The position numbers were made by a program, and so were the translations under genes. From assembly GCA_016841185.1 (NCBI GenBank), contig JAENZQ010000030.1, forward strand, positions 1 through 46,273: DNA of 46,273 nucleotides. The letters are read 5' to 3'. This stretch comes from Anaerovorax odorimutans. Lineage in GTDB: Bacteria; Bacillota; Clostridia; Peptostreptococcales; JAAYPU01. Shown here piece after piece: positions 1-46,273 of this stretch. Within the stretch, counting starts at the first letter, position 1. Each line of letters opens with the position of its first letter. The notes beneath the pieces were generated by a model. That model saw only the letters and a list, made by a program, of their open reading frames with translations. It was not told the origin of the DNA and did not search any database.

Positions 1-1
1 A

Positions 2-286
2 GTTGCAAATGTATCCAGCTTTTTTACTTTATATGTAGTACTTTTTGTTTTAGGTACCGCTGTAGTATCCCTTGAAGGCATCGGTATGATAAGCGCCGCC
101 AGTTCAGTTGCTGCTACACTTGGCAATATCGGACCCGGTTTTGAACTTGTAGGAGCAACCCAGAATTACAGTTTCTTCAGCACACCTGTCAAGTTATTAT
201 TATCTTTTTTCATGTTAGCAGGTCGACTTGAATTATTTACCATTCTAACTTTACTTTCTCCCACATTCTGGAAAACAGAAAAATAA
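2..286 (+). CDS. TrkH-family potassium transporter, C-terminal fragment
   Basis: Only the last ~94 codons are in the window; the frame is open from base 2, so the gene begins upstream. The visible protein has a hydrophobic helix, then the segment NIGPGFELVGATQNYSFF, then KLLLSFFMLAGRLELFTIL and a PTFWK tail. This is the signature C-terminus of TrkH/KtrB-type K+ translocating subunits: the last pore loop with its selectivity-type glycine, the final transmembrane helix with GRLE, and the short cytoplasmic end. Such subunits carry K+ across the membrane together with a TrkA/KtrA regulatory protein, which would lie outside the window. The family call is firm; Trk versus Ktr subgroup cannot be decided from the fragment. 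Confidence 0.88.
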   Translation, partial: VANVSSFFTLYVVLFVLGTAVVSLEGIGMISAASSVAATLGNIGPGFELVGATQNYSFFSTPVKLLLSFFMLAGRLELFTILTLLSPTFWKTEK

Positions 287-428
287 AAAAAGATTGCGAT
301 TAAATGACGCGTCGCTAACCTTGATGACATATTCTAATAATTTTTAATGAGTTAGAAATGAATGCATTTTTTTTGTATGTTTTTCAATAATTAGGGAAAG
401 ATACAACATGAGAAAGGAGTGAATTTTT

Positions 429-629
429 TTGAAAAAATTAGTTCTTATATTAGTAATTATTGGAGCCTTAAATTGGGGCCTGATTGGTTTTTTCCAATAT
501 GATTTGGTGGCAGCAATTTTTGGCGGTCAGGTTTCTGCCTTCAGCAGAATCATCTATGCATTGGTAGGCATTGCAGGAATATACGCCATCACATTTCTTT
601 TCCGCGACAATCGAGTCCACACAGATTAA
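429..629 (+). CDS. DUF378 family small membrane protein (YuzA-like)
   Basis: This 66-aa protein has two hydrophobic helices. The first contains the DUF378 hallmark GALNWGLIGFFQYDLVAAIFG; the second is YALVGIAGIYAITFLF, and the protein ends in a short charged tail. The start is TTG at 429, chosen because an AAAGGAG ribosome binding site (413-419) sits at proper distance and the first codons read MKKLVL. The family is widespread in Firmicutes as short membrane proteins of unknown role. The gene stands alone: 140 bp after the TrkH gene and just ahead of a strong terminator. Function is unknown. Confidence 0.85.
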   Translation: MKKLVLILVIIGALNWGLIGFFQYDLVAAIFGGQVSAFSRIIYALVGIAGIYAITFLFRDNRVHTD

Positions 630-637
630 TTAGTCTA

Positions 638-665
638 ACAGCTAAGGCATGCCTTAGCTGTTTTT
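638..665 (+). terminator. Rho-independent terminator after DUF378 gene
   Basis: A perfect 24-base palindrome (638-661, core GGCATGCC) is followed by a short T run on the + strand. It lies nine bases after the DUF378 stop codon. The convergent nitrilase gene ends at 754 on the other strand, so the hairpin may slow transcription from both sides, but the T run favours the + direction. Confidence 0.8.
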
Positions 666-753
666 CATATTAAATTTGACCACAGATCCTCCCAGCACTT
701 AAAATGCTCTCAGTATCCTATTTCATTAATTTATCATGAATTTTCTTGTACTA

Positions 754-1578
754 TTACTTTAGTTTTGTAAGCTCTCTATAAGTTTCCACCTGTCTATCAG
801 TAAGCTGTGTATAATAACCCTGTCGAAACTTCTTTAATTCTAATAAGTCAAGCTCTCCCCAAATCATTCCGATTTGATCATTCAACATTTGTTTTATTTG
901 TCCAACAGGTCCTGTAATAACACTCTTTCCGAAGAATTCTAATTCAACATCTTTTCCTATCCAGTTGCTTGCTGCAATATAAATAATATTATCAAAAGAA
1001 CGGGCTTTTTGTACCAATACCCAATCATCTTCTTTAGGTCTTTCCCAAGCTGCAGGAACAGCAATAATTTCTGCGCCTTTCAGAGCAAGAATTCGCGCTG
1101 CCTCAGGAAATGCACAATCCCAACAGATCAGTATACCTACCCTTCCAAAAGGTGTATTAAATACAGGAAAATCCCTTCCACTATAAAACCACTGTGTCTC
1201 AAAATCTTTTACAAGATGCACTTTTCTATACTTACCAATTATTTCTCCAGTATCACTAACTATAACTGCTGTATTGAATAGCAATTGTTTTCTTCTATAT
1301 ATTGATTTTTCTGCAATGCCAAACACAATATGAACGCTAAATTTCCTTGCAATATCGGCTACCGCATGAATACTGCTTCCATTCGGATATTCTTCAGCCA
1401 TTTTAATATAACTGTCTCCGCATTCATAACCACATATAGTCAATTCCGGAAAGACAATAAGATCAATATCAGGTACTTTTTGTTTTATGCTATATGTCCA
1501 TTCTTTAATAGCATTTATGTTCTTTTTCTTATTCATTAACTCTGACTCGAATTGAACGCATGCAACCCTAGCTTTCAT
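754..1578 (-). CDS. Carbon-nitrogen hydrolase (nitrilase superfamily)
   Basis: The 274-aa protein has the full length of the nitrilase/amidase superfamily. All three catalytic residues are visible: Glu45 in FPELTICGY, Lys119 in GKYRKVHL, and Cys152 in ILICWDCAFPEAAR. Members hydrolyse amides, N-carbamoyl compounds (ureidopropionase, N-carbamoylputrescine amidase) or omega-amides in the cytoplasm; sequence reading does not fix the substrate. It is the last gene of a five-gene leftward operon headed by an agmatinase-like ureohydrolase, 30 bp after the alcohol dehydrogenase gene, so it probably acts late in breakdown of a guanidino or amide compound. The ATG has a GAGGTGAGG ribosome site just upstream. 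Confidence 0.9.
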   Translation of the reverse strand: MKARVACVQFESELMNKKKNINAIKEWTYSIKQKVPDIDLIVFPELTICGYECGDSYIKMAEEYPNGSSIHAVADIARKFSVHIVFGIAEKSIYRRKQLLFNTAVIVSDTGEIIGKYRKVHLVKDFETQWFYSGRDFPVFNTPFGRVGILICWDCAFPEAARILALKGAEIIAVPAAWERPKEDDWVLVQKARSFDNIIYIAASNWIGKDVELEFFGKSVITGPVGQIKQMLNDQIGMIWGELDLLELKKFRQGYYTQLTDRQVETYRELTKLK

Positions 1579-1608
1579 GCCCTCACCTCATCTCAACTTA
1601 AATATATC

Positions 1609-2769
1609 TTAATCTTCCTGAAATGCCGAACAAAGAACCTCCAAATAACCGTCTGTATCTATATCTCTGGCATTATCCTGGCTTAGAAGATTAGCAGCAG
1701 AAGTTTGAGCAATAGTAAAAAAGTTTTCTTGTTTGATATATTTTAATTCTTTTAGTTTTGGTATTTTAACAGCATTGCATAGTTCTTTAATCACACTTAC
1801 TCCCTCTTCGGCAATCTCCATCTTTGTTTTTCCTATTGGGTCAACTCCCATCTTTGATGCAACCATTGCATGTTTTTCTACATCCGCAGGAATATTATAT
1901 TTAAAAATATGCGGGAGAAATATAGAGTTACAAACTCCATGAGGCGTATCATACCAAGCTCCTATAGTTTCAGAAATAGCATGAACGGCACCTACATTTG
2001 AATTGATAAAAGCTATACCTGCCATAGTACTTGCATTCATCATGCTTGCACGCGCTTTTAAGTCATATCCTTTTTCTACGGCTTTTTGTACATTTTTATT
2101 AATCTGTTCAATCGCATATAGAGCAATGGCATCTGTTATTGGCTGCGCTGCTTTGCAAGTATATGCTTCTATTGCATGTGTCAAAGCATCGATCCCGGTA
2201 GAGGCTGTTAATGAAGGAGGAAGAGATAAGGTAATTTCCGGATCCGTAATAGCAACTTTTGGAATTAAACGAACAGGGTCGAAGATACTCATTTTATACT
2301 TTCTTTCACTGTCTGTAATAACAGCAACAAAGGTTACTTCACTTCCAGTTCCTGATGTGGTAGGTATGCATATAACCGGCAGCATTACTTCTTTCAGGGC
2401 CTTTCCGTCCCAATCCCTGCAAGTTCCGCCATTAGTCACCAATGCTGCCGTAGCCTTACATTGGTCCATTGAACTGCCTCCGCCCAAACCGATTATGGCA
2501 TCCACCTTTTCTTTCTTTGCAAGTTGAGTTGATAACCCGCAGTCTTCATCTCTCGGATTAGGACGCACATCCTTATATACGGCATAATCAATATCTGAAG
2601 CTTCCAAACTTTTTATTATCTTTTTCATTGCATCACTTTTAGCTAGAAATGAATCTGTAATGATCAGAACTTTCTTAGCTCCTATTTCCAATGCCTCTTT
2701 CCCTACTAATTGTATCGTGCCTGCTCCTGATACCACTTTAGTTGCATGATAAAAATTTTGTGAATTCAT
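1609..2769 (-). CDS. Iron-containing alcohol dehydrogenase
   Basis: A group III (iron-containing) NAD(P)-dependent alcohol dehydrogenase of 386 aa, about the family's usual length. Visible are the GGGSSMDQCKA dinucleotide-binding loop near residue 95, the metal-binding helix segment GIDALTHAIEAYT, and the second metal motif HAISETIGAWYDTPHGVCNS. It likely interconverts an alcohol and an aldehyde. Within this operon a role such as reducing an aldehyde left after deamination (for example succinate semialdehyde to 4-hydroxybutyrate) is possible but inferred. I chose the ATG at 2769, not the one 18 bp upstream, because AGAAGGA lies at ideal distance only from 2769. It sits 46 bp after the permease gene. 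Confidence 0.9.
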   Translation of the reverse strand: MNSQNFYHATKVVSGAGTIQLVGKEALEIGAKKVLIITDSFLAKSDAMKKIIKSLEASDIDYAVYKDVRPNPRDEDCGLSTQLAKKEKVDAIIGLGGGSSMDQCKATAALVTNGGTCRDWDGKALKEVMLPVICIPTTSGTGSEVTFVAVITDSERKYKMSIFDPVRLIPKVAITDPEITLSLPPSLTASTGIDALTHAIEAYTCKAAQPITDAIALYAIEQINKNVQKAVEKGYDLKARASMMNASTMAGIAFINSNVGAVHAISETIGAWYDTPHGVCNSIFLPHIFKYNIPADVEKHAMVASKMGVDPIGKTKMEIAEEGVSVIKELCNAVKIPKLKELKYIKQENFFTIAQTSAANLLSQDNARDIDTDGYLEVLCSAFQED

Positions 2770-2814
2770 TTTTATTCCTTCTTTCATTTGTATTAAATCT
2801 TCTTAATCATAATC

Positions 2815-4221
2815 TTATTTATAGCCTCCAACATTATTTTTCAATAATAATACTTTACCCAGTATATAATAGAGAGCCCCTGAAAATATTACCGATGCTC
2901 CTGATGCGGTAATATACTTAAAGGGTTCTTTATAGGCTAAAGTAACAGGATTAAGAAACAGAAGGTAGAAGGGCATTCCAACTAAAAACACAAAAATAGC
3001 CACCCAGTTTATACCCTTCCAGAAGTTATACTTCGATGTCTCTGTTCTGTTATATAAACTGCGAATGTCAAGATTTTGTTTTCTGAATATAAAATAGTCT
3101 ACGAAATTAATGGCCACTAATGGACAATAAAAGGTACAGGTTATACCCAGAAGAATATAAAAATTATCATAAATTTGGGAAGGCCAAAGAATTAAACCAA
3201 TCACACAAGGCAACAAAAAAAGCATTACTGTTGTTCCCCAGCTTCTTTTTTGGAATGCCTTTATCATCTTTAGCCCTAAACACATATTATATACAACAAT
3301 AGAATTTGATGTTAAATTTGCTATTGCCACAAAAATCAAAGCAATTATACCAAGAATTATGCCTCCCAGTGGAATCATCCATTCTGTGGGATCGCTACTT
3401 CCAATTGTCAAAGCTGCTGCTACCCCGATGGCCGTTCCAATTGTGGCAGCGATTACAAGGCCTACGATATTAGGCCAAAAGGCTGCTTTAGTGCTCTTGC
3501 AGAGTCGTGCCATGCCTCCCATATTCGGCCACCAGGATAAACCGGCTCCGAGATTTAATTCAAAAGCAATTAAAAAATTAACCCAATCGCTTTCAAAAGG
3601 AAACAGAGGCTTAGCATTAATAATGGTAGCCCATCCAACATCTTTTGAAATAATTATCAGCATACCAATCATAACAATAATTAACATAGGTGCGACTATT
3701 GCATTTAAAGTCTTCATAACCAAAGGGCCTTTCCATACAATAATCCATACAAGAAACACGGCTATTATTGACATTATGCCTACAAACCCTGCCCCCATGG
3801 TTTCCGTTCCTACGGCAACACTGGTTAAATTATCTACTGATCTTGCGAACATGATAGAAAGCACGATAATCCAAGCTATCTGAAAAATAACGATACATGC
3901 CATCAATATATAAGTTCCGCTTCTTCCCAAATAACTATTTGCATTGGTATAGTTATCTGTACCGTATTTAGCACCAGGTAAAGTGGTACCCATAATCATA
4001 ATCAGGACTGCCACCATATTACCCGATATAGTTGCTATTACCGAAGTCCAAAAACCAACAAATAACGATAAAGTTCCTCCGATTAAAAAACACCATGTCG
4101 CAATCGCAAAGCCAATGTTAATATAAGAATTATCTAAAATATTATAAGGCCGTTCTTCCTTTAAAACAGGCAGCACTCCAAATTGAGCCTCGCTGTTTGC
4201 TTCAAAATTCTTATTCTTCAT
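2815..4221 (-). CDS. NCS1-family nucleobase/nitrogen-compound permease
   Basis: A 468-aa integral membrane protein with about twelve hydrophobic segments. It carries NCS1 (cytosine/purine, uracil, allantoin) features: the early block NIGFAIATWCFLIGGTLSLFVGFW, the SWWPNMGGMARL region in the middle, and NSIVVYNMCLGL later. NCS1 carriers import nucleobases, hydantoins, allantoin and related ring or ureido compounds with H+ or Na+. The start has an AAAGGAG site 9 bases upstream. It lies 18 bp downstream of the 72-aa membrane protein gene and upstream of the alcohol dehydrogenase gene, so it is the likely uptake system for the substrate of the operon's hydrolases. The exact substrate cannot be told. 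Confidence 0.9.
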   Translation of the reverse strand: MKNKNFEANSEAQFGVLPVLKEERPYNILDNSYINIGFAIATWCFLIGGTLSLFVGFWTSVIATISGNMVAVLIMIMGTTLPGAKYGTDNYTNANSYLGRSGTYILMACIVIFQIAWIIVLSIMFARSVDNLTSVAVGTETMGAGFVGIMSIIAVFLVWIIVWKGPLVMKTLNAIVAPMLIIVMIGMLIIISKDVGWATIINAKPLFPFESDWVNFLIAFELNLGAGLSWWPNMGGMARLCKSTKAAFWPNIVGLVIAATIGTAIGVAAALTIGSSDPTEWMIPLGGIILGIIALIFVAIANLTSNSIVVYNMCLGLKMIKAFQKRSWGTTVMLFLLPCVIGLILWPSQIYDNFYILLGITCTFYCPLVAINFVDYFIFRKQNLDIRSLYNRTETSKYNFWKGINWVAIFVFLVGMPFYLLFLNPVTLAYKEPFKYITASGASVIFSGALYYILGKVLLLKNNVGGYK

Positions 4222-4239
4222 ATCAATGCTCCTTTACTA

Positions 4240-4458
4240 TTATTCTATGCCAAGTAAAAATGCTTCAATAAAAACCGGCAACAAGCCAACTACAAAAATA
4301 AGTCCCATCACACATATCCAATCGGTTCTGCTTAACGAGGGAACAATATCACCTTGCTCTTCAATGATTGAAATTCTTTTGCAAAGTTCCTTTTCAATTT
4401 CCGGGTTAAGGCCCGTCCGCTCAGCCAACTCATTATAGACTTCATCATACTTTGTCAT
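4240..4458 (-). CDS. Small single-pass membrane protein in permease operon
   Basis: This 72-aa protein is not one I recognise. It has a charged, helical N-terminal half (residues 1-44, rich in Glu and Lys) and one hydrophobic helix at about residues 46-68 (WICVMGLIFVVGLLPVFIEAFLLG), ending with GIE. A strong AAGGAGG site precedes the ATG. It lies 18 bp ahead of the NCS1 permease gene and 65 bp after the ureohydrolase gene, all on one strand, so it is a genuine operon member. The position suggests a small partner or assembly subunit for the permease; that is inference. Coding status is well supported by its ribosome site and fit between neighbours. Confidence 0.75.
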   Translation of the reverse strand: MTKYDEVYNELAERTGLNPEIEKELCKRISIIEEQGDIVPSLSRTDWICVMGLIFVVGLLPVFIEAFLLGIE

Positions 4459-4523
4459 TCTTTTAACCTCCTTTTTATTAAGTTATGTGCTGCAACACCT
4501 TTAGATTTAATCCTCCCTTCAAA

Positions 4524-5471
4524 CTACTTCTTTTTATTTGATGCGATTTGAGTGATAAACTCATAAATGATTCCTGCGGCTGCAAAGGATGTGATATCCC
4601 CATGATCACTTGCAGGAAGCACTTCAACCAAATCAAAACCCTTAAAATTCAAACCCCTAAGGCCTTTTCTCACCAGCTCCTGAGCTTCCCATGTAGTAAA
4701 TCCCCCGATTTCAGGAGTACCGGTTCCCGGCGCATATGCAGGATCAAGAAAATCGATATCAAACGAAACCAATACCGGCGTACCATCCCCTGTTTTTTTC
4801 TGTATCCGTTCTGCTGCAAAATCGATTCCCTTCCTGTGAATATCTCCCGACGTCAGAACTTCAAATCCAAATTCTCTTGCATCTTTGATATCTCCCGGCT
4901 CATATAAAGGGCCTCTCATGCCGAGCTGAATAGATTTCTCCGGGATCAGGCACCCTTCTTCCAGAGCTCTCCTGAATGGTGTACCGTGGGTATATCTCAT
5001 TCCCCAGTAGTTGTCCCATGTATCGCTGTGGGAATCGAAATGTACCAGCGCAACCGGGCCATTGGCTTCTTTCAGTGCCCTCAGTTCTCCTAAGGAGATA
5101 GAATGATCTCCTCCAATGCAAATTGGGATCACGCCCTTTTTATATACAGGCTTTAACTGGTCTATCATTCTTTCATATGTTTCCAGAATATAACCCGGGA
5201 TGATATCGATATCACCGTAATCGGCTCCGGAAACATGTTCAAAAATATTGATATCCTGTTCATAATTGTAGGGCCTAAGTAATATTGATGCCTCCCTCAC
5301 TGCCTGCGGGCCAAATCTTGCCCCGCTTCTGAAAGAGCATCCGGTATCAAATGGAACCCCTGTTACAATAAAATCAACGTCCTCTAATGCTTGTATCTCC
5401 GGCAATCTCATAAAAGTACGATTACCGCAAAACCTGGGTGACTTGGATGAATCGATTGGCTGATATTTCAT
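4524..5471 (-). CDS. Agmatinase/guanidino-acid ureohydrolase family protein
   Basis: A 315-aa member of the arginase/agmatinase family, which uses two metal ions to split a guanidino group and release urea. The metal ligands are visible: His in IGGDHSIS, the Asp and His cluster HFDSHSDTWD, and the Asp pair in SFDIDFLDPAYAPGTGTPE. The segment CSFRSGARFGPQAVREASILLRPYN resembles guanidinobutyrase/guanidinopropionase-type enzymes as much as classic agmatinase, so substrate (agmatine versus a guanidino acid) is open. The start at 5471 was chosen over the ATG 18 bp upstream because GGAGAGG lies at correct distance. It is the first gene of the operon, about 30 bp after the predicted sigma-54 transcription start. 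Confidence 0.9.
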   Translation of the reverse strand: MKYQPIDSSKSPRFCGNRTFMRLPEIQALEDVDFIVTGVPFDTGCSFRSGARFGPQAVREASILLRPYNYEQDINIFEHVSGADYGDIDIIPGYILETYERMIDQLKPVYKKGVIPICIGGDHSISLGELRALKEANGPVALVHFDSHSDTWDNYWGMRYTHGTPFRRALEEGCLIPEKSIQLGMRGPLYEPGDIKDAREFGFEVLTSGDIHRKGIDFAAERIQKKTGDGTPVLVSFDIDFLDPAYAPGTGTPEIGGFTTWEAQELVRKGLRGLNFKGFDLVEVLPASDHGDITSFAAAGIIYEFITQIASNKKK

Positions 5472-5514
5472 GTTTTCCTCTCCTATCATAAAAATTGCAT
5501 ATTATTTTCATTTC

Positions 5515-5530
5515 GCAAACTTCATGCCAA
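5515..5530 (-). promoter_or_regulatory. Sigma-54 (-24/-12) promoter of ureohydrolase operon
   Basis: Read on the minus strand the bases are TTGGCATGAAGTTTGC, a near-perfect match to the sigma-54 consensus TGGCAYR-N4-TTGCW. The invariant GG is at 5528-5527 and the GC at 5516-5515, giving a predicted start near 5503 and a leader of about 30 bases before the ureohydrolase ATG. The adjacent gene encodes a sigma-54 enhancer-binding protein, which fits well. Confidence 0.88.
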
Positions 5531-5569
5531 TACATTTTTCCTTAAAAACGGGCATTTTATATAAAGCAA

Positions 5570-5605
5570 CAAGACTATTTATTCATTTGTGAATAAATAG
5601 TCTTG
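5570..5605. promoter_or_regulatory. Upstream activator dyad 1 (extended inverted repeat)
   Basis: The core TATTCATTTGTGAATA (5580-5595) lies inside a perfect 36-bp inverted repeat with 16-bp arms and a 4-base centre. It continues as an imperfect stem to about 5562-5613. The core is shared with two further dyads at 5660 and 5680. Its centre is about 85 bp upstream of the predicted sigma-54 start, a usual place for an enhancer-binding protein. The long stem could also help terminate the upstream regulator transcript. Confidence 0.72.
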
Positions 5606-5659
5606 TTTGCTTTACTTCAGTGTTAATAAATCTTCAGATTTTTCAAATACTTTCATGGC

Positions 5660-5675
5660 TATTCATATATGAATA
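5660..5675. promoter_or_regulatory. Upstream activator dyad 2
   Basis: TATTCATATATGAATA, a perfect dyad with the same TATTCA-N4-TGAATA arms as dyads 1 and 3. Its centre is 80 bp from dyad 1 and about 165 bp upstream of the predicted sigma-54 start. Confidence 0.72.
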
Positions 5676-5679
5676 GGTT

Positions 5680-5695
5680 TATTCACGTGTGAATA
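5680..5695. promoter_or_regulatory. Upstream activator dyad 3
   Basis: TATTCACGTGTGAATA, the third perfect TATTCA-N4-TGAATA dyad, lying inside a longer 24-bp palindrome. It is centred exactly 20 bp (about two helical turns) from dyad 2, so both sites face the same side of the DNA, as expected for cooperative binding of an enhancer-binding protein. Confidence 0.72.
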
Positions 5696-5870
5696 AACCG
5701 TATCCGCAGATTTGCCTAAGCTGCAAAAGAAAACTTTGCCCACGCAAAGCATATTTCTATAGATAATAAAAGGTATATTCAAGGATGAAGATAGCCTTCT
5801 TAAATATTGATTTTTATTCATTTTGGATTTTAATAATGCCCGGCAAATACTTAACCCCTATATTGAAAGG

Positions 5871-7514
5871 CTACCTGTCGGATAGAAGAATATGCTTTTT
5901 AATTTTTCTAACTGCTGTCGGCTGGCTAATGCCTAATTCTTTGGCGACCCCTACGGTAGTTTTTCTCTTTTCATAAGCCTCAATTACCATTTGTCTTTCC
6001 ACTTCTTCAAGGGCCTCTTCCAAAGTATCGTATTTTCTTTTCGAGTTATTTTTTTTCATGATTTGTGGAATTAGAGAAACATCAATAATATCCTGCTTTG
6101 AAACCAAAACCATTCTTTCTATTAAATTCTCAAGCTCTCTGATATTTCCTGGCCACTCATATTTCATGAAATAGTCAAATATTTCCGACTTAAAGGTTTT
6201 ATTCTGGTAATATTTTTTATTATATTTATCGAGAAAATACATACTGAGATGAATAATATCATCCTTGCGTTCTCGTATGGGCGGCAACTCAATATAAATA
6301 ACATTCAACCTATAATATAGATCTTCTCTGAACAATCCCTTGCTGATAAGGTTTTTTAAATTCCTGTTTGTTGCTGTAATTAATCTGAAATCAACACTAA
6401 TATTTTCGGTTCCTCCAATGCGTGTAATTTTCTTATCTTGTATCACTTTAAGGAGTTTCATTTGCAGGTTTAACGGCAACTCTCCAATCTCATCCAAAAA
6501 TAATGTACCGCAATCCGCAAGCTCAATGAGCCCAACTTTTCCTTTAACATTTGCGCCGGTAAATGCGCCCTTCTCGTATCCGAATAATTCGGACTCTAAA
6601 AGGTTCTCAGGAATAGCACCGCAATCTATTTCTATAAGAGGGCCTTCAGCACGTCCACTCTTGGAATGTATAATCCGGGCAAACATAGTCTTTCCTACAC
6701 CTGATTCACCTTCAATAAGTATACTGGCATCAAATTCAGAGACTCTGTATATCGTATCTATTACATTTTGAATCTTTTTACTGTTTCCAACAACATCCGG
6801 ATAACTTTTGTTTTTTCCTCTTAATTCTTCTATTTCCGCAGTAAATCTCTCCACCTTGTTTTCAAGCAAAGCATATTGCTCTTTTAGTTTAACGAAATCC
6901 GTTAAGTCTCTGGTGAAACTAATAACTTTTAATATGTCACCTTGTTGGTTTTTAACAGGAGCAGCAGTCACAATCAGCTTTCGGCCATCCCCGGTTTCTT
7001 GCATCATGGTAACCTGTTCTCCACATTTTAAAACTTTTGCAGTAATAGAAGGCTTGAAAATCCCCATTCTTTCCAGTTCAAAAACACTTCGACCTTCCAC
7101 TTCCTCTTTCTTTACATTATAAACTTTTTCGAAAGATTCATAAGCCCTTGTAATAATGCCTTTTCCATCTGTTATAAGAATGTCATCATGTATCGCATTG
7201 AGAAAAATATCCACCTCATCTTTTAATGCTTTAACCTTCTCTGTATTTAATAAGGTTCTTTCTATTTCCAATGTTTTATATATGATGAATATATCTTGAC
7301 CCTTCCATGTACCCAGATGGTTAATAATGATTTCAGTATCATCCAAATTGCTCAATTCTATCCTTTTTTTGTCTTCTTTCATTTTTTTGAAAAGGTTTTT
7401 TAACTCAGCATTAATTAAGGCATAAGACTGTGCAATGTCATTAAGCCTAATCGTTTCGCTTTCAGCATTGTATAAATAAACCGCCTCTTTAAAACAACTG
7501 ATAAAATCATTCAT
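5871..7514 (-). CDS. Sigma-54-dependent transcriptional activator (PAS, AAA+, Fis)
   Basis: A 547-aa enhancer-binding protein. Residues ~1-100 are an unassigned sensor region, ~105-215 a PAS domain, ~215-235 a coiled linker, ~240-470 the AAA+ sigma-54 activation domain, and ~500-545 a Fis/TyrR-like helix-turn-helix (TTVGVAKELGISQPTAVRKI). The AAA+ domain shows Walker A GESGVGKT, the sigma-54-contacting GAFTGA loop in GYEKGAFTGAN, Walker B TLFLDEIGELP and the FREDLYYRLNV arginine-finger region. The start at 7514 was chosen because GGAG lies 8 bases upstream; GTG at 7523 and ATG at 7520 crowd that site. It lies directly upstream of the ureohydrolase operon, in the same direction, and most likely activates it through the three dyads. 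Confidence 0.93.
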   Translation of the reverse strand: MNDFISCFKEAVYLYNAESETIRLNDIAQSYALINAELKNLFKKMKEDKKRIELSNLDDTEIIINHLGTWKGQDIFIIYKTLEIERTLLNTEKVKALKDEVDIFLNAIHDDILITDGKGIITRAYESFEKVYNVKKEEVEGRSVFELERMGIFKPSITAKVLKCGEQVTMMQETGDGRKLIVTAAPVKNQQGDILKVISFTRDLTDFVKLKEQYALLENKVERFTAEIEELRGKNKSYPDVVGNSKKIQNVIDTIYRVSEFDASILIEGESGVGKTMFARIIHSKSGRAEGPLIEIDCGAIPENLLESELFGYEKGAFTGANVKGKVGLIELADCGTLFLDEIGELPLNLQMKLLKVIQDKKITRIGGTENISVDFRLITATNRNLKNLISKGLFREDLYYRLNVIYIELPPIRERKDDIIHLSMYFLDKYNKKYYQNKTFKSEIFDYFMKYEWPGNIRELENLIERMVLVSKQDIIDVSLIPQIMKKNNSKRKYDTLEEALEEVERQMVIEAYEKRKTTVGVAKELGISQPTAVRKIKKHILLSDR

Positions 7515-7567
7515 AACCATCACTCCGCTGCTATTTTATATTAATTTACATTATATCTTATTTGCAA

Positions 7568-7621
7568 CACTACTTATAGTGAAAAATAATTCAAACCCAA
7601 GTAGTCAAATCTGATTTGACT
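7568..7621. promoter_or_regulatory. Two dyads upstream of the sigma-54 activator gene
   Basis: The 277-bp gap between the activator gene and the next gene holds two inverted repeats: CACTA-CTTA-TAGTG (7568-7581) and AGTCAAAT-CTG-ATTTGACT (7603-7621). A TATAAT-like box lies nearer the gene on the minus strand (about 7546-7541). They are candidate operators for the activator gene; neither matches the TATTCA-N4-TGAATA dyads, so simple autoregulation through that site is not indicated. Confidence 0.4.
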
Positions 7622-7791
7622 TGTGGTATCTCCACTTATTTTTGCATTTCTATAACTACAAAATGTATGTTAACGCAATTTCCATGCCATTTAAGATAGA
7701 TATCAAATCATAACTCTACCAGCAAAAATAAAAAGTGACATACGTTTATGAATAATAATATAATTGGTTTGCCTTTTAGCAGCAAAAGTTT

Positions 7792-7995
7792 TTAGAATAA
7801 CAACTTTAAAAAAGCAATCACTATAAACCCTATTCCGAATACTAACAGAAGCGGCACAATGAATACCGGGAGAAATATCAAAATCAGTATTGGGAAAATG
7901 AGAATAATTAATATTTTTATCAATCCCATACCTAATTTTAATAAAAATAAAAAAATAAAAAATAAGAACATAAATCCAAATATTATTTCAAACAA
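7792..7995 (-). CDS. Small very hydrophobic membrane protein
   Basis: About 67 aa, almost entirely Ile, Leu, Phe and Val, forming two or three membrane helices with Pro residues at the turns (FPILILIFLPVFIVPLLL) and a lone Lys near the end. I chose the TTG at 7995 because AGAGGTGA lies five bases upstream; the GTG at 8004 falls inside that ribosome site. The gene is alone, 290 bp from the next gene. I do not recognise a family. Such low-complexity hydrophobic frames can be spurious in AT-rich DNA, but the good ribosome site argues for translation. Confidence 0.5.
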   Translation of the reverse strand: MFEIIFGFMFLFFIFLFLLKLGMGLIKILIILIFPILILIFLPVFIVPLLLVFGIGFIVIAFLKLLF

Positions 7996-8139
7996 TTGTC
8001 TCACCTCTTCTACAGTATATCTCTGATGAATTAGACCATTGTTTAAAAAATGTTAGAGTATTATTAGAAATATTTTGCAAAAAGGTCCCAAAATAATAAT
8101 GCCCTTCCGTATTCTTTAATAAAGAAAAGGAGGGTTTAT

Positions 8140-8233
8140 ATTTGTGATCGAAAGGGCAAACCTGTTGAAAATCAGGGACGCAAAGTCAAGGGCCTTACAA
8201 AAGTATGGCAGCCTGACCGCCGAAATGGCAAAT
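8140..8233 (+). ncRNA. c-di-GMP-I (GEMM) riboswitch
   Basis: The sequence shows the conserved GEMM core in order: AAAGGGCAAACC, a stem capped by a GAAA tetraloop, GGGACGCAAAGTC, then a second arm (GTCA...TGAC closing CCTTAC-AAAA-GTATGG) that carries the tetraloop receptor, ending GACCGCC. This is the class I cyclic di-GMP aptamer; the GEMM-Ib cyclic AMP-GMP variant cannot be excluded by eye. A closing ATTTG/CAAAT pair (8140-8144/8229-8233) shares bases with an alternative stem AAATTTTC/GAAAATTT (8230-8237/8254-8261), a possible switch. No T run follows that stem, so the mode of control is unclear. It precedes the secreted-protein gene at 8299. Confidence 0.9.
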
Positions 8234-8298
8234 TTTCAGTATATAGGTTTCGCGAAAATTTATTCCATGAATTGAGCAAACTAATAAAGGAGGAAAAA

Positions 8299-9162
8299 AT
8301 GAAAAAGAAAATTATATCCATCACTTTAATCGTATCATTATTAGTGATCAACGCATTTATCAGCTATGCCGAACCTAAAGGAAAGAATTCTGAAGTAAGA
8401 GAAAACAAAAAAATTCAAAAAACTATCAACAAAGAGGCTTCAAAAGGAATTCAAAATACTTTCAGGGAATCGAAAGCAGAAATCGAAGCCAGGAAAAATG
8501 AAGCGGAAGCTTTAAAAGATCAAATAGAAACGGAATACGAAGCCGCTGTCGCTTCAGGCGATACGGAACTTGCAAATCAGTTATCTATACAATTACAGGA
8601 AGCCAATAAAGAATTTCGGAACATCAAAACACAATTTAAAAATCAAATTGAAGAAAGAAAGAGAATCATTAAATCAAATTACACTGAAGATGAACTTAAT
8701 ACTATTGAAGCAGCCGCCGAAAACATTCTGTCGGAAGACCCGGATGCAGCCATATTAGATATTGGGAATATTTTTTCTAATAAAGCTAATTTTAAATTTG
8801 ATACACCTCCGGTCATTAAGTCCGGCAGAACGGTGATTCCCGTTCGTGCCATTACCAGAGGTTTTGGAGCAGATCTGAATTGGGACCCTGAAGCGCGGGA
8901 AGTTACCATATCCAAAGATGATATCATAATCAATCTTACAATTGACTCTGATACGGCTCTGGTAAATGGGGAGGAAATCCTTTTAGATTCAAAAGCTGAA
9001 TTGATGAATAACCGTACATATGTACCCTTGAGGTTTATAATGGAAACTTTAGGCCTGAAAGTTGAATGGGATGATGAGACCGATACCATTGAAATCAATG
9101 ATCCTGATGAAGGTATTGACAACAGCAGGACCGATGGTGCTATTGAAACATCTGATGAATAA
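8299..9162 (+). CDS. Secreted protein with copper-amine-oxidase N-terminal-like domain
   Basis: The 287-aa protein starts with a clear signal peptide (residues 1-24, cut near SYA-EP). Residues ~25-125 are highly charged and helical, likely coiled coil. Residues ~175-275 form the copper amine oxidase N-terminal-like repeat (PF07833 type), seen as SGRTVIPVRAITRGFGADLNWD and NNRTYVPLRFIMETLGLKVEWD. In Clostridia this domain is common on surface and secreted proteins and implies no oxidase activity; here it probably gives surface or wall attachment. The ATG at 8299 has a strong AAAGGAGG site. The riboswitch 66 bp upstream places it under c-di-GMP control, fitting a surface-attachment role. Confidence 0.88.
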   Translation: MKKKIISITLIVSLLVINAFISYAEPKGKNSEVRENKKIQKTINKEASKGIQNTFRESKAEIEARKNEAEALKDQIETEYEAAVASGDTELANQLSIQLQEANKEFRNIKTQFKNQIEERKRIIKSNYTEDELNTIEAAAENILSEDPDAAILDIGNIFSNKANFKFDTPPVIKSGRTVIPVRAITRGFGADLNWDPEAREVTISKDDIIINLTIDSDTALVNGEEILLDSKAELMNNRTYVPLRFIMETLGLKVEWDDETDTIEINDPDEGIDNSRTDGAIETSDE

Positions 9163-9176
9163 TACAAATGATCACG

Positions 9177-9204
9177 AAAGGCAGGACTTTTCCCTGCCTT
9201 TTAC
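9177..9204. terminator. Bidirectional Rho-independent terminator
   Basis: Stem AAAGGCAGG / CCTGCCTTT with a 7-base loop, T-rich on the + side and A-rich on the left, so it works in both directions. It serves the secreted-protein gene (ends 9162) and overlaps the stop codon of the convergent polyferredoxin gene (ends 9201). Confidence 0.8.
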
Positions 9205-10226
9205 TTGTTTTCACCATTATACTTTTCTATTACTTTACTTTCGCTATAATTTAAATATTCCTTGAATCCACGATCATATTTAAATGTCATATGAATCGCT
9301 TTCTCAGGACAAATATCGACACATGTGCAGCATAAAATACACTCGGTGGAAAGAATTCGGGTTCCCTGTTTTTTATATTCCATTAGTTTTATATTCATTG
9401 GACAATTTTTCTCACAAAGCCCACATTCGGTACATTTTCTCTTATGAATGGCAACTTTTAACAATGAGAAATGAGATGTTAATTTCATAATCACTGAAAC
9501 GGGACAGAAATACTTACAAAATGCCCTGTTATCCTTCAAAAAGAAAGCCAAAAAGATACCCAGAACATAGTATGTCAAGTTTCCTGTTATTAACCAATAT
9601 AAAACGTGATTGTCTAAAATGCTCAGCCTTTCAGGTCCTAAAGCAAACCATACAATAATCACCAGTATTAGAGAGATTAGAAAACTTGCATAACGAAATT
9701 TTTCAAGAGTCCTGACCCTTCCTTTTTCCGGATTTTTCCACGGTAGTATATCCAGAACCATAGCAGTCCAGCATGCCCATCCGCACCAGCCTCTGTTGAA
9801 TACTACCGGCCCTGCTACTTTAGCAATAATATAATGCAGGACACTACCTGTAAAAATTCCGGAAAAAATATAGAAAAAGAAGCCTTCTATCTGTATATTT
9901 TCCTTCATCCATACCCCTATGAATAGCAGCATGTATGTACCAATTAAAAGCTGAGGAATCCTTCTTCCCCATCCGGAATAATTTCTTTTCAAAGAAGTTG
10001 TCAGGAAAAGACCCGTACCTAAAGCTGTCCCGATGTAAATGAAATTAAGCAGATAAAAATTGTTGCCGGTCTTAATTCTAAGAAAAAGTGCAATTCCATA
10101 GAAAATCAATATGAAAACCAAAGGAAGAACAAGATTCTTCTTTTGGGGCTCAAAATATTGATTAAAACAGACTTTAAATTTTTCTTTATAATGATTAATT
10201 CTTTTATTAGTATCTTTTACTTTCAT
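9201..10226 (-). CDS. Polyferredoxin-type membrane 4Fe-4S protein (NapH/NosR-like)
   Basis: A 341-aa membrane protein with about six hydrophobic helices. It has the NapH/NosR/CcoG-family motif GWCGWAC (residues 146-152), a second cysteine motif CKYFCP (237-241), and two bacterial ferredoxin 4Fe-4S sites: CTECGLCEKNCPMNI from residue 265 and CILCCTCVDICPEKAI from residue 296. Such proteins pass electrons across or along the membrane. The gene starts 10 bp after the shikimate-kinase-like gene, with AAAGGGG before the ATG, so the two are co-transcribed. No cognate reductase is nearby, so the redox partner is unknown. Confidence 0.88.
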   Translation of the reverse strand: MKVKDTNKRINHYKEKFKVCFNQYFEPQKKNLVLPLVFILIFYGIALFLRIKTGNNFYLLNFIYIGTALGTGLFLTTSLKRNYSGWGRRIPQLLIGTYMLLFIGVWMKENIQIEGFFFYIFSGIFTGSVLHYIIAKVAGPVVFNRGWCGWACWTAMVLDILPWKNPEKGRVRTLEKFRYASFLISLILVIIVWFALGPERLSILDNHVLYWLITGNLTYYVLGIFLAFFLKDNRAFCKYFCPVSVIMKLTSHFSLLKVAIHKRKCTECGLCEKNCPMNIKLMEYKKQGTRILSTECILCCTCVDICPEKAIHMTFKYDRGFKEYLNYSESKVIEKYNGENK

Positions 10227-10236
10227 GGATTCCCCT

Positions 10237-10737
10237 TTATAATTTTTTTAATTTCATTATAACCTGTTTTAAGCTTTCTTCTATATCTTTATCTCGGCAG
10301 TCAATGGTTATATCTGCGTACTTCTCGTACAGAGGAATCCTCTCTTCATAAAGGTCTCTTAATGTTTTTCCTTTTTCAACCGCAATCCCTCTTGTTGTGA
10401 TATTCTTTATCCTTTTATCTATTTCATCAAACCCAACTTTCAGATACACCACCAGACCATTATTTTTAAGATGCAACATAGCCCTCAAACTGTATACCGC
10501 ACTGCCTCCTGTAGCGATTACTGTACCTTGCCTGTTTAAAGACAATAACGCTTTTTCTTCTCTTTTTAAAAACTCTTCAATGCCATATTGGTTTATAATG
10601 TCCTGGAGCAAATTATTTTCTCTTTCCTGTATAATCAAATCCGTATCTACAAAAGGCATTCCCAAAGACTTTGAGAGAAGGACCCCTAAAGTACTTTTAC
10701 CTGATCCTGCCATTCCAACCAATACAATATTTCTCAC
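10237..10737 (-). CDS. Shikimate-kinase-like P-loop kinase, divergent
   Basis: A 166-aa protein of shikimate-kinase size and fold. Walker A is GMAGSGKST (residues 8-16), and the DTD motif is at 31-33. The shikimate-contacting motifs drift from the canonical ones: FLKREE rather than FRxxE near 56-61, GGS rather than GGG at 77-79, and RG rather than RP in the lid at 116-117. R133 in RIPLY is kept. It may be a true shikimate kinase or a paralogue acting on another small alcohol. No other aromatic-pathway gene is close, and its tight partner is a polyferredoxin, which is odd for AroK. The start is GTG with an AAAGGAG site. Confidence 0.75.
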   Translation of the reverse strand: MRNIVLVGMAGSGKSTLGVLLSKSLGMPFVDTDLIIQERENNLLQDIINQYGIEEFLKREEKALLSLNRQGTVIATGGSAVYSLRAMLHLKNNGLVVYLKVGFDEIDKRIKNITTRGIAVEKGKTLRDLYEERIPLYEKYADITIDCRDKDIEESLKQVIMKLKKL

Positions 10738-10784
10738 TTTTTGCTCCTTTCTTTTTATGAATCCAACATATCATATTAAATACT

Positions 10785-10807
10785 GAAAAAAAAGCCTTAT
10801 CTGGCCT
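10785..10807 (-). terminator. Terminator after M14 carboxypeptidase gene
   Basis: On the minus strand a short stem AGGCC-AGATAA-GGCTT is followed by a run of eight T. It lies 14 bp past the carboxypeptidase stop codon and before the kinase gene. Confidence 0.55.
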
Positions 10808-10820
10808 GTCACAACAATGC

Positions 10821-12479
10821 CTATCTGATTTTCCAAATCACTTCATTCATATATCGGACTTCCCCTTGGGATCTCTTTTTCGCATATTGGACAGCATCTT
10901 CTTCCGAATAAAATGTTTTCACAAAACTCTCATTATCATAAACATCGTACATCTGATTTCTGATCATCAAAGCTTCTTTCATAAAGAAGGCCCCGGTATA
11001 TTTTGCTTTATCCCAGACAAGAGAATCAAAACAAGCATTTGGATGCTGAACATATTCTATTCCGGGATAAGGCGATAACTCTACACAAAAACTCAATCTC
11101 TGATATTTTTCTCTGAACCAGTTTTCAAAACCGCTTCCATATACTTCAGGTTTCTGTGAAACATCTAATTTCTCAAACCCTGTTAAGTTAACAAATCTAT
11201 CTGCTATTTCCGAATCAAAATCATTAAAAATATCATGGGTGCCGCTGTCCGCCCAAAATATTTTATTTCCTGAAGTATGATAAGATACTGTCAAAAGAAA
11301 ATTGTTGTCCTTACAATAATTCACTATAGCCTTCGTCTCCGGTTCGCTCCCTGCAGATTTACCCTTATATCCTTCTGAAGCAGGACCTTCTGAACTCCTT
11401 GTATCCCAATTGCTGTCGGGAAAGTTTCTGTTTAGATCTACACCTCTGCCGTTGGCTTTCCACCATCGGTCATCTCCTGCCAAATCGGGAATTTTTCTTA
11501 AATACTCATAATTATCGGAGGAACGAATACCGTTATTAACGATATTAAGGCCGTCAGGATTCGCCATTAATATAACATGAAGTTCTATTTTTGAAAATAA
11601 ATTTTTTAAATCAAAATTGCCCCAATATCCCGAATGTGTTAAATGAAACAGCATACTATCCAACATTTGCATATTCAACATAACAGAATAATCTTCTCTG
11701 GCATGGATGCTGCTTATTAATAATACTTTCTCTTTATCCGGAAAATCATCTTGCAGGTAATTCACCACAATTGAATCAATGGTTCGCCCTTCAAAAGATT
11801 CTCCTATAGCACGGATTTCCAGAAACTCATATAAATCCAACCACTTTTTCGATGTCTCATCAATGAGTTCCAAAGTAAATACAGGTTCGGCAGCATTTAA
11901 AATACTACCGCCTATTATTTCGGCATCCTGAAAGTATATACTTTTGGTCTCCTCACTGAATATTCCTTCCTTTCCTAATACTTCGGCCATGACGTCAAAA
12001 GGAAGATAGTAGTGTCCCCCAATCTTTAAGATATCTACTTTGTTGTTCCTTTTATTTTCTTGCAAAAGAATTTCACCGTTTTTACTGATCCTTCCTTTTA
12101 TCCATTCAACAGAAACGGTTTTTACTATTCTATTGGATTTCACTATTCCGATTTCTTCTTCCGGTACTTTACGGGGACTATATCCGTCTGCCACACCTCT
12201 GGGTATAATTGATAATTCATTTTTATCAGGAGTCCAGCAAGCTTTATTGCCCATAATTGCGGATACAGCCTCTACGGGTAAATAAACTGTGTCTCCATAA
12301 AAAAAGGGGGCTGTGGCAATATCCTCTCTATCTTTAAGCAAATACAACGAGCCGTCCAGATAGAATTGGACTCCCTCGTATATAATAGTTATTTTATCAG
12401 GTTTTGATTTCATCTGAAAAAAGAAATAAACCAGAATTAAACAAATTGTTATAAAAATAATACCAAATATTTTTTTCAA
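10821..12479 (-). CDS. Membrane-anchored M14 zinc carboxypeptidase with two CAO-like repeats
   Basis: A 552-aa protein with an N-terminal membrane anchor (residues 4-22). Two copper-amine-oxidase-like repeats follow at ~30-95 and ~118-185, then a peptidase M14 domain at ~205-505. The zinc site is present: His259 and Glu262 in SSIHARE, and His401 in SYHTSG. The substrate-binding RGVDLNRNFP (345-354) and the catalytic Glu468 in FCVELSPY are also seen. M14 enzymes of this type trim C-terminal residues, often from cell-wall peptides. The external anchored layout suggests a wall or surface peptide target (inference). The start is TTG preceded by GGTGGGG. The region upstream of the gene holds a tandem hairpin array. 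Confidence 0.87.
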   Translation of the reverse strand: MKKIFGIIFITICLILVYFFFQMKSKPDKITIIYEGVQFYLDGSLYLLKDREDIATAPFFYGDTVYLPVEAVSAIMGNKACWTPDKNELSIIPRGVADGYSPRKVPEEEIGIVKSNRIVKTVSVEWIKGRISKNGEILLQENKRNNKVDILKIGGHYYLPFDVMAEVLGKEGIFSEETKSIYFQDAEIIGGSILNAAEPVFTLELIDETSKKWLDLYEFLEIRAIGESFEGRTIDSIVVNYLQDDFPDKEKVLLISSIHAREDYSVMLNMQMLDSMLFHLTHSGYWGNFDLKNLFSKIELHVILMANPDGLNIVNNGIRSSDNYEYLRKIPDLAGDDRWWKANGRGVDLNRNFPDSNWDTRSSEGPASEGYKGKSAGSEPETKAIVNYCKDNNFLLTVSYHTSGNKIFWADSGTHDIFNDFDSEIADRFVNLTGFEKLDVSQKPEVYGSGFENWFREKYQRLSFCVELSPYPGIEYVQHPNACFDSLVWDKAKYTGAFFMKEALMIRNQMYDVYDNESFVKTFYSEEDAVQYAKKRSQGEVRYMNEVIWKIR

Positions 12480-12711
12480 GGTAACCCCACCTGTATTAAT
12501 TGATTTCCCATATATTTTTCAGTTCTGCTTTATTTATATGCATATTCATTTGTTTCTTTTTCTATCGCCTTTTTTTAGCATAAATTCCTGAATATAACTT
12601 AAGTTAAACCAGAAATTTAAATAAAAATTTTAAATTATCTGTATATTTTTTTTTAAGCCGTTAATAATAAGAGTGTAAGGATAACTCATAGAGATTGAGT
12701 GTTCTTATTCC

Positions 12712-12748
12712 GAGAGACAATTCCCTTTGTGGTTTGTCTCTCTTTTTT
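12712..12748 (+). terminator. Terminator-like hairpin, array unit 1
   Basis: Stem GAGAGACAA (12712-12720) with TTGTCTCTC, followed by six T. It ends unit 1 of the tandem array. Confidence 0.7.
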
Positions 12749-12855
12749 ATATAACTATTTTCCACTATTTTTCAATAAAAAAAATGCATATATATTTTTT
12801 TATTGCACATACTGATCATGTAAGGTTAATTCATTGATTTGAATTACCTTACTCC

Positions 12856-12893
12856 GAGAGACAATTCCCTTTGTGGTTTGTCTCTCTTTTTTT
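12856..12893 (+). terminator. Terminator-like hairpin, array unit 2
   Basis: Same stem as in unit 1, followed by seven T. The preceding stem GTAAGG/CCTTAC at 12820-12852 extends through TAATTCA/TGAATTA, giving a long first hairpin. Confidence 0.7.
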
Positions 12894-13000
12894 ATATAAC
12901 TATTTTCCACTATTTTTCAATAAAAAAAATGCATATATATTTTTTTATTGCACATACTGATCATGTAAGGTTAATTCATTGATTTGAATTACCTTACTCC

Positions 13001-13033
13001 GAGAGACAATCCCTTTGTGGTTTGTCTCTCTTT
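13001..13033 (+). terminator. Terminator-like hairpin, array unit 3
   Basis: Same stem as units 1 and 2, with one T lost in the loop and a shorter T run (TTTATTA), so termination may be weaker here. Confidence 0.6.
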
Positions 13034-13126
13034 ATTAATACTATCCTCAATATGAATATTTTTTTCTATTTTGAACATAATAAGCATATAAGGCTAACTC
13101 ATCGATTTGGGTTTTCCTTATTAAAT

Positions 13127-13159
13127 AAGAGACCATCACATTCAGAATGGTCTCTTTTT
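13127..13159. terminator. Terminator hairpin, array unit 4
   Basis: Ten-base stem AAGAGACCAT / ATGGTCTCTT with a T run on the + strand. It lies directly past the sppA stop codon (13162), so on the minus strand it may also end sppA transcription. Confidence 0.65.
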
Positions 13160-13161
13160 CT

Positions 13162-14139
13162 CTATCGATTAAAGTCATACAAATAAGCTATAGGGATATG
13201 TTCTTGCCTGTCTAATAGCTTCAGAACAGCATCAATCTCGCTGCTTTGAAATCTATCGGCTGTTGCTGCCAGCCCTTTTATGAATGACAGAAAAGAATCA
13301 TCTTCATACCAGAATGATCTGATTTCGCAATCAGACAATTTATTATCCTCAATTATAGCCTGTATGGTATTATCCAGTGTCCCGATATAATCCACCAGGC
13401 CTAATTCATTTGCCTGCTTAGCACTATATATTCGTCCGTCTGCAATTTTCCTTATTTCTTCTTCAGATATATCTCTGCCTTCAATAATAACATTTATAAA
13501 CTGCTCATAAGATTCATCCAGTAAAGACTGATAGATTTGTTTCTGTTCAGGGCTCATAGGAGATGTCATGCTCCCCATTGCCTTATTCTCTCCTGCAATC
13601 ATAGTCGTTGTATGTATCCCATGTTTATTCAAAAATTCGGAAACATCGTAAAAAGTTCCCATTGTCACACCAATTGAACCGGTAATGGTATTTCTGTTGG
13701 CGTAGATCTTATCTGCAGCAGCACTTATATAATAGCCTCCCGAAGCTGCCATGCTTCCCATTGAAGCATAAACCGGCAGTCCGGTTTTCTCCTTGTATTC
13801 CAGTACTTTCAGATATACTTCATCCGTTTCATAAATACCGCCTCCCGGTGAATCGATAAATAAGACCAATCCTTTATTATGGTCGTCTTCAATAAAGGCG
13901 TCGATCTGTGAAAGGATATATCCGTGATTATAGCTTCCGCCCGAATTCAGAAGCCCTCCGGAATCTCCTCTCATAATTGTACCCTGAAGATACAAAACAG
14001 CGATATAATCTTTATTGGAAGCATATCGATTTACAACAGGTATTCTTGGGCTTACTAAATAGAATAAAAACGCTACACCTGAAAAAATCAATAATACGAT
14101 TATAAATTTTCTGAAACCTTTGCTATCCGTCAATTTCAC
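13162..14139 (-). CDS. sppA: Signal peptide peptidase SppA (short form)
   Basis: A 325-aa membrane serine protease of the short SppA type found in Firmicutes. One N-terminal membrane helix (~residues 11-29) anchors the S49 protease domain outside. The catalytic dyad is visible: the nucleophile Ser133 in SMAASGGYYISA and the general base Lys186 in GENKAMGSM. It degrades cleaved signal peptides and other membrane fragments. The start is taken as GTG at 14139, since GGGAG lies 8 bases upstream; the GTG at 14148 overlaps that site. It is a single-gene unit with about 210 bp of untranslated DNA upstream and the hairpin array downstream. Confidence 0.9.
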   Translation of the reverse strand: MKLTDSKGFRKFIIVLLIFSGVAFLFYLVSPRIPVVNRYASNKDYIAVLYLQGTIMRGDSGGLLNSGGSYNHGYILSQIDAFIEDDHNKGLVLFIDSPGGGIYETDEVYLKVLEYKEKTGLPVYASMGSMAASGGYYISAAADKIYANRNTITGSIGVTMGTFYDVSEFLNKHGIHTTTMIAGENKAMGSMTSPMSPEQKQIYQSLLDESYEQFINVIIEGRDISEEEIRKIADGRIYSAKQANELGLVDYIGTLDNTIQAIIEDNKLSDCEIRSFWYEDDSFLSFIKGLAATADRFQSSEIDAVLKLLDRQEHIPIAYLYDFNR

Positions 14140-14347
14140 AACCCGCACTCCCTTGAAAAAAATTTTGTTTCACATATTATTGTCGAATATAAAAGAATTA
14201 TATCACATACTATCAGAACTGAAAACATGATATATATATCAATATATGTTATATTGGAATTGATTAATAATTGTTTTTTTGTTTTTCAGATTATATAATC
14301 AGATTATATAGATAAGAAAATAAAAAATTTAAAGGAATGGGAGATTG

Positions 14348-16063
14348 ATGGAGAATAAAATACCTTTCTACAAAAGACGAGAAATACGAGATTTAAAAGA
14401 AATGCTTAACAGTAGTGCTGAACTGTTTAAAGAAAATACGGCATTTTTGGTAAAAGATCAAAAATGCGGGGAATATATTCCCATCAAATACCAACAATTG
14501 AAAGAAGAAGTTGACGCTTTGGGAACAGCACTCCTGAACATGGGTCTTTTAGATAAAAAAATAGCGATCATAGGTGAAAACAGATATGAGTGGATCGTCT
14601 CATATCTTGCAGTAGTCAACGGTGTGGGGACTGTCGTCCCCCTTGACAAAGAACTGCCTGAGGAAGATCTCTTAAACCTTGTTTCAAGAGCTGAAATTGA
14701 TGCAATCATTTATGCCAACAGCTACAGAAATATTTTTATCGATACAGACATCCCATATAAAATAAACATGGATACCGTTGATTCGGATTTCAGAGACGAA
14801 TTCATGCAATCTTATCTGATAAATAAAGGAAAAGAGTTGCTCAAAGAAGGACATTCTGAATATCTGAATATTGAAATTGATCCGAATGCAGCAAAAATAA
14901 TTCTTTTCACTTCCGGAACGACAGATTTGGCAAAAGGCGTCATGCTCTGTCATAGAAATATCTGTTCCGTTGTTATGGCAACTTGCAGTATTGTTTTGAT
15001 TAAAGAGACCGACCGTACTTTATCCATTCTGCCCATTCATCATACTTTTGAGTGTTCTTTAGGTATGATGGTCCCTCTTTACCGAGGCGCATCCATTGCA
15101 TTCTGTGAGGGTTTAAAACATATCCCAAAAAATATCATCGAAGCAAAACCTACTGTGATCATAGGCGTCCCCTTGATTTTCGAAAATATTTACTGGAAAA
15201 TCTGGAAACAGGCTAAAAAATCCGGCAAAGAAACCGCTCTCAAAAAAGCAATCAAAATCAATAATGCTTTAAAGAAAATTGGGATCGATTTATCCCATAT
15301 CCTATTTAAGGAAATTCATGCAAAATTCGGCGGAAAGCTAAGATTACTGGTTTCCGGGGCTGCGCCCCTTAATCCCGCTGTCATTATGGGTTTTGAAGAT
15401 TTTGGAATAAAACTTGCTCAGGGTTATGGCCTTACCGAATGTTCCCCGCTTGTTACAGGAACCCCGGACACATTCCGCAAAGCCGGTTCCGTGGGTTTGG
15501 CGATTCCCGGCGTAGAAGTACGATTGGCCAATGTGGATAAAGAAGGCATCGGAGAAATAATATGTAAAGGCTCTAATGTAATGCTTGGTTACTATAATGA
15601 CAAAGTCAATACCGATAATGTTTTGAAGGATCAATGGCTTTATACAGGTGACTTAGGTTACATGGACGAGGAAGGTTGTTTTTTTATAACCGGCAGAAAG
15701 AAAAATGTCATCGTTACTAAAAACGGAAAAAATATATATCCTGAAGAAGTCGAATTTTACCTCAACAAGAGCCAGTATATTGAAGAAAGTCTTGTCAGCG
15801 GAATTCTTGACGAAAAGACAGGAGAAACACTCGTAAGCGCGCAGTTAAGACCGGCTTATGATGTTATCTTTGATGAATTTGGTGAAAATGTGGGAGAAAA
15901 AGATCTTCATGAAATTCTTAAAAAAATTGTAAGAGACTTAAATGATCGAATGCCTTTATACAAAAGAATTCGAAATTTCAGTATCCGTAAGGAAGAATTC
16001 ATTAAAACTACCACTAAAAAAATAAAAAGGCACATCAATGCCCTGGAAAAAAGAGAAAACTGA
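14348..16063 (+). CDS. AMP-forming long-chain acyl-CoA synthetase/ligase
   Basis: A 571-aa adenylate-forming enzyme that activates a fatty or other carboxylic acid to acyl-AMP and then acyl-CoA. Signature motifs are present in order: the phosphate loop LFTSGTTDLAKG (~185), YGLTECSP (~360), YTGDLGYMDEEG (~433), GRKKNVIVTKNGKNIYPEE (~450) and the C-terminal catalytic Lys in the TTTKKIKR region (~557). The gene length and ending fit the FadD15/long-chain type. The ATG at 14348 was taken; a TTG directly before it is also possible. It stands alone between SppA and a terminator. An acyl-CoA thioesterase lies 1.1 kb downstream on the other strand. Confidence 0.9.
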   Translation: MENKIPFYKRREIRDLKEMLNSSAELFKENTAFLVKDQKCGEYIPIKYQQLKEEVDALGTALLNMGLLDKKIAIIGENRYEWIVSYLAVVNGVGTVVPLDKELPEEDLLNLVSRAEIDAIIYANSYRNIFIDTDIPYKINMDTVDSDFRDEFMQSYLINKGKELLKEGHSEYLNIEIDPNAAKIILFTSGTTDLAKGVMLCHRNICSVVMATCSIVLIKETDRTLSILPIHHTFECSLGMMVPLYRGASIAFCEGLKHIPKNIIEAKPTVIIGVPLIFENIYWKIWKQAKKSGKETALKKAIKINNALKKIGIDLSHILFKEIHAKFGGKLRLLVSGAAPLNPAVIMGFEDFGIKLAQGYGLTECSPLVTGTPDTFRKAGSVGLAIPGVEVRLANVDKEGIGEIICKGSNVMLGYYNDKVNTDNVLKDQWLYTGDLGYMDEEGCFFITGRKKNVIVTKNGKNIYPEEVEFYLNKSQYIEESLVSGILDEKTGETLVSAQLRPAYDVIFDEFGENVGEKDLHEILKKIVRDLNDRMPLYKRIRNFSIRKEEFIKTTTKKIKRHINALEKREN

Positions 16064-16095
16064 AAGATAGAAATGCAAAAAATAGAAATAGATGA

Positions 16096-16127
16096 ATAGA
16101 TGGTCAGATGGATAGATGGTCAGATGG
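16096..16127 (+). repeat. Two-copy 16-bp tandem repeat
   Basis: ATAGATGGTCAGATGG occurs twice head to tail, in the trailer between the acyl-CoA synthetase gene and its terminator, with further degenerate GATAGATG and CCATAATC short repeats nearby. It is a likely slippage-prone microrepeat with no visible function. Confidence 0.7.
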
Positions 16128-16173
16128 TTAGTAAATCTATACTCTATACTCCATAATCCATAATCTATAAAAC

Positions 16174-16199
16174 AAAAAGGCGGTATCCGCCTTTTTTGT
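16174..16199 (+). terminator. Terminator after acyl-CoA synthetase gene
   Basis: Stem AAAAAGGCGG / CCGCCTTTTT with a 3-base loop, T-rich on the + strand and A-rich on the left. Confidence 0.85.
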
Positions 16200-16288
16200 T
16201 TGCCTCCCCTGGATAATAAATAGATAATCGAGAAAAATAATCTTAGCATCCCTTTGTTTTATTTTTAAAATATGTGGAGGTAATCAAT

Positions 16289-16957
16289 TTGGACAAAAAA
16301 AAATTAGAACACTATAAAAAACTATTATTGAATGAAAAAGAAGAACTTGTTACAACTTTAGAACTAATGGAAGATATAGAGCCCAATGATTCTTTACAGG
16401 AATACTACGATGAGTTGTCGTCTTATGACAATCACCCTGCTGATGCAGGCTCAGAAACTTTCGAGATGGAAATGAATTTTAACTTAAAAAATAATGAACT
16501 GGTACACATCAGAGAAGTAGATAAAGCATTAGAAAGAATAAATAATGGGAAATACGGAAAATGCATCTCCTGTGGAAAGGATATTGAAGAAGACAGATTG
16601 GAAATACTTCCCACGGCCCTGGAATGTATGGAATGCGAAAACAAAGGATTAACACTGGATGAAGCAATGGATTCCAGACCCATTGAAGAAAAAATCTTAG
16701 GGACTCCGTTTGGACGAACCTTCAGGGATGAGGACGAATATAACGGTTTTGACGGTGAAGATTCCTGGCAGGCTGTTGCACGATATAATAAAACAGAATC
16801 TGATCAAAAAGCTTTAGATTGGTATGATAATAACATGTACGATGAAAATGAATCAGGAACGGTACAGAACGTGGAAAAATACAGTAAAGGTTTTTACATG
16901 GGTCAATTAGAACATGAAAACCGAAAAGACATACCTAAAGATCAGCGAAAAAAATAA
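16289..16957 (+). CDS. TraR/DksA-type zinc-finger protein, YteA-like
   Basis: A 222-aa protein with a DksA/TraR C4 zinc finger, seen as CISCGKDIEEDRLEILPTALECMEC at roughly residues 91-115. A helical N-terminal half precedes it and an acidic, Tyr- and Asn-rich tail follows (DSWQAVARYNKTESDQKALDWYDNN). That architecture matches the YteA family of spore-forming Firmicutes, expressed during sporulation in Bacillus. The start is TTG at 16289, since GTGGAGGT lies 7 bases upstream; an in-frame GTG at 16274 is part of that ribosome site. Whether it binds RNA polymerase as DksA does is not known for this family. Spore coat genes lie 0.8 kb downstream. Confidence 0.82.
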   Translation: MDKKKLEHYKKLLLNEKEELVTTLELMEDIEPNDSLQEYYDELSSYDNHPADAGSETFEMEMNFNLKNNELVHIREVDKALERINNGKYGKCISCGKDIEEDRLEILPTALECMECENKGLTLDEAMDSRPIEEKILGTPFGRTFRDEDEYNGFDGEDSWQAVARYNKTESDQKALDWYDNNMYDENESGTVQNVEKYSKGFYMGQLEHENRKDIPKDQRKK

Positions 16958-17140
16958 GATATGCGTTTGTCATCGTCAGAGAAGTGGGGAAATCGCATCT
17001 TTGCTCTGTCATCGCCAGCGAAGCGCGCCTTTTTTCCCCAAGCTTGGCTTGACAATCTCACAACAATTCAGGAATTTTGCTTGTTGCAAAATTCCTTATT
17101 ATTATACATTGCAATTGCAAATTTGCTTCAGTACTCCTTC

Positions 17141-17611
17141 TTATTTCTTCTTTTTCTTAGCTTTATATGATTCGTGCCTTCTCTTACCTTCCTGAAAAAG
17201 CCTTTCCTCTTCTTCTGTCTCTATCTCTAATCGGGAAACCCTCTTTGGTTTTCCCATTTTGTCTAATGCAACCATCGTAAAATAAGCGCTTAAAGCACGC
17301 TTAGGCGGTTCGTCTGATTCCAGATCCTCTACATCAACAGTAACTGCCACTTCCATGGATGTTTTCCCTACATAAGCAATCACTCCGGTACAAGTCACCA
17401 TAGCCCCTACAAAAATAGGAGAATGAAATTCCAATTCATCCACTCTTGCAGTTACCACATTGCCTCTTGAATACTTTATAGCAACAGCTCCGGCAGTAGA
17501 ATCCATGAGTTTCATGATCTCGCCTCCATGTACATTACCGGCTACATTGGCCTGATTTGGAAGCATTACCTGACTCATGGTCAGCTTAGTTCTTTTATAT
17601 GTCTTTTCCAT
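17141..17611 (-). CDS. Hotdog-fold acyl-CoA thioesterase (YciA/BACH type)
   Basis: A 156-aa single hotdog domain. The segment MLPNQANVAGNVHGGEIMKLMD (residues 16-37) is the conserved active-site region of YciA/cytosolic acyl-CoA hydrolases, with the Asp at 37. The domain end RALSAYFTMVALDKMGKP is also typical. It hydrolyses acyl-CoA to free acid and CoA, and may balance the acyl-CoA synthetase encoded nearby (inference). The tail is a run of Lys (KAKKKKK). Its ATG has GGAG upstream. It is a single gene, convergent with the yteA-like gene. Confidence 0.88.
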   Translation of the reverse strand: MEKTYKRTKLTMSQVMLPNQANVAGNVHGGEIMKLMDSTAGAVAIKYSRGNVVTARVDELEFHSPIFVGAMVTCTGVIAYVGKTSMEVAVTVDVEDLESDEPPKRALSAYFTMVALDKMGKPKRVSRLEIETEEEERLFQEGKRRHESYKAKKKKK

Positions 17612-17788
17612 TTAGACTCTCCTTTACTGTTTTCTTTAAATATGAATAATATCACACTGCTATTTTTTGTCAATTAAATTATTAATACTTTAACATTTTT
17701 AGATTTTAATAAATAGTATGTATAAAGGAAATAAACTGTTTTCAAATAAATCTATCCTTTATATTTAATTCAAGGAGGTTTTTAATAA

Positions 17789-18007
17789 TTGAACTCAAAA
17801 AATTTGTGTGCAACCGTCCCTTATATCCCTTTTATGCCTGTTAATCCTCAATTAGCAAGAGCATATGTTCCCTATCAAATTAACTATCTGACTTTTAATA
17901 AATTGTCTGAGGGATTTCATGCCGGAACGATATTTCCTGCTCTTTACAGTCCGTATGAAGGGGATGTTCCAAAAGGAGGTATTTTGTGCTGTGAATACTC
18001 TAAATAA
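17789..18007 (+). CDS. cotJA: Spore coat-associated protein CotJA
   Basis: A 72-aa, Pro- and Tyr-rich protein matching CotJA: PYIPFMPVNPQLARAYVPYQ, then LSEGFHAGTIFPALYSPYEG, and a Cys-pair tail. CotJA is part of the spore inner-coat CotJ complex. The start is TTG at 17789 with a strong AAGGAGG site. It overlaps the cotJB start and is the first gene of cotJABC. It shows the host forms endospores. Confidence 0.92.
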   Translation: MNSKNLCATVPYIPFMPVNPQLARAYVPYQINYLTFNKLSEGFHAGTIFPALYSPYEGDVPKGGILCCEYSK

Positions 18008-18275
18008 TTATCCAGTTGCTCAGGAGCAATTGCTTTATCAGATCATGAAAGTAGAATTTGCTGTGATCGATACATCATTATACCTGAATACGCATCCGGA
18101 CGATCAGGTAGCTCTGATGAATCACAGAGCTCTCAGTCAACGGTTGTCCTTATTAACTGATCAATACGAAAGATTATACGGTCCATTCACTCCGCAAGGT
18201 CAATCGCGATACTGTTGGGAATTTGTAAATAGCCCCTGGCCTTGGGAAATAAGTTATCAGGGAGGTATGAAATAA
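17991..18275 (+). CDS. cotJB: Spore coat protein CotJB
   Basis: A 94-aa protein from GTG at 17991, the expected CotJB length. It has the family pattern EQLLYQIMKVEFAVIDTSLYLNTHPDD in the first third and a Trp-rich end (SPWPWEISYQGGMK). Ribosomes can load at AAAGGAGG about 11 bases upstream. The longer open frame back to 17919 overlaps cotJA in another frame and is not used. It overlaps cotJA by 17 bp and is directly followed by cotJC, so the three are translationally coupled. Confidence 0.9.
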   Translation: MNTLNNYPVAQEQLLYQIMKVEFAVIDTSLYLNTHPDDQVALMNHRALSQRLSLLTDQYERLYGPFTPQGQSRYCWEFVNSPWPWEISYQGGMK

Positions 18276-18848
18276 ATGTGGGTTTATGAAAAAAAACTTG
18301 AATACCCTGTAAGGGTAACCGGCCCGGACCCAAAATTAGCAAAGACCATCATTACTCAATATGGCGGTCCTGACGGAGAGCTTGCTGCTTCCCTGAGATA
18401 TCTGACTCAACGATATGCAGCCCCAATTAATGAGGCAAAAGCAACACTAACCGATATCGGAACCGAAGAACTGGCCCATATGGAAATCGTCGGCGCCATA
18501 TTCTGGAAACTCCTTCAGGGTGCAACAAAGGAACAAATCATGGAAGCCGGATTGGACCCGCACTATGTGGATCACGGATGCAACCCCTTCTACGTCAATG
18601 GATTCGGAGACAGTTGGGACGCCAAGTACATCCAGACCAAAGGTGATATTCTCGTGGATTTGTATGAAGACATGGCGGCAGAACAGAAAGCAAGAATTAC
18701 CTATGAACATTTGATCCAGCTGTCCGATGACCCCCTGGTCAATGACACCCTGAAATTCTTGCGTGAACGTGAAGTTGTACATTTCCAACGATTCGGGGAA
18801 ACATTGAGAATCACTCAGGAATGGAAGGAAAGAAAGAAGTTCTATTAA
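18276..18848 (+). CDS. cotJC: Spore coat protein CotJC, manganese-catalase family
   Basis: A 190-aa ferritin-like protein of the manganese catalase family. Metal ligands can be placed: Glu35 in GPDGELAASLRYL, Glu65 and His68 in GTEELAHMEIV, a third Glu in the DMAAEQKARITYEHL helix and the final Glu/His in REREVVHFQRF. CotJC is a spore-coat component that may remove peroxide. The ATG follows the cotJB stop with no gap (TAAATG), giving coupled translation. A terminator follows directly. Confidence 0.93.
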   Translation: MWVYEKKLEYPVRVTGPDPKLAKTIITQYGGPDGELAASLRYLTQRYAAPINEAKATLTDIGTEELAHMEIVGAIFWKLLQGATKEQIMEAGLDPHYVDHGCNPFYVNGFGDSWDAKYIQTKGDILVDLYEDMAAEQKARITYEHLIQLSDDPLVNDTLKFLREREVVHFQRFGETLRITQEWKERKKFY

Positions 18849-18856
18849 ACTCAAAA

Positions 18857-18877
18857 CCGCCCAACCGGGCGGCTTTT
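18857..18877. terminator. Terminator between cotJC and lipoprotein gene
   Basis: Stem CCGCCC / GGGCGG with a 4-base loop, T-rich on the + side. It also has A-rich bases on the left, so it may serve the convergent lipoprotein gene. Confidence 0.8.
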
Positions 18878-18884
18878 CATATCA

Positions 18885-19661
18885 TTATCTTGATCTATCT
18901 TCATAACTCACCATAAATCTTGTATTTGTCAATTCTTTTCTTATGTAATTTTTTTTAATTGTACCCATATCCTCAGAATTTTTGAGATAGGCTTTCATTT
19001 CCTCATCTAATGCAGGAAATAACCATGCCTCTAATTCTGAACGATTGATTGCCGGTATAGTATATTCCTTTAACTGCCCATTTTCATTAAGCGTTATTTC
19101 ATATTCTGCAGAATCTATTATAAATGCAAGACTGCTGCTAAAATTCATATCCATTTGTGATCGAATCTCTTCTTCTGTATAATGAGCTCCCAAGGACTCT
19201 TCTATTATGGGAAGTCTTGAATATATGATCTCCATAATCTTTTGTATAGGGTGCTTATTGATTGAAATTATTTCTGAATCTAAGGGCAATCTTCCGGTTT
19301 CATCATCAACCAAATACATTTTTTCATCTGCCGTTTGTATTTTAATCGGGATATATACAGATTCATTTTTAAGCCTTTCCATTGTTTCTTGAGGATAATA
19401 TAAATTTACACGTCCACAATTTGCAACTGGCAGAAGTACTAAAAAAAAATCTTTTTCAGACATATCTTCTTTAATTTCTAATAAAGCTTCTTCTTTTAAG
19501 CTTTCGATGGTATCTATATCACAAACAAGTAACCCTTCATTTATTATAATATCCACCAACTGATTTAAATCTTCTATAAACATTTTTTCCATAGCGGGTG
19601 CTTCAGATGATTGACATCCAGCTAAAAAGATGATTAGAAATATGGATACTATTCTTTTCAT
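18885..19661 (-). CDS. Lipoprotein resembling the N-terminal part of S41 peptidases
   Basis: The 258-aa protein begins with a lipoprotein signal; the lipobox FLAGC puts the lipidated Cys at residue 16. The rest lacks a clear catalytic motif. The stretch GRLPLDSEIISINKHPIQKIMEIIYSRLP resembles the PDZ-like entry segment seen before the protease domain of some clostridial S41-family proteins, but the Ser/Lys protease domain itself is missing. It may be a naturally short binding lipoprotein or a truncated derivative. The start at 19661 was chosen by its GGAGG site; the ATG at 19676 lies upstream of that site. The family link is tentative, the lipoprotein call firm. Confidence 0.65.
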   Translation of the reverse strand: MKRIVSIFLIIFLAGCQSSEAPAMEKMFIEDLNQLVDIIINEGLLVCDIDTIESLKEEALLEIKEDMSEKDFFLVLLPVANCGRVNLYYPQETMERLKNESVYIPIKIQTADEKMYLVDDETGRLPLDSEIISINKHPIQKIMEIIYSRLPIIEESLGAHYTEEEIRSQMDMNFSSSLAFIIDSAEYEITLNENGQLKEYTIPAINRSELEAWLFPALDEEMKAYLKNSEDMGTIKKNYIRKELTNTRFMVSYEDRSR

Positions 19662-19737
19662 TATTGCCTCCTGCATCTATTTAAGGGCAATTGGGGACAG
19701 CAGACTATCCTTGGTCCCTATCTAACCTGATTTAAAT

Positions 19738-20030
19738 CTACTTCTGCGTTTTTATAATATCAATTATCTCATCTATGATATGTTCCTGATATCCTGCTTT
19801 CTTATTTAAAAGAATCTCTTGAGATACTTCCTCAAAATCTTTACTTGAGAGTCTTTCCAACTGCTTAATTCTGTTTTGGGATAAACAATTATTGGATAGA
19901 GCTTTTTGATACAGCGTTTTCGTATATTCAATAAACTCAATAGATTGTTCATCTTTTTCTCAATTTATCCGCTATAAGTAAGCCTTCAGGATCAAAATCC
20001 CCACAATAAAACAGCTTAAAATTATTATTA
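19738..20030 (-). pseudogene. Decayed C-terminus of a DUF2399/TOPRIM-like protein
   Basis: On the minus strand a frame reads NNNFKLFYCGDFDPEGLLIADKLRKR and then stops near 19960. One base shift away the reading continues as EQSIEFIEYTKTLYQKAL through RIKQLERLSSKDFEEVSQEILLNKKAGYQEHI to a TAG at 19738-19740. GDFDPEGLLIADKL is the TOPRIM-type signature of DUF2399 proteins (related to the JetD/TIGR02679 group of Wadjet defence loci). The rest of the gene is missing: homology stops at a REP-like repeat at 20039. It is therefore a frameshifted 3' remnant. I read the family from motif pattern only. Confidence 0.6.
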
Positions 20031-20038
20031 ACTAACAC

Positions 20039-20067
20039 GTGTCTCGGGGGACGGTTCTTTTTGACAC
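20039..20067 (-). repeat. REP-like 29-bp repeat, left copy
   Basis: On the minus strand it reads GTGTCAAAAAGAACCGTCCC then CCGAGACAC. The GTGTC/GACAC ends form an inverted pair, so a single strand folds into a hairpin. It matches the right copies at 23 of the first 24 or so positions, differing mostly near the 3' arm. Confidence 0.8.
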
Positions 20068-20165
20068 GGTTCACATGTCATTAATCTTCTTTAATTATGC
20101 CTTATTTCTATAATTTGGATTTAACCAGAAAAATAAACTGAATTTTATACTATCATATTTATGAT

Positions 20166-20924
20166 TCATTTCCTTTCTTTTCCTATCCTTTGCACTACTC
20201 CTCTGTTGATCTCCAACATCTCTGCAATTTTTCTGTGTGATAATTTGGTATTCTTTAGTAGCAATTCTGCAAGCTCTGTTTTATTTACTGATGCTGATTC
20301 ACTGATCTTATCTTGAATAAGAGTCCAGGCTTTCTTTTCTTCATTTTCTTTTTCTTCTTCCTTGTCTTCCAGATAGGTCTCGTCTTCAATCTCTTTATGA
20401 AACTCAATGAACTCTTTTATTGCTTCTTTTTTGTTTTTTGAAAGCATTTCTAATAGATCAGTGTCCGTTATTCTGTTTTCAGGCTTTCCTATGTATTCGT
20501 TATAGCTGCTCCATTTATAATCCTTTATATCCTCTATTATTCCTGCTTTAATTGGGTTCTGGTGAATATATCTCATCACTGTAAGAAGATACGCATCATC
20601 TGCTATACTCTCACTCTTATATCTATCCTGAAATACATGTCCGGTACTTTTATGTTTTTTGTTATAGTACATGGCATAGGTTACATTGAGCTTCTTCATT
20701 ATCTCAGATACTTCTTTATCATTTTCTTCTATAAGCAAATGTGCATGATTATCCATTATGCAGTAGGCTCTCAGTTTCCACTTGTCTTCTGTTATGTTTT
20801 TCTTAATAATTTCTATCAGTTTTTCCTTATCTTCTACATATTCAAATATATTCTTTTTGTTATTACCTCTTATCATGATATGATAATATCCACTCTCGCT
20901 TCTTGCTCTACTGATTCTGGGCAT
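20166..20924 (-). CDS. REP-associated tyrosine transposase (RAYT, IS200/IS605-like Y1)
   Basis: A 252-aa protein with a Y1 transposase domain at ~1-150. Visible are the N-terminal RSESGYYHIMIRGNNKKNIF block, the HUH-type metal motif in CIMDNHAHLLIEE, and the YIHQNPIKAGI segment with the likely catalytic Tyr, then DYKWSSYNEYIG. An acidic linker (EDKEEEKENEEKK) leads to a C-terminal helix-turn-helix (LSHRKIAEMLEINRGVVQRI), which is typical of RAYTs rather than simple IS200. The ATG has GGAGGTG upstream. The gene appears intact. It nicks and joins single-stranded hairpin DNA, presumably the flanking REP-like repeats. Confidence 0.9.
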   Translation of the reverse strand: MPRISRARSESGYYHIMIRGNNKKNIFEYVEDKEKLIEIIKKNITEDKWKLRAYCIMDNHAHLLIEENDKEVSEIMKKLNVTYAMYYNKKHKSTGHVFQDRYKSESIADDAYLLTVMRYIHQNPIKAGIIEDIKDYKWSSYNEYIGKPENRITDTDLLEMLSKNKKEAIKEFIEFHKEIEDETYLEDKEEEKENEEKKAWTLIQDKISESASVNKTELAELLLKNTKLSHRKIAEMLEINRGVVQRIGKERK

Positions 20925-20972
20925 AATAAAACACCTCCATCTGATAACATATTATACCAGGCAAAAGTGCTT

Positions 20973-21001
20973 GTGTCAAAAAGAACCGTCCCTGTTGACA
21001 C
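20973..21001 (+). repeat. REP-like 29-bp repeat, right copy 1
   Basis: GTGTCAAAAAGAACCGTCCC followed by TGTTGACAC. Inverted ends GTGTCA/TGACAC give a hairpin. It lies in opposite orientation to the left copy at 20039. Confidence 0.85.
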
Positions 21002-21030
21002 TTGTCAAAAAGAACCGTCCCTGTTGACAC
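21002..21030 (+). repeat. REP-like 29-bp repeat, right copy 2
   Basis: Identical to right copy 1 except for the first base, and directly adjacent to it. A third, degenerate copy (TGACATATAACCGGAGTAACTGTCCC region) runs on to ~21075, next to the methyltransferase gene end. Confidence 0.85.
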
Positions 21031-21072
21031 TATTGACATATAACCGGAGTAACTGTCCCAATTGACCATTTG

Positions 21073-21897
21073 TCACCCTATTTTGTCAATTCCAACTCTG
21101 CCCCAAAACAACGAATAAGTAAAAAATCCATAGTAGCCTGGCACATTCAGTATGAAGTCCGGCGAATCAGCCCTGCAAAGACGCTGATATTCTGATTGGT
21201 CTTCCTCCGACAATTCAGGATTATTCTCTCCCCAACGCATTTCAAAAAGATCTGCTAAGGCAATTCGCATTTTTCGACTCAACGGAGAGCTTATATCTCT
21301 TACAAAAGTTTGTACCCTTGTTTCACTTAAACCTGCCTGCTCATACCATTCCAGTACACGCATGCTATGAAAATCAGGTTTCATATTTGCATCGAAAGGA
21401 GATATACCAAGAGAAGTTGCATTTAACCGTGCTTCTAACACCGGGTATCCGGGAAGCAGCCTTTGCGAAGACCAGTTAAGAATATATATGATCCCTCCCG
21501 GCTTAACTATCCTGGAAAGTTTTTTCAGCAGCATAACAGGATCTGTTTTCAAATTGCCGACAAGATCCATGCTAAATGCCCAGTCAAATAAATTTTCTTC
21601 AAAGGGAAGTTTGCTTATATCCCCCTTTATGAATGAGACTCTTTTAGATAGGCCTGACTCTGATGCCAAAGATCGTCCTTTTTCTAAAAATATCTCTTCA
21701 ATATCCAGGCCCGTTACATGCCCCAAAATCCCAACTGCTTCTGCTAACATCAAAGTATAGAAACCTGTTCCGCACCCTACATCCAACCCCTTACTGCCAG
21801 GTTGAAGCTTCAGTTTGTCTATTACAGTTCTTATAACCGATTCCCTTAAAATATTAGATAATTCCAGCCTGTTAAGGTATTCTTTCGCATTATACAT
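21073..21897 (-). CDS. Class I SAM-dependent methyltransferase
   Basis: A 274-aa protein with a Rossmann-type methyltransferase fold. Motif I is GLDVGCGTGFYTLML (~residues 47-61), motif II ends at VTGLDIEE, and FDWAFSMDLVGNL and IVKPGGIIYILNW are motifs IV and V. It belongs to the broad UbiE/Methyltransf_11 group. The C-terminal third (~170-274) is not a domain I can name. The start ATG at 21897 has GGGGGTGG upstream; the TTG at 21912 precedes that site. The 3' end abuts the REP-like repeats and is followed by no clear terminator. The substrate is unknown. Confidence 0.82.
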   Translation of the reverse strand: MYNAKEYLNRLELSNILRESVIRTVIDKLKLQPGSKGLDVGCGTGFYTLMLAEAVGILGHVTGLDIEEIFLEKGRSLASESGLSKRVSFIKGDISKLPFEENLFDWAFSMDLVGNLKTDPVMLLKKLSRIVKPGGIIYILNWSSQRLLPGYPVLEARLNATSLGISPFDANMKPDFHSMRVLEWYEQAGLSETRVQTFVRDISSPLSRKMRIALADLFEMRWGENNPELSEEDQSEYQRLCRADSPDFILNVPGYYGFFTYSLFWGRVGIDKIG

Positions 21898-22351
21898 ATA
21901 TTCCACCCCCAAAATATTTAAACGTACTATTGGTTTATTTGTATTTTATCTACTCTGAAACGTAATAACATCCATATTAAAGCTAAAAGCTATCTTTTCC
22001 TGTCGCTCCTGACTAAATTGCCCTTTAATACAGTAGTAGCACAAAGATTAAAGGGTTTCAACAATAATTTACAATAATGCAACAGCTTGTGTAAATGAAT
22101 TAATTATCCAATCTGTCAGCTTAGCTCCCCTAATTTTTAACCTTTTATCACAAAAACCCATCGATACTCAAAATCGCCCATTATGGACGGTTAATTATAT
22201 ATTATGCAATCCAAACATTTTCAGATGAACGATTATGCCTTAGAAATCTCCTTTGATCTTTCTTGCACCAATCACCTAAGGCCTTATATTTCTGCATTTT
22301 TTTCTGTTCTGTAAAGTTATTACTCTATATTTTCAATTTGCCCTCTCTTCA
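21898..22351. other. Intergenic region, no firm gene
   Basis: About 450 bp of AT-rich DNA between the divergent methyltransferase and GntR genes. I see no RNA gene or terminator. A 31-codon minus-strand frame (22297-22202, beginning MQKYKALGDWCKKDQRRFLR) has protein-like composition but no good ribosome site. It may be a gene remnant. The rest appears to be spacer and promoter DNA. Confidence 0.4.
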
Positions 22352-22381
22352 TTGTTCCTTTACATCATTATATGTTATAAT
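22352..22381 (+). promoter_or_regulatory. Promoter of GntR gene with possible operator half-site
   Basis: TTGTTC (22352-22357), an 18-base spacer and TATAAT (22376-22381) form a good housekeeping promoter. The -10 region ATGTTATAATAA resembles the perfect palindrome ATGTTATAACAT found before the next operon, which suggests that the GntR protein also controls its own gene. Confidence 0.55.
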
Positions 22382-22431
22382 AAGTTGAATTTTATAAACG
22401 TTAAAACAAGTGAATGGGAGAAAAGTACATA

Positions 22432-23196
22432 ATGGCAAGAGAAATCAACCTTGACCCGGCGGTATCATTGTATAAACAAATTAAGGAAGCAATAAAGACA
22501 CAGATAGTATCGGGAAAACTTCAAAAGGGAGACAAAATACCTTCCGAAAGAGAACTATGTGAAATGTTTCAAGTGAGCAGGATCACAGCACGGCAGGCTA
22601 TCGCAGAAGCTATTAAAGAGGGGCTGTTATATACCGTGCAGGGAAAGGGAACCTTTGTTGTAAATGGTAAAAAAGAAGAAAAGATCGATCAAGGTTTGGT
22701 CAAGATTACTTCTTTTGAAAACAGTTTAATGCGCAAAGGATTATTAGCTGCTACAAAGATTTTAAATCATGAAATTAAGACAGTGGATTTTGCTTTATCT
22801 AAAATATTATGCCTTGATATGACAAACCGTGTCTTAAACCTTGAGCTTATAGGTTTAGCCAATGATGAACCCTTTGTTTTATATCAGTCCAGTTTTGAAG
22901 CCTCCTTAGGCAGTAGATTTTATGAAATAGCGAAAGAAAAAGAAGCTTCAAAAATGGGTTTTTCTACGATTGATCTGTATGATCCCATCGAGGATATCGA
23001 TCCAAACTATGCAGAACAGACATTTGAAGCTCTTGAAGCTAATGAACGCCTTGCGGAAATTTTAGAGATTGACCAGGGAAAACCTTTGTTTTTGGTTACA
23101 TCCATTATTTATACCAAGAATAATATACCAATAGAATTTAAGAAAGCATACTATAGAGCAGACAAATACAAATTTCATATAAAGAGATATATCTAA
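22432..23196 (+). CDS. GntR/HutC-family transcriptional regulator (UTRA domain)
   Basis: A 254-aa regulator. Residues ~5-72 are a GntR winged helix-turn-helix (SLYKQIKEAIKTQIVSGKLQKGDKIPSERELCEMFQVSRITARQAI), ending with GKGTFV. Residues ~90-250 are a UTRA ligand-binding domain (VLNLELIGLANDEPFVLYQSSF, PLFLVTSIIYTKNNIPIEFKKAYYRADKYKFHI). HutC-type proteins are usually repressors released by the substrate of the operon they control. It stands directly upstream of the AtuA-like operon. The ATG at 22432 was chosen since GntR proteins start close before the wHTH and GGGAG lies 11 bases upstream; an ATG at 22414 is possible. Confidence 0.9.
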   Translation: MAREINLDPAVSLYKQIKEAIKTQIVSGKLQKGDKIPSERELCEMFQVSRITARQAIAEAIKEGLLYTVQGKGTFVVNGKKEEKIDQGLVKITSFENSLMRKGLLAATKILNHEIKTVDFALSKILCLDMTNRVLNLELIGLANDEPFVLYQSSFEASLGSRFYEIAKEKEASKMGFSTIDLYDPIEDIDPNYAEQTFEALEANERLAEILEIDQGKPLFLVTSIIYTKNNIPIEFKKAYYRADKYKFHIKRYI

Positions 23197-23228
23197 ATCG
23201 TAATATATTGGTTATTCTTTCAAATTCA

Positions 23229-23260
23229 AAACACCTTTTTAACAGGTGTTTTTTTATTTT
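23229..23260 (+). terminator. Terminator after GntR gene
   Basis: Stem AAACACCT / AGGTGTTT with a 7-base loop, then a run of T. It separates the regulator from the following operon. Confidence 0.8.
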
Positions 23261-23320
23261 GAAAAAAATTTTAAAAAATTCAAAAAAAAAAGAGGAAATT
23301 TAAGATGAGTGTAGAATATA

Positions 23321-23351
23321 TTGTGCATAACATGTTATAACATGTCATAAT
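23321..23351 (+). promoter_or_regulatory. Promoter with embedded GntR-type operator
   Basis: ACATGTTATAACATGT (23330-23345) is a perfect 16-bp palindrome with the GT-TATA-AC centre usual for GntR-family sites. It lies between a -35-like TTGTGC (23321) and a -10-like CATAAT (23346-23351), spacing 19. It sits about 55 bp before the AtuA-like gene, so binding there would block transcription of the operon. Confidence 0.65.
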
Positions 23352-23401
23352 ATTTACTAATAATCAAAATCTAAAGGATCTATGTGAAAGGAGTAAAAGT
23401 T

Positions 23402-24769
23402 ATGGTAAACAAAGAGCTAAAAATTCTTTGTCCAAATGGGCATCTGGGTTTTGCCCCAACGAAAGAAAAGAGTTTTTCCATTGGAGCAGCCACAAAACCG
23501 GACTACTATTGCTGTGATTCCGGAAGCGACGATATCGGACCGGTTCCATTGGGCTCAGACACAAGTGCAAGCCATTATGAATGGCAGAAACATGATATTG
23601 AATTGATGCTGGTAGAAGCACGAAAACAAAGAGTTCCTATGATTATCGGTTCTGCAGGAGACACAGGGTCTAAAAGCAGAGTGGATATGTATGTGTCTAT
23701 TGTTAAGGAACTGACTAAAAAACATAATTTACCAAAATTTAAACTGGCTTATTTTTATTCTGATGTAGATAAGGAATATGTCCGAAACAAAATGAAACAA
23801 GGGATTGTTATTGAAGGTTTGGATGGCCGAAAAGCTTTGAAAGAAGAGGAATTAGATAAAACGACTAAAATTGTGGCTGTGGCAGGAATACATCCATATA
23901 TAAAGGCCCTGAAGATGGGCGCAGATGTTATTATCGGAGGACGCTCCAGTGACTGTGCTATATTTGCTGCTCCTGCCATTAAAGAAGGATACCCTGAAAA
24001 CCTGTCTTACTATTTGGGAAAAGTTTTGGAATGTGCATCCTTCTGTGCCGAGCCTTATGGAGCAAAAGAAACAGTTATAGGGACTATTACCCACTCAGAT
24101 GTCAAAGTAACTGCTATGCACCCGGAGCAAAGATGCACCGTTGCTTCGGTGGCAGGACACGCAATGTACGAAAGATCCAATCCGTTTTATGAATATTTTG
24201 CAGGCGGCATGATGGATATGACCCATTGCAGGTATGAGCAGTTTAATGAAAAAACCTGCAGGATCACAGGACCCAAATTTATTCCCATAGATGGCAAAGT
24301 AAAAATAAAGCTTGAAGGCTGCGGTAAAATCGGCGAGAGATATATAGGAATTGCAGGAATCCGGGATCCTTATACCATTCAAAATATCGACAGCGTTATC
24401 GCATGGGCGCGTCAACAGGTAAAAGAAAGATTCAATGAAGAGGACTATCAGCTTCACTACCGTATTTTTGGCAAGAATGGCGTAATGGGAAATTTAGAAC
24501 CTGTTAAGGAAATCAAATCACATGAGTTATGTGTAATCGTTGAAGGTATCGCTCCGACAAAAGAAATGGCTGAGGAACTTACTATGATCGGTACACGGCA
24601 AATTTTCTATGCCAGATTACCGGAAGTAAAGGGAACAGCCGGTACTGCAGCCTTTGTAGTCGACGAAGTGCTTCCGGCCAGCCCGGGATTTGAATGGACA
24701 ATGAACCATTTGATACCGGTTGATGATCCATTAGAGTTATTCGATGTTCAGATGATAGAAATCGGTTAA
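23402..24769 (+). CDS. AtuA-like (DUF1446) family protein
   Basis: A 455-aa protein that I place in the acyclic terpene utilisation AtuA/DUF1446 group. Supporting motifs are an N-terminal CPNGHLGF and YYCCDSGSDDIGPVPLGSD, IIGSAGDTGSKSRVD, the block GADVIIGGRSSDCAIFAAPAIKEG, and a C-terminal YARLPEVKGTAGTAAFVVDEVLPASPGF. AtuA proteins occur in terpene and other catabolic operons; their reaction is not established. The start at 23402 was chosen because AAAGGAG lies in front of it; the GTG at 23384 begins before that site. It heads an operon with the DUF4387 gene 14 bp downstream, the usual pairing for this family. Confidence 0.8.
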   Translation: MVNKELKILCPNGHLGFAPTKEKSFSIGAATKPDYYCCDSGSDDIGPVPLGSDTSASHYEWQKHDIELMLVEARKQRVPMIIGSAGDTGSKSRVDMYVSIVKELTKKHNLPKFKLAYFYSDVDKEYVRNKMKQGIVIEGLDGRKALKEEELDKTTKIVAVAGIHPYIKALKMGADVIIGGRSSDCAIFAAPAIKEGYPENLSYYLGKVLECASFCAEPYGAKETVIGTITHSDVKVTAMHPEQRCTVASVAGHAMYERSNPFYEYFAGGMMDMTHCRYEQFNEKTCRITGPKFIPIDGKVKIKLEGCGKIGERYIGIAGIRDPYTIQNIDSVIAWARQQVKERFNEEDYQLHYRIFGKNGVMGNLEPVKEIKSHELCVIVEGIAPTKEMAEELTMIGTRQIFYARLPEVKGTAGTAAFVVDEVLPASPGFEWTMNHLIPVDDPLELFDVQMIEIG

Positions 24770-24783
24770 GCGGGAGGAAAACC

Positions 24784-25107
24784 ATGAAAACAAAAAAATT
24801 AGTTGAACTGGCAAAAACCATCAGAAGTAAAAATGCCGGAACAGATAAGATTACTTTTGATATCATTTTTCGAGAAAAAGAGAATTATGAGTTTGTTAAA
24901 AATAGTAAATGTATCACAAAAGAGAGCATTTCAAAACTATACAACATTGATATAGATCGAATATGTGACTTTGTAGAATATGATCCTGCTTATGCAATAA
25001 AGTTTACGATTTACAGAGACAGACCCAGTGGAAGCCCGGGAGAAGGTGATATATTTGGATGTCAGCAATATCCGCCTCTTTTGGGCATAGAAGTTTTGAT
25101 AGGATAA
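24784..25107 (+). CDS. DUF4387 family protein
   Basis: A 107-aa protein with KLVELAKTIRSKNAGTDKITFDIIF at the N-terminus and KFTIYRDRPSGSPGEGDIFGCQQYPPLLGIEV at the C-terminus, the pattern of DUF4387. Members are encoded next to DUF1446/AtuA-like genes or fused to them, so the two likely form one enzyme or complex. The gene starts 14 bp after the AtuA-like gene with a GGGAGG site. No biochemical role is established. Confidence 0.8.
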   Translation: MKTKKLVELAKTIRSKNAGTDKITFDIIFREKENYEFVKNSKCITKESISKLYNIDIDRICDFVEYDPAYAIKFTIYRDRPSGSPGEGDIFGCQQYPPLLGIEVLIG

Positions 25108-25219
25108 AAACCGAAGAAGAATCAGTCAAAGACAATTTCTTCAAAAAAATATCAGCTGAAACGTTCATCGGAAAGTTCAAAACTCTTTAACGAATAACTC
25201 AACCAGGAGGAATATCTAA

Positions 25220-26623
25220 ATGTCAATTCAACTGTTGATTATTGTAATATACTTTATCATTACAATAGCCATTGGATTATATGCAAAGAAAAAATCAACA
25301 TCGTCGGCTTCCTTTCATGGAACAGGTTTAGGCGTACTGATGTGTGTTGCCGCAGGTACGGGAGAATGGCTGGGAGGAACCTCAACCTCGGGAATTTCGG
25401 AATATGGATATAGCTTTGGAATATCAGGCGCCTGGTATACAGTTGCAAACGGGATAGGGGTCATTATACTGGCTTTGTTTTTCGCGAAACTTTATAGAAG
25501 CCTTGAAACCGTTACTGTTCCGGGGATTGTTGAAAAATACCTGGGCGTAGATGCAAGGATAATATCAAGCATTCTCTTGACCTTTGTAATGCTGGCGGTA
25601 GGAACAGCTCAAATTATTGCTGCGGCCACTTTAGGCGTATCGGTATTAGGACTGAACTTCAATACCTCTGTTATTATACTGGGAACAGGCTTTATAATAT
25701 ATACATTGGCAGGGGGAATGGTTGCAGTAGGTTATACAAATATCATGCATCTTGCAGCCATGTATGGCGGTGTATTTTTAGCACTTGTATTTGTTTTATC
25801 CGATATAGGTGGGTTTTCTTCATTACAAACAAATTTGCCTTCAAGTTATTTTAGCTGGTCCACAATTGGAGTGGATAGAGTATCATCATGGGTGATTGCT
25901 TCCATTCTTGGGGCATGTACCGCCCAGGCAGGTATTCAGCCAATACTTGCTGCAAAAAATGTAAAAGTGGCAAAAAAATCAGCTATAATTACTGCTATTG
26001 TAGTTGCTCCGTTTGGCATATTCACTGCATTGATAGGAATGGCAGCAAAAGTAAAATTTCCTGAGTTGGCAAATGCTAAACTGGCATTGCCAAATCTGAT
26101 GATGAGTCAGCAGCCCATGATCGGAGGACTCGTATTAGCCTCTATCATGGCCGCTGTTCTATCGACCGTTTCCCCTATCATACTGGCCTGCGGCACCATG
26201 GTCACAAAGGATATCTACCAAAGGAGACTAAAGCCGGAAGCAACAGATCGGGAAGTTTTAAAAATATCGAGGATCATCACAGGAACATCCGGTATTATAT
26301 GTATGCTCATAGCCATGCTGATGTATGGCAGTACCAGAATTTTAGACATGGTTTACTTTGCATATACCATCAGGGGGTCGCTGTTCGTCATATTACTATT
26401 AGCGATTTATTGGAAGAAGACCTCATCAAAAGGCTCAATATGGGCGATGATTTTGACAACGGCAGTTGGATTGACCTGGGTATTGTACAAAAGTGTTTAC
26501 GGAGAATTTCCAATACATCCTAAATTGACGGAAACCTATATTTCTGTAATCGTTGCTTTTGTCAGTACTGTTTTTTTCAGTGCCGTCATACCAAAAAAAT
26601 CAGAAAAAAAACAAAAAATATAA
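25220..26623 (+). CDS. Sodium:solute symporter (SSF family)
   Basis: A 467-aa membrane protein with about 12-13 helices. SSF features include GLGVLMCVAAGTGEWLGGTSTSGISEYGYSFGISGAWYTVANGIG early, TVPGIVEKYLG, the middle block IIYTLAGGMVAVGYTNIMHL, and AVLSTVSPIILACGTMVTKDIY later. SSF carriers use Na+ to import amino acids, sugars, carboxylates or vitamins. It lies 112 bp after the DUF4387 gene with AGGAGGAA before the ATG, and presumably imports the operon's substrate. The substrate is unknown. Confidence 0.9.
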   Translation: MSIQLLIIVIYFIITIAIGLYAKKKSTSSASFHGTGLGVLMCVAAGTGEWLGGTSTSGISEYGYSFGISGAWYTVANGIGVIILALFFAKLYRSLETVTVPGIVEKYLGVDARIISSILLTFVMLAVGTAQIIAAATLGVSVLGLNFNTSVIILGTGFIIYTLAGGMVAVGYTNIMHLAAMYGGVFLALVFVLSDIGGFSSLQTNLPSSYFSWSTIGVDRVSSWVIASILGACTAQAGIQPILAAKNVKVAKKSAIITAIVVAPFGIFTALIGMAAKVKFPELANAKLALPNLMMSQQPMIGGLVLASIMAAVLSTVSPIILACGTMVTKDIYQRRLKPEATDREVLKISRIITGTSGIICMLIAMLMYGSTRILDMVYFAYTIRGSLFVILLLAIYWKKTSSKGSIWAMILTTAVGLTWVLYKSVYGEFPIHPKLTETYISVIVAFVSTVFFSAVIPKKSEKKQKI

Positions 26624-26773
26624 GGATTACATTTTCATTATTTCGTAAATTTGCCGATGAAAAAGGACAAAGGACACTCAATCGTAGAATACATAAAGTT
26701 GTCTAAATATTTAGAATCATTAATAAACTGTATTCACCGAAAGGTAAAATTATTTAGTTGAGAGGTATGAATC

Positions 26774-27523
26774 ATGAAAATCAAAATAGGTGTAACCAGC
26801 GGATGGGAACCGGGAACAATCGTTGAAGGATGGCCTTTAGTTTATGTCAATAAAGACATAACAGATCATTTGGCAAAGGCAGGCGCAATACCATTCATTA
26901 TACCTATATCAGAGAATGAAGCGTTAACAGAAAGTTATTTAGAAATGGCAGACGGACTCGTTGTAGCCGGAGAAGTCCTGAGTATCAAAAGAAATGTTTT
27001 TATAGACGGAGGAAACAACGTACTTTATAACAGTAATCCTTTGAGATATAAAAATGAGAGTGTGATCATAAAAAAGGCACTTGAAATGAATATCCCTATT
27101 TTGGGGATATGCAGAGGCTATCAGGTGCTGAATGTTGAAGAAGGCGGAACCATGAAAGAAGAGGATATTACCATAGGAAATAAAATCATCCACCAACAAG
27201 GTGGCATTGCTTCGCCGGAACAAAGCATCCATGAAATTTCTATCAAAAAAGGCACGAAGCTTTTTAAGATGCTTAACAAGACAAAAATTAAAGTCAATAG
27301 TTTTCATAGACAGGCACTGAAAAGTATTCCTTCCGGTTATGTTGTATCCGCATTTGCCCAAGATGGCAATATAGAAGCAATAGAGACGGAAGATGAACGT
27401 TTAGTAATAGGCACGCAGTTTCATCCGGAAATGTTGAAAGATGGAATATGGCATGAATTCTTTAAAAGCTATATTAAAGCCGTAAAGCACTACAAAACAA
27501 CAAATTTAAATAATGAGTATTAA
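26774..27523 (+). CDS. Class I glutamine-amidotransferase-like hydrolase (PuuD type)
   Basis: A 249-aa peptidase C26/gamma-glutamyl-gamma-aminobutyrate hydrolase family protein. The catalytic triad is present: Cys113 in LGICRGYQVLNV, and His217 and Glu219 in GTQFHPEM. The N-terminal IGVTSGWEP and the SFHRQALKSIPSGYVVSAFAQDG block are usual for PuuD. Such enzymes release gamma-glutamyl groups or glutamate amides in the cytoplasm. In this operon it may hydrolyse the imported compound or an intermediate (inference). A ribosome site GAGAGG precedes the ATG; the next gene begins 12 bp downstream. Confidence 0.88.
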   Translation: MKIKIGVTSGWEPGTIVEGWPLVYVNKDITDHLAKAGAIPFIIPISENEALTESYLEMADGLVVAGEVLSIKRNVFIDGGNNVLYNSNPLRYKNESVIIKKALEMNIPILGICRGYQVLNVEEGGTMKEEDITIGNKIIHQQGGIASPEQSIHEISIKKGTKLFKMLNKTKIKVNSFHRQALKSIPSGYVVSAFAQDGNIEAIETEDERLVIGTQFHPEMLKDGIWHEFFKSYIKAVKHYKTTNLNNEY

Positions 27524-27535
27524 GGAGGTATTAAA

Positions 27536-28930
27536 ATGACACTGCAAATGGTGGGACCTTTTCCGCTGGAAGTTTTTTACTTATTGTTGCTGTTGGTCTT
27601 TGTATCTACGATGTTCATTGCTTTTAAAAGACCAATTTATGAAGCGATGTTTCTTACTTTTTGCTTTACGATTGTAATGACAGGAAGGTATGACATTTTT
27701 GTAAAGTATCTTTTGTACCCGGCAACACAGAGCAGCTTGTTCTATATAATAGTAGGCTTTTTATCACTGGCATATATTTTAGGAAAAACCCGGGTAGTGG
27801 AAAAGTTAATTAATATTATACTGGCTATTTTCGGTGGGTTGCCCGGAGGTGCCGGATACGTTGCTCTGTTTGGCAGCAGCGGACTTGCCATGATGACAGG
27901 AACAGGGCCGGGTAATGTTGCCGCTACAGGCGTATTTACAATTCCTGCAATGATAAAAAGCGGATTTTCAAGGCCGCTTGCAGCTACTACGGAAATGGCT
28001 GCCAGTATGCTCGGAAATCAAATGGGCCCGGGTTTAAACTTAGTCGGCTTCGGAATATTAGTTGCATTATTCCCTGAAAAAAATTATGATCTTGCTACAT
28101 TTTGGCTGGCTCTCTGGATTGTCGGCGGATGGCTGGCACTGCAAAGATTGATTACATTGATTATTCTATGCAAAAAAGAAGGCGTAAGACCCATTCCTAA
28201 GGAAGAGAAACCAAAGCTTAGTGATGCATTGAAAAAAGGATGGGATGCTATTCTTCTGCCGTTTTTTATTCTCACACCTATAATAATATCTTCAAAATGC
28301 AAACCGTTGCTTGAAGCGCGTTATGGTATCGACGGTGCCGGCGCCTTCTCAAGCACCGTCCTTATGTTTACAGTCGGCGTCTGTGCAGTATATGCATTAA
28401 TCAATGGAAAAGAAGCAGTAAAGCAGGCAGAAGGCGAGTTTTCATTCAAAGTAATCTTCGAAATGTTTAAAAACAGCATGAGATCTGTGGTACCTGTTGG
28501 TGCGACAATCTATTTTGCATATGCAATATCCTTGATATTTAAAGAAATTGCAATGGCTGAAGCTATTGAAGCCTGGGTATTGGGGTTTGGTTTGAGCAAA
28601 CTCGGATGGGCCATCTTGATTGTTCTGTTTACAGCACTTTTAGGAATGGTGCTTCCGGGTTCTTCCCAAGTAGCACTGCTGGGCGCCGCAATCATAACCA
28701 CCGGGGCGGCAGTAGGAATCAATCCGTTTTTAATTGCAGCAGTAATGCCGGCAATTACCGGTGTTATGGAAGGGATGACACCTCCGTTATCATTGGGACT
28801 GTTTACTGCCATGGGAATAGCAGAATCCAAATACTGGCCCACTGCAAAACTGGCATATATATGGATATTCGGTAACATGCTGGTATCTGTGTTATTATTG
28901 ATTGGTGTAATTCCAATATTTGTAGGTTAG
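27536..28930 (+). CDS. TRAP-type transporter large permease-like protein
   Basis: A 464-aa membrane protein with many helices. Segments resembling TRAP large (DctM-type) subunits include LPGGAGYVALFGSSGLAMMTGTGPGNVAATGVFTIPAMIKSGFSRPLAATTEMAASMLGNQMGP in the first half and ALLGMVLPGSSQVALLGAAIITTGAAVGINPFLIAAVMPAITGVMEGMTPPLSLG in the second, i.e. two GxxxP-type repeats. It is followed 21 bp later by a small two-helix membrane protein that may be the small subunit. No solute-binding protein gene is in the operon, which is unusual for TRAP systems. It uses AAGGAGG. Confidence 0.75.
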   Translation: MTLQMVGPFPLEVFYLLLLLVFVSTMFIAFKRPIYEAMFLTFCFTIVMTGRYDIFVKYLLYPATQSSLFYIIVGFLSLAYILGKTRVVEKLINIILAIFGGLPGGAGYVALFGSSGLAMMTGTGPGNVAATGVFTIPAMIKSGFSRPLAATTEMAASMLGNQMGPGLNLVGFGILVALFPEKNYDLATFWLALWIVGGWLALQRLITLIILCKKEGVRPIPKEEKPKLSDALKKGWDAILLPFFILTPIIISSKCKPLLEARYGIDGAGAFSSTVLMFTVGVCAVYALINGKEAVKQAEGEFSFKVIFEMFKNSMRSVVPVGATIYFAYAISLIFKEIAMAEAIEAWVLGFGLSKLGWAILIVLFTALLGMVLPGSSQVALLGAAIITTGAAVGINPFLIAAVMPAITGVMEGMTPPLSLGLFTAMGIAESKYWPTAKLAYIWIFGNMLVSVLLLIGVIPIFVG

Positions 28931-28951
28931 CTGTAAAGGAGGAATAAGCTT

Positions 28952-29233
28952 ATGAAGGAAAAAATTTCGGATTTGCTTAAATCAATTTTTGGCTTATCGA
29001 TGATGATATCGGTTTTAATGGGAGCCGTGGTGTTGGTCATATTCATAATAGGCTTTATTATCAGCGGACCAATGGGAGAACAGCTTGCTGTATCCGGCGG
29101 TAAAATAATGAAATATTGTATAACTCTTTCTGCAATTGGTTCTGTAATAGGAATGCTCGCTTTCTATATTGAAGGGAAACATGAATTAACGATGAACGAA
29201 AAACAGGAAAATAAAGAAACAGTCTCCGCCTGA
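28952..29233 (+). CDS. Small two-helix membrane protein, possible TRAP small-subunit equivalent
   Basis: A 93-aa protein with two hydrophobic helices (about residues 15-38 and 49-70) and a charged Lys/Glu tail. It has AAAGGAGG before the ATG, 21 bp after the TRAP-like large permease gene, and is the last gene of the operon. I do not recognise a family by sequence; position suggests a partner of the permease. Canonical DctQ subunits have four helices and are longer, so if it is a small subunit it is reduced. Confidence 0.7.
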   Translation: MKEKISDLLKSIFGLSMMISVLMGAVVLVIFIIGFIISGPMGEQLAVSGGKIMKYCITLSAIGSVIGMLAFYIEGKHELTMNEKQENKETVSA

Positions 29234-29261
29234 AATTTTGCTTTGCATATATGAAAAAGTA

Positions 29262-29294
29262 TTAAAGCCGCCCGGGCGGGCGGCTTTAAATTTT
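29262..29294 (+). terminator. Terminator of AtuA-like operon
   Basis: Twelve-base GC-rich stem (TTAAAGCCGCCC / GGGCGGCTTTAA) with a 4-base loop, followed by ATTTT. It ends the operon and faces the convergent gene at 29318. Confidence 0.8.
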
Positions 29295-29317
29295 CGATTG
29301 TAATACCTTTTGAAAAA

Positions 29318-29680
29318 TCAATTGCAAGTTTTATTATCCCAATACAACAAATTCAAAAACATATTTACAAGTTTGATCTGTTCTATCAGATCTTCTTCAG
29401 GTACGATTCCGAAATAACGGCCTTGTATCTCTCTTGATTCCAGCGTCCATAAAAAAGCTTTTAATTTTGGATATTTTTCAACTTGTTTCTGCATATAGAA
29501 CAGCAAATCACTTAATTGCTTATACTCTAAACTATTGTTTTTCTTTTCTACTTTGTATTCATCCGGATTCCTGACCAATTTAAGAGTTTTTGCAATCTTA
29601 AACCGATATTCATTTTGAAATACTGTATCCTGATACTGCGACATATAATTATCATAACTTTCACAAAAAATTCTATACAT
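29318..29680 (-). CDS. Small helical protein paired with nucleotidyltransferase
   Basis: The 120-aa protein is mostly helical and charged (KTLKLVRNPDEYKVEKKNNSLEYKQLSDLLFYMQKQVEKYP, then a conserved-looking KAFLWTLESREIQGRYFG and a final LVNMFLNLLYWDN). I do not recognise a named family. The ATG at 29680 was chosen because AAGGAGAG precedes it; that site lies inside the end of the upstream nucleotidyltransferase gene, and the two genes overlap by 8 bp, so translation is coupled. The upstream in-frame extension to 29794 lies within the other gene and is not used. It may be the partner of a toxin-antitoxin-like pair (inference). Confidence 0.7.
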   Translation of the reverse strand: MYRIFCESYDNYMSQYQDTVFQNEYRFKIAKTLKLVRNPDEYKVEKKNNSLEYKQLSDLLFYMQKQVEKYPKLKAFLWTLESREIQGRYFGIVPEEDLIEQIKLVNMFLNLLYWDNKTCN

Positions 29681-30182
29681 CATATCTCTCCTTAAATAAA
29701 GGCAGTTTATCCAAAAAAGCACTTTTTTTAGTCTGATTAAGGTCCTTCCGCTGTAATACTTCTTTGATGATCTGTGAAATAAGCTTTTTATCACTTTGCT
29801 TGATCAGTAAATCTATATCCTCGATATCTTTTGGTTCCATTCGTATTATCTTACTGACAATGATATCTTCTCTGGATAAAATGAATATGCTTAAGTATTT
29901 GAATTGCTCCAATTTGATTGATCGATCCTTGAAAAAAGGCGAAAGTATCATACTCTCATATTCCAGCATATCAAAATCTCCCAAATACCTGAATACTTTT
30001 CCCAGTTTTGCCGAATAGTCAAGATCAATAAAATCAAAATCCCTTGTAGCCCTATCCGTATATTTTCCTAAAATACATGCAGAACCCCCTAAAAAATATA
30101 TTGGAAAAGGTTCTACTTCTAATGCAATGGCAACCTTCTCCATATTCTTCAATTCTTCAACCATCAAATCATAGTTATTCAT
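29673..30182 (-). CDS. Nucleotidyltransferase-fold protein (DUF6036/AbiEii-like)
   Basis: A 169-aa protein with a minimal nucleotidyltransferase motif: GGSACILGKYTDRATRDFDFIDLD (residues 32-55), i.e. GGS followed by the two-Asp DxD pair. Later ILSREDIIVSKIIRMEPKDIEDIDLLI resembles the substrate-domain helices of AbiEii/DUF6036-type proteins. These occur as toxins or antitoxins in phage-defence and toxin-antitoxin modules. The ATG at 30182 was taken from the TGAGG site 9 bases upstream. It overlaps the downstream partner gene. The family call rests on motif reading only; role is inferred. Confidence 0.75.
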   Translation of the reverse strand: MNNYDLMVEELKNMEKVAIALEVEPFPIYFLGGSACILGKYTDRATRDFDFIDLDYSAKLGKVFRYLGDFDMLEYESMILSPFFKDRSIKLEQFKYLSIFILSREDIIVSKIIRMEPKDIEDIDLLIKQSDKKLISQIIKEVLQRKDLNQTKKSAFLDKLPLFKERYDV

Positions 30183-30272
30183 CCTGCTCAGCCTCATGAC
30201 TTTATTTTGAAAGCAATTCCTTATTAAGGTGATTATAACATATAAAATGAACTTGAAAAAGCAAATGCTCCA

Positions 30273-31442
30273 CTAAAAAATCGAACCGAATATCATTCCG
30301 GAAATCGTTGCGAAAACAATGACCAGGCATACAAAAACAACTGTTTTCTTAGTACCGATAACACTTCTTATCACCAGCATATTGGGAAGGCTCAATGCCG
30401 GCCCTGCAAGGAGCAGTGCCAATGCCGGGCCCTTCCCCATACCCGACCCTACAAGGCCTTGAATGATCGGAACCTCCGTCAGCGTCGCAAAATACATTAA
30501 TGCACCGATTACTGAAGCAATCAGATTCGCAAGCAGTGAGTTACCGCCTACTACTGCGGCAACATATTCAGACGGAATAAGCCCTGCATCTGTCCCAGGC
30601 CTTCCCATTAAAACACCTGCCACCATAACTCCTGCCAGCAGCAACGGTAAAATCTGTTTTGCAAACGTCCATGTGGATTCTACCCACGAAACCCTTTCTT
30701 CATGTTTAAACCATTTAATCAGTATATAAGCAAGCATTATGAGGAAGATACCTGTCAGATACCATTTAATATGATAGACTGCCATGAAAAAACCCACGTC
30801 TTCAGCCGGTTTACCCCATGCCGCAAAAATAAGTATAAATATCATAGACGCAAAATAAAGGATGTTCTGCATACCGCTTCGTGCATCTTTCTCCTCTTCA
30901 AATCCCACCATGGCCTCAGTCGTTCTGGCTTCATCTTCTTTCTTAAAAAGAATCGCCATAATGAAACCAATAAGTATTGAAAAAACAATGGCCCCCACAG
31001 CCCGAGCAACGCCCAGCTCCCAGCCTAAAATTCTGGCCGTCATTATAATGGCCAGTACATTGATTGCAGGACCGGAATATAAAAAGGCAATTGCAGGTCC
31101 TATTCCGGCGCCTCTCATATAAATGCCGGCAAATAAAGGCAGTACCGTACATGAGCATACGGCAAGTATTGTTCCCGAAACCGATGCGACAGCATAGGAT
31201 ACCCATTTTTTCGCTTCGCTTCCGAAATATTTGATAACCGTTCCCTGAGAAATAAAATTTGAAATCCCGCCTGCAATAAAGAATGCAGGTATCAGGCAGA
31301 AAAGAACATGCTCTCTGGCATATTCCTGCAGCATATAAAACGCTTCAAGAATTGCCGAACTTACTCGCGGATTTGAAAAAGGAATATAAAATGCGGCAAG
31401 AAATACTGCAACCGCTAAACTAAGTTTTTTCCATTCATTCAT
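30273..31442 (-). CDS. arsP: ArsP-type organoarsenical efflux permease
   Basis: A 389-aa permease (DUF318/ArsP family) with about eight to ten helices. It carries the paired Cys motif VCSCTVLPLFAGI (Cys96, Cys98) that binds trivalent arsenic in ArsP, and the repeated GPALSLPNMLVI/GPAINVLAIIMTAR halves. ArsP exports methylated or other organic trivalent arsenicals. It lies 29 bp after an arsR gene and forms a two-gene operon with it, separate from the second ars operon. Together with ArsM nearby it suggests removal of methylated arsenic. Confidence 0.88.
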   Translation of the reverse strand: MNEWKKLSLAVAVFLAAFYIPFSNPRVSSAILEAFYMLQEYAREHVLFCLIPAFFIAGGISNFISQGTVIKYFGSEAKKWVSYAVASVSGTILAVCSCTVLPLFAGIYMRGAGIGPAIAFLYSGPAINVLAIIMTARILGWELGVARAVGAIVFSILIGFIMAILFKKEDEARTTEAMVGFEEEKDARSGMQNILYFASMIFILIFAAWGKPAEDVGFFMAVYHIKWYLTGIFLIMLAYILIKWFKHEERVSWVESTWTFAKQILPLLLAGVMVAGVLMGRPGTDAGLIPSEYVAAVVGGNSLLANLIASVIGALMYFATLTEVPIIQGLVGSGMGKGPALALLLAGPALSLPNMLVIRSVIGTKKTVVFVCLVIVFATISGMIFGSIF

Positions 31443-31471
31443 ATAATTCCACCCTTTCTATTAAAAGATAG

Positions 31472-31825
31472 CTACTCTTTCTTATTGATTTTACATTGTT
31501 CAAGAAATGTCTCTTTTTTTGCTATTTTTTTAATATCTCTCTTCAAATCGGAAACGCTGTCCAAATTATCTATGATAGACTGGATGCCATCTCTTAAAAT
31601 CTTATCCTCAAGGCTCAATCGATAAAAAACAAACTGTTCTTTTCTTTCATCTTTTATAAAGCCCTTATCCCTTAGTTTCGCAAGGTGCTTTGATACCTTA
31701 GGTTGTGATAATGAAAGAATTCCGCATATTTGACAAACACACAATTCGTCGTGATAAAGAAGTACCATGATCCTTAAACGGGTTTCATCAGAAAGCATTT
31801 TATAAAAATTCAATAATTGATTCAT
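31472..31825 (-). CDS. ArsR-family arsenic-responsive repressor (first)
   Basis: A 117-aa winged helix-turn-helix repressor. The metal-sensing region DELCVCQIC (Cys29, Cys31, Cys34) sits at the usual place in helix alpha3, followed by the recognition helix SLSQPKVSKHLAKLRDKGFIKDERK. Such proteins bind arsenite and leave DNA. It starts the operon that includes arsP. An AAGTAT-TATT-ATACTT dyad and TATAAT-like boxes lie just upstream of the start codon. Confidence 0.9.
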   Translation of the reverse strand: MNQLLNFYKMLSDETRLRIMVLLYHDELCVCQICGILSLSQPKVSKHLAKLRDKGFIKDERKEQFVFYRLSLEDKILRDGIQSIIDNLDSVSDLKRDIKKIAKKETFLEQCKINKKE

Positions 31826-31846
31826 TAACCTCTATCCTTTCTTATG

Positions 31847-31862
31847 AAGTATTATTATACTT
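31847..31862. promoter_or_regulatory. Candidate ArsR operator before arsR-arsP
   Basis: AAGTATTATTATACTT has six-base inverted arms around TATT and lies 22-37 bp upstream of the first arsR gene. A repeated TATGGGTATATGGGTAT stretch is adjacent at ~31872-31888. Both overlap the likely minus-strand promoter. Confidence 0.45.
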
Positions 31863-32004
31863 ATATGTTCATATGGGTATATGGGTATAATAATACGTTT
31901 CCATAAATTTGTCAATGGGAAACATCCCGTACATCTAAGAATCATTTCCTATTCATTAATATCTCATTGAACGTCAAAATTTATGGCAGTCTTCTTTTTC
32001 ATAT

Positions 32005-32038
32005 AAAAAAAAACACGATCAACATTTCTGTTAATCGT
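32005..32038 (-). terminator. Terminator after arsC
   Basis: On the minus strand a ten-base stem ACGATTAACA / TGTTGATCGT with a GAAA tetraloop is followed by G and nine T. It ends the arsR-acr3-arsC operon 14 bp past the arsC stop. Confidence 0.85.
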
Positions 32039-32051
32039 TAATAAGGAATTT

Positions 32052-32468
32052 TTACTGTTCCATTATTCCTTTTATTCTTTCTTTTAACGAGAATATCTTT
32101 TCTTCTATGGTTTTTGCTGTATTTATGAATTCTGCTTTATCTTTTCCCGTCGGATCATCCAGTCCCCAATCCTCCCGATATTTACATGGTAAAAACGGGC
32201 AATCAACATTGCAGCCCATTGTAATCACAATATCAACTTTCGGTATCTCGGAGATCAGCTTGGAACGTTGTGTTTCATTCATATCCACGCCATAAAGCTC
32301 CATGATGACAGCAACAGCATCCTGATTGATCTGCGGTTTTGTTTCGGTTCCTGCCGAATAAGCTTCATATTCATTAGAAGCTATCAGCCTGGAAATAGCT
32401 TCTGCCATTTGTGAACGACATGAATTGTGAACGCAGACAAAGGCGACTTTTGGTTTTGTCATATTCAT
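32052..32468 (-). CDS. arsC: Thioredoxin-coupled arsenate reductase ArsC
   Basis: A 138-aa low-molecular-weight phosphatase-like arsenate reductase. The P-loop CVHNSCRSQ gives the nucleophile Cys12 and Cys17, and the redox Cys set is C86, C90 and C95 in TMGCNVDCPFLPCKYREDWGL, followed by the DDP motif (WGLDDPTGKD). It reduces arsenate to arsenite using thioredoxin. It is the third gene of the arsR-acr3-arsC operon, 43 bp after acr3. A GTGGAGG site precedes two close ATG codons; the first was taken. Confidence 0.92.
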   Translation of the reverse strand: MNMTKPKVAFVCVHNSCRSQMAEAISRLIASNEYEAYSAGTETKPQINQDAVAVIMELYGVDMNETQRSKLISEIPKVDIVITMGCNVDCPFLPCKYREDWGLDDPTGKDKAEFINTAKTIEEKIFSLKERIKGIMEQ

Positions 32469-32511
32469 TCAACCTCCACTATAATTTTGCATTTTATCAT
32501 AAATCAATATT

Positions 32512-33564
32512 TTACTTTTCAGCAAACCAATGAATCGTCCTATTTGCTATTTTTACAAGCGTCAGCATAATCGGTACTTCTACCAATACACCTACGATTG
32601 TTGCGAGAGCAACAGGTGAATCCGCACCAAACAAAGCGATGGCAACTGCAACTGCCAGCTCAAAGAAATTTGAAGCACCTATCATACCTGCCGGTGCTGC
32701 AATATCATGAGGCAGCTTAAGCCGTTTACTGATCAAGTATGCTATAAAAAATATCAAGAATGTCTGAATCGTAAGGGGAACAGCAATCAATACAATATGC
32801 AACGGATTATTGATAATAATTCCTCCTTGAAAAGAAAAAATGATCACTAAAGTCAAAAGCAGCCCTATAATCGTTATATTATTGAATTTTGGAATAAACG
32901 AATGATTAAAATATTCCTCACCTTTATTTTTGATGACTGAATTCCTTGTAAGTGTTCCACCAGCAAGAGGTATAACTACAAACAAAACAACAGATAAGAT
33001 AAGCGTATCCCATGGTACAGCAACACCGCTTACGCCCAGTAAAAAAGCTACAATCGGCGTAAATGCAACGAGAATAATCAAATCATTGGTAGCAACCTGA
33101 ACAACAGTATACGCCGGACTGCCTTTAGTCAAGTGACTCCATACAAACACCATAGCTGTACACGGAGCCGCACCTAAAAGTATCGCACCTGCCAAATAAT
33201 CTTTCGCTAAATCAGCAGGTATGATCGACTTAAATACAAAATAAAAGAAAAAAGATGCAATGGCATACATTGTAAAGGGTTTGATCAACCAATTGGTGAT
33301 CCATGTTATAAATAGTCCTTTCGGATTATTTCCGACGTTTTTGATGGATTTAAAATCGACTTTCATCATCATGGGACAAATCATCAACCATATAAGAATT
33401 GCTATCGGAATCGAAACATTGGCATATTCAAATTTACCTAAAAAATTCGGAATGACCGGTATATATTTGCCAATGATGATGCCTGCTATCATACACATGG
33501 CAACCCAAATGCTCAGATACTTCTCAAAAAAGCTGATACCTGTGGTGACAATTTTTTCACTCAA
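32512..33564 (-). CDS. acr3: Acr3-type arsenite efflux transporter
   Basis: A 350-aa carrier with ten helices. The conserved Cys135 lies in ILLGAAPCTAMVFVWSHL, and GMIGASNFFELAVAVAI with its conserved Glu comes near the end, both typical of Acr3. It exports arsenite made by ArsC. The start is TTG at 33564 with AAGGAGAG upstream. The arsR stop codon lies 5 bp before it, so these genes are co-transcribed. Confidence 0.93.
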   Translation of the reverse strand: MSEKIVTTGISFFEKYLSIWVAMCMIAGIIIGKYIPVIPNFLGKFEYANVSIPIAILIWLMICPMMMKVDFKSIKNVGNNPKGLFITWITNWLIKPFTMYAIASFFFYFVFKSIIPADLAKDYLAGAILLGAAPCTAMVFVWSHLTKGSPAYTVVQVATNDLIILVAFTPIVAFLLGVSGVAVPWDTLILSVVLFVVIPLAGGTLTRNSVIKNKGEEYFNHSFIPKFNNITIIGLLLTLVIIFSFQGGIIINNPLHIVLIAVPLTIQTFLIFFIAYLISKRLKLPHDIAAPAGMIGASNFFELAVAVAIALFGADSPVALATIVGVLVEVPIMLTLVKIANRTIHWFAEK

Positions 33565-33569
33565 GTTTA

Positions 33570-33911
33570 TTACTCTCCTTCTTTATCGCTTACATCTAAG
33601 TTTTCCAAATATTCATCGCATATACACTCACTTTTATGCTGTGTAAGATTTTCTAAAAACAGCCTTAACTCCTGACTTTTTTCACTGTTCAAAGAATACC
33701 GCATCCATGCACCATCTCTCACTGCTTTTACAAGACCGCTTTCTGCAAGGATCTTCATATGATACGACAATGTAGGTTGTGTAATATTGAAGGCCTCAAG
33801 AATATTGCACGCACACATTTCTCCGCAGGAAAGCATATCTATGATTTTCAGCCTTGTTTCATCAGAAAGTGCTTTAATTAAAGGTACATATTCAGCGTAT
33901 GAATATTTCAT
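33570..33911 (-). CDS. ArsR-family arsenic-responsive repressor (second)
   Basis: A 113-aa ArsR/SmtB repressor. Cysteines 29, 33 and 35 lie in SCGEMCACNILEAF, and the recognition helix is in NITQPTLSYHMKILAESGLVKAVR. A C-terminal Cys pair (SECICDEY) adds a possible second metal site. It heads the operon arsR-acr3-arsC. Two inverted repeats upstream, with ATAGAT/ATCTAT arms, are probable operators. It differs clearly from the first ArsR (31472-31825), so the two operons may respond to different arsenicals. Confidence 0.9.
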   Translation of the reverse strand: MKYSYAEYVPLIKALSDETRLKIIDMLSCGEMCACNILEAFNITQPTLSYHMKILAESGLVKAVRDGAWMRYSLNSEKSQELRLFLENLTQHKSECICDEYLENLDVSDKEGE

Positions 33912-33934
33912 TTTACCTTACCACCTCTCGATAT

Positions 33935-33995
33935 ATAGATGATTATCTATGATATTCATAATTATCTATATCAATTATATTAATTATATAGATAA
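33935..33995. promoter_or_regulatory. Candidate ArsR operators before arsR-acr3-arsC
   Basis: Two inverted repeats sit 24-84 bp upstream of the second arsR gene: ATAGAT-GATT-ATCTAT (33935-33950) and TTATCTATAT ... ATATAGATAA (33962-33995, 14-base spacer). They share the ATCTAT/ATAGAT arm, as expected for sites of one repressor. Confidence 0.55.
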
Positions 33996-34025
33996 GTGTC
34001 AATATGATTTTATAATTCTATGCAG

Positions 34026-34046
34026 AAAAAAGCCTTTTCAGGCTTT
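34026..34046 (-). terminator. Terminator after arsM
   Basis: Minus-strand stem AAAGCC-TGAAAA-GGCTTT followed by T, about 50 bp past the arsM stop codon. Confidence 0.75.
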
Positions 34047-34093
34047 CTTAATTTAGCTGTATATATAATTAAAAGCATAATTACGGCGCCTAT

Positions 34094-34948
34094 TTAACAA
34101 CAGCAATTTGAATCTGCATCACAACATTTTCTATGTTCAGTATCATGAGGCTTTCTTCTTCCTTTTAGGGCCTCTATCATATATGAAGCAACATACTCTT
34201 CAATGTTCATATCAGGAAACCATGACTTTATGATTTCTTCACTGTTGTCTTTTGGAGCAAGGCGAATATCTGTAAATCCTGCATCCAGCAACATATTTCT
34301 TAAGTCTTCCACATATTCTGCTCCACCAATGCAACCCGCAATCAGTTTAATGTCGTGCTTTGCTTCTTCCGGAAGTCTCTTAGTCGCAACAATATCAGAA
34401 ACCGATATTCTTCCGCCTGATTTTAATACTCTGAACGCCTCATTGAATACCTGTTGTTTATCAAGTGAAAGATTAATAACACAGTTTGATATAATGACAT
34501 CAACCGATTCATCTGCTACAGGTAAATGTTCAATCTCTCCTAACCTGAATTCTACATTTGCATATCCAGTCTTTTCCAAGTTTTCTCTGGAAAGCTTTAT
34601 CATTTCCGGTGTCATATCTACTCCAATAACATATCCTATATCCCCAACTTTATTTCTGACGAGAAAACAGTCAAAACCTCCTCCGCTGCCAAGATCAAGA
34701 ACTGTTTCTCCTTCTTTTAAAGCCGCTATTGCAATCGGATTTCCGCATCCTAATCCGAGATTTGCTCCAGACGGTGAATTTGAAATATCCTCCTCTAGAT
34801 AGCCTATCTTTACAGATACATCACGGTTCGAACGACCGCCGCAGCAACAACTGCCACTGCAGCAGTCCTCTTTGGAATTATTATTTTTCGATGCAACATC
34901 TGCATAGTTCTCTCGTATAAAACTCCTGATTTTCTCTTTATCTTTCAT
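34094..34948 (-). CDS. arsM: Arsenite S-adenosylmethionine methyltransferase ArsM
   Basis: A 284-aa enzyme that methylates trivalent arsenic with SAM. The SAM fold is seen as VLDLGSGGGFDCFL (~83-96) and VIGVDMTPEMI. The three arsenic-binding Cys are placed: Cys68 in NLGLGCGNP, Cys156 in IISNCVINL and Cys206 in IAGCIGGAEY. Extra Cys clusters lie at the N-terminus (CCSGSCCCGG) and the C-terminus (KCCDADSNCCC). The ATG has GGGAGAG upstream. It stands as its own transcript between two terminators. Volatile or methylated products could be exported by the ArsP encoded nearby. Confidence 0.92.
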   Translation of the reverse strand: MKDKEKIRSFIRENYADVASKNNNSKEDCCSGSCCCGGRSNRDVSVKIGYLEEDISNSPSGANLGLGCGNPIAIAALKEGETVLDLGSGGGFDCFLVRNKVGDIGYVIGVDMTPEMIKLSRENLEKTGYANVEFRLGEIEHLPVADESVDVIISNCVINLSLDKQQVFNEAFRVLKSGGRISVSDIVATKRLPEEAKHDIKLIAGCIGGAEYVEDLRNMLLDAGFTDIRLAPKDNSEEIIKSWFPDMNIEEYVASYMIEALKGRRKPHDTEHRKCCDADSNCCC

Positions 34949-35006
34949 TAGATCACTCTCCCAACTGTTATATTTTCATTTAATACTTATTAAGACGAAC
35001 CTCAGT

Positions 35007-35033
35007 AAAAAAAGACGCATCATTTTGCGCCTT
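35007..35033 (-). terminator. Terminator after SigZ-like gene
   Basis: Minus-strand stem AAGGCGCA / TGCGTCTT (one mismatch) followed by seven T, 2 bp past the sigma factor stop codon. Confidence 0.75.
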
Positions 35034-35035
35034 TT

Positions 35036-35593
35036 TTAACAAAATTTACAGTCGGTACATTTATGTTCATACTCTATGACATTTCCAAAATGATCTACTT
35101 CTAAATTACAGCATGCTAACAACATTTCTTTCAATTTTATACGCGCTCTTTGAACTCTGGACTTTGCACCGGATTCAGACAGCCCAAGTTTTTTTGCAGC
35201 TTCCTTCTGAGTCATATTGTGAAATTCGGTCAATATGATTGCCTGTTTATATTTCTCGGGTAAAAAACGAATCATTTCTTTTAAACATTGTGATATTTCA
35301 GCATTCGCATTCTTCTCATCCTGAGATTCACCTATTAAATTTTCCTGCAGTAATCCCATGCAATCATCATTATTAGATGTTCGGTAATAATCTATAATAC
35401 TGTTTCCGGCGATTTTATATATCCATGCATATAGTTTGTCTGTTTCATTAAGTTGTTCAATGTTTTCTGCAATTTTACAAAATATGTTTTGAAATATATC
35501 TTCTGCATCCTGAGTGTTTTTAACACGTTTTTGAACAAAGTATTTTAAAGGTCTGCTTAACTCTTCCCAGATTTCTTCCACGCATTTATTCAA
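35036..35593 (-). CDS. SigZ-like sigma-70 family factor with Cys-rich tail
   Basis: A 185-aa ECF-type sigma factor. Region 2 is seen as RVKNTQDAEDIFQNIFCKIAENIEQLNETDKLYAWIYKIAGNSIIDYYR, and region 4 as LPEKYKQAIILTEFHNMTQKEAAKKLGLSESGAKSRVQRARIKLKEML. A C-terminal tail follows with CCNLEVDHFGNVIEYEHKC and a final CTDCKFC, a pattern known from SigZ proteins. The Cys tail may bind metal or respond to redox or arsenic (inference). No anti-sigma gene is adjacent. The start is TTG at 35593, since AGAGGTGG lies 5 bases upstream; the GTG at 35602 is inside that site. Confidence 0.88.
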   Translation of the reverse strand: MNKCVEEIWEELSRPLKYFVQKRVKNTQDAEDIFQNIFCKIAENIEQLNETDKLYAWIYKIAGNSIIDYYRTSNNDDCMGLLQENLIGESQDEKNANAEISQCLKEMIRFLPEKYKQAIILTEFHNMTQKEAAKKLGLSESGAKSRVQRARIKLKEMLLACCNLEVDHFGNVIEYEHKCTDCKFC

Positions 35594-35752
35594 TAAAACC
35601 ACCTCTTTTTATATATTATATAATTACATGTTTTAACAGTTCCACCGAACCAAAATATCTCTATCTTTGATTTAAATCAATAATATCCATCTTTCTAATA
35701 TATTTCAATGATGAATTTAATTAATATACCACTGAATATTTGTCAGTTTTAG

Positions 35753-35795
35753 CTAAAGCCTTATCATCCCTTTTAATAAGACGATAAGGCTTTAG
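35753..35795. terminator. Hairpin between SigZ and C45 hydrolase genes
   Basis: Perfect 13-base stem CTAAAGCCTTATC / GATAAGGCTTTAG with a 17-base loop. It lies 13 bp past the C45 gene stop. T runs are short, so termination is likely but imperfect. Confidence 0.6.
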
Positions 35796-35807
35796 TCATT
35801 AAGATAT

Positions 35808-36944
35808 TTAAACTATCTCCTCTGTCATCTCATAAAAATCTTTGGGGGGCCGTTCATAAGGCAATGAAACTTTAAAAGCCTGATCCTTATCCTGAACGCC
35901 TACCTCAAATTCTCTCCATGGATTATGCTGAGGTGTACCAAATGTAATATCTATCGTTTTATCATTGACATCGAGGATTCCGCCGTACAGCATTCCAAAC
36001 ATATTCTGCATATCATAAAAATGTGCACAAAGTCCATCAGGATAGCTGGTTGATATCAAATTCTTAAGATCTTCTTTAGATATCTTAGGTTTGGACAAAA
36101 ATGTATCCCTTATAGTTCTATGGCGCTGGACTGAGCTTTTCCAGCGACTCTTTTCTCGTTGTAACATTTCAGGCAATACGGCATGATTGCCGGCACAAAG
36201 GAACCCTTCTGAGTCTGATGCTTTAACAATCTTATGCACTTTAAATCCATGAAGATTCTCAAACAGTACAATGTCGCCTGATGTATCTGCCATCATTAAA
36301 TTCATATTATATGCTACAGGCATATTCTCAAGATAATCGAGTGCTTCAGATATATTTTTGCAGTTTTCCAGCAAAGCTCGTATAACACACCAGAAATTCA
36401 AGCCGGTAATAACCGGATCTAATCCGGCTTCGATATTGGTTACAGGTAATCCATTAGAAGATTGACACATTGCTAATCCATGTTCATTGATGCCGTTAGC
36501 TCGACCAAATATGTTGCATTGCGACCCGGTATGAAGATATTTTCCCGTTACATGAGTAGTCGCAATACACATCTCTTCCAATAGATCTGTGAAATCGTAT
36601 GTGTAGGCAAGAACAGTATGCCCTTCCTGATTCTTTTCTGGTCTTAAAGCCATAACGTTACATCCCCTTACAAAGAAGCTTATGAAATAAAATATAACCT
36701 GGGATGGCTCAACACCTACTGTATCTGCAAACCCTTTTATCTCTTCATTGACTCCCGGACAATACTGGTCAAACGTCTCAAACATTTCATCGATGGTTTT
36801 CTTATTTCTTGGGGCAAATAAGCCTGTCGGAACTTCTAACCTCCTTTTTACTTCCGGATTATCTAAAACCCACTTTCCAAGTTTTTTACCAATCTCATAA
36901 TTAGTACCTGAATGATTTAAATAATATGCTTTTGTTGATTTCAT
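35808..36944 (-). CDS. C45-family acyltransferase/amidohydrolase (AAT-like)
   Basis: A 378-aa N-terminal-nucleophile-type protein of the acyl-CoA:6-aminopenicillanate acyltransferase (peptidase C45) family. The processing site Gly94-Cys95 in FFVRGCNVMAL gives the Cys nucleophile after self-cleavage. Downstream are VLAYTYDFTD, FGRANGINEHGLAMCQSSNG and FLCAGNHAVLPEM, usual family blocks. These enzymes cleave or transfer N-acyl groups on small amides. The gene is single, followed by a hairpin. Two YtcJ-like amidohydrolase genes lie 4-9 kb away; shared use in N-acyl compound breakdown is a guess. Confidence 0.85.
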   Translation of the reverse strand: MKSTKAYYLNHSGTNYEIGKKLGKWVLDNPEVKRRLEVPTGLFAPRNKKTIDEMFETFDQYCPGVNEEIKGFADTVGVEPSQVIFYFISFFVRGCNVMALRPEKNQEGHTVLAYTYDFTDLLEEMCIATTHVTGKYLHTGSQCNIFGRANGINEHGLAMCQSSNGLPVTNIEAGLDPVITGLNFWCVIRALLENCKNISEALDYLENMPVAYNMNLMMADTSGDIVLFENLHGFKVHKIVKASDSEGFLCAGNHAVLPEMLQREKSRWKSSVQRHRTIRDTFLSKPKISKEDLKNLISTSYPDGLCAHFYDMQNMFGMLYGGILDVNDKTIDITFGTPQHNPWREFEVGVQDKDQAFKVSLPYERPPKDFYEMTEEIV

Positions 36945-37094
36945 TCTAAAACTTTCCCTTTCCTATTTATTTGTAAATCATATTTACATCCATATTCTAT
37001 AAGAATGAAATAATTTAATCCTGCCTTTCTATGCCCAATTATGAGAGGTAGACATGGTAATTATGAATTATCGTATATATCGCTCAAATTGTAA

Positions 37095-37135
37095 TAAAAA
37101 AACTCCTAAAAGGTTTGAACCGAATTTAAGGAGTT
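37095..37135 (-). terminator. Terminator after AraC/GyrI-like gene
   Basis: Minus-strand stem AACTCCT / AGGAGTT with a 21-base loop followed by six T, about 35 bp past the stop codon of the regulator at 37169. Confidence 0.7.
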
Positions 37136-37168
37136 GTTCAAAAAACAATAGTTTTAATAATCACCGGA

Positions 37169-38011
37169 TTATCTGACAGAAAACCACACCTCTACTTTTT
37201 TATTTGATTGATCCGGCGTGGGATAGACTTCTATATCCTGGGTCTCAGCATACTCATAACCGGAAAATGGCAGCCATTCGGTATAAAAACGTCTATACAG
37301 ATCTTGAATGGCCTCCGGAGACGGATCACATTCAAATATTGCCCATGTGGATGCAGGAATTCTATGCTCTGTCATGCCATCAGGTTTCTGTTCATCTGTT
37401 GCTGCCGCAATATAATAGTGATAGTTATTTTGATCTTGGTATACGGTAATGCCAAGAATGCCGTAGGGAGATTGATTTGAAAGGTTACAGATATGGGAAA
37501 ATAAATCTGCCCTCATGAATTCCTTCCAGAATTCAGGAACGATCACAAAGTTTTTCTCTATGTCTGTCTCTATTTCTTTTTTGATGCCAACGATACGAAA
37601 TCCCTTTTTATCTTCAATGCGATACTGCATTTCAGAGGCTCCTTTGACAGTAGCAGTGAAAACCAATTTAGGATATGATTTTAATGTAGACCCTTTTTTA
37701 CGGGCTGCTGACGGGGATATGCTGTGAATAGCATGAAAAGCACGGTTGAATGCAGTTGGAGAATCATAACCGTACTTTAAGGATAAATCCATGATTTTAA
37801 TATCGCTGTTTGATAATTCAAACGCAGCCTTTGTCATCCGCCTTCGCCTGATATACTCACTTAATGTGACACCGGCGATATAAGAAAACATTCTTTGAAA
37901 ATGAAATGTGGAGCAGCAGGCTATTTTTGCTGCTTCATTATAATCTATTTCCCCTTCTATATTATTTTCTATATATATAATCGATTGATTCAGTCGATCT
38001 ATCCACTCCAT
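37169..38011 (-). CDS. AraC-family regulator with GyrI-like effector-binding domain
   Basis: A 280-aa protein. Residues ~1-105 form an AraC-type double helix-turn-helix (DYNEAAKIACCSTFHFQRMFSYIAGVTLSEYIRRRRMTKAAFEL, then LSLKYGYDSPTAFNRAFHAIHSISPSAARK). Residues ~125-280 form a GyrI/Rob-like ligand-binding domain (GFRIVGIKKEIETDIE ... HRIPASTWAIFEC ... PFSGYEYAETQDIEVYP). Such regulators respond to drugs or other small molecules. It is separated from the AraC gene at 38052 by 40 bp; both are on the minus strand. Confidence 0.9.
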   Translation of the reverse strand: MEWIDRLNQSIIYIENNIEGEIDYNEAAKIACCSTFHFQRMFSYIAGVTLSEYIRRRRMTKAAFELSNSDIKIMDLSLKYGYDSPTAFNRAFHAIHSISPSAARKKGSTLKSYPKLVFTATVKGASEMQYRIEDKKGFRIVGIKKEIETDIEKNFVIVPEFWKEFMRADLFSHICNLSNQSPYGILGITVYQDQNNYHYYIAAATDEQKPDGMTEHRIPASTWAIFECDPSPEAIQDLYRRFYTEWLPFSGYEYAETQDIEVYPTPDQSNKKVEVWFSVR

Positions 38012-38051
38012 ATCATCACCTGAATTATCATTCTATTTTATATCTCCTTTG

Positions 38052-38996
38052 TTAAGAATTCTCTTTTTTAATCATAAAATGTTTTAGGCTTTCCAAAGCA
38101 GCATCTTGATGGATTTCATAATACTGTACTTCATTTGGTATTTCACTCATCAACTTTTTAAAACTTTCTCTGTATTCTGCAGGCTTCATATTAAACCATT
38201 TTTTAAAATGCTTCACATAATATCTTTTGGAAGAAAAACCATATTTGAATGCAATTTCATCAATGGAAAGAGAGGAACTGATCAACAGTGATTCTGAGTA
38301 TTTTACACGAAGAAAGCATAAGAAATCTGTCATGCTGAGACCTGTTCCGATTTTAAAGAGGCGTGAAACATAGGACTTTTCCAGATGCAGTGTGTTAGAT
38401 AACCTTTCTATATCAATTTTCTGTTTATAGTTTCTATAGATATATTTTAAGATAGTAAAAATTCTTTCTTTTTGAACGGAATTGTTTTTAAATGTACTGT
38501 TATTACGGTATCCTGTTTGATCGATATAGATAAATTGAAAATCCTTTATCAATAATTCAATAAGCTTGATGATCGATTTTTCTATAAATTTTTTAGAATT
38601 ATTATGTTGTATAAGCAGCATGATCTCCGCCAAAGAAGATTGAAGATTTCTGAGTTCTATATAACTCTTATTGGTATCCGAATACGAATCGCATACAAAG
38701 TCATAGTAGTCCAGCTTCGGAAAAAGAGGCAAGAACGGATAGGGGTCCAGTTGAAAAATCAAAAGCAGGTTTTCCTCTTCTGTTTCAAATATACTATGAA
38801 GTTCATCCGTATCGAAAATAAAGATATCTCCTTTTGTAAGACGATAATTAAAACAGGCACACTGAATATTTACTGATCCGTCTACAACAAAAATAATTTC
38901 ATGAAAGTCATGCATATGCTTAGGATAGCTTTTAACGCTGCATAAAAAAGTATTTATATGTAAACTATCCAGTTTATTCATCTCTTCAACAATCAT
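38052..38996 (-). CDS. AraC-family regulator with cupin sensor domain
   Basis: A 314-aa regulator. The N-terminal ~105 residues carry a cupin-type sensor (HMHDFHEIIFVVDGSVNIQCACFNYRLTKGDIFIFDTDELHSIFE). The C-terminal ~100 residues (about 185-285) are an AraC double helix-turn-helix (LSNTLHLEKSYVSRLFKIGTGLSMTDFLCFLRVKYSESLL, FKYGFSSKRYYVKHFKKWFNMKPAEYR). It is divergent from the saccharopine dehydrogenase-like gene starting at 39244, with 247 bp between them, so that gene is its likely target. The start ATG has GGGGGGC upstream. Confidence 0.9.
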   Translation of the reverse strand: MIVEEMNKLDSLHINTFLCSVKSYPKHMHDFHEIIFVVDGSVNIQCACFNYRLTKGDIFIFDTDELHSIFETEEENLLLIFQLDPYPFLPLFPKLDYYDFVCDSYSDTNKSYIELRNLQSSLAEIMLLIQHNNSKKFIEKSIIKLIELLIKDFQFIYIDQTGYRNNSTFKNNSVQKERIFTILKYIYRNYKQKIDIERLSNTLHLEKSYVSRLFKIGTGLSMTDFLCFLRVKYSESLLISSSLSIDEIAFKYGFSSKRYYVKHFKKWFNMKPAEYRESFKKLMSEIPNEVQYYEIHQDAALESLKHFMIKKENS

Positions 38997-39127
38997 ATAA
39001 TGCCCCCCATTATTGAATCTTCATCAATTATCATACCATTACAAATTTAAAACTTCAATAAATCGTATGTTTTATGATTTCCTACTTAAAAAAAATAAAG
39101 GTTATGGTTACAAAATGTCAATACAGT

Positions 39128-39151
39128 ACACAATATAATACACAATATAAT
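39128..39151 (+). promoter_or_regulatory. Two direct 12-bp repeats in the AraC/saccharopine dehydrogenase gap
   Basis: ACACAATATAAT occurs twice head to tail, about 95-115 bp before the dehydrogenase start. AraC-type regulators often bind direct repeats, and each copy carries a TATAAT box. A candidate AraC binding site and promoter; exact promoter elements are not certain. Confidence 0.45.
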
Positions 39152-39243
39152 AAATAATGCGGTGAATTGATGATATCCATCCTGCAACTTATAATTAAAG
39201 CAGTTGTCGGATAATTCAGAATAACAAAATTGGTGGTGAAAAT

Positions 39244-40473
39244 TTGAAAAAGATATTGGTATTAGGTACCGGAGCTCAAGGGTCTACAGTGGCTCAACGT
39301 ATGGACGAAGACCCGAATGTATCGGAGATCATATGCGCAGACTATGATGAGAAAGCTGTTGAAGAATTGGTTAAGATCCTTGAAAAAGGAAAAGGTGTAA
39401 GAGTAGATGCAAATAAAACAGAGGAAATCGTAAACATTGCAAAAGGTGTGGATTTGATTGTAAATGCTCTCCCAATACAATTCGGCCTGAATGTTATGGA
39501 AGCTGCTTTACAGGTCAAAACAAATTATCAGGACTTCGCAGCATCTGAATCAGACAGCTGTCATTGGTCTGATCTTTTAAAAGACTTGCTTACAGGTAGT
39601 ATGAATGATCGCTTTAAAGAGATTGGAAAAACGGCATTGACTTGTACAGGCTCTGCACCGGGTATTATTTGTGTTGCAGCAAGAAATGCCATGCGTTATC
39701 TGGATTCTTGTGATAGTATCGGCATGTATGTATATGAAGGCGTGAAAGCCAAACGTTTCTTGCCTTTCTGGTGGTCTCCGGAAGTTGCTTATAAGGATAT
39801 GATTGAAGAACCATTTTGTTTTACAGGCGGAAAACTCGAACAAAATGAGCCATTCTCTTTGCCAATAACAAAAAAATTCAAAGGAATTGATGAACCGATC
39901 AGAATGGTAGAGCATTCCCATGAAGAACCTGTTCAAATGGGGATTCATTCCGAAGAATTTTTTCTTGGTGCAAAAGATATTTTCTTTAAATACGGCGGGT
40001 CAGGCGTAGAAATAGCAGAGTTGTTATATAAAATGGGGATGCTTTCAAAAGAACCAATTCAAATAAACGGGTCTGAGATCGTTCCCTTTGATTTGACACT
40101 GGCTCTGACACCTCCTGCTCCGAAATACGAATCTGAAATCAGAGAAATTCTGGATGAGGGCCTTGAATCGGATACCGGGGCTATGCTTATTGAAGCTATA
40201 GGAATGAAAGACGGCAAAAAAATAATGGTTGAAACATATGTAAACTCTCTTGGGTGTGCAGAAGCATTTGAAAGATCAAAACTTACAGGAGAAACATATT
40301 TGACCGGGCAATGCGGTGCTTTGTTCACTAAAATGTTCATAGACGATCAGATCTTCCAAACCGGAGTCGTATCTTCCGATATGCTGACTTTAAAGCAAGT
40401 AGATTATTATTTAGACATGGCATCCAGATTGGATATTACATTGGATGTAGAAACAAAGGAAATATCGCAATAA
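39244..40473 (+). CDS. Saccharopine dehydrogenase-like NAD(P)-binding protein
   Basis: A 409-aa protein with an N-terminal Rossmann domain (ILVLGTGAQGSTVAQRMDED, then SEIICADYDEKAVEEL) and the saccharopine dehydrogenase-type body (NYQDFAASES, LTCTGSAPGIICVAARNAMRYLD, KLTGETYLTGQCGALFTKMFIDDQIFQTGV). The family oxidises or reduces imino acids, with lysine and related compounds as known substrates; this member's substrate is not told by sequence. It starts with TTG with GGTGGTGA upstream, and is divergent from a cupin AraC regulator. A terminator follows, so it is transcribed alone. Confidence 0.85.
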   Translation: MKKILVLGTGAQGSTVAQRMDEDPNVSEIICADYDEKAVEELVKILEKGKGVRVDANKTEEIVNIAKGVDLIVNALPIQFGLNVMEAALQVKTNYQDFAASESDSCHWSDLLKDLLTGSMNDRFKEIGKTALTCTGSAPGIICVAARNAMRYLDSCDSIGMYVYEGVKAKRFLPFWWSPEVAYKDMIEEPFCFTGGKLEQNEPFSLPITKKFKGIDEPIRMVEHSHEEPVQMGIHSEEFFLGAKDIFFKYGGSGVEIAELLYKMGMLSKEPIQINGSEIVPFDLTLALTPPAPKYESEIREILDEGLESDTGAMLIEAIGMKDGKKIMVETYVNSLGCAEAFERSKLTGETYLTGQCGALFTKMFIDDQIFQTGVVSSDMLTLKQVDYYLDMASRLDITLDVETKEISQ

Positions 40474-40490
40474 AATTAATACAACACTTA

Positions 40491-40519
40491 AACAGCCGCT
40501 ATTACCGCGGCTGTTTTTC
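40491..40519 (+). terminator. Terminator after saccharopine dehydrogenase-like gene
   Basis: Nine-base stem AACAGCCGC / GCGGCTGTT with a 7-base loop, followed by T on the + strand. Confidence 0.85.
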
Positions 40520-40649
40520 TTGTTTTTTTTAACTTTCCAATATCTGATCTGTTTTTTACTTTTTTATATCCTATTGCTTTTAGTTCCCTCTGCGGTTAAT
40601 TCACAACAAATCTTATCCAGCTACCTGTGCTGAATAGAAGATGGTATCC

Positions 40650-42275
40650 CTATCTTTCAAACACAACCTTCCCATCCATGATGGTCAGTTTCACCTTTGT
40701 CTCTATGATATCTTCATTGGATACTTCAAAAAGGTTTTTATCCAATACGATGATATCGGCTAATTTCCCTTCCTCCAACGTTCCTAATTCATCTTCCCTG
40801 TTAATCGAACAAGCTCCTCCAAAAGTATAAGCTCTCAAAGCTTCGGCTACTGATATTTTTTCCTGAGGATTTACCCCAATCTGTTGACCTTCCTCTGTGC
40901 TTCTTGTTACCGCTGAATAAATATTTGGAAACGGATTAATATCTGCAACAGGATAATCTGTTCCAAAGGCAAGTATCGCCCCATTATTAATGAGCGTTTT
41001 AAACGGCCATTCATATCGACAACGCTCCTTGCCAATTCGTGTAACTTTCTCATCGACCTCAAGTATCAGATGCATGGGCTGCATGGAAGCAATAACTCCA
41101 AGTTTCGAAAATCTGGGAATATCATCGGGGTGAATGCTTTCTATATGTTCTATACAGTTTTTAATCATTCTGTTATTGTTTGTTTTATTAGATTCTTCAT
41201 AGGAATCTAGGGCAAGCCTGACCGCTGCATCACCTATGGCATGGAGTCTTACCCCAAATCCTTCTTTGTTAGCATTCATAATGCTTTTCTTATAAAACTC
41301 AGATGTATAGTTTGAAAACCCTGATGTTTCAGGTTTATCAGCATATGGCTCTAATAAGTATGCCGTATAAGTAGATGTCACACCGTCAACAAAATGCTTA
41401 AGCCCGGATACTCTGAGCTTATCGGAAGAATATTGTCTTCTTAAAGCTTTTATTCTGTCTAAATCAGCGTCCAGCCCTAAGCTTGGATAAAGGTGAAGCC
41501 TTACGGTTAAATTTCCTTCTTTCTCCAGTTCCGCTGCCATTTCATATTCTTTAAAATTTGTCTCAAGTACCGGAGAAGCAGACATATTTGTTGCTGATGT
41601 TATCCCACAAGCTGCGATTTTCTTATAAAAGCTCTCTTGTAAGGTTTTCATTTCATGCTCAGGAAGATTAAATGCATTTTCATTTGCCGGGGCCGATGCC
41701 TCAATTTCAAACAATAACCCTGTAAGTTCTCCTTTTTCATCCTTTCCGATCTCTCCAAAAGATACTTGCATCTCTTTAGTAATATTGCATTCTTCAAGAG
41801 CTTTGCTATTCAACCAAAAGGTATGGCAATCAGCCGACAGCAGATACACCGGCCTATCCGGAACAACAGCATCCAATGATGCTTTATGAGGTAATGGATC
41901 ATTTTTACCCCAATATGCCGGAAACCATCCCATACCTGTTATGGTGCTATATTCCGGGTGTTCCTTAGCAAAAATCTCCACCATTTCAGCGCATTCCTGC
42001 TCGGAATGTGCTTTAAAAAGATTCATCAACATATATTTACTGGATACAAATGCACCTGTAAAAAAATGCATATGCGCATCAACAAACCCCGGCATGATTA
42101 ATGCATCGCCGTATTCATAAACCTTCGTATCTGCGCTGATCCATTCATCTATTTTCATATCGCTGCCAACAGCAGCAATCTTGTTTCCCGATATTGCAAT
42201 TCCGCCTTTAAACACACTGTTTGTTAAGCCGGAAAATACAGCATTACTTTTTATGACTAAATCCGCTTTAATCAT
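40650..42275 (-). CDS. YtcJ-type metal-dependent amidohydrolase (first)
   Basis: A 541-aa amidohydrolase-superfamily protein of the YtcJ/AepA group. Metal motifs are seen: PGFVDAHMH (~residues 62-70) with HxH, HAIGDAA (~353), and the terminal-barrel FGTDYPV (~459) with its metal Asp. The N-terminal and C-terminal segments (DLVIKSNAVFSG, LGTLEEGKLADIIVLDKNLFEV) make the small beta domain. It likely hydrolyses a C-N bond in an amide or N-acyl substrate. It lies 174 bp downstream of the NhaC-type antiporter gene on the same strand. A second family member is encoded at 45100-46273. Confidence 0.9.
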   Translation of the reverse strand: MIKADLVIKSNAVFSGLTNSVFKGGIAISGNKIAAVGSDMKIDEWISADTKVYEYGDALIMPGFVDAHMHFFTGAFVSSKYMLMNLFKAHSEQECAEMVEIFAKEHPEYSTITGMGWFPAYWGKNDPLPHKASLDAVVPDRPVYLLSADCHTFWLNSKALEECNITKEMQVSFGEIGKDEKGELTGLLFEIEASAPANENAFNLPEHEMKTLQESFYKKIAACGITSATNMSASPVLETNFKEYEMAAELEKEGNLTVRLHLYPSLGLDADLDRIKALRRQYSSDKLRVSGLKHFVDGVTSTYTAYLLEPYADKPETSGFSNYTSEFYKKSIMNANKEGFGVRLHAIGDAAVRLALDSYEESNKTNNNRMIKNCIEHIESIHPDDIPRFSKLGVIASMQPMHLILEVDEKVTRIGKERCRYEWPFKTLINNGAILAFGTDYPVADINPFPNIYSAVTRSTEEGQQIGVNPQEKISVAEALRAYTFGGACSINREDELGTLEEGKLADIIVLDKNLFEVSNEDIIETKVKLTIMDGKVVFER

Positions 42276-42326
42276 TTTTTATGCCTCCTTAATGCTTTTA
42301 CTTATTTCCCATTAAAAGCCAAAACA

Positions 42327-42363
42327 GAGCCTCTATCACTCTTAGCAAAAGCAACAGAGGCTC
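42327..42363 (-). terminator. Hairpin after NhaC-type antiporter gene
   Basis: On the minus strand the stem GAGCCTCT / AGAGGCTC with a 21-base loop is followed by TGTTTTGG. It lies between the antiporter and the first amidohydrolase gene, and may end or reduce read-through. Confidence 0.55.
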
Positions 42364-42449
42364 AGAGGGTTAAGTTATTTATTAAAATATCGATTCTGAT
42401 TTTATTTCAAAATATCGTCAAAATATTACTATCTCCCTGCCTCTTTAAG

Positions 42450-43799
42450 CTACATCATAAAACCGGCGATTAAATACAAAACAAACGATATTGCTGCACC
42501 TATTATGACATATGGGGCTATAGCCTTCACCTGAGTAACGTTTGACACCTCTGTCCCTGCCGCCGTCATAAATACCGCATCTGAATAAAAACATGATTGG
42601 CTTCCAAGTGCAACACCTGACATAATAGCAGCAAGTACGATTACCGGATTTACACCCATACTTAAACTTAATGGAATAAATATAGGAACCGTTAAGGCAA
42701 TCAGCACCCAGAAGCTTGCTGCCGTAAAGGCAATAAACCCAACTATAAAGAATGCAATAGCCGGAAGTAGAGCCGGTGAAACAGATTTCGTAAAAACATC
42801 TATTACGTACTCAGAAAAACCCATCATTTCATTTCCTGATGATAGAACAAAAGCAATCAAAATAATAAACATAAGCGTAGCCATGGATGTAATTCCATCA
42901 AATAAATTAGACATGTATTCTGTAGGTGTCATTATTTTCTGAACAATATACATAACTGCCTGAACGACAAGTGCTACAATTATGCCATGAATAAGATCGT
43001 TATCAAATATAATCATTCCGACAACTAAAGCAATAATTGGTATAAGAAAATTTAATGGAGAAACAGGTTTAACTGTCTCATCTTTTTCAATATTAAATAT
43101 GGATGCACCACCTTCTTCTTCGACAATAATGGTTTCTCCGGTTTCTTCCACTCTATTATATGCTATTTTCATGTTCCCAATTCTTGGAAAAATTCCTAAA
43201 GCTAATAACAAACATATAACAACTGTTGCTATTGGATAAAACATAAAAGGAATTGCAGATACATAATCTGAGAAACTCATCCCGAACTCCGATGTTATCC
43301 CAATTCCAAAACCTGACCAGCTGGTGAAAGGAATCAAGACACAAACACATGTCCCCATAGCATTGACTGTATATGCCAGATGTTCTCTTGGAATTCCTTG
43401 TTTGTCAGTAAGGCTTCTCATGGATGATGCCACCGCCAAAGCATTGAGATAATCGTCAATGAAAATAATTCCGCCTAACAGCCAAGTAAGTACAAGGCTT
43501 TTTTTAGGCGTATTGGCATACTTCGATAATATATTACTAAATCCTAAAAGTGCTCCCGATTTTTCAAATACTTTGATCATTCCGCCGAAACCAATTAATA
43601 TAAAGAAAATTAACTGATAAGCTTCATTTGATAATGCCATATAAAGCATCTCAACATACCCTGATAAAAAGCCTGTTCCATATATTATGATTGCACCGAC
43701 AAGTGAAGAGAGTAACAACATTTCCGGCATTTTTTTAGTAATAATGACTCCAATAATTAAAATTGCAATTGGCAAGCATGAAATAATTCCGTATTCCAT
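42450..43799 (-). CDS. NhaC-family Na+/H+ antiporter
   Basis: A 449-aa membrane protein with about 11-12 helices. It has the NhaC-type block GGIIFIDDYLNALAVASSMRSLTDKQGIPREHLAY and the late MSGVALGSQSCFYSDAVFM. The family exchanges Na+ and H+ or, in some members, swaps organic ions such as malate/lactate. Beside a YtcJ amidohydrolase, transport of the amidohydrolase substrate or product is possible. The start at 43799 was chosen because AAGGAGG precedes it; the ATG at 43817 lies upstream of that site. Confidence 0.88.
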   Translation of the reverse strand: MEYGIISCLPIAILIIGVIITKKMPEMLLLSSLVGAIIIYGTGFLSGYVEMLYMALSNEAYQLIFFILIGFGGMIKVFEKSGALLGFSNILSKYANTPKKSLVLTWLLGGIIFIDDYLNALAVASSMRSLTDKQGIPREHLAYTVNAMGTCVCVLIPFTSWSGFGIGITSEFGMSFSDYVSAIPFMFYPIATVVICLLLALGIFPRIGNMKIAYNRVEETGETIIVEEEGGASIFNIEKDETVKPVSPLNFLIPIIALVVGMIIFDNDLIHGIIVALVVQAVMYIVQKIMTPTEYMSNLFDGITSMATLMFIILIAFVLSSGNEMMGFSEYVIDVFTKSVSPALLPAIAFFIVGFIAFTAASFWVLIALTVPIFIPLSLSMGVNPVIVLAAIMSGVALGSQSCFYSDAVFMTAAGTEVSNVTQVKAIAPYVIIGAAISFVLYLIAGFMM

Positions 43800-44152
43800 A
43801 AAATCCTCCTTCGTCATAGAATTCGTTTAAATTAATACTATTGAATACCTTATAGCCTCCTCTCTCTTTCTGTATGATTCTATAAATTTACTTTGTCGCC
43901 TTTATAATATATAAATTTTCTCAATATTTAAATAATTCAAACGAATACTTTTAGGTACCCTAAAATTGTATTATATTACCCTTTGGTGTACCTTGAATGC
44001 CTTTTGGAATTATCTAATGTTTTCTTGTTTATTTAATTTTTATCCCTCATTCCAATAAATTTGCTTATACCAATTTCCTTATATATAATATTAGATATAG
44101 AAAATATTTCTTAATAACTTCTTTGATATAATTTACAAAAGAGGTGATCTAA
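43800..44152. promoter_or_regulatory. Divergent control region between NhaC and LuxR genes
   Basis: This 350-bp gap drives the antiporter gene leftward and the LuxR gene rightward. It contains TTTTAGG-TAC-CCTAAAA (43949-43965), an inverted repeat, and a related GGTGTACC at 43985-43992. The first could be an operator for the LuxR protein. No RNA gene is seen; the rest is AT-rich spacer. Confidence 0.4.
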
Positions 44153-44917
44153 ATGTCATTTCTGCAAGAAAACGAATGGATGCTTTTAAACGATATCATT
44201 TATAAAATATATTCTATTGAGAGCCTGTCTGAAATGCGCCAAACATTCTTGGAATTAAGCAAGCTGATAATTCCTTACGATTCTGCTTCTTTTTATCTTG
44301 CATCAAAGGACAAAAACCGCCTTCTTGCAGATCCGGTTGCAATAAATATAGCTCAGGAGAAATTGCCTGAATATGATGAATATGAACAAATAGACTATAC
44401 CCGATGGATATTCATGTCTGCTAAAAGCATGGCATATAAAGAAACCGACCTGTTTTCCAAATCGGAAAGGGAAAACTCCAAATATTATAACGAATTCTAT
44501 GTACAGCGAAATATACATTTCTCTATTCAACTGAGCCTTGCTTACAATGGAACTTTTCTTGGGATTATTTCATTTTATCGCCCTAAAAACAGTAAAGACT
44601 TTACTGAAAAAGATTTGTTTATTTTAAACCAATTAAAGGACCACTTATCTTACCGTTTGTATAAAGAATATTTGATTACAACCGGCAACACTGAAAACCA
44701 GATATTCCTTCCAAATAAAAACCTTTTAACCAATAAATACGATTTAACAAAAAGAGAAATTGAGGTATTGCTTCTGATTCTTAAAGGGCTCACAAACCAC
44801 GATGCCGCAGATCATTTATTCATCAGTGAAAATACAGTAAAAAAGCATTTGAAAAATATTTATAAAAAACTGAATGTAAAAAATCGAATTCAACTACTCA
44901 AATTTCATTTTGATTAA
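44153..44917 (+). CDS. LuxR-family regulator with GAF-like sensor domain
   Basis: A 254-aa regulator. Residues ~10-170 look like a GAF sensor domain (LSKLIIPYDSASFYLASKD ... LAYNGTFLGIISFYRPKNSKDFTEKDLFILNQLKDHL). Residues ~195-250 form a LuxR helix-turn-helix (YDLTKREIEVLLLILKGLTNHDAADHLFISENTVKKHLKNIYKKLNVKNRIQLLKFHF). It is divergent from the NhaC antiporter gene and lies between the two YtcJ amidohydrolase genes, so it is the likely controller of that region. AAGAGGTGA precedes the ATG. Confidence 0.88.
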   Translation: MSFLQENEWMLLNDIIYKIYSIESLSEMRQTFLELSKLIIPYDSASFYLASKDKNRLLADPVAINIAQEKLPEYDEYEQIDYTRWIFMSAKSMAYKETDLFSKSERENSKYYNEFYVQRNIHFSIQLSLAYNGTFLGIISFYRPKNSKDFTEKDLFILNQLKDHLSYRLYKEYLITTGNTENQIFLPNKNLLTNKYDLTKREIEVLLLILKGLTNHDAADHLFISENTVKKHLKNIYKKLNVKNRIQLLKFHFD

Positions 44918-45099
44918 TTAAAAATCCTGATTTAACAATTAAAAGATACTTTTCTGTTTAAAGATGTTGTTGTCATAAATACAACCTTCTTTAAATCTCA
45001 ATCAATTAATTTAAAAATTCCTATCATAAGGAAACGATCTATCATTTGATAGACCGCCCTTTTTTTTTAATGCTTTCATCTTATCCACTATCTGTTTAT

Positions 45100-46272
45100 T
45101 TATTCTTCTGCTTCATATACGATTTCACCTCTGAAAATAGTTTTTAGAACTTTCGTAGAATCGATTTCCATAGGATCACATTCCAATATATTCTTATCTA
45201 TTATTACAAAATCAGCATCTTTTCCTGTTTCAACAGAGCCAAACTCTGTTTCTCCAAATATTTCATAGGCACCGTTGATGGTAAACGCTTTTATCATATC
45301 CGTTACAGATGCCCTCTCTTCAGGACATAACAGCCATGCAGGATCATCGATACCTGTAATCTCATCTACTCCATAAAATTCAGGATTATTCAGGTTTCTG
45401 GTAACGCCTACTTCTATAGCCCAGAACGGATAAGGATATGGAGTAACAGGATGATCGGATGATGCAGTTACTATGGCACCGACATCAAAGAAAGATTGGA
45501 TCGGGTACTCACTTTCTGCCCGCTCACCAAGAAATGGCGAATCGATCACTTCCCACCATTCCGGCTCTTTAAATGCCCAATAGGGCTGTGGGCAAGCAAT
45601 TACATTCAGTTCGGCAAATCTTGGTATGTCCTCGGGTAATACAACCTGCAAATGTGTAATTACATTTCTGTAATCTCCTTCCGGTGCTTCAGCTTTAGCT
45701 TTTTCAAAACCGTCTAAAACATGATGGGTAGAACCGTCCCCTATTGAATGCACATGAATCTGAAAACCCTCCGTATTGGCTGCAACAAATGCCTCATGCA
45801 TTTTTTCTACATCCCACTGCATCTCTCCCAGATAATCTGGCTCTTTTCCTGCAGCATCTTCGTACGGTTCCGTAAGATATCCGGTAACGCCTTCAATGAC
45901 CCCATCTGCAAAGAACTTCAATGTATTAAACTTAATGCTGCCGGTATTATAAGTATCTCTTAATGCTTTTGCTTCTTCTATTTGAGCGGAAATATCTTCT
46001 TCTGCATCCATGGTTATAGAAGTGCTCACATGAAGTGTCAACTCACCGTTCTCATCAAGTGTTTTGTAATCATCCAAAGGAACAGGGCTGCCGCCGGATA
46101 TAGACATGATCCCTGTATATCCCAGACTGTTCATATACTTGACAAACTGCCTTAATGCTTCCAAATTCTGCTCCGGTGTAAATTCCTGTGACGGAACCAG
46201 ATTCTGTGCGCTCTCTTTTAATGTCCCCCATATTTCACCATTATCATCTTTCTCTATAACCCCGCCCAATGG
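45100..46272 (-). CDS. YtcJ-type amidohydrolase (second), 5' end cut by window
   Basis: The open frame runs to the window edge, so the N-terminal part (with the HxH metal motif) lies outside; about 390 codons are visible. Seen are FADGVIEGVTGYLTEPY, the HVHSIGDGSTHHVLDGF motif with two metal His, ACPQPYWAFKE, the SSDHPVTPYPYPFWAIE segment with the metal Asp, and the ending FGSVETGKDADFVIIDKN. It is the same family as the protein at 40650-42275 but clearly diverged. In the second protein the barrel motif reads SSDHPV rather than GTDYPV. Substrate unknown. Confidence 0.88.
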   Translation of the reverse strand, partial: PLGGVIEKDDNGEIWGTLKESAQNLVPSQEFTPEQNLEALRQFVKYMNSLGYTGIMSISGGSPVPLDDYKTLDENGELTLHVSTSITMDAEEDISAQIEEAKALRDTYNTGSIKFNTLKFFADGVIEGVTGYLTEPYEDAAGKEPDYLGEMQWDVEKMHEAFVAANTEGFQIHVHSIGDGSTHHVLDGFEKAKAEAPEGDYRNVITHLQVVLPEDIPRFAELNVIACPQPYWAFKEPEWWEVIDSPFLGERAESEYPIQSFFDVGAIVTASSDHPVTPYPYPFWAIEVGVTRNLNNPEFYGVDEITGIDDPAWLLCPEERASVTDMIKAFTINGAYEIFGETEFGSVETGKDADFVIIDKNILECDPMEIDSTKVLKTIFRGEIVYEAEE

Positions 46273-46273
46273 T

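Follow-up and report, generated by a model that had tools for sequence, protein, structure and literature searches.

TATTCA-N4-TGAATA dyads as probable activating sites of a PAS-type sigma-54 regulator beside a ureohydrolase operon

Three perfect TATTCA-N4-TGAATA dyads ahead of a ureohydrolase operon are very probably upstream activating sites, at which the neighbouring PAS-type activator would bind and switch on the uptake and hydrolysis of guanidino acids. The dyads lie in the window, by which we mean the whole 46,273-nucleotide stretch analysed (G000:C37:1-46273); this is contig C37 in a genome of 3.56 Mb. We consider them docking sites of the neighbouring regulator because the same dyad recurs at the same type of promoter beside that regulator's relatives. 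According to the sequence comparison, motif, spacing and gene neighbourhood all recur in these relatives.

The operon and its regulator

On the minus strand, the gene of an enhancer-binding protein is followed, after a gap of 381 bp, by genes for a ureohydrolase, a small protein, an NCS1 permease, an alcohol dehydrogenase and a carbon-nitrogen hydrolase (Table 1). The regulator comprises PAS, Sigma54_activat (PF00158, 229.6 bits) and HTH_50 (PF18024, 37.2 bits) domains. The GAFTGA loop was read in its sequence and, with an AAA+ domain and a C-terminal HTH, the protein has the make-up of a bacterial enhancer-binding protein, in agreement with an earlier sequence-only reading that had placed a GAFTGA-type protein beside the dyads. 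The best-scoring NCBIfam family for this protein is PrdR (NF041552, over residues 49-543); at 427.2 bits against a cut-off of 795, its identification as PrdR was rejected. Another enhancer-binding protein encoded in this genome, a paralogue at G000:C86:42285-43664 (L009, L214), is reported to have an in-frame TGA within the match.

The ureohydrolase probably starts at the ATG at 5471, behind an AGGAG. No NCBIfam match at E 1e-20 was found for the 72-residue small protein, which is possibly a transporter accessory.

Table 1. Features of the window, in order of position.
Feature	Position	Strand	Remarks
Carbon-nitrogen hydrolase (nitrilase superfamily)	754..1578	-	PF00795
Iron-containing alcohol dehydrogenase	1609..2787	-	PF00465/PF25137
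NCS1-family permease	2815..4221	-	PF02133
Small protein, 72 aa	4240..4458	-	Hydrophobic stretch; ahead of permease
Ureohydrolase	4524..5489	-	TIGR01230 210.3 bits, cut-off 174.3
-24/-12 (sigma-54) promoter TGGCATGAAGTTTGC	5515..5529	-	GG and GC 12 bp apart
Dyad 1, TATTCA-TTTG-TGAATA	5580..5595	.	Within perfect palindrome 5568-5607, 18-bp arms
Dyad 2, TATTCA-TATA-TGAATA	5660..5675	.	Within perfect palindrome 5659-5676
Dyad 3, TATTCA-CGTG-TGAATA	5680..5695	.	Within palindrome 5676-5699; 20 bp from dyad 2
Hairpin resembling a terminator, with T-rich tail, behind regulator gene	5733..5750	-	No clear advantage in folding over shuffled sequence, z -1.26
Imperfect fourth dyad TATTCAAGGATGAAGA (1 mismatch)	5776..5791	.	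246 bp from -24 box; role uncertain
PAS-AAA+-HTH_50 sigma-54 enhancer-binding protein	5871..7523	-	Recognition helix SQPTAVRK; proposed dyad binder
Second strict -24/-12 site TGGCATGGAAATTGC	7675..7689	-	Upstream of regulator gene, pointing at it

The sigma-54 promoter

Sigma-54 promoters conform to a consensus near TGGCAC-N5-TTGC, with GG at -24 and GC at -12. On the minus strand, TTGGCATGAAGTTTGC at 5530..5515 fits TGGCAYR-N4-TTGC, and the consensus match claimed by the sequence-only reading is thus present as a perfect site. Across the genome, the strict pattern TGGCAY-N5-TTGC occurs 62 times and its reversal 3 times, and a single rpoN gene exceeds the model cut-off (TIGR02395, 464.2 bits); on these base rates the promoter call is credible. 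Given the usual 12-nt offset, transcription would start near 5503.

A feature that the earlier reading had not reported is a second strict site (7689..7675), which points at the regulator gene from upstream and may mean that this gene, too, is sigma-54-driven, by some activator. Beside this site we found no TATTCA dyad, even with one mismatch allowed. A palindrome with 9-bp arms lies at 7603-7621, between this site and the regulator's start codon.

Dyads in the window and their chance expectation

The centres of the three dyads lie 84.5, 164.5 and 184.5 bp from 5503, matching the distances of about 85, 165 and 185 bp first proposed, and the exact copies at 5660 and 5680 bear out the 20-bp step between dyads 2 and 3. 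The longer perfect palindromes that enclose the dyads, and the imperfect fourth dyad, had been missed.

Could such palindromes arise by chance in an A+T-rich gap? Gaps of this kind do hold palindromes and, with up to two mismatches allowed, the window contains 10 dyad matches where 8.3 are expected. The exact dyad behaves differently: its three copies in the 3.56-Mb genome all fall in the window within 116 bp, as against one place for the reversed control pattern, and composition predicts about 1.25 copies genome-wide and 0.00023 in the 381-bp gap. Conservation across genomes, described below, likewise speaks against chance. On the strength of genome uniqueness, the composition expectation, the permutation control and the pattern-only searches, a chance origin was rejected, and we regard its probability as negligible.

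Among the 34 one-mismatch dyads of the genome, only the copy at 5776, in the gap itself, has one of the 62 strict sites no more than 300 bp downstream of it. For this reason the regulon in this genome looks like a single operon.

Recurrence of the dyad beside related regulators

The comparison covered 160 loci that contain relatives of the regulator. Named genomes supplied 80 of these, and the other 80 are regions around genome-search matches; the window itself is not among them. The scan of named genomes yielded no relative above 50% identity; the closest orthologue found in the wider genome search is 68% identical (L136). The exact dyad occurs 26 times in these loci, and 24 of the 26 copies have a -24/-12-like site on the appropriate strand 20-300 bp downstream. 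By contrast, the 59 other permutations of the half-site occur 18 times together, six of these near -24/-12-like sites, and TATTCA and TGAATA separated by other spacers of 0-12 give 0-2 matches each. The two remaining exact dyads are in L179 and L136. In L136 the dyad stands 74 bp upstream of TGGCATGTTTTATGC, ahead of transporter, ureohydrolase and regulator genes, and the ureohydrolase is 73% identical to that of the window.

Lack of conservation beside orthologous operons had been named at the outset as evidence that would count against the dyads; instead, they recur at the relatives' sigma-54 promoters. Conserved palindromes at sigma-54 promoters beside related regulators are what is expected of upstream activating sites.

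Dyad type, recognition helix and clade

To relate the dyad to its presumed binder, we aligned 161 regulators on the recognition helix. Alanine occupies the position that it holds in the window's SQPT-A-VRK in 40 of them, the window included. A dyad with at most one mismatch lies at a -24/-12-like site in 23 of the 40 Ala-helix loci versus 2 of the 121 others (Fisher 5e-15, a value that ignores relatedness); for the exact dyad the counts are 15/40 and 1/121. The two regulators with dyads but another residue are L027 (exact) and L024 (one mismatch).

In 17 of the 40 Ala-helix loci, no dyad was found near a promoter in the stretch read. These 17 include the five Ala members of a seven-row subclade with changed helices; L136, which gains a dyad promoter once the weaker -12 element ATGC is allowed; and L141, whose genome (G192) has a dyad promoter elsewhere.

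Dyads built on GATTCA, GATACA or GTTTCA, half-sites chosen after the permutation results were seen, accompany 14 of 33 regulators with valine at the helix position, 1 of 32 with isoleucine, 1 of 49 with leucine and none of the 40 with alanine. It is as if the regulator family used a graded set of half-sites. N4 palindromes of these types occur at the sigma-54 promoters of neighbouring regulator groups (L158, L172, L177, L190, L206, L212, L213 and others).

We also built a tree of 93 rows from which the HTH had been left out. In it, 38 of the 40 Ala rows group with two Val rows in a single supported clade (SH-aLRT 99), and the other two Ala rows, L182 and L207, fall elsewhere. Alanine changes four times on the tree, and an independent-pairs test with two usable pairs on supported branches did not support residue and dyad moving together. 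Alanine and ancestry are therefore inseparable as the source of specificity.

These data also bear on the idea that the dyads are bound by some regulator other than the neighbouring enhancer-binding protein. The genome does encode at least six further proteins of this kind, with 38-46% identity, yet the dyads follow the clade of the neighbouring regulator across genomes, and an exact or one-mismatch dyad occurs in none of six paralogue loci (L007, L009, L011-L014; about 1.5 kb on each side). We consider a different binder very improbable.

Searches by pattern without the regulator

The sequence-only reading had suggested that the motif could be used to find the regulon. We searched for a dyad followed after 45-75 bp by a strict -24/-12 site, with the reversed pattern as control. 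At the level of the order, this pattern occurs at 10 places in 9 of 393 genomes (control, 0); six of these places, counting the window, are promoters next to regulators known from the locus comparison. At G124:C2 and G192:C33, the matches lie at ureohydrolase and BCCT-transporter genes, and no regulator match was found in the 14 kb read at either place. A further match, at G347:C53, precedes a BCCT gene and then a piece of a ureohydrolase gene truncated by the end of the 4-kb contig; the stretch read there has no regulator either. At G015:C1, a regulator with the helix SQPKA is accompanied by two CoA-transferases and a BCCT transporter.

The class-level search returned three places in 391 genomes (the window, G015 and G675:C3; control, 0). 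At G675:C3, a regulator with an SQPKA helix adjoins genes for an MttB-type and a methyltetrahydrofolate:corrinoid methyltransferase. Widening the search to spacings of 76-106 bp gave one place in 393 genomes, already known (control, 0). The motif does lead to further targets in other genomes, namely ureohydrolase and BCCT genes without a linked regulator in the stretch read.

Promoter architecture

Twenty-six promoters were assembled, five of them from the pattern searches with their fixed 45-75 bp. Successive dyads are 19-21 bp apart in 15 of 36 spacings, five of the 15 coming from related Oscillibacter/Oscillospiraceae loci; on this count, the 20-bp pair of the window is a recurrent arrangement. 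The dyad nearest the -24 box lies 40-141 bp from it across the 26 promoters. This distance is 50-53 bp in 8 of the 26, or in 5 of 21 without the promoters from the pattern searches.

Hairpins and pairing of the flanks

Instead, the palindromes might chiefly form RNA or DNA hairpins that either terminate the regulator transcript or act as an insulator in front of the sigma-54 promoter; any likeness to enhancer sites would then be secondary. Several observations lend weight to this. The region 5548-5625 around dyad 1 folds with a z of -10.2, dyad 1 with its 18-bp arms being an extreme case, and a terminator scan marks 5568-5607 on both strands. Moreover, over eight flank positions of 35 exact dyads, 0.51 of cells are self-complementary, compared with 0.274 when left and right flanks are re-paired between sites (sd 0.028, maximum 0.36 of 1000). 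The corresponding values are 0.435 and 0.262 in a 25-dyad subset (0/2000 reach the observed value) and 0.398 and 0.297 in 22 G-type dyads (2/2000). At the promoter-proximal dyad of five Oscillibacter/Oscillospiraceae loci, the flanks differ yet pair (26/35 Watson-Crick), a degree of covariation reached by one of 120 permutations, namely the observed one.

Other observations do not fit a hairpin as the main function. A hairpin does not need the 12-base core that is kept across genera. Little flank pairing is seen at dyad 2 of the window, and at the distal dyad of the same five loci the flanks are conserved and non-pairing (3/35). Under strict extension, 12 of the 35 dyads lack any pairing flank base. 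In the promoter direction, the tails of 18 extended sites have 3.5 T of 9 versus 1.8 for the 17 other sites (p 0.025); however, the T-tails of extended sites are equal in both directions (3.5 and 3.4) and hence not directional. The stretch after the regulator gene also holds another terminator-like element, at 5733-5750. Since the T-tails are unconvincing despite the flank pairing, the terminator reading was demoted to a rival, and we judge hairpins as the main function to be improbable.

Self-complementary, non-conserved flanks were seen at 5568-5607 in the window and at dyads in L017, L018, L020, L022, L023, L137, L143, L255 and L258. Such complementarity fits selection for a hairpin; quasi-palindrome mutation without selection is an equally open explanation. 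Some dyads could serve two purposes, with a core for the activator and flanks kept self-complementary but free in sequence, such that a hairpin (terminator, insulator or cruciform) would shield or gate the sigma-54 promoter. We put this forward as a tentative idea that is rather unlikely to hold.

Function of the operon and of its relatives

Using five ureohydrolase seeds (the window, L138, L140, L152 and L255), with which more distant homologues could be missed, we found a ureohydrolase homologue in 9 of 23 loci with both Ala helix and dyad, in 1 of 16 with Ala helix and no dyad (L136), and in 1 of 121 others. The window's enzyme passes the TIGR01230 agmatinase cut-off but falls below that of the agmatinase subfamily model NF002564 (279.3 vs 302). 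Among proteins of solved structure, those nearest to it are 3-guanidinopropionase, guanidinobutyrase and proclavaminate amidinohydrolase. The tyrosine of its NYWG loop aligns with RYFG of 3-guanidinopropionase and HMFG of guanidinobutyrase, at a position that presumably sets ureohydrolase specificity.

The regulator of L139 is surrounded by relatives of three window proteins, the permease (at 61%), the dehydrogenase (at 69%) and the nitrilase (at 46%). The neighbours of other members are BCCT transporters, cyclase-family proteins, CoA-transferases or methyltransferases, and those of the Oscillibacter/Oscillospiraceae members are HpaB-family and enoyl-CoA hydratase genes. In L022, the regulator is followed immediately by a sigma-54 gene (5756-7096; TIGR02395) that is oriented divergently to the dyad promoter; L020 and L021, also of Oscillibacter/Oscillospiraceae, contain frames similar to it, TIGR02395 being confirmed for L022 only.

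Substrate and inducer are guessed from gene content. From this we infer that the ligands would be guanidino acids and similar zwitterions, which is the weakest step of our interpretation.

Proposed mechanism and known systems

If the dyads are upstream activating sites, the neighbouring PAS-type enhancer-binding protein would bind them as dimers. Those on dyads 2 and 3 would be stacked, with about two turns of the helix between them, and dyad 1 would be occupied close to the promoter. Sensing of a ligand by the regulator, probably a guanidino acid or related zwitterion, would lead to oligomerisation, and the oligomer would contact sigma-54 polymerase at 5515-5529 through DNA looping. The polymerase would then transcribe the ureohydrolase, small protein, NCS1 permease, iron alcohol dehydrogenase and nitrilase genes as one operon.

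In the passages of PMC6615313 on clostridial sigma-54 regulons, enhancer-binding proteins with a Fis-type HTH mostly lie beside their target operons, often with multiple upstream sites; most sites are 100-250 bp from the promoter and 65% of regulators have one operon. The window shares the adjoining regulator, the multiple upstream sites and an apparent one-operon regulon. Table 1 of that study has no ureohydrolase operon as such, AguQ covering the agmatine genes aguDA/aguBC, and the strings "ureohydr" and "agmatinase" are absent from its available text.

GabR of Bacillus thuringiensis, as described in passages of PMC4279683, is likewise an activator with PAS, AAA+ and HTH parts that works at a sigma-54 promoter; its inverted-repeat site (21-bp repeat) falls in a 96-bp DNase I footprint, and its PAS domain represses until GABA is added. 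It differs in its target, gabT, and the passages and primer list of that paper contain no TATTCA dyad; the likeness is drawn from domains and promoter type. As proposed here for the window's ureohydrolase, arginase and agmatinase enzymes (COG0010) are among the COGs mainly sigma-54-regulated in Bacillota according to passages of PMC12316311, which give no regulator or binding motif.

As far as these passages go, it is already established that PAS-type activators exert sigma-54 control, that palindromes lie upstream and that a regulon may comprise one operon (PMC6615313, PMC4279683). Among the papers listed by a literature search confined to text outside figures and supplements, we recognised no description of TATTCA-N4-TGAATA; the motif may already stand in some published figure or supplement.

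The proposed mechanism is ordinary, and the motif is useful as a handle on the regulon. For a clade of activators for which we found no name, this handle consists of TATTCA-N4-TGAATA, tandem pairs at 19-21 bp and a distance of 40-141 bp between the -24 box and the first dyad; regulons can therefore be called even where the regulator gene lies elsewhere. Many activators of the clade are tied to ureohydrolase and BCCT/NCS1 transporter genes. The change from TATTCA to GATTCA, GATACA or GTTTCA between neighbouring regulator groups makes a recognition-helix code testable, and the covarying flanks pose the question of further roles for these palindromes.
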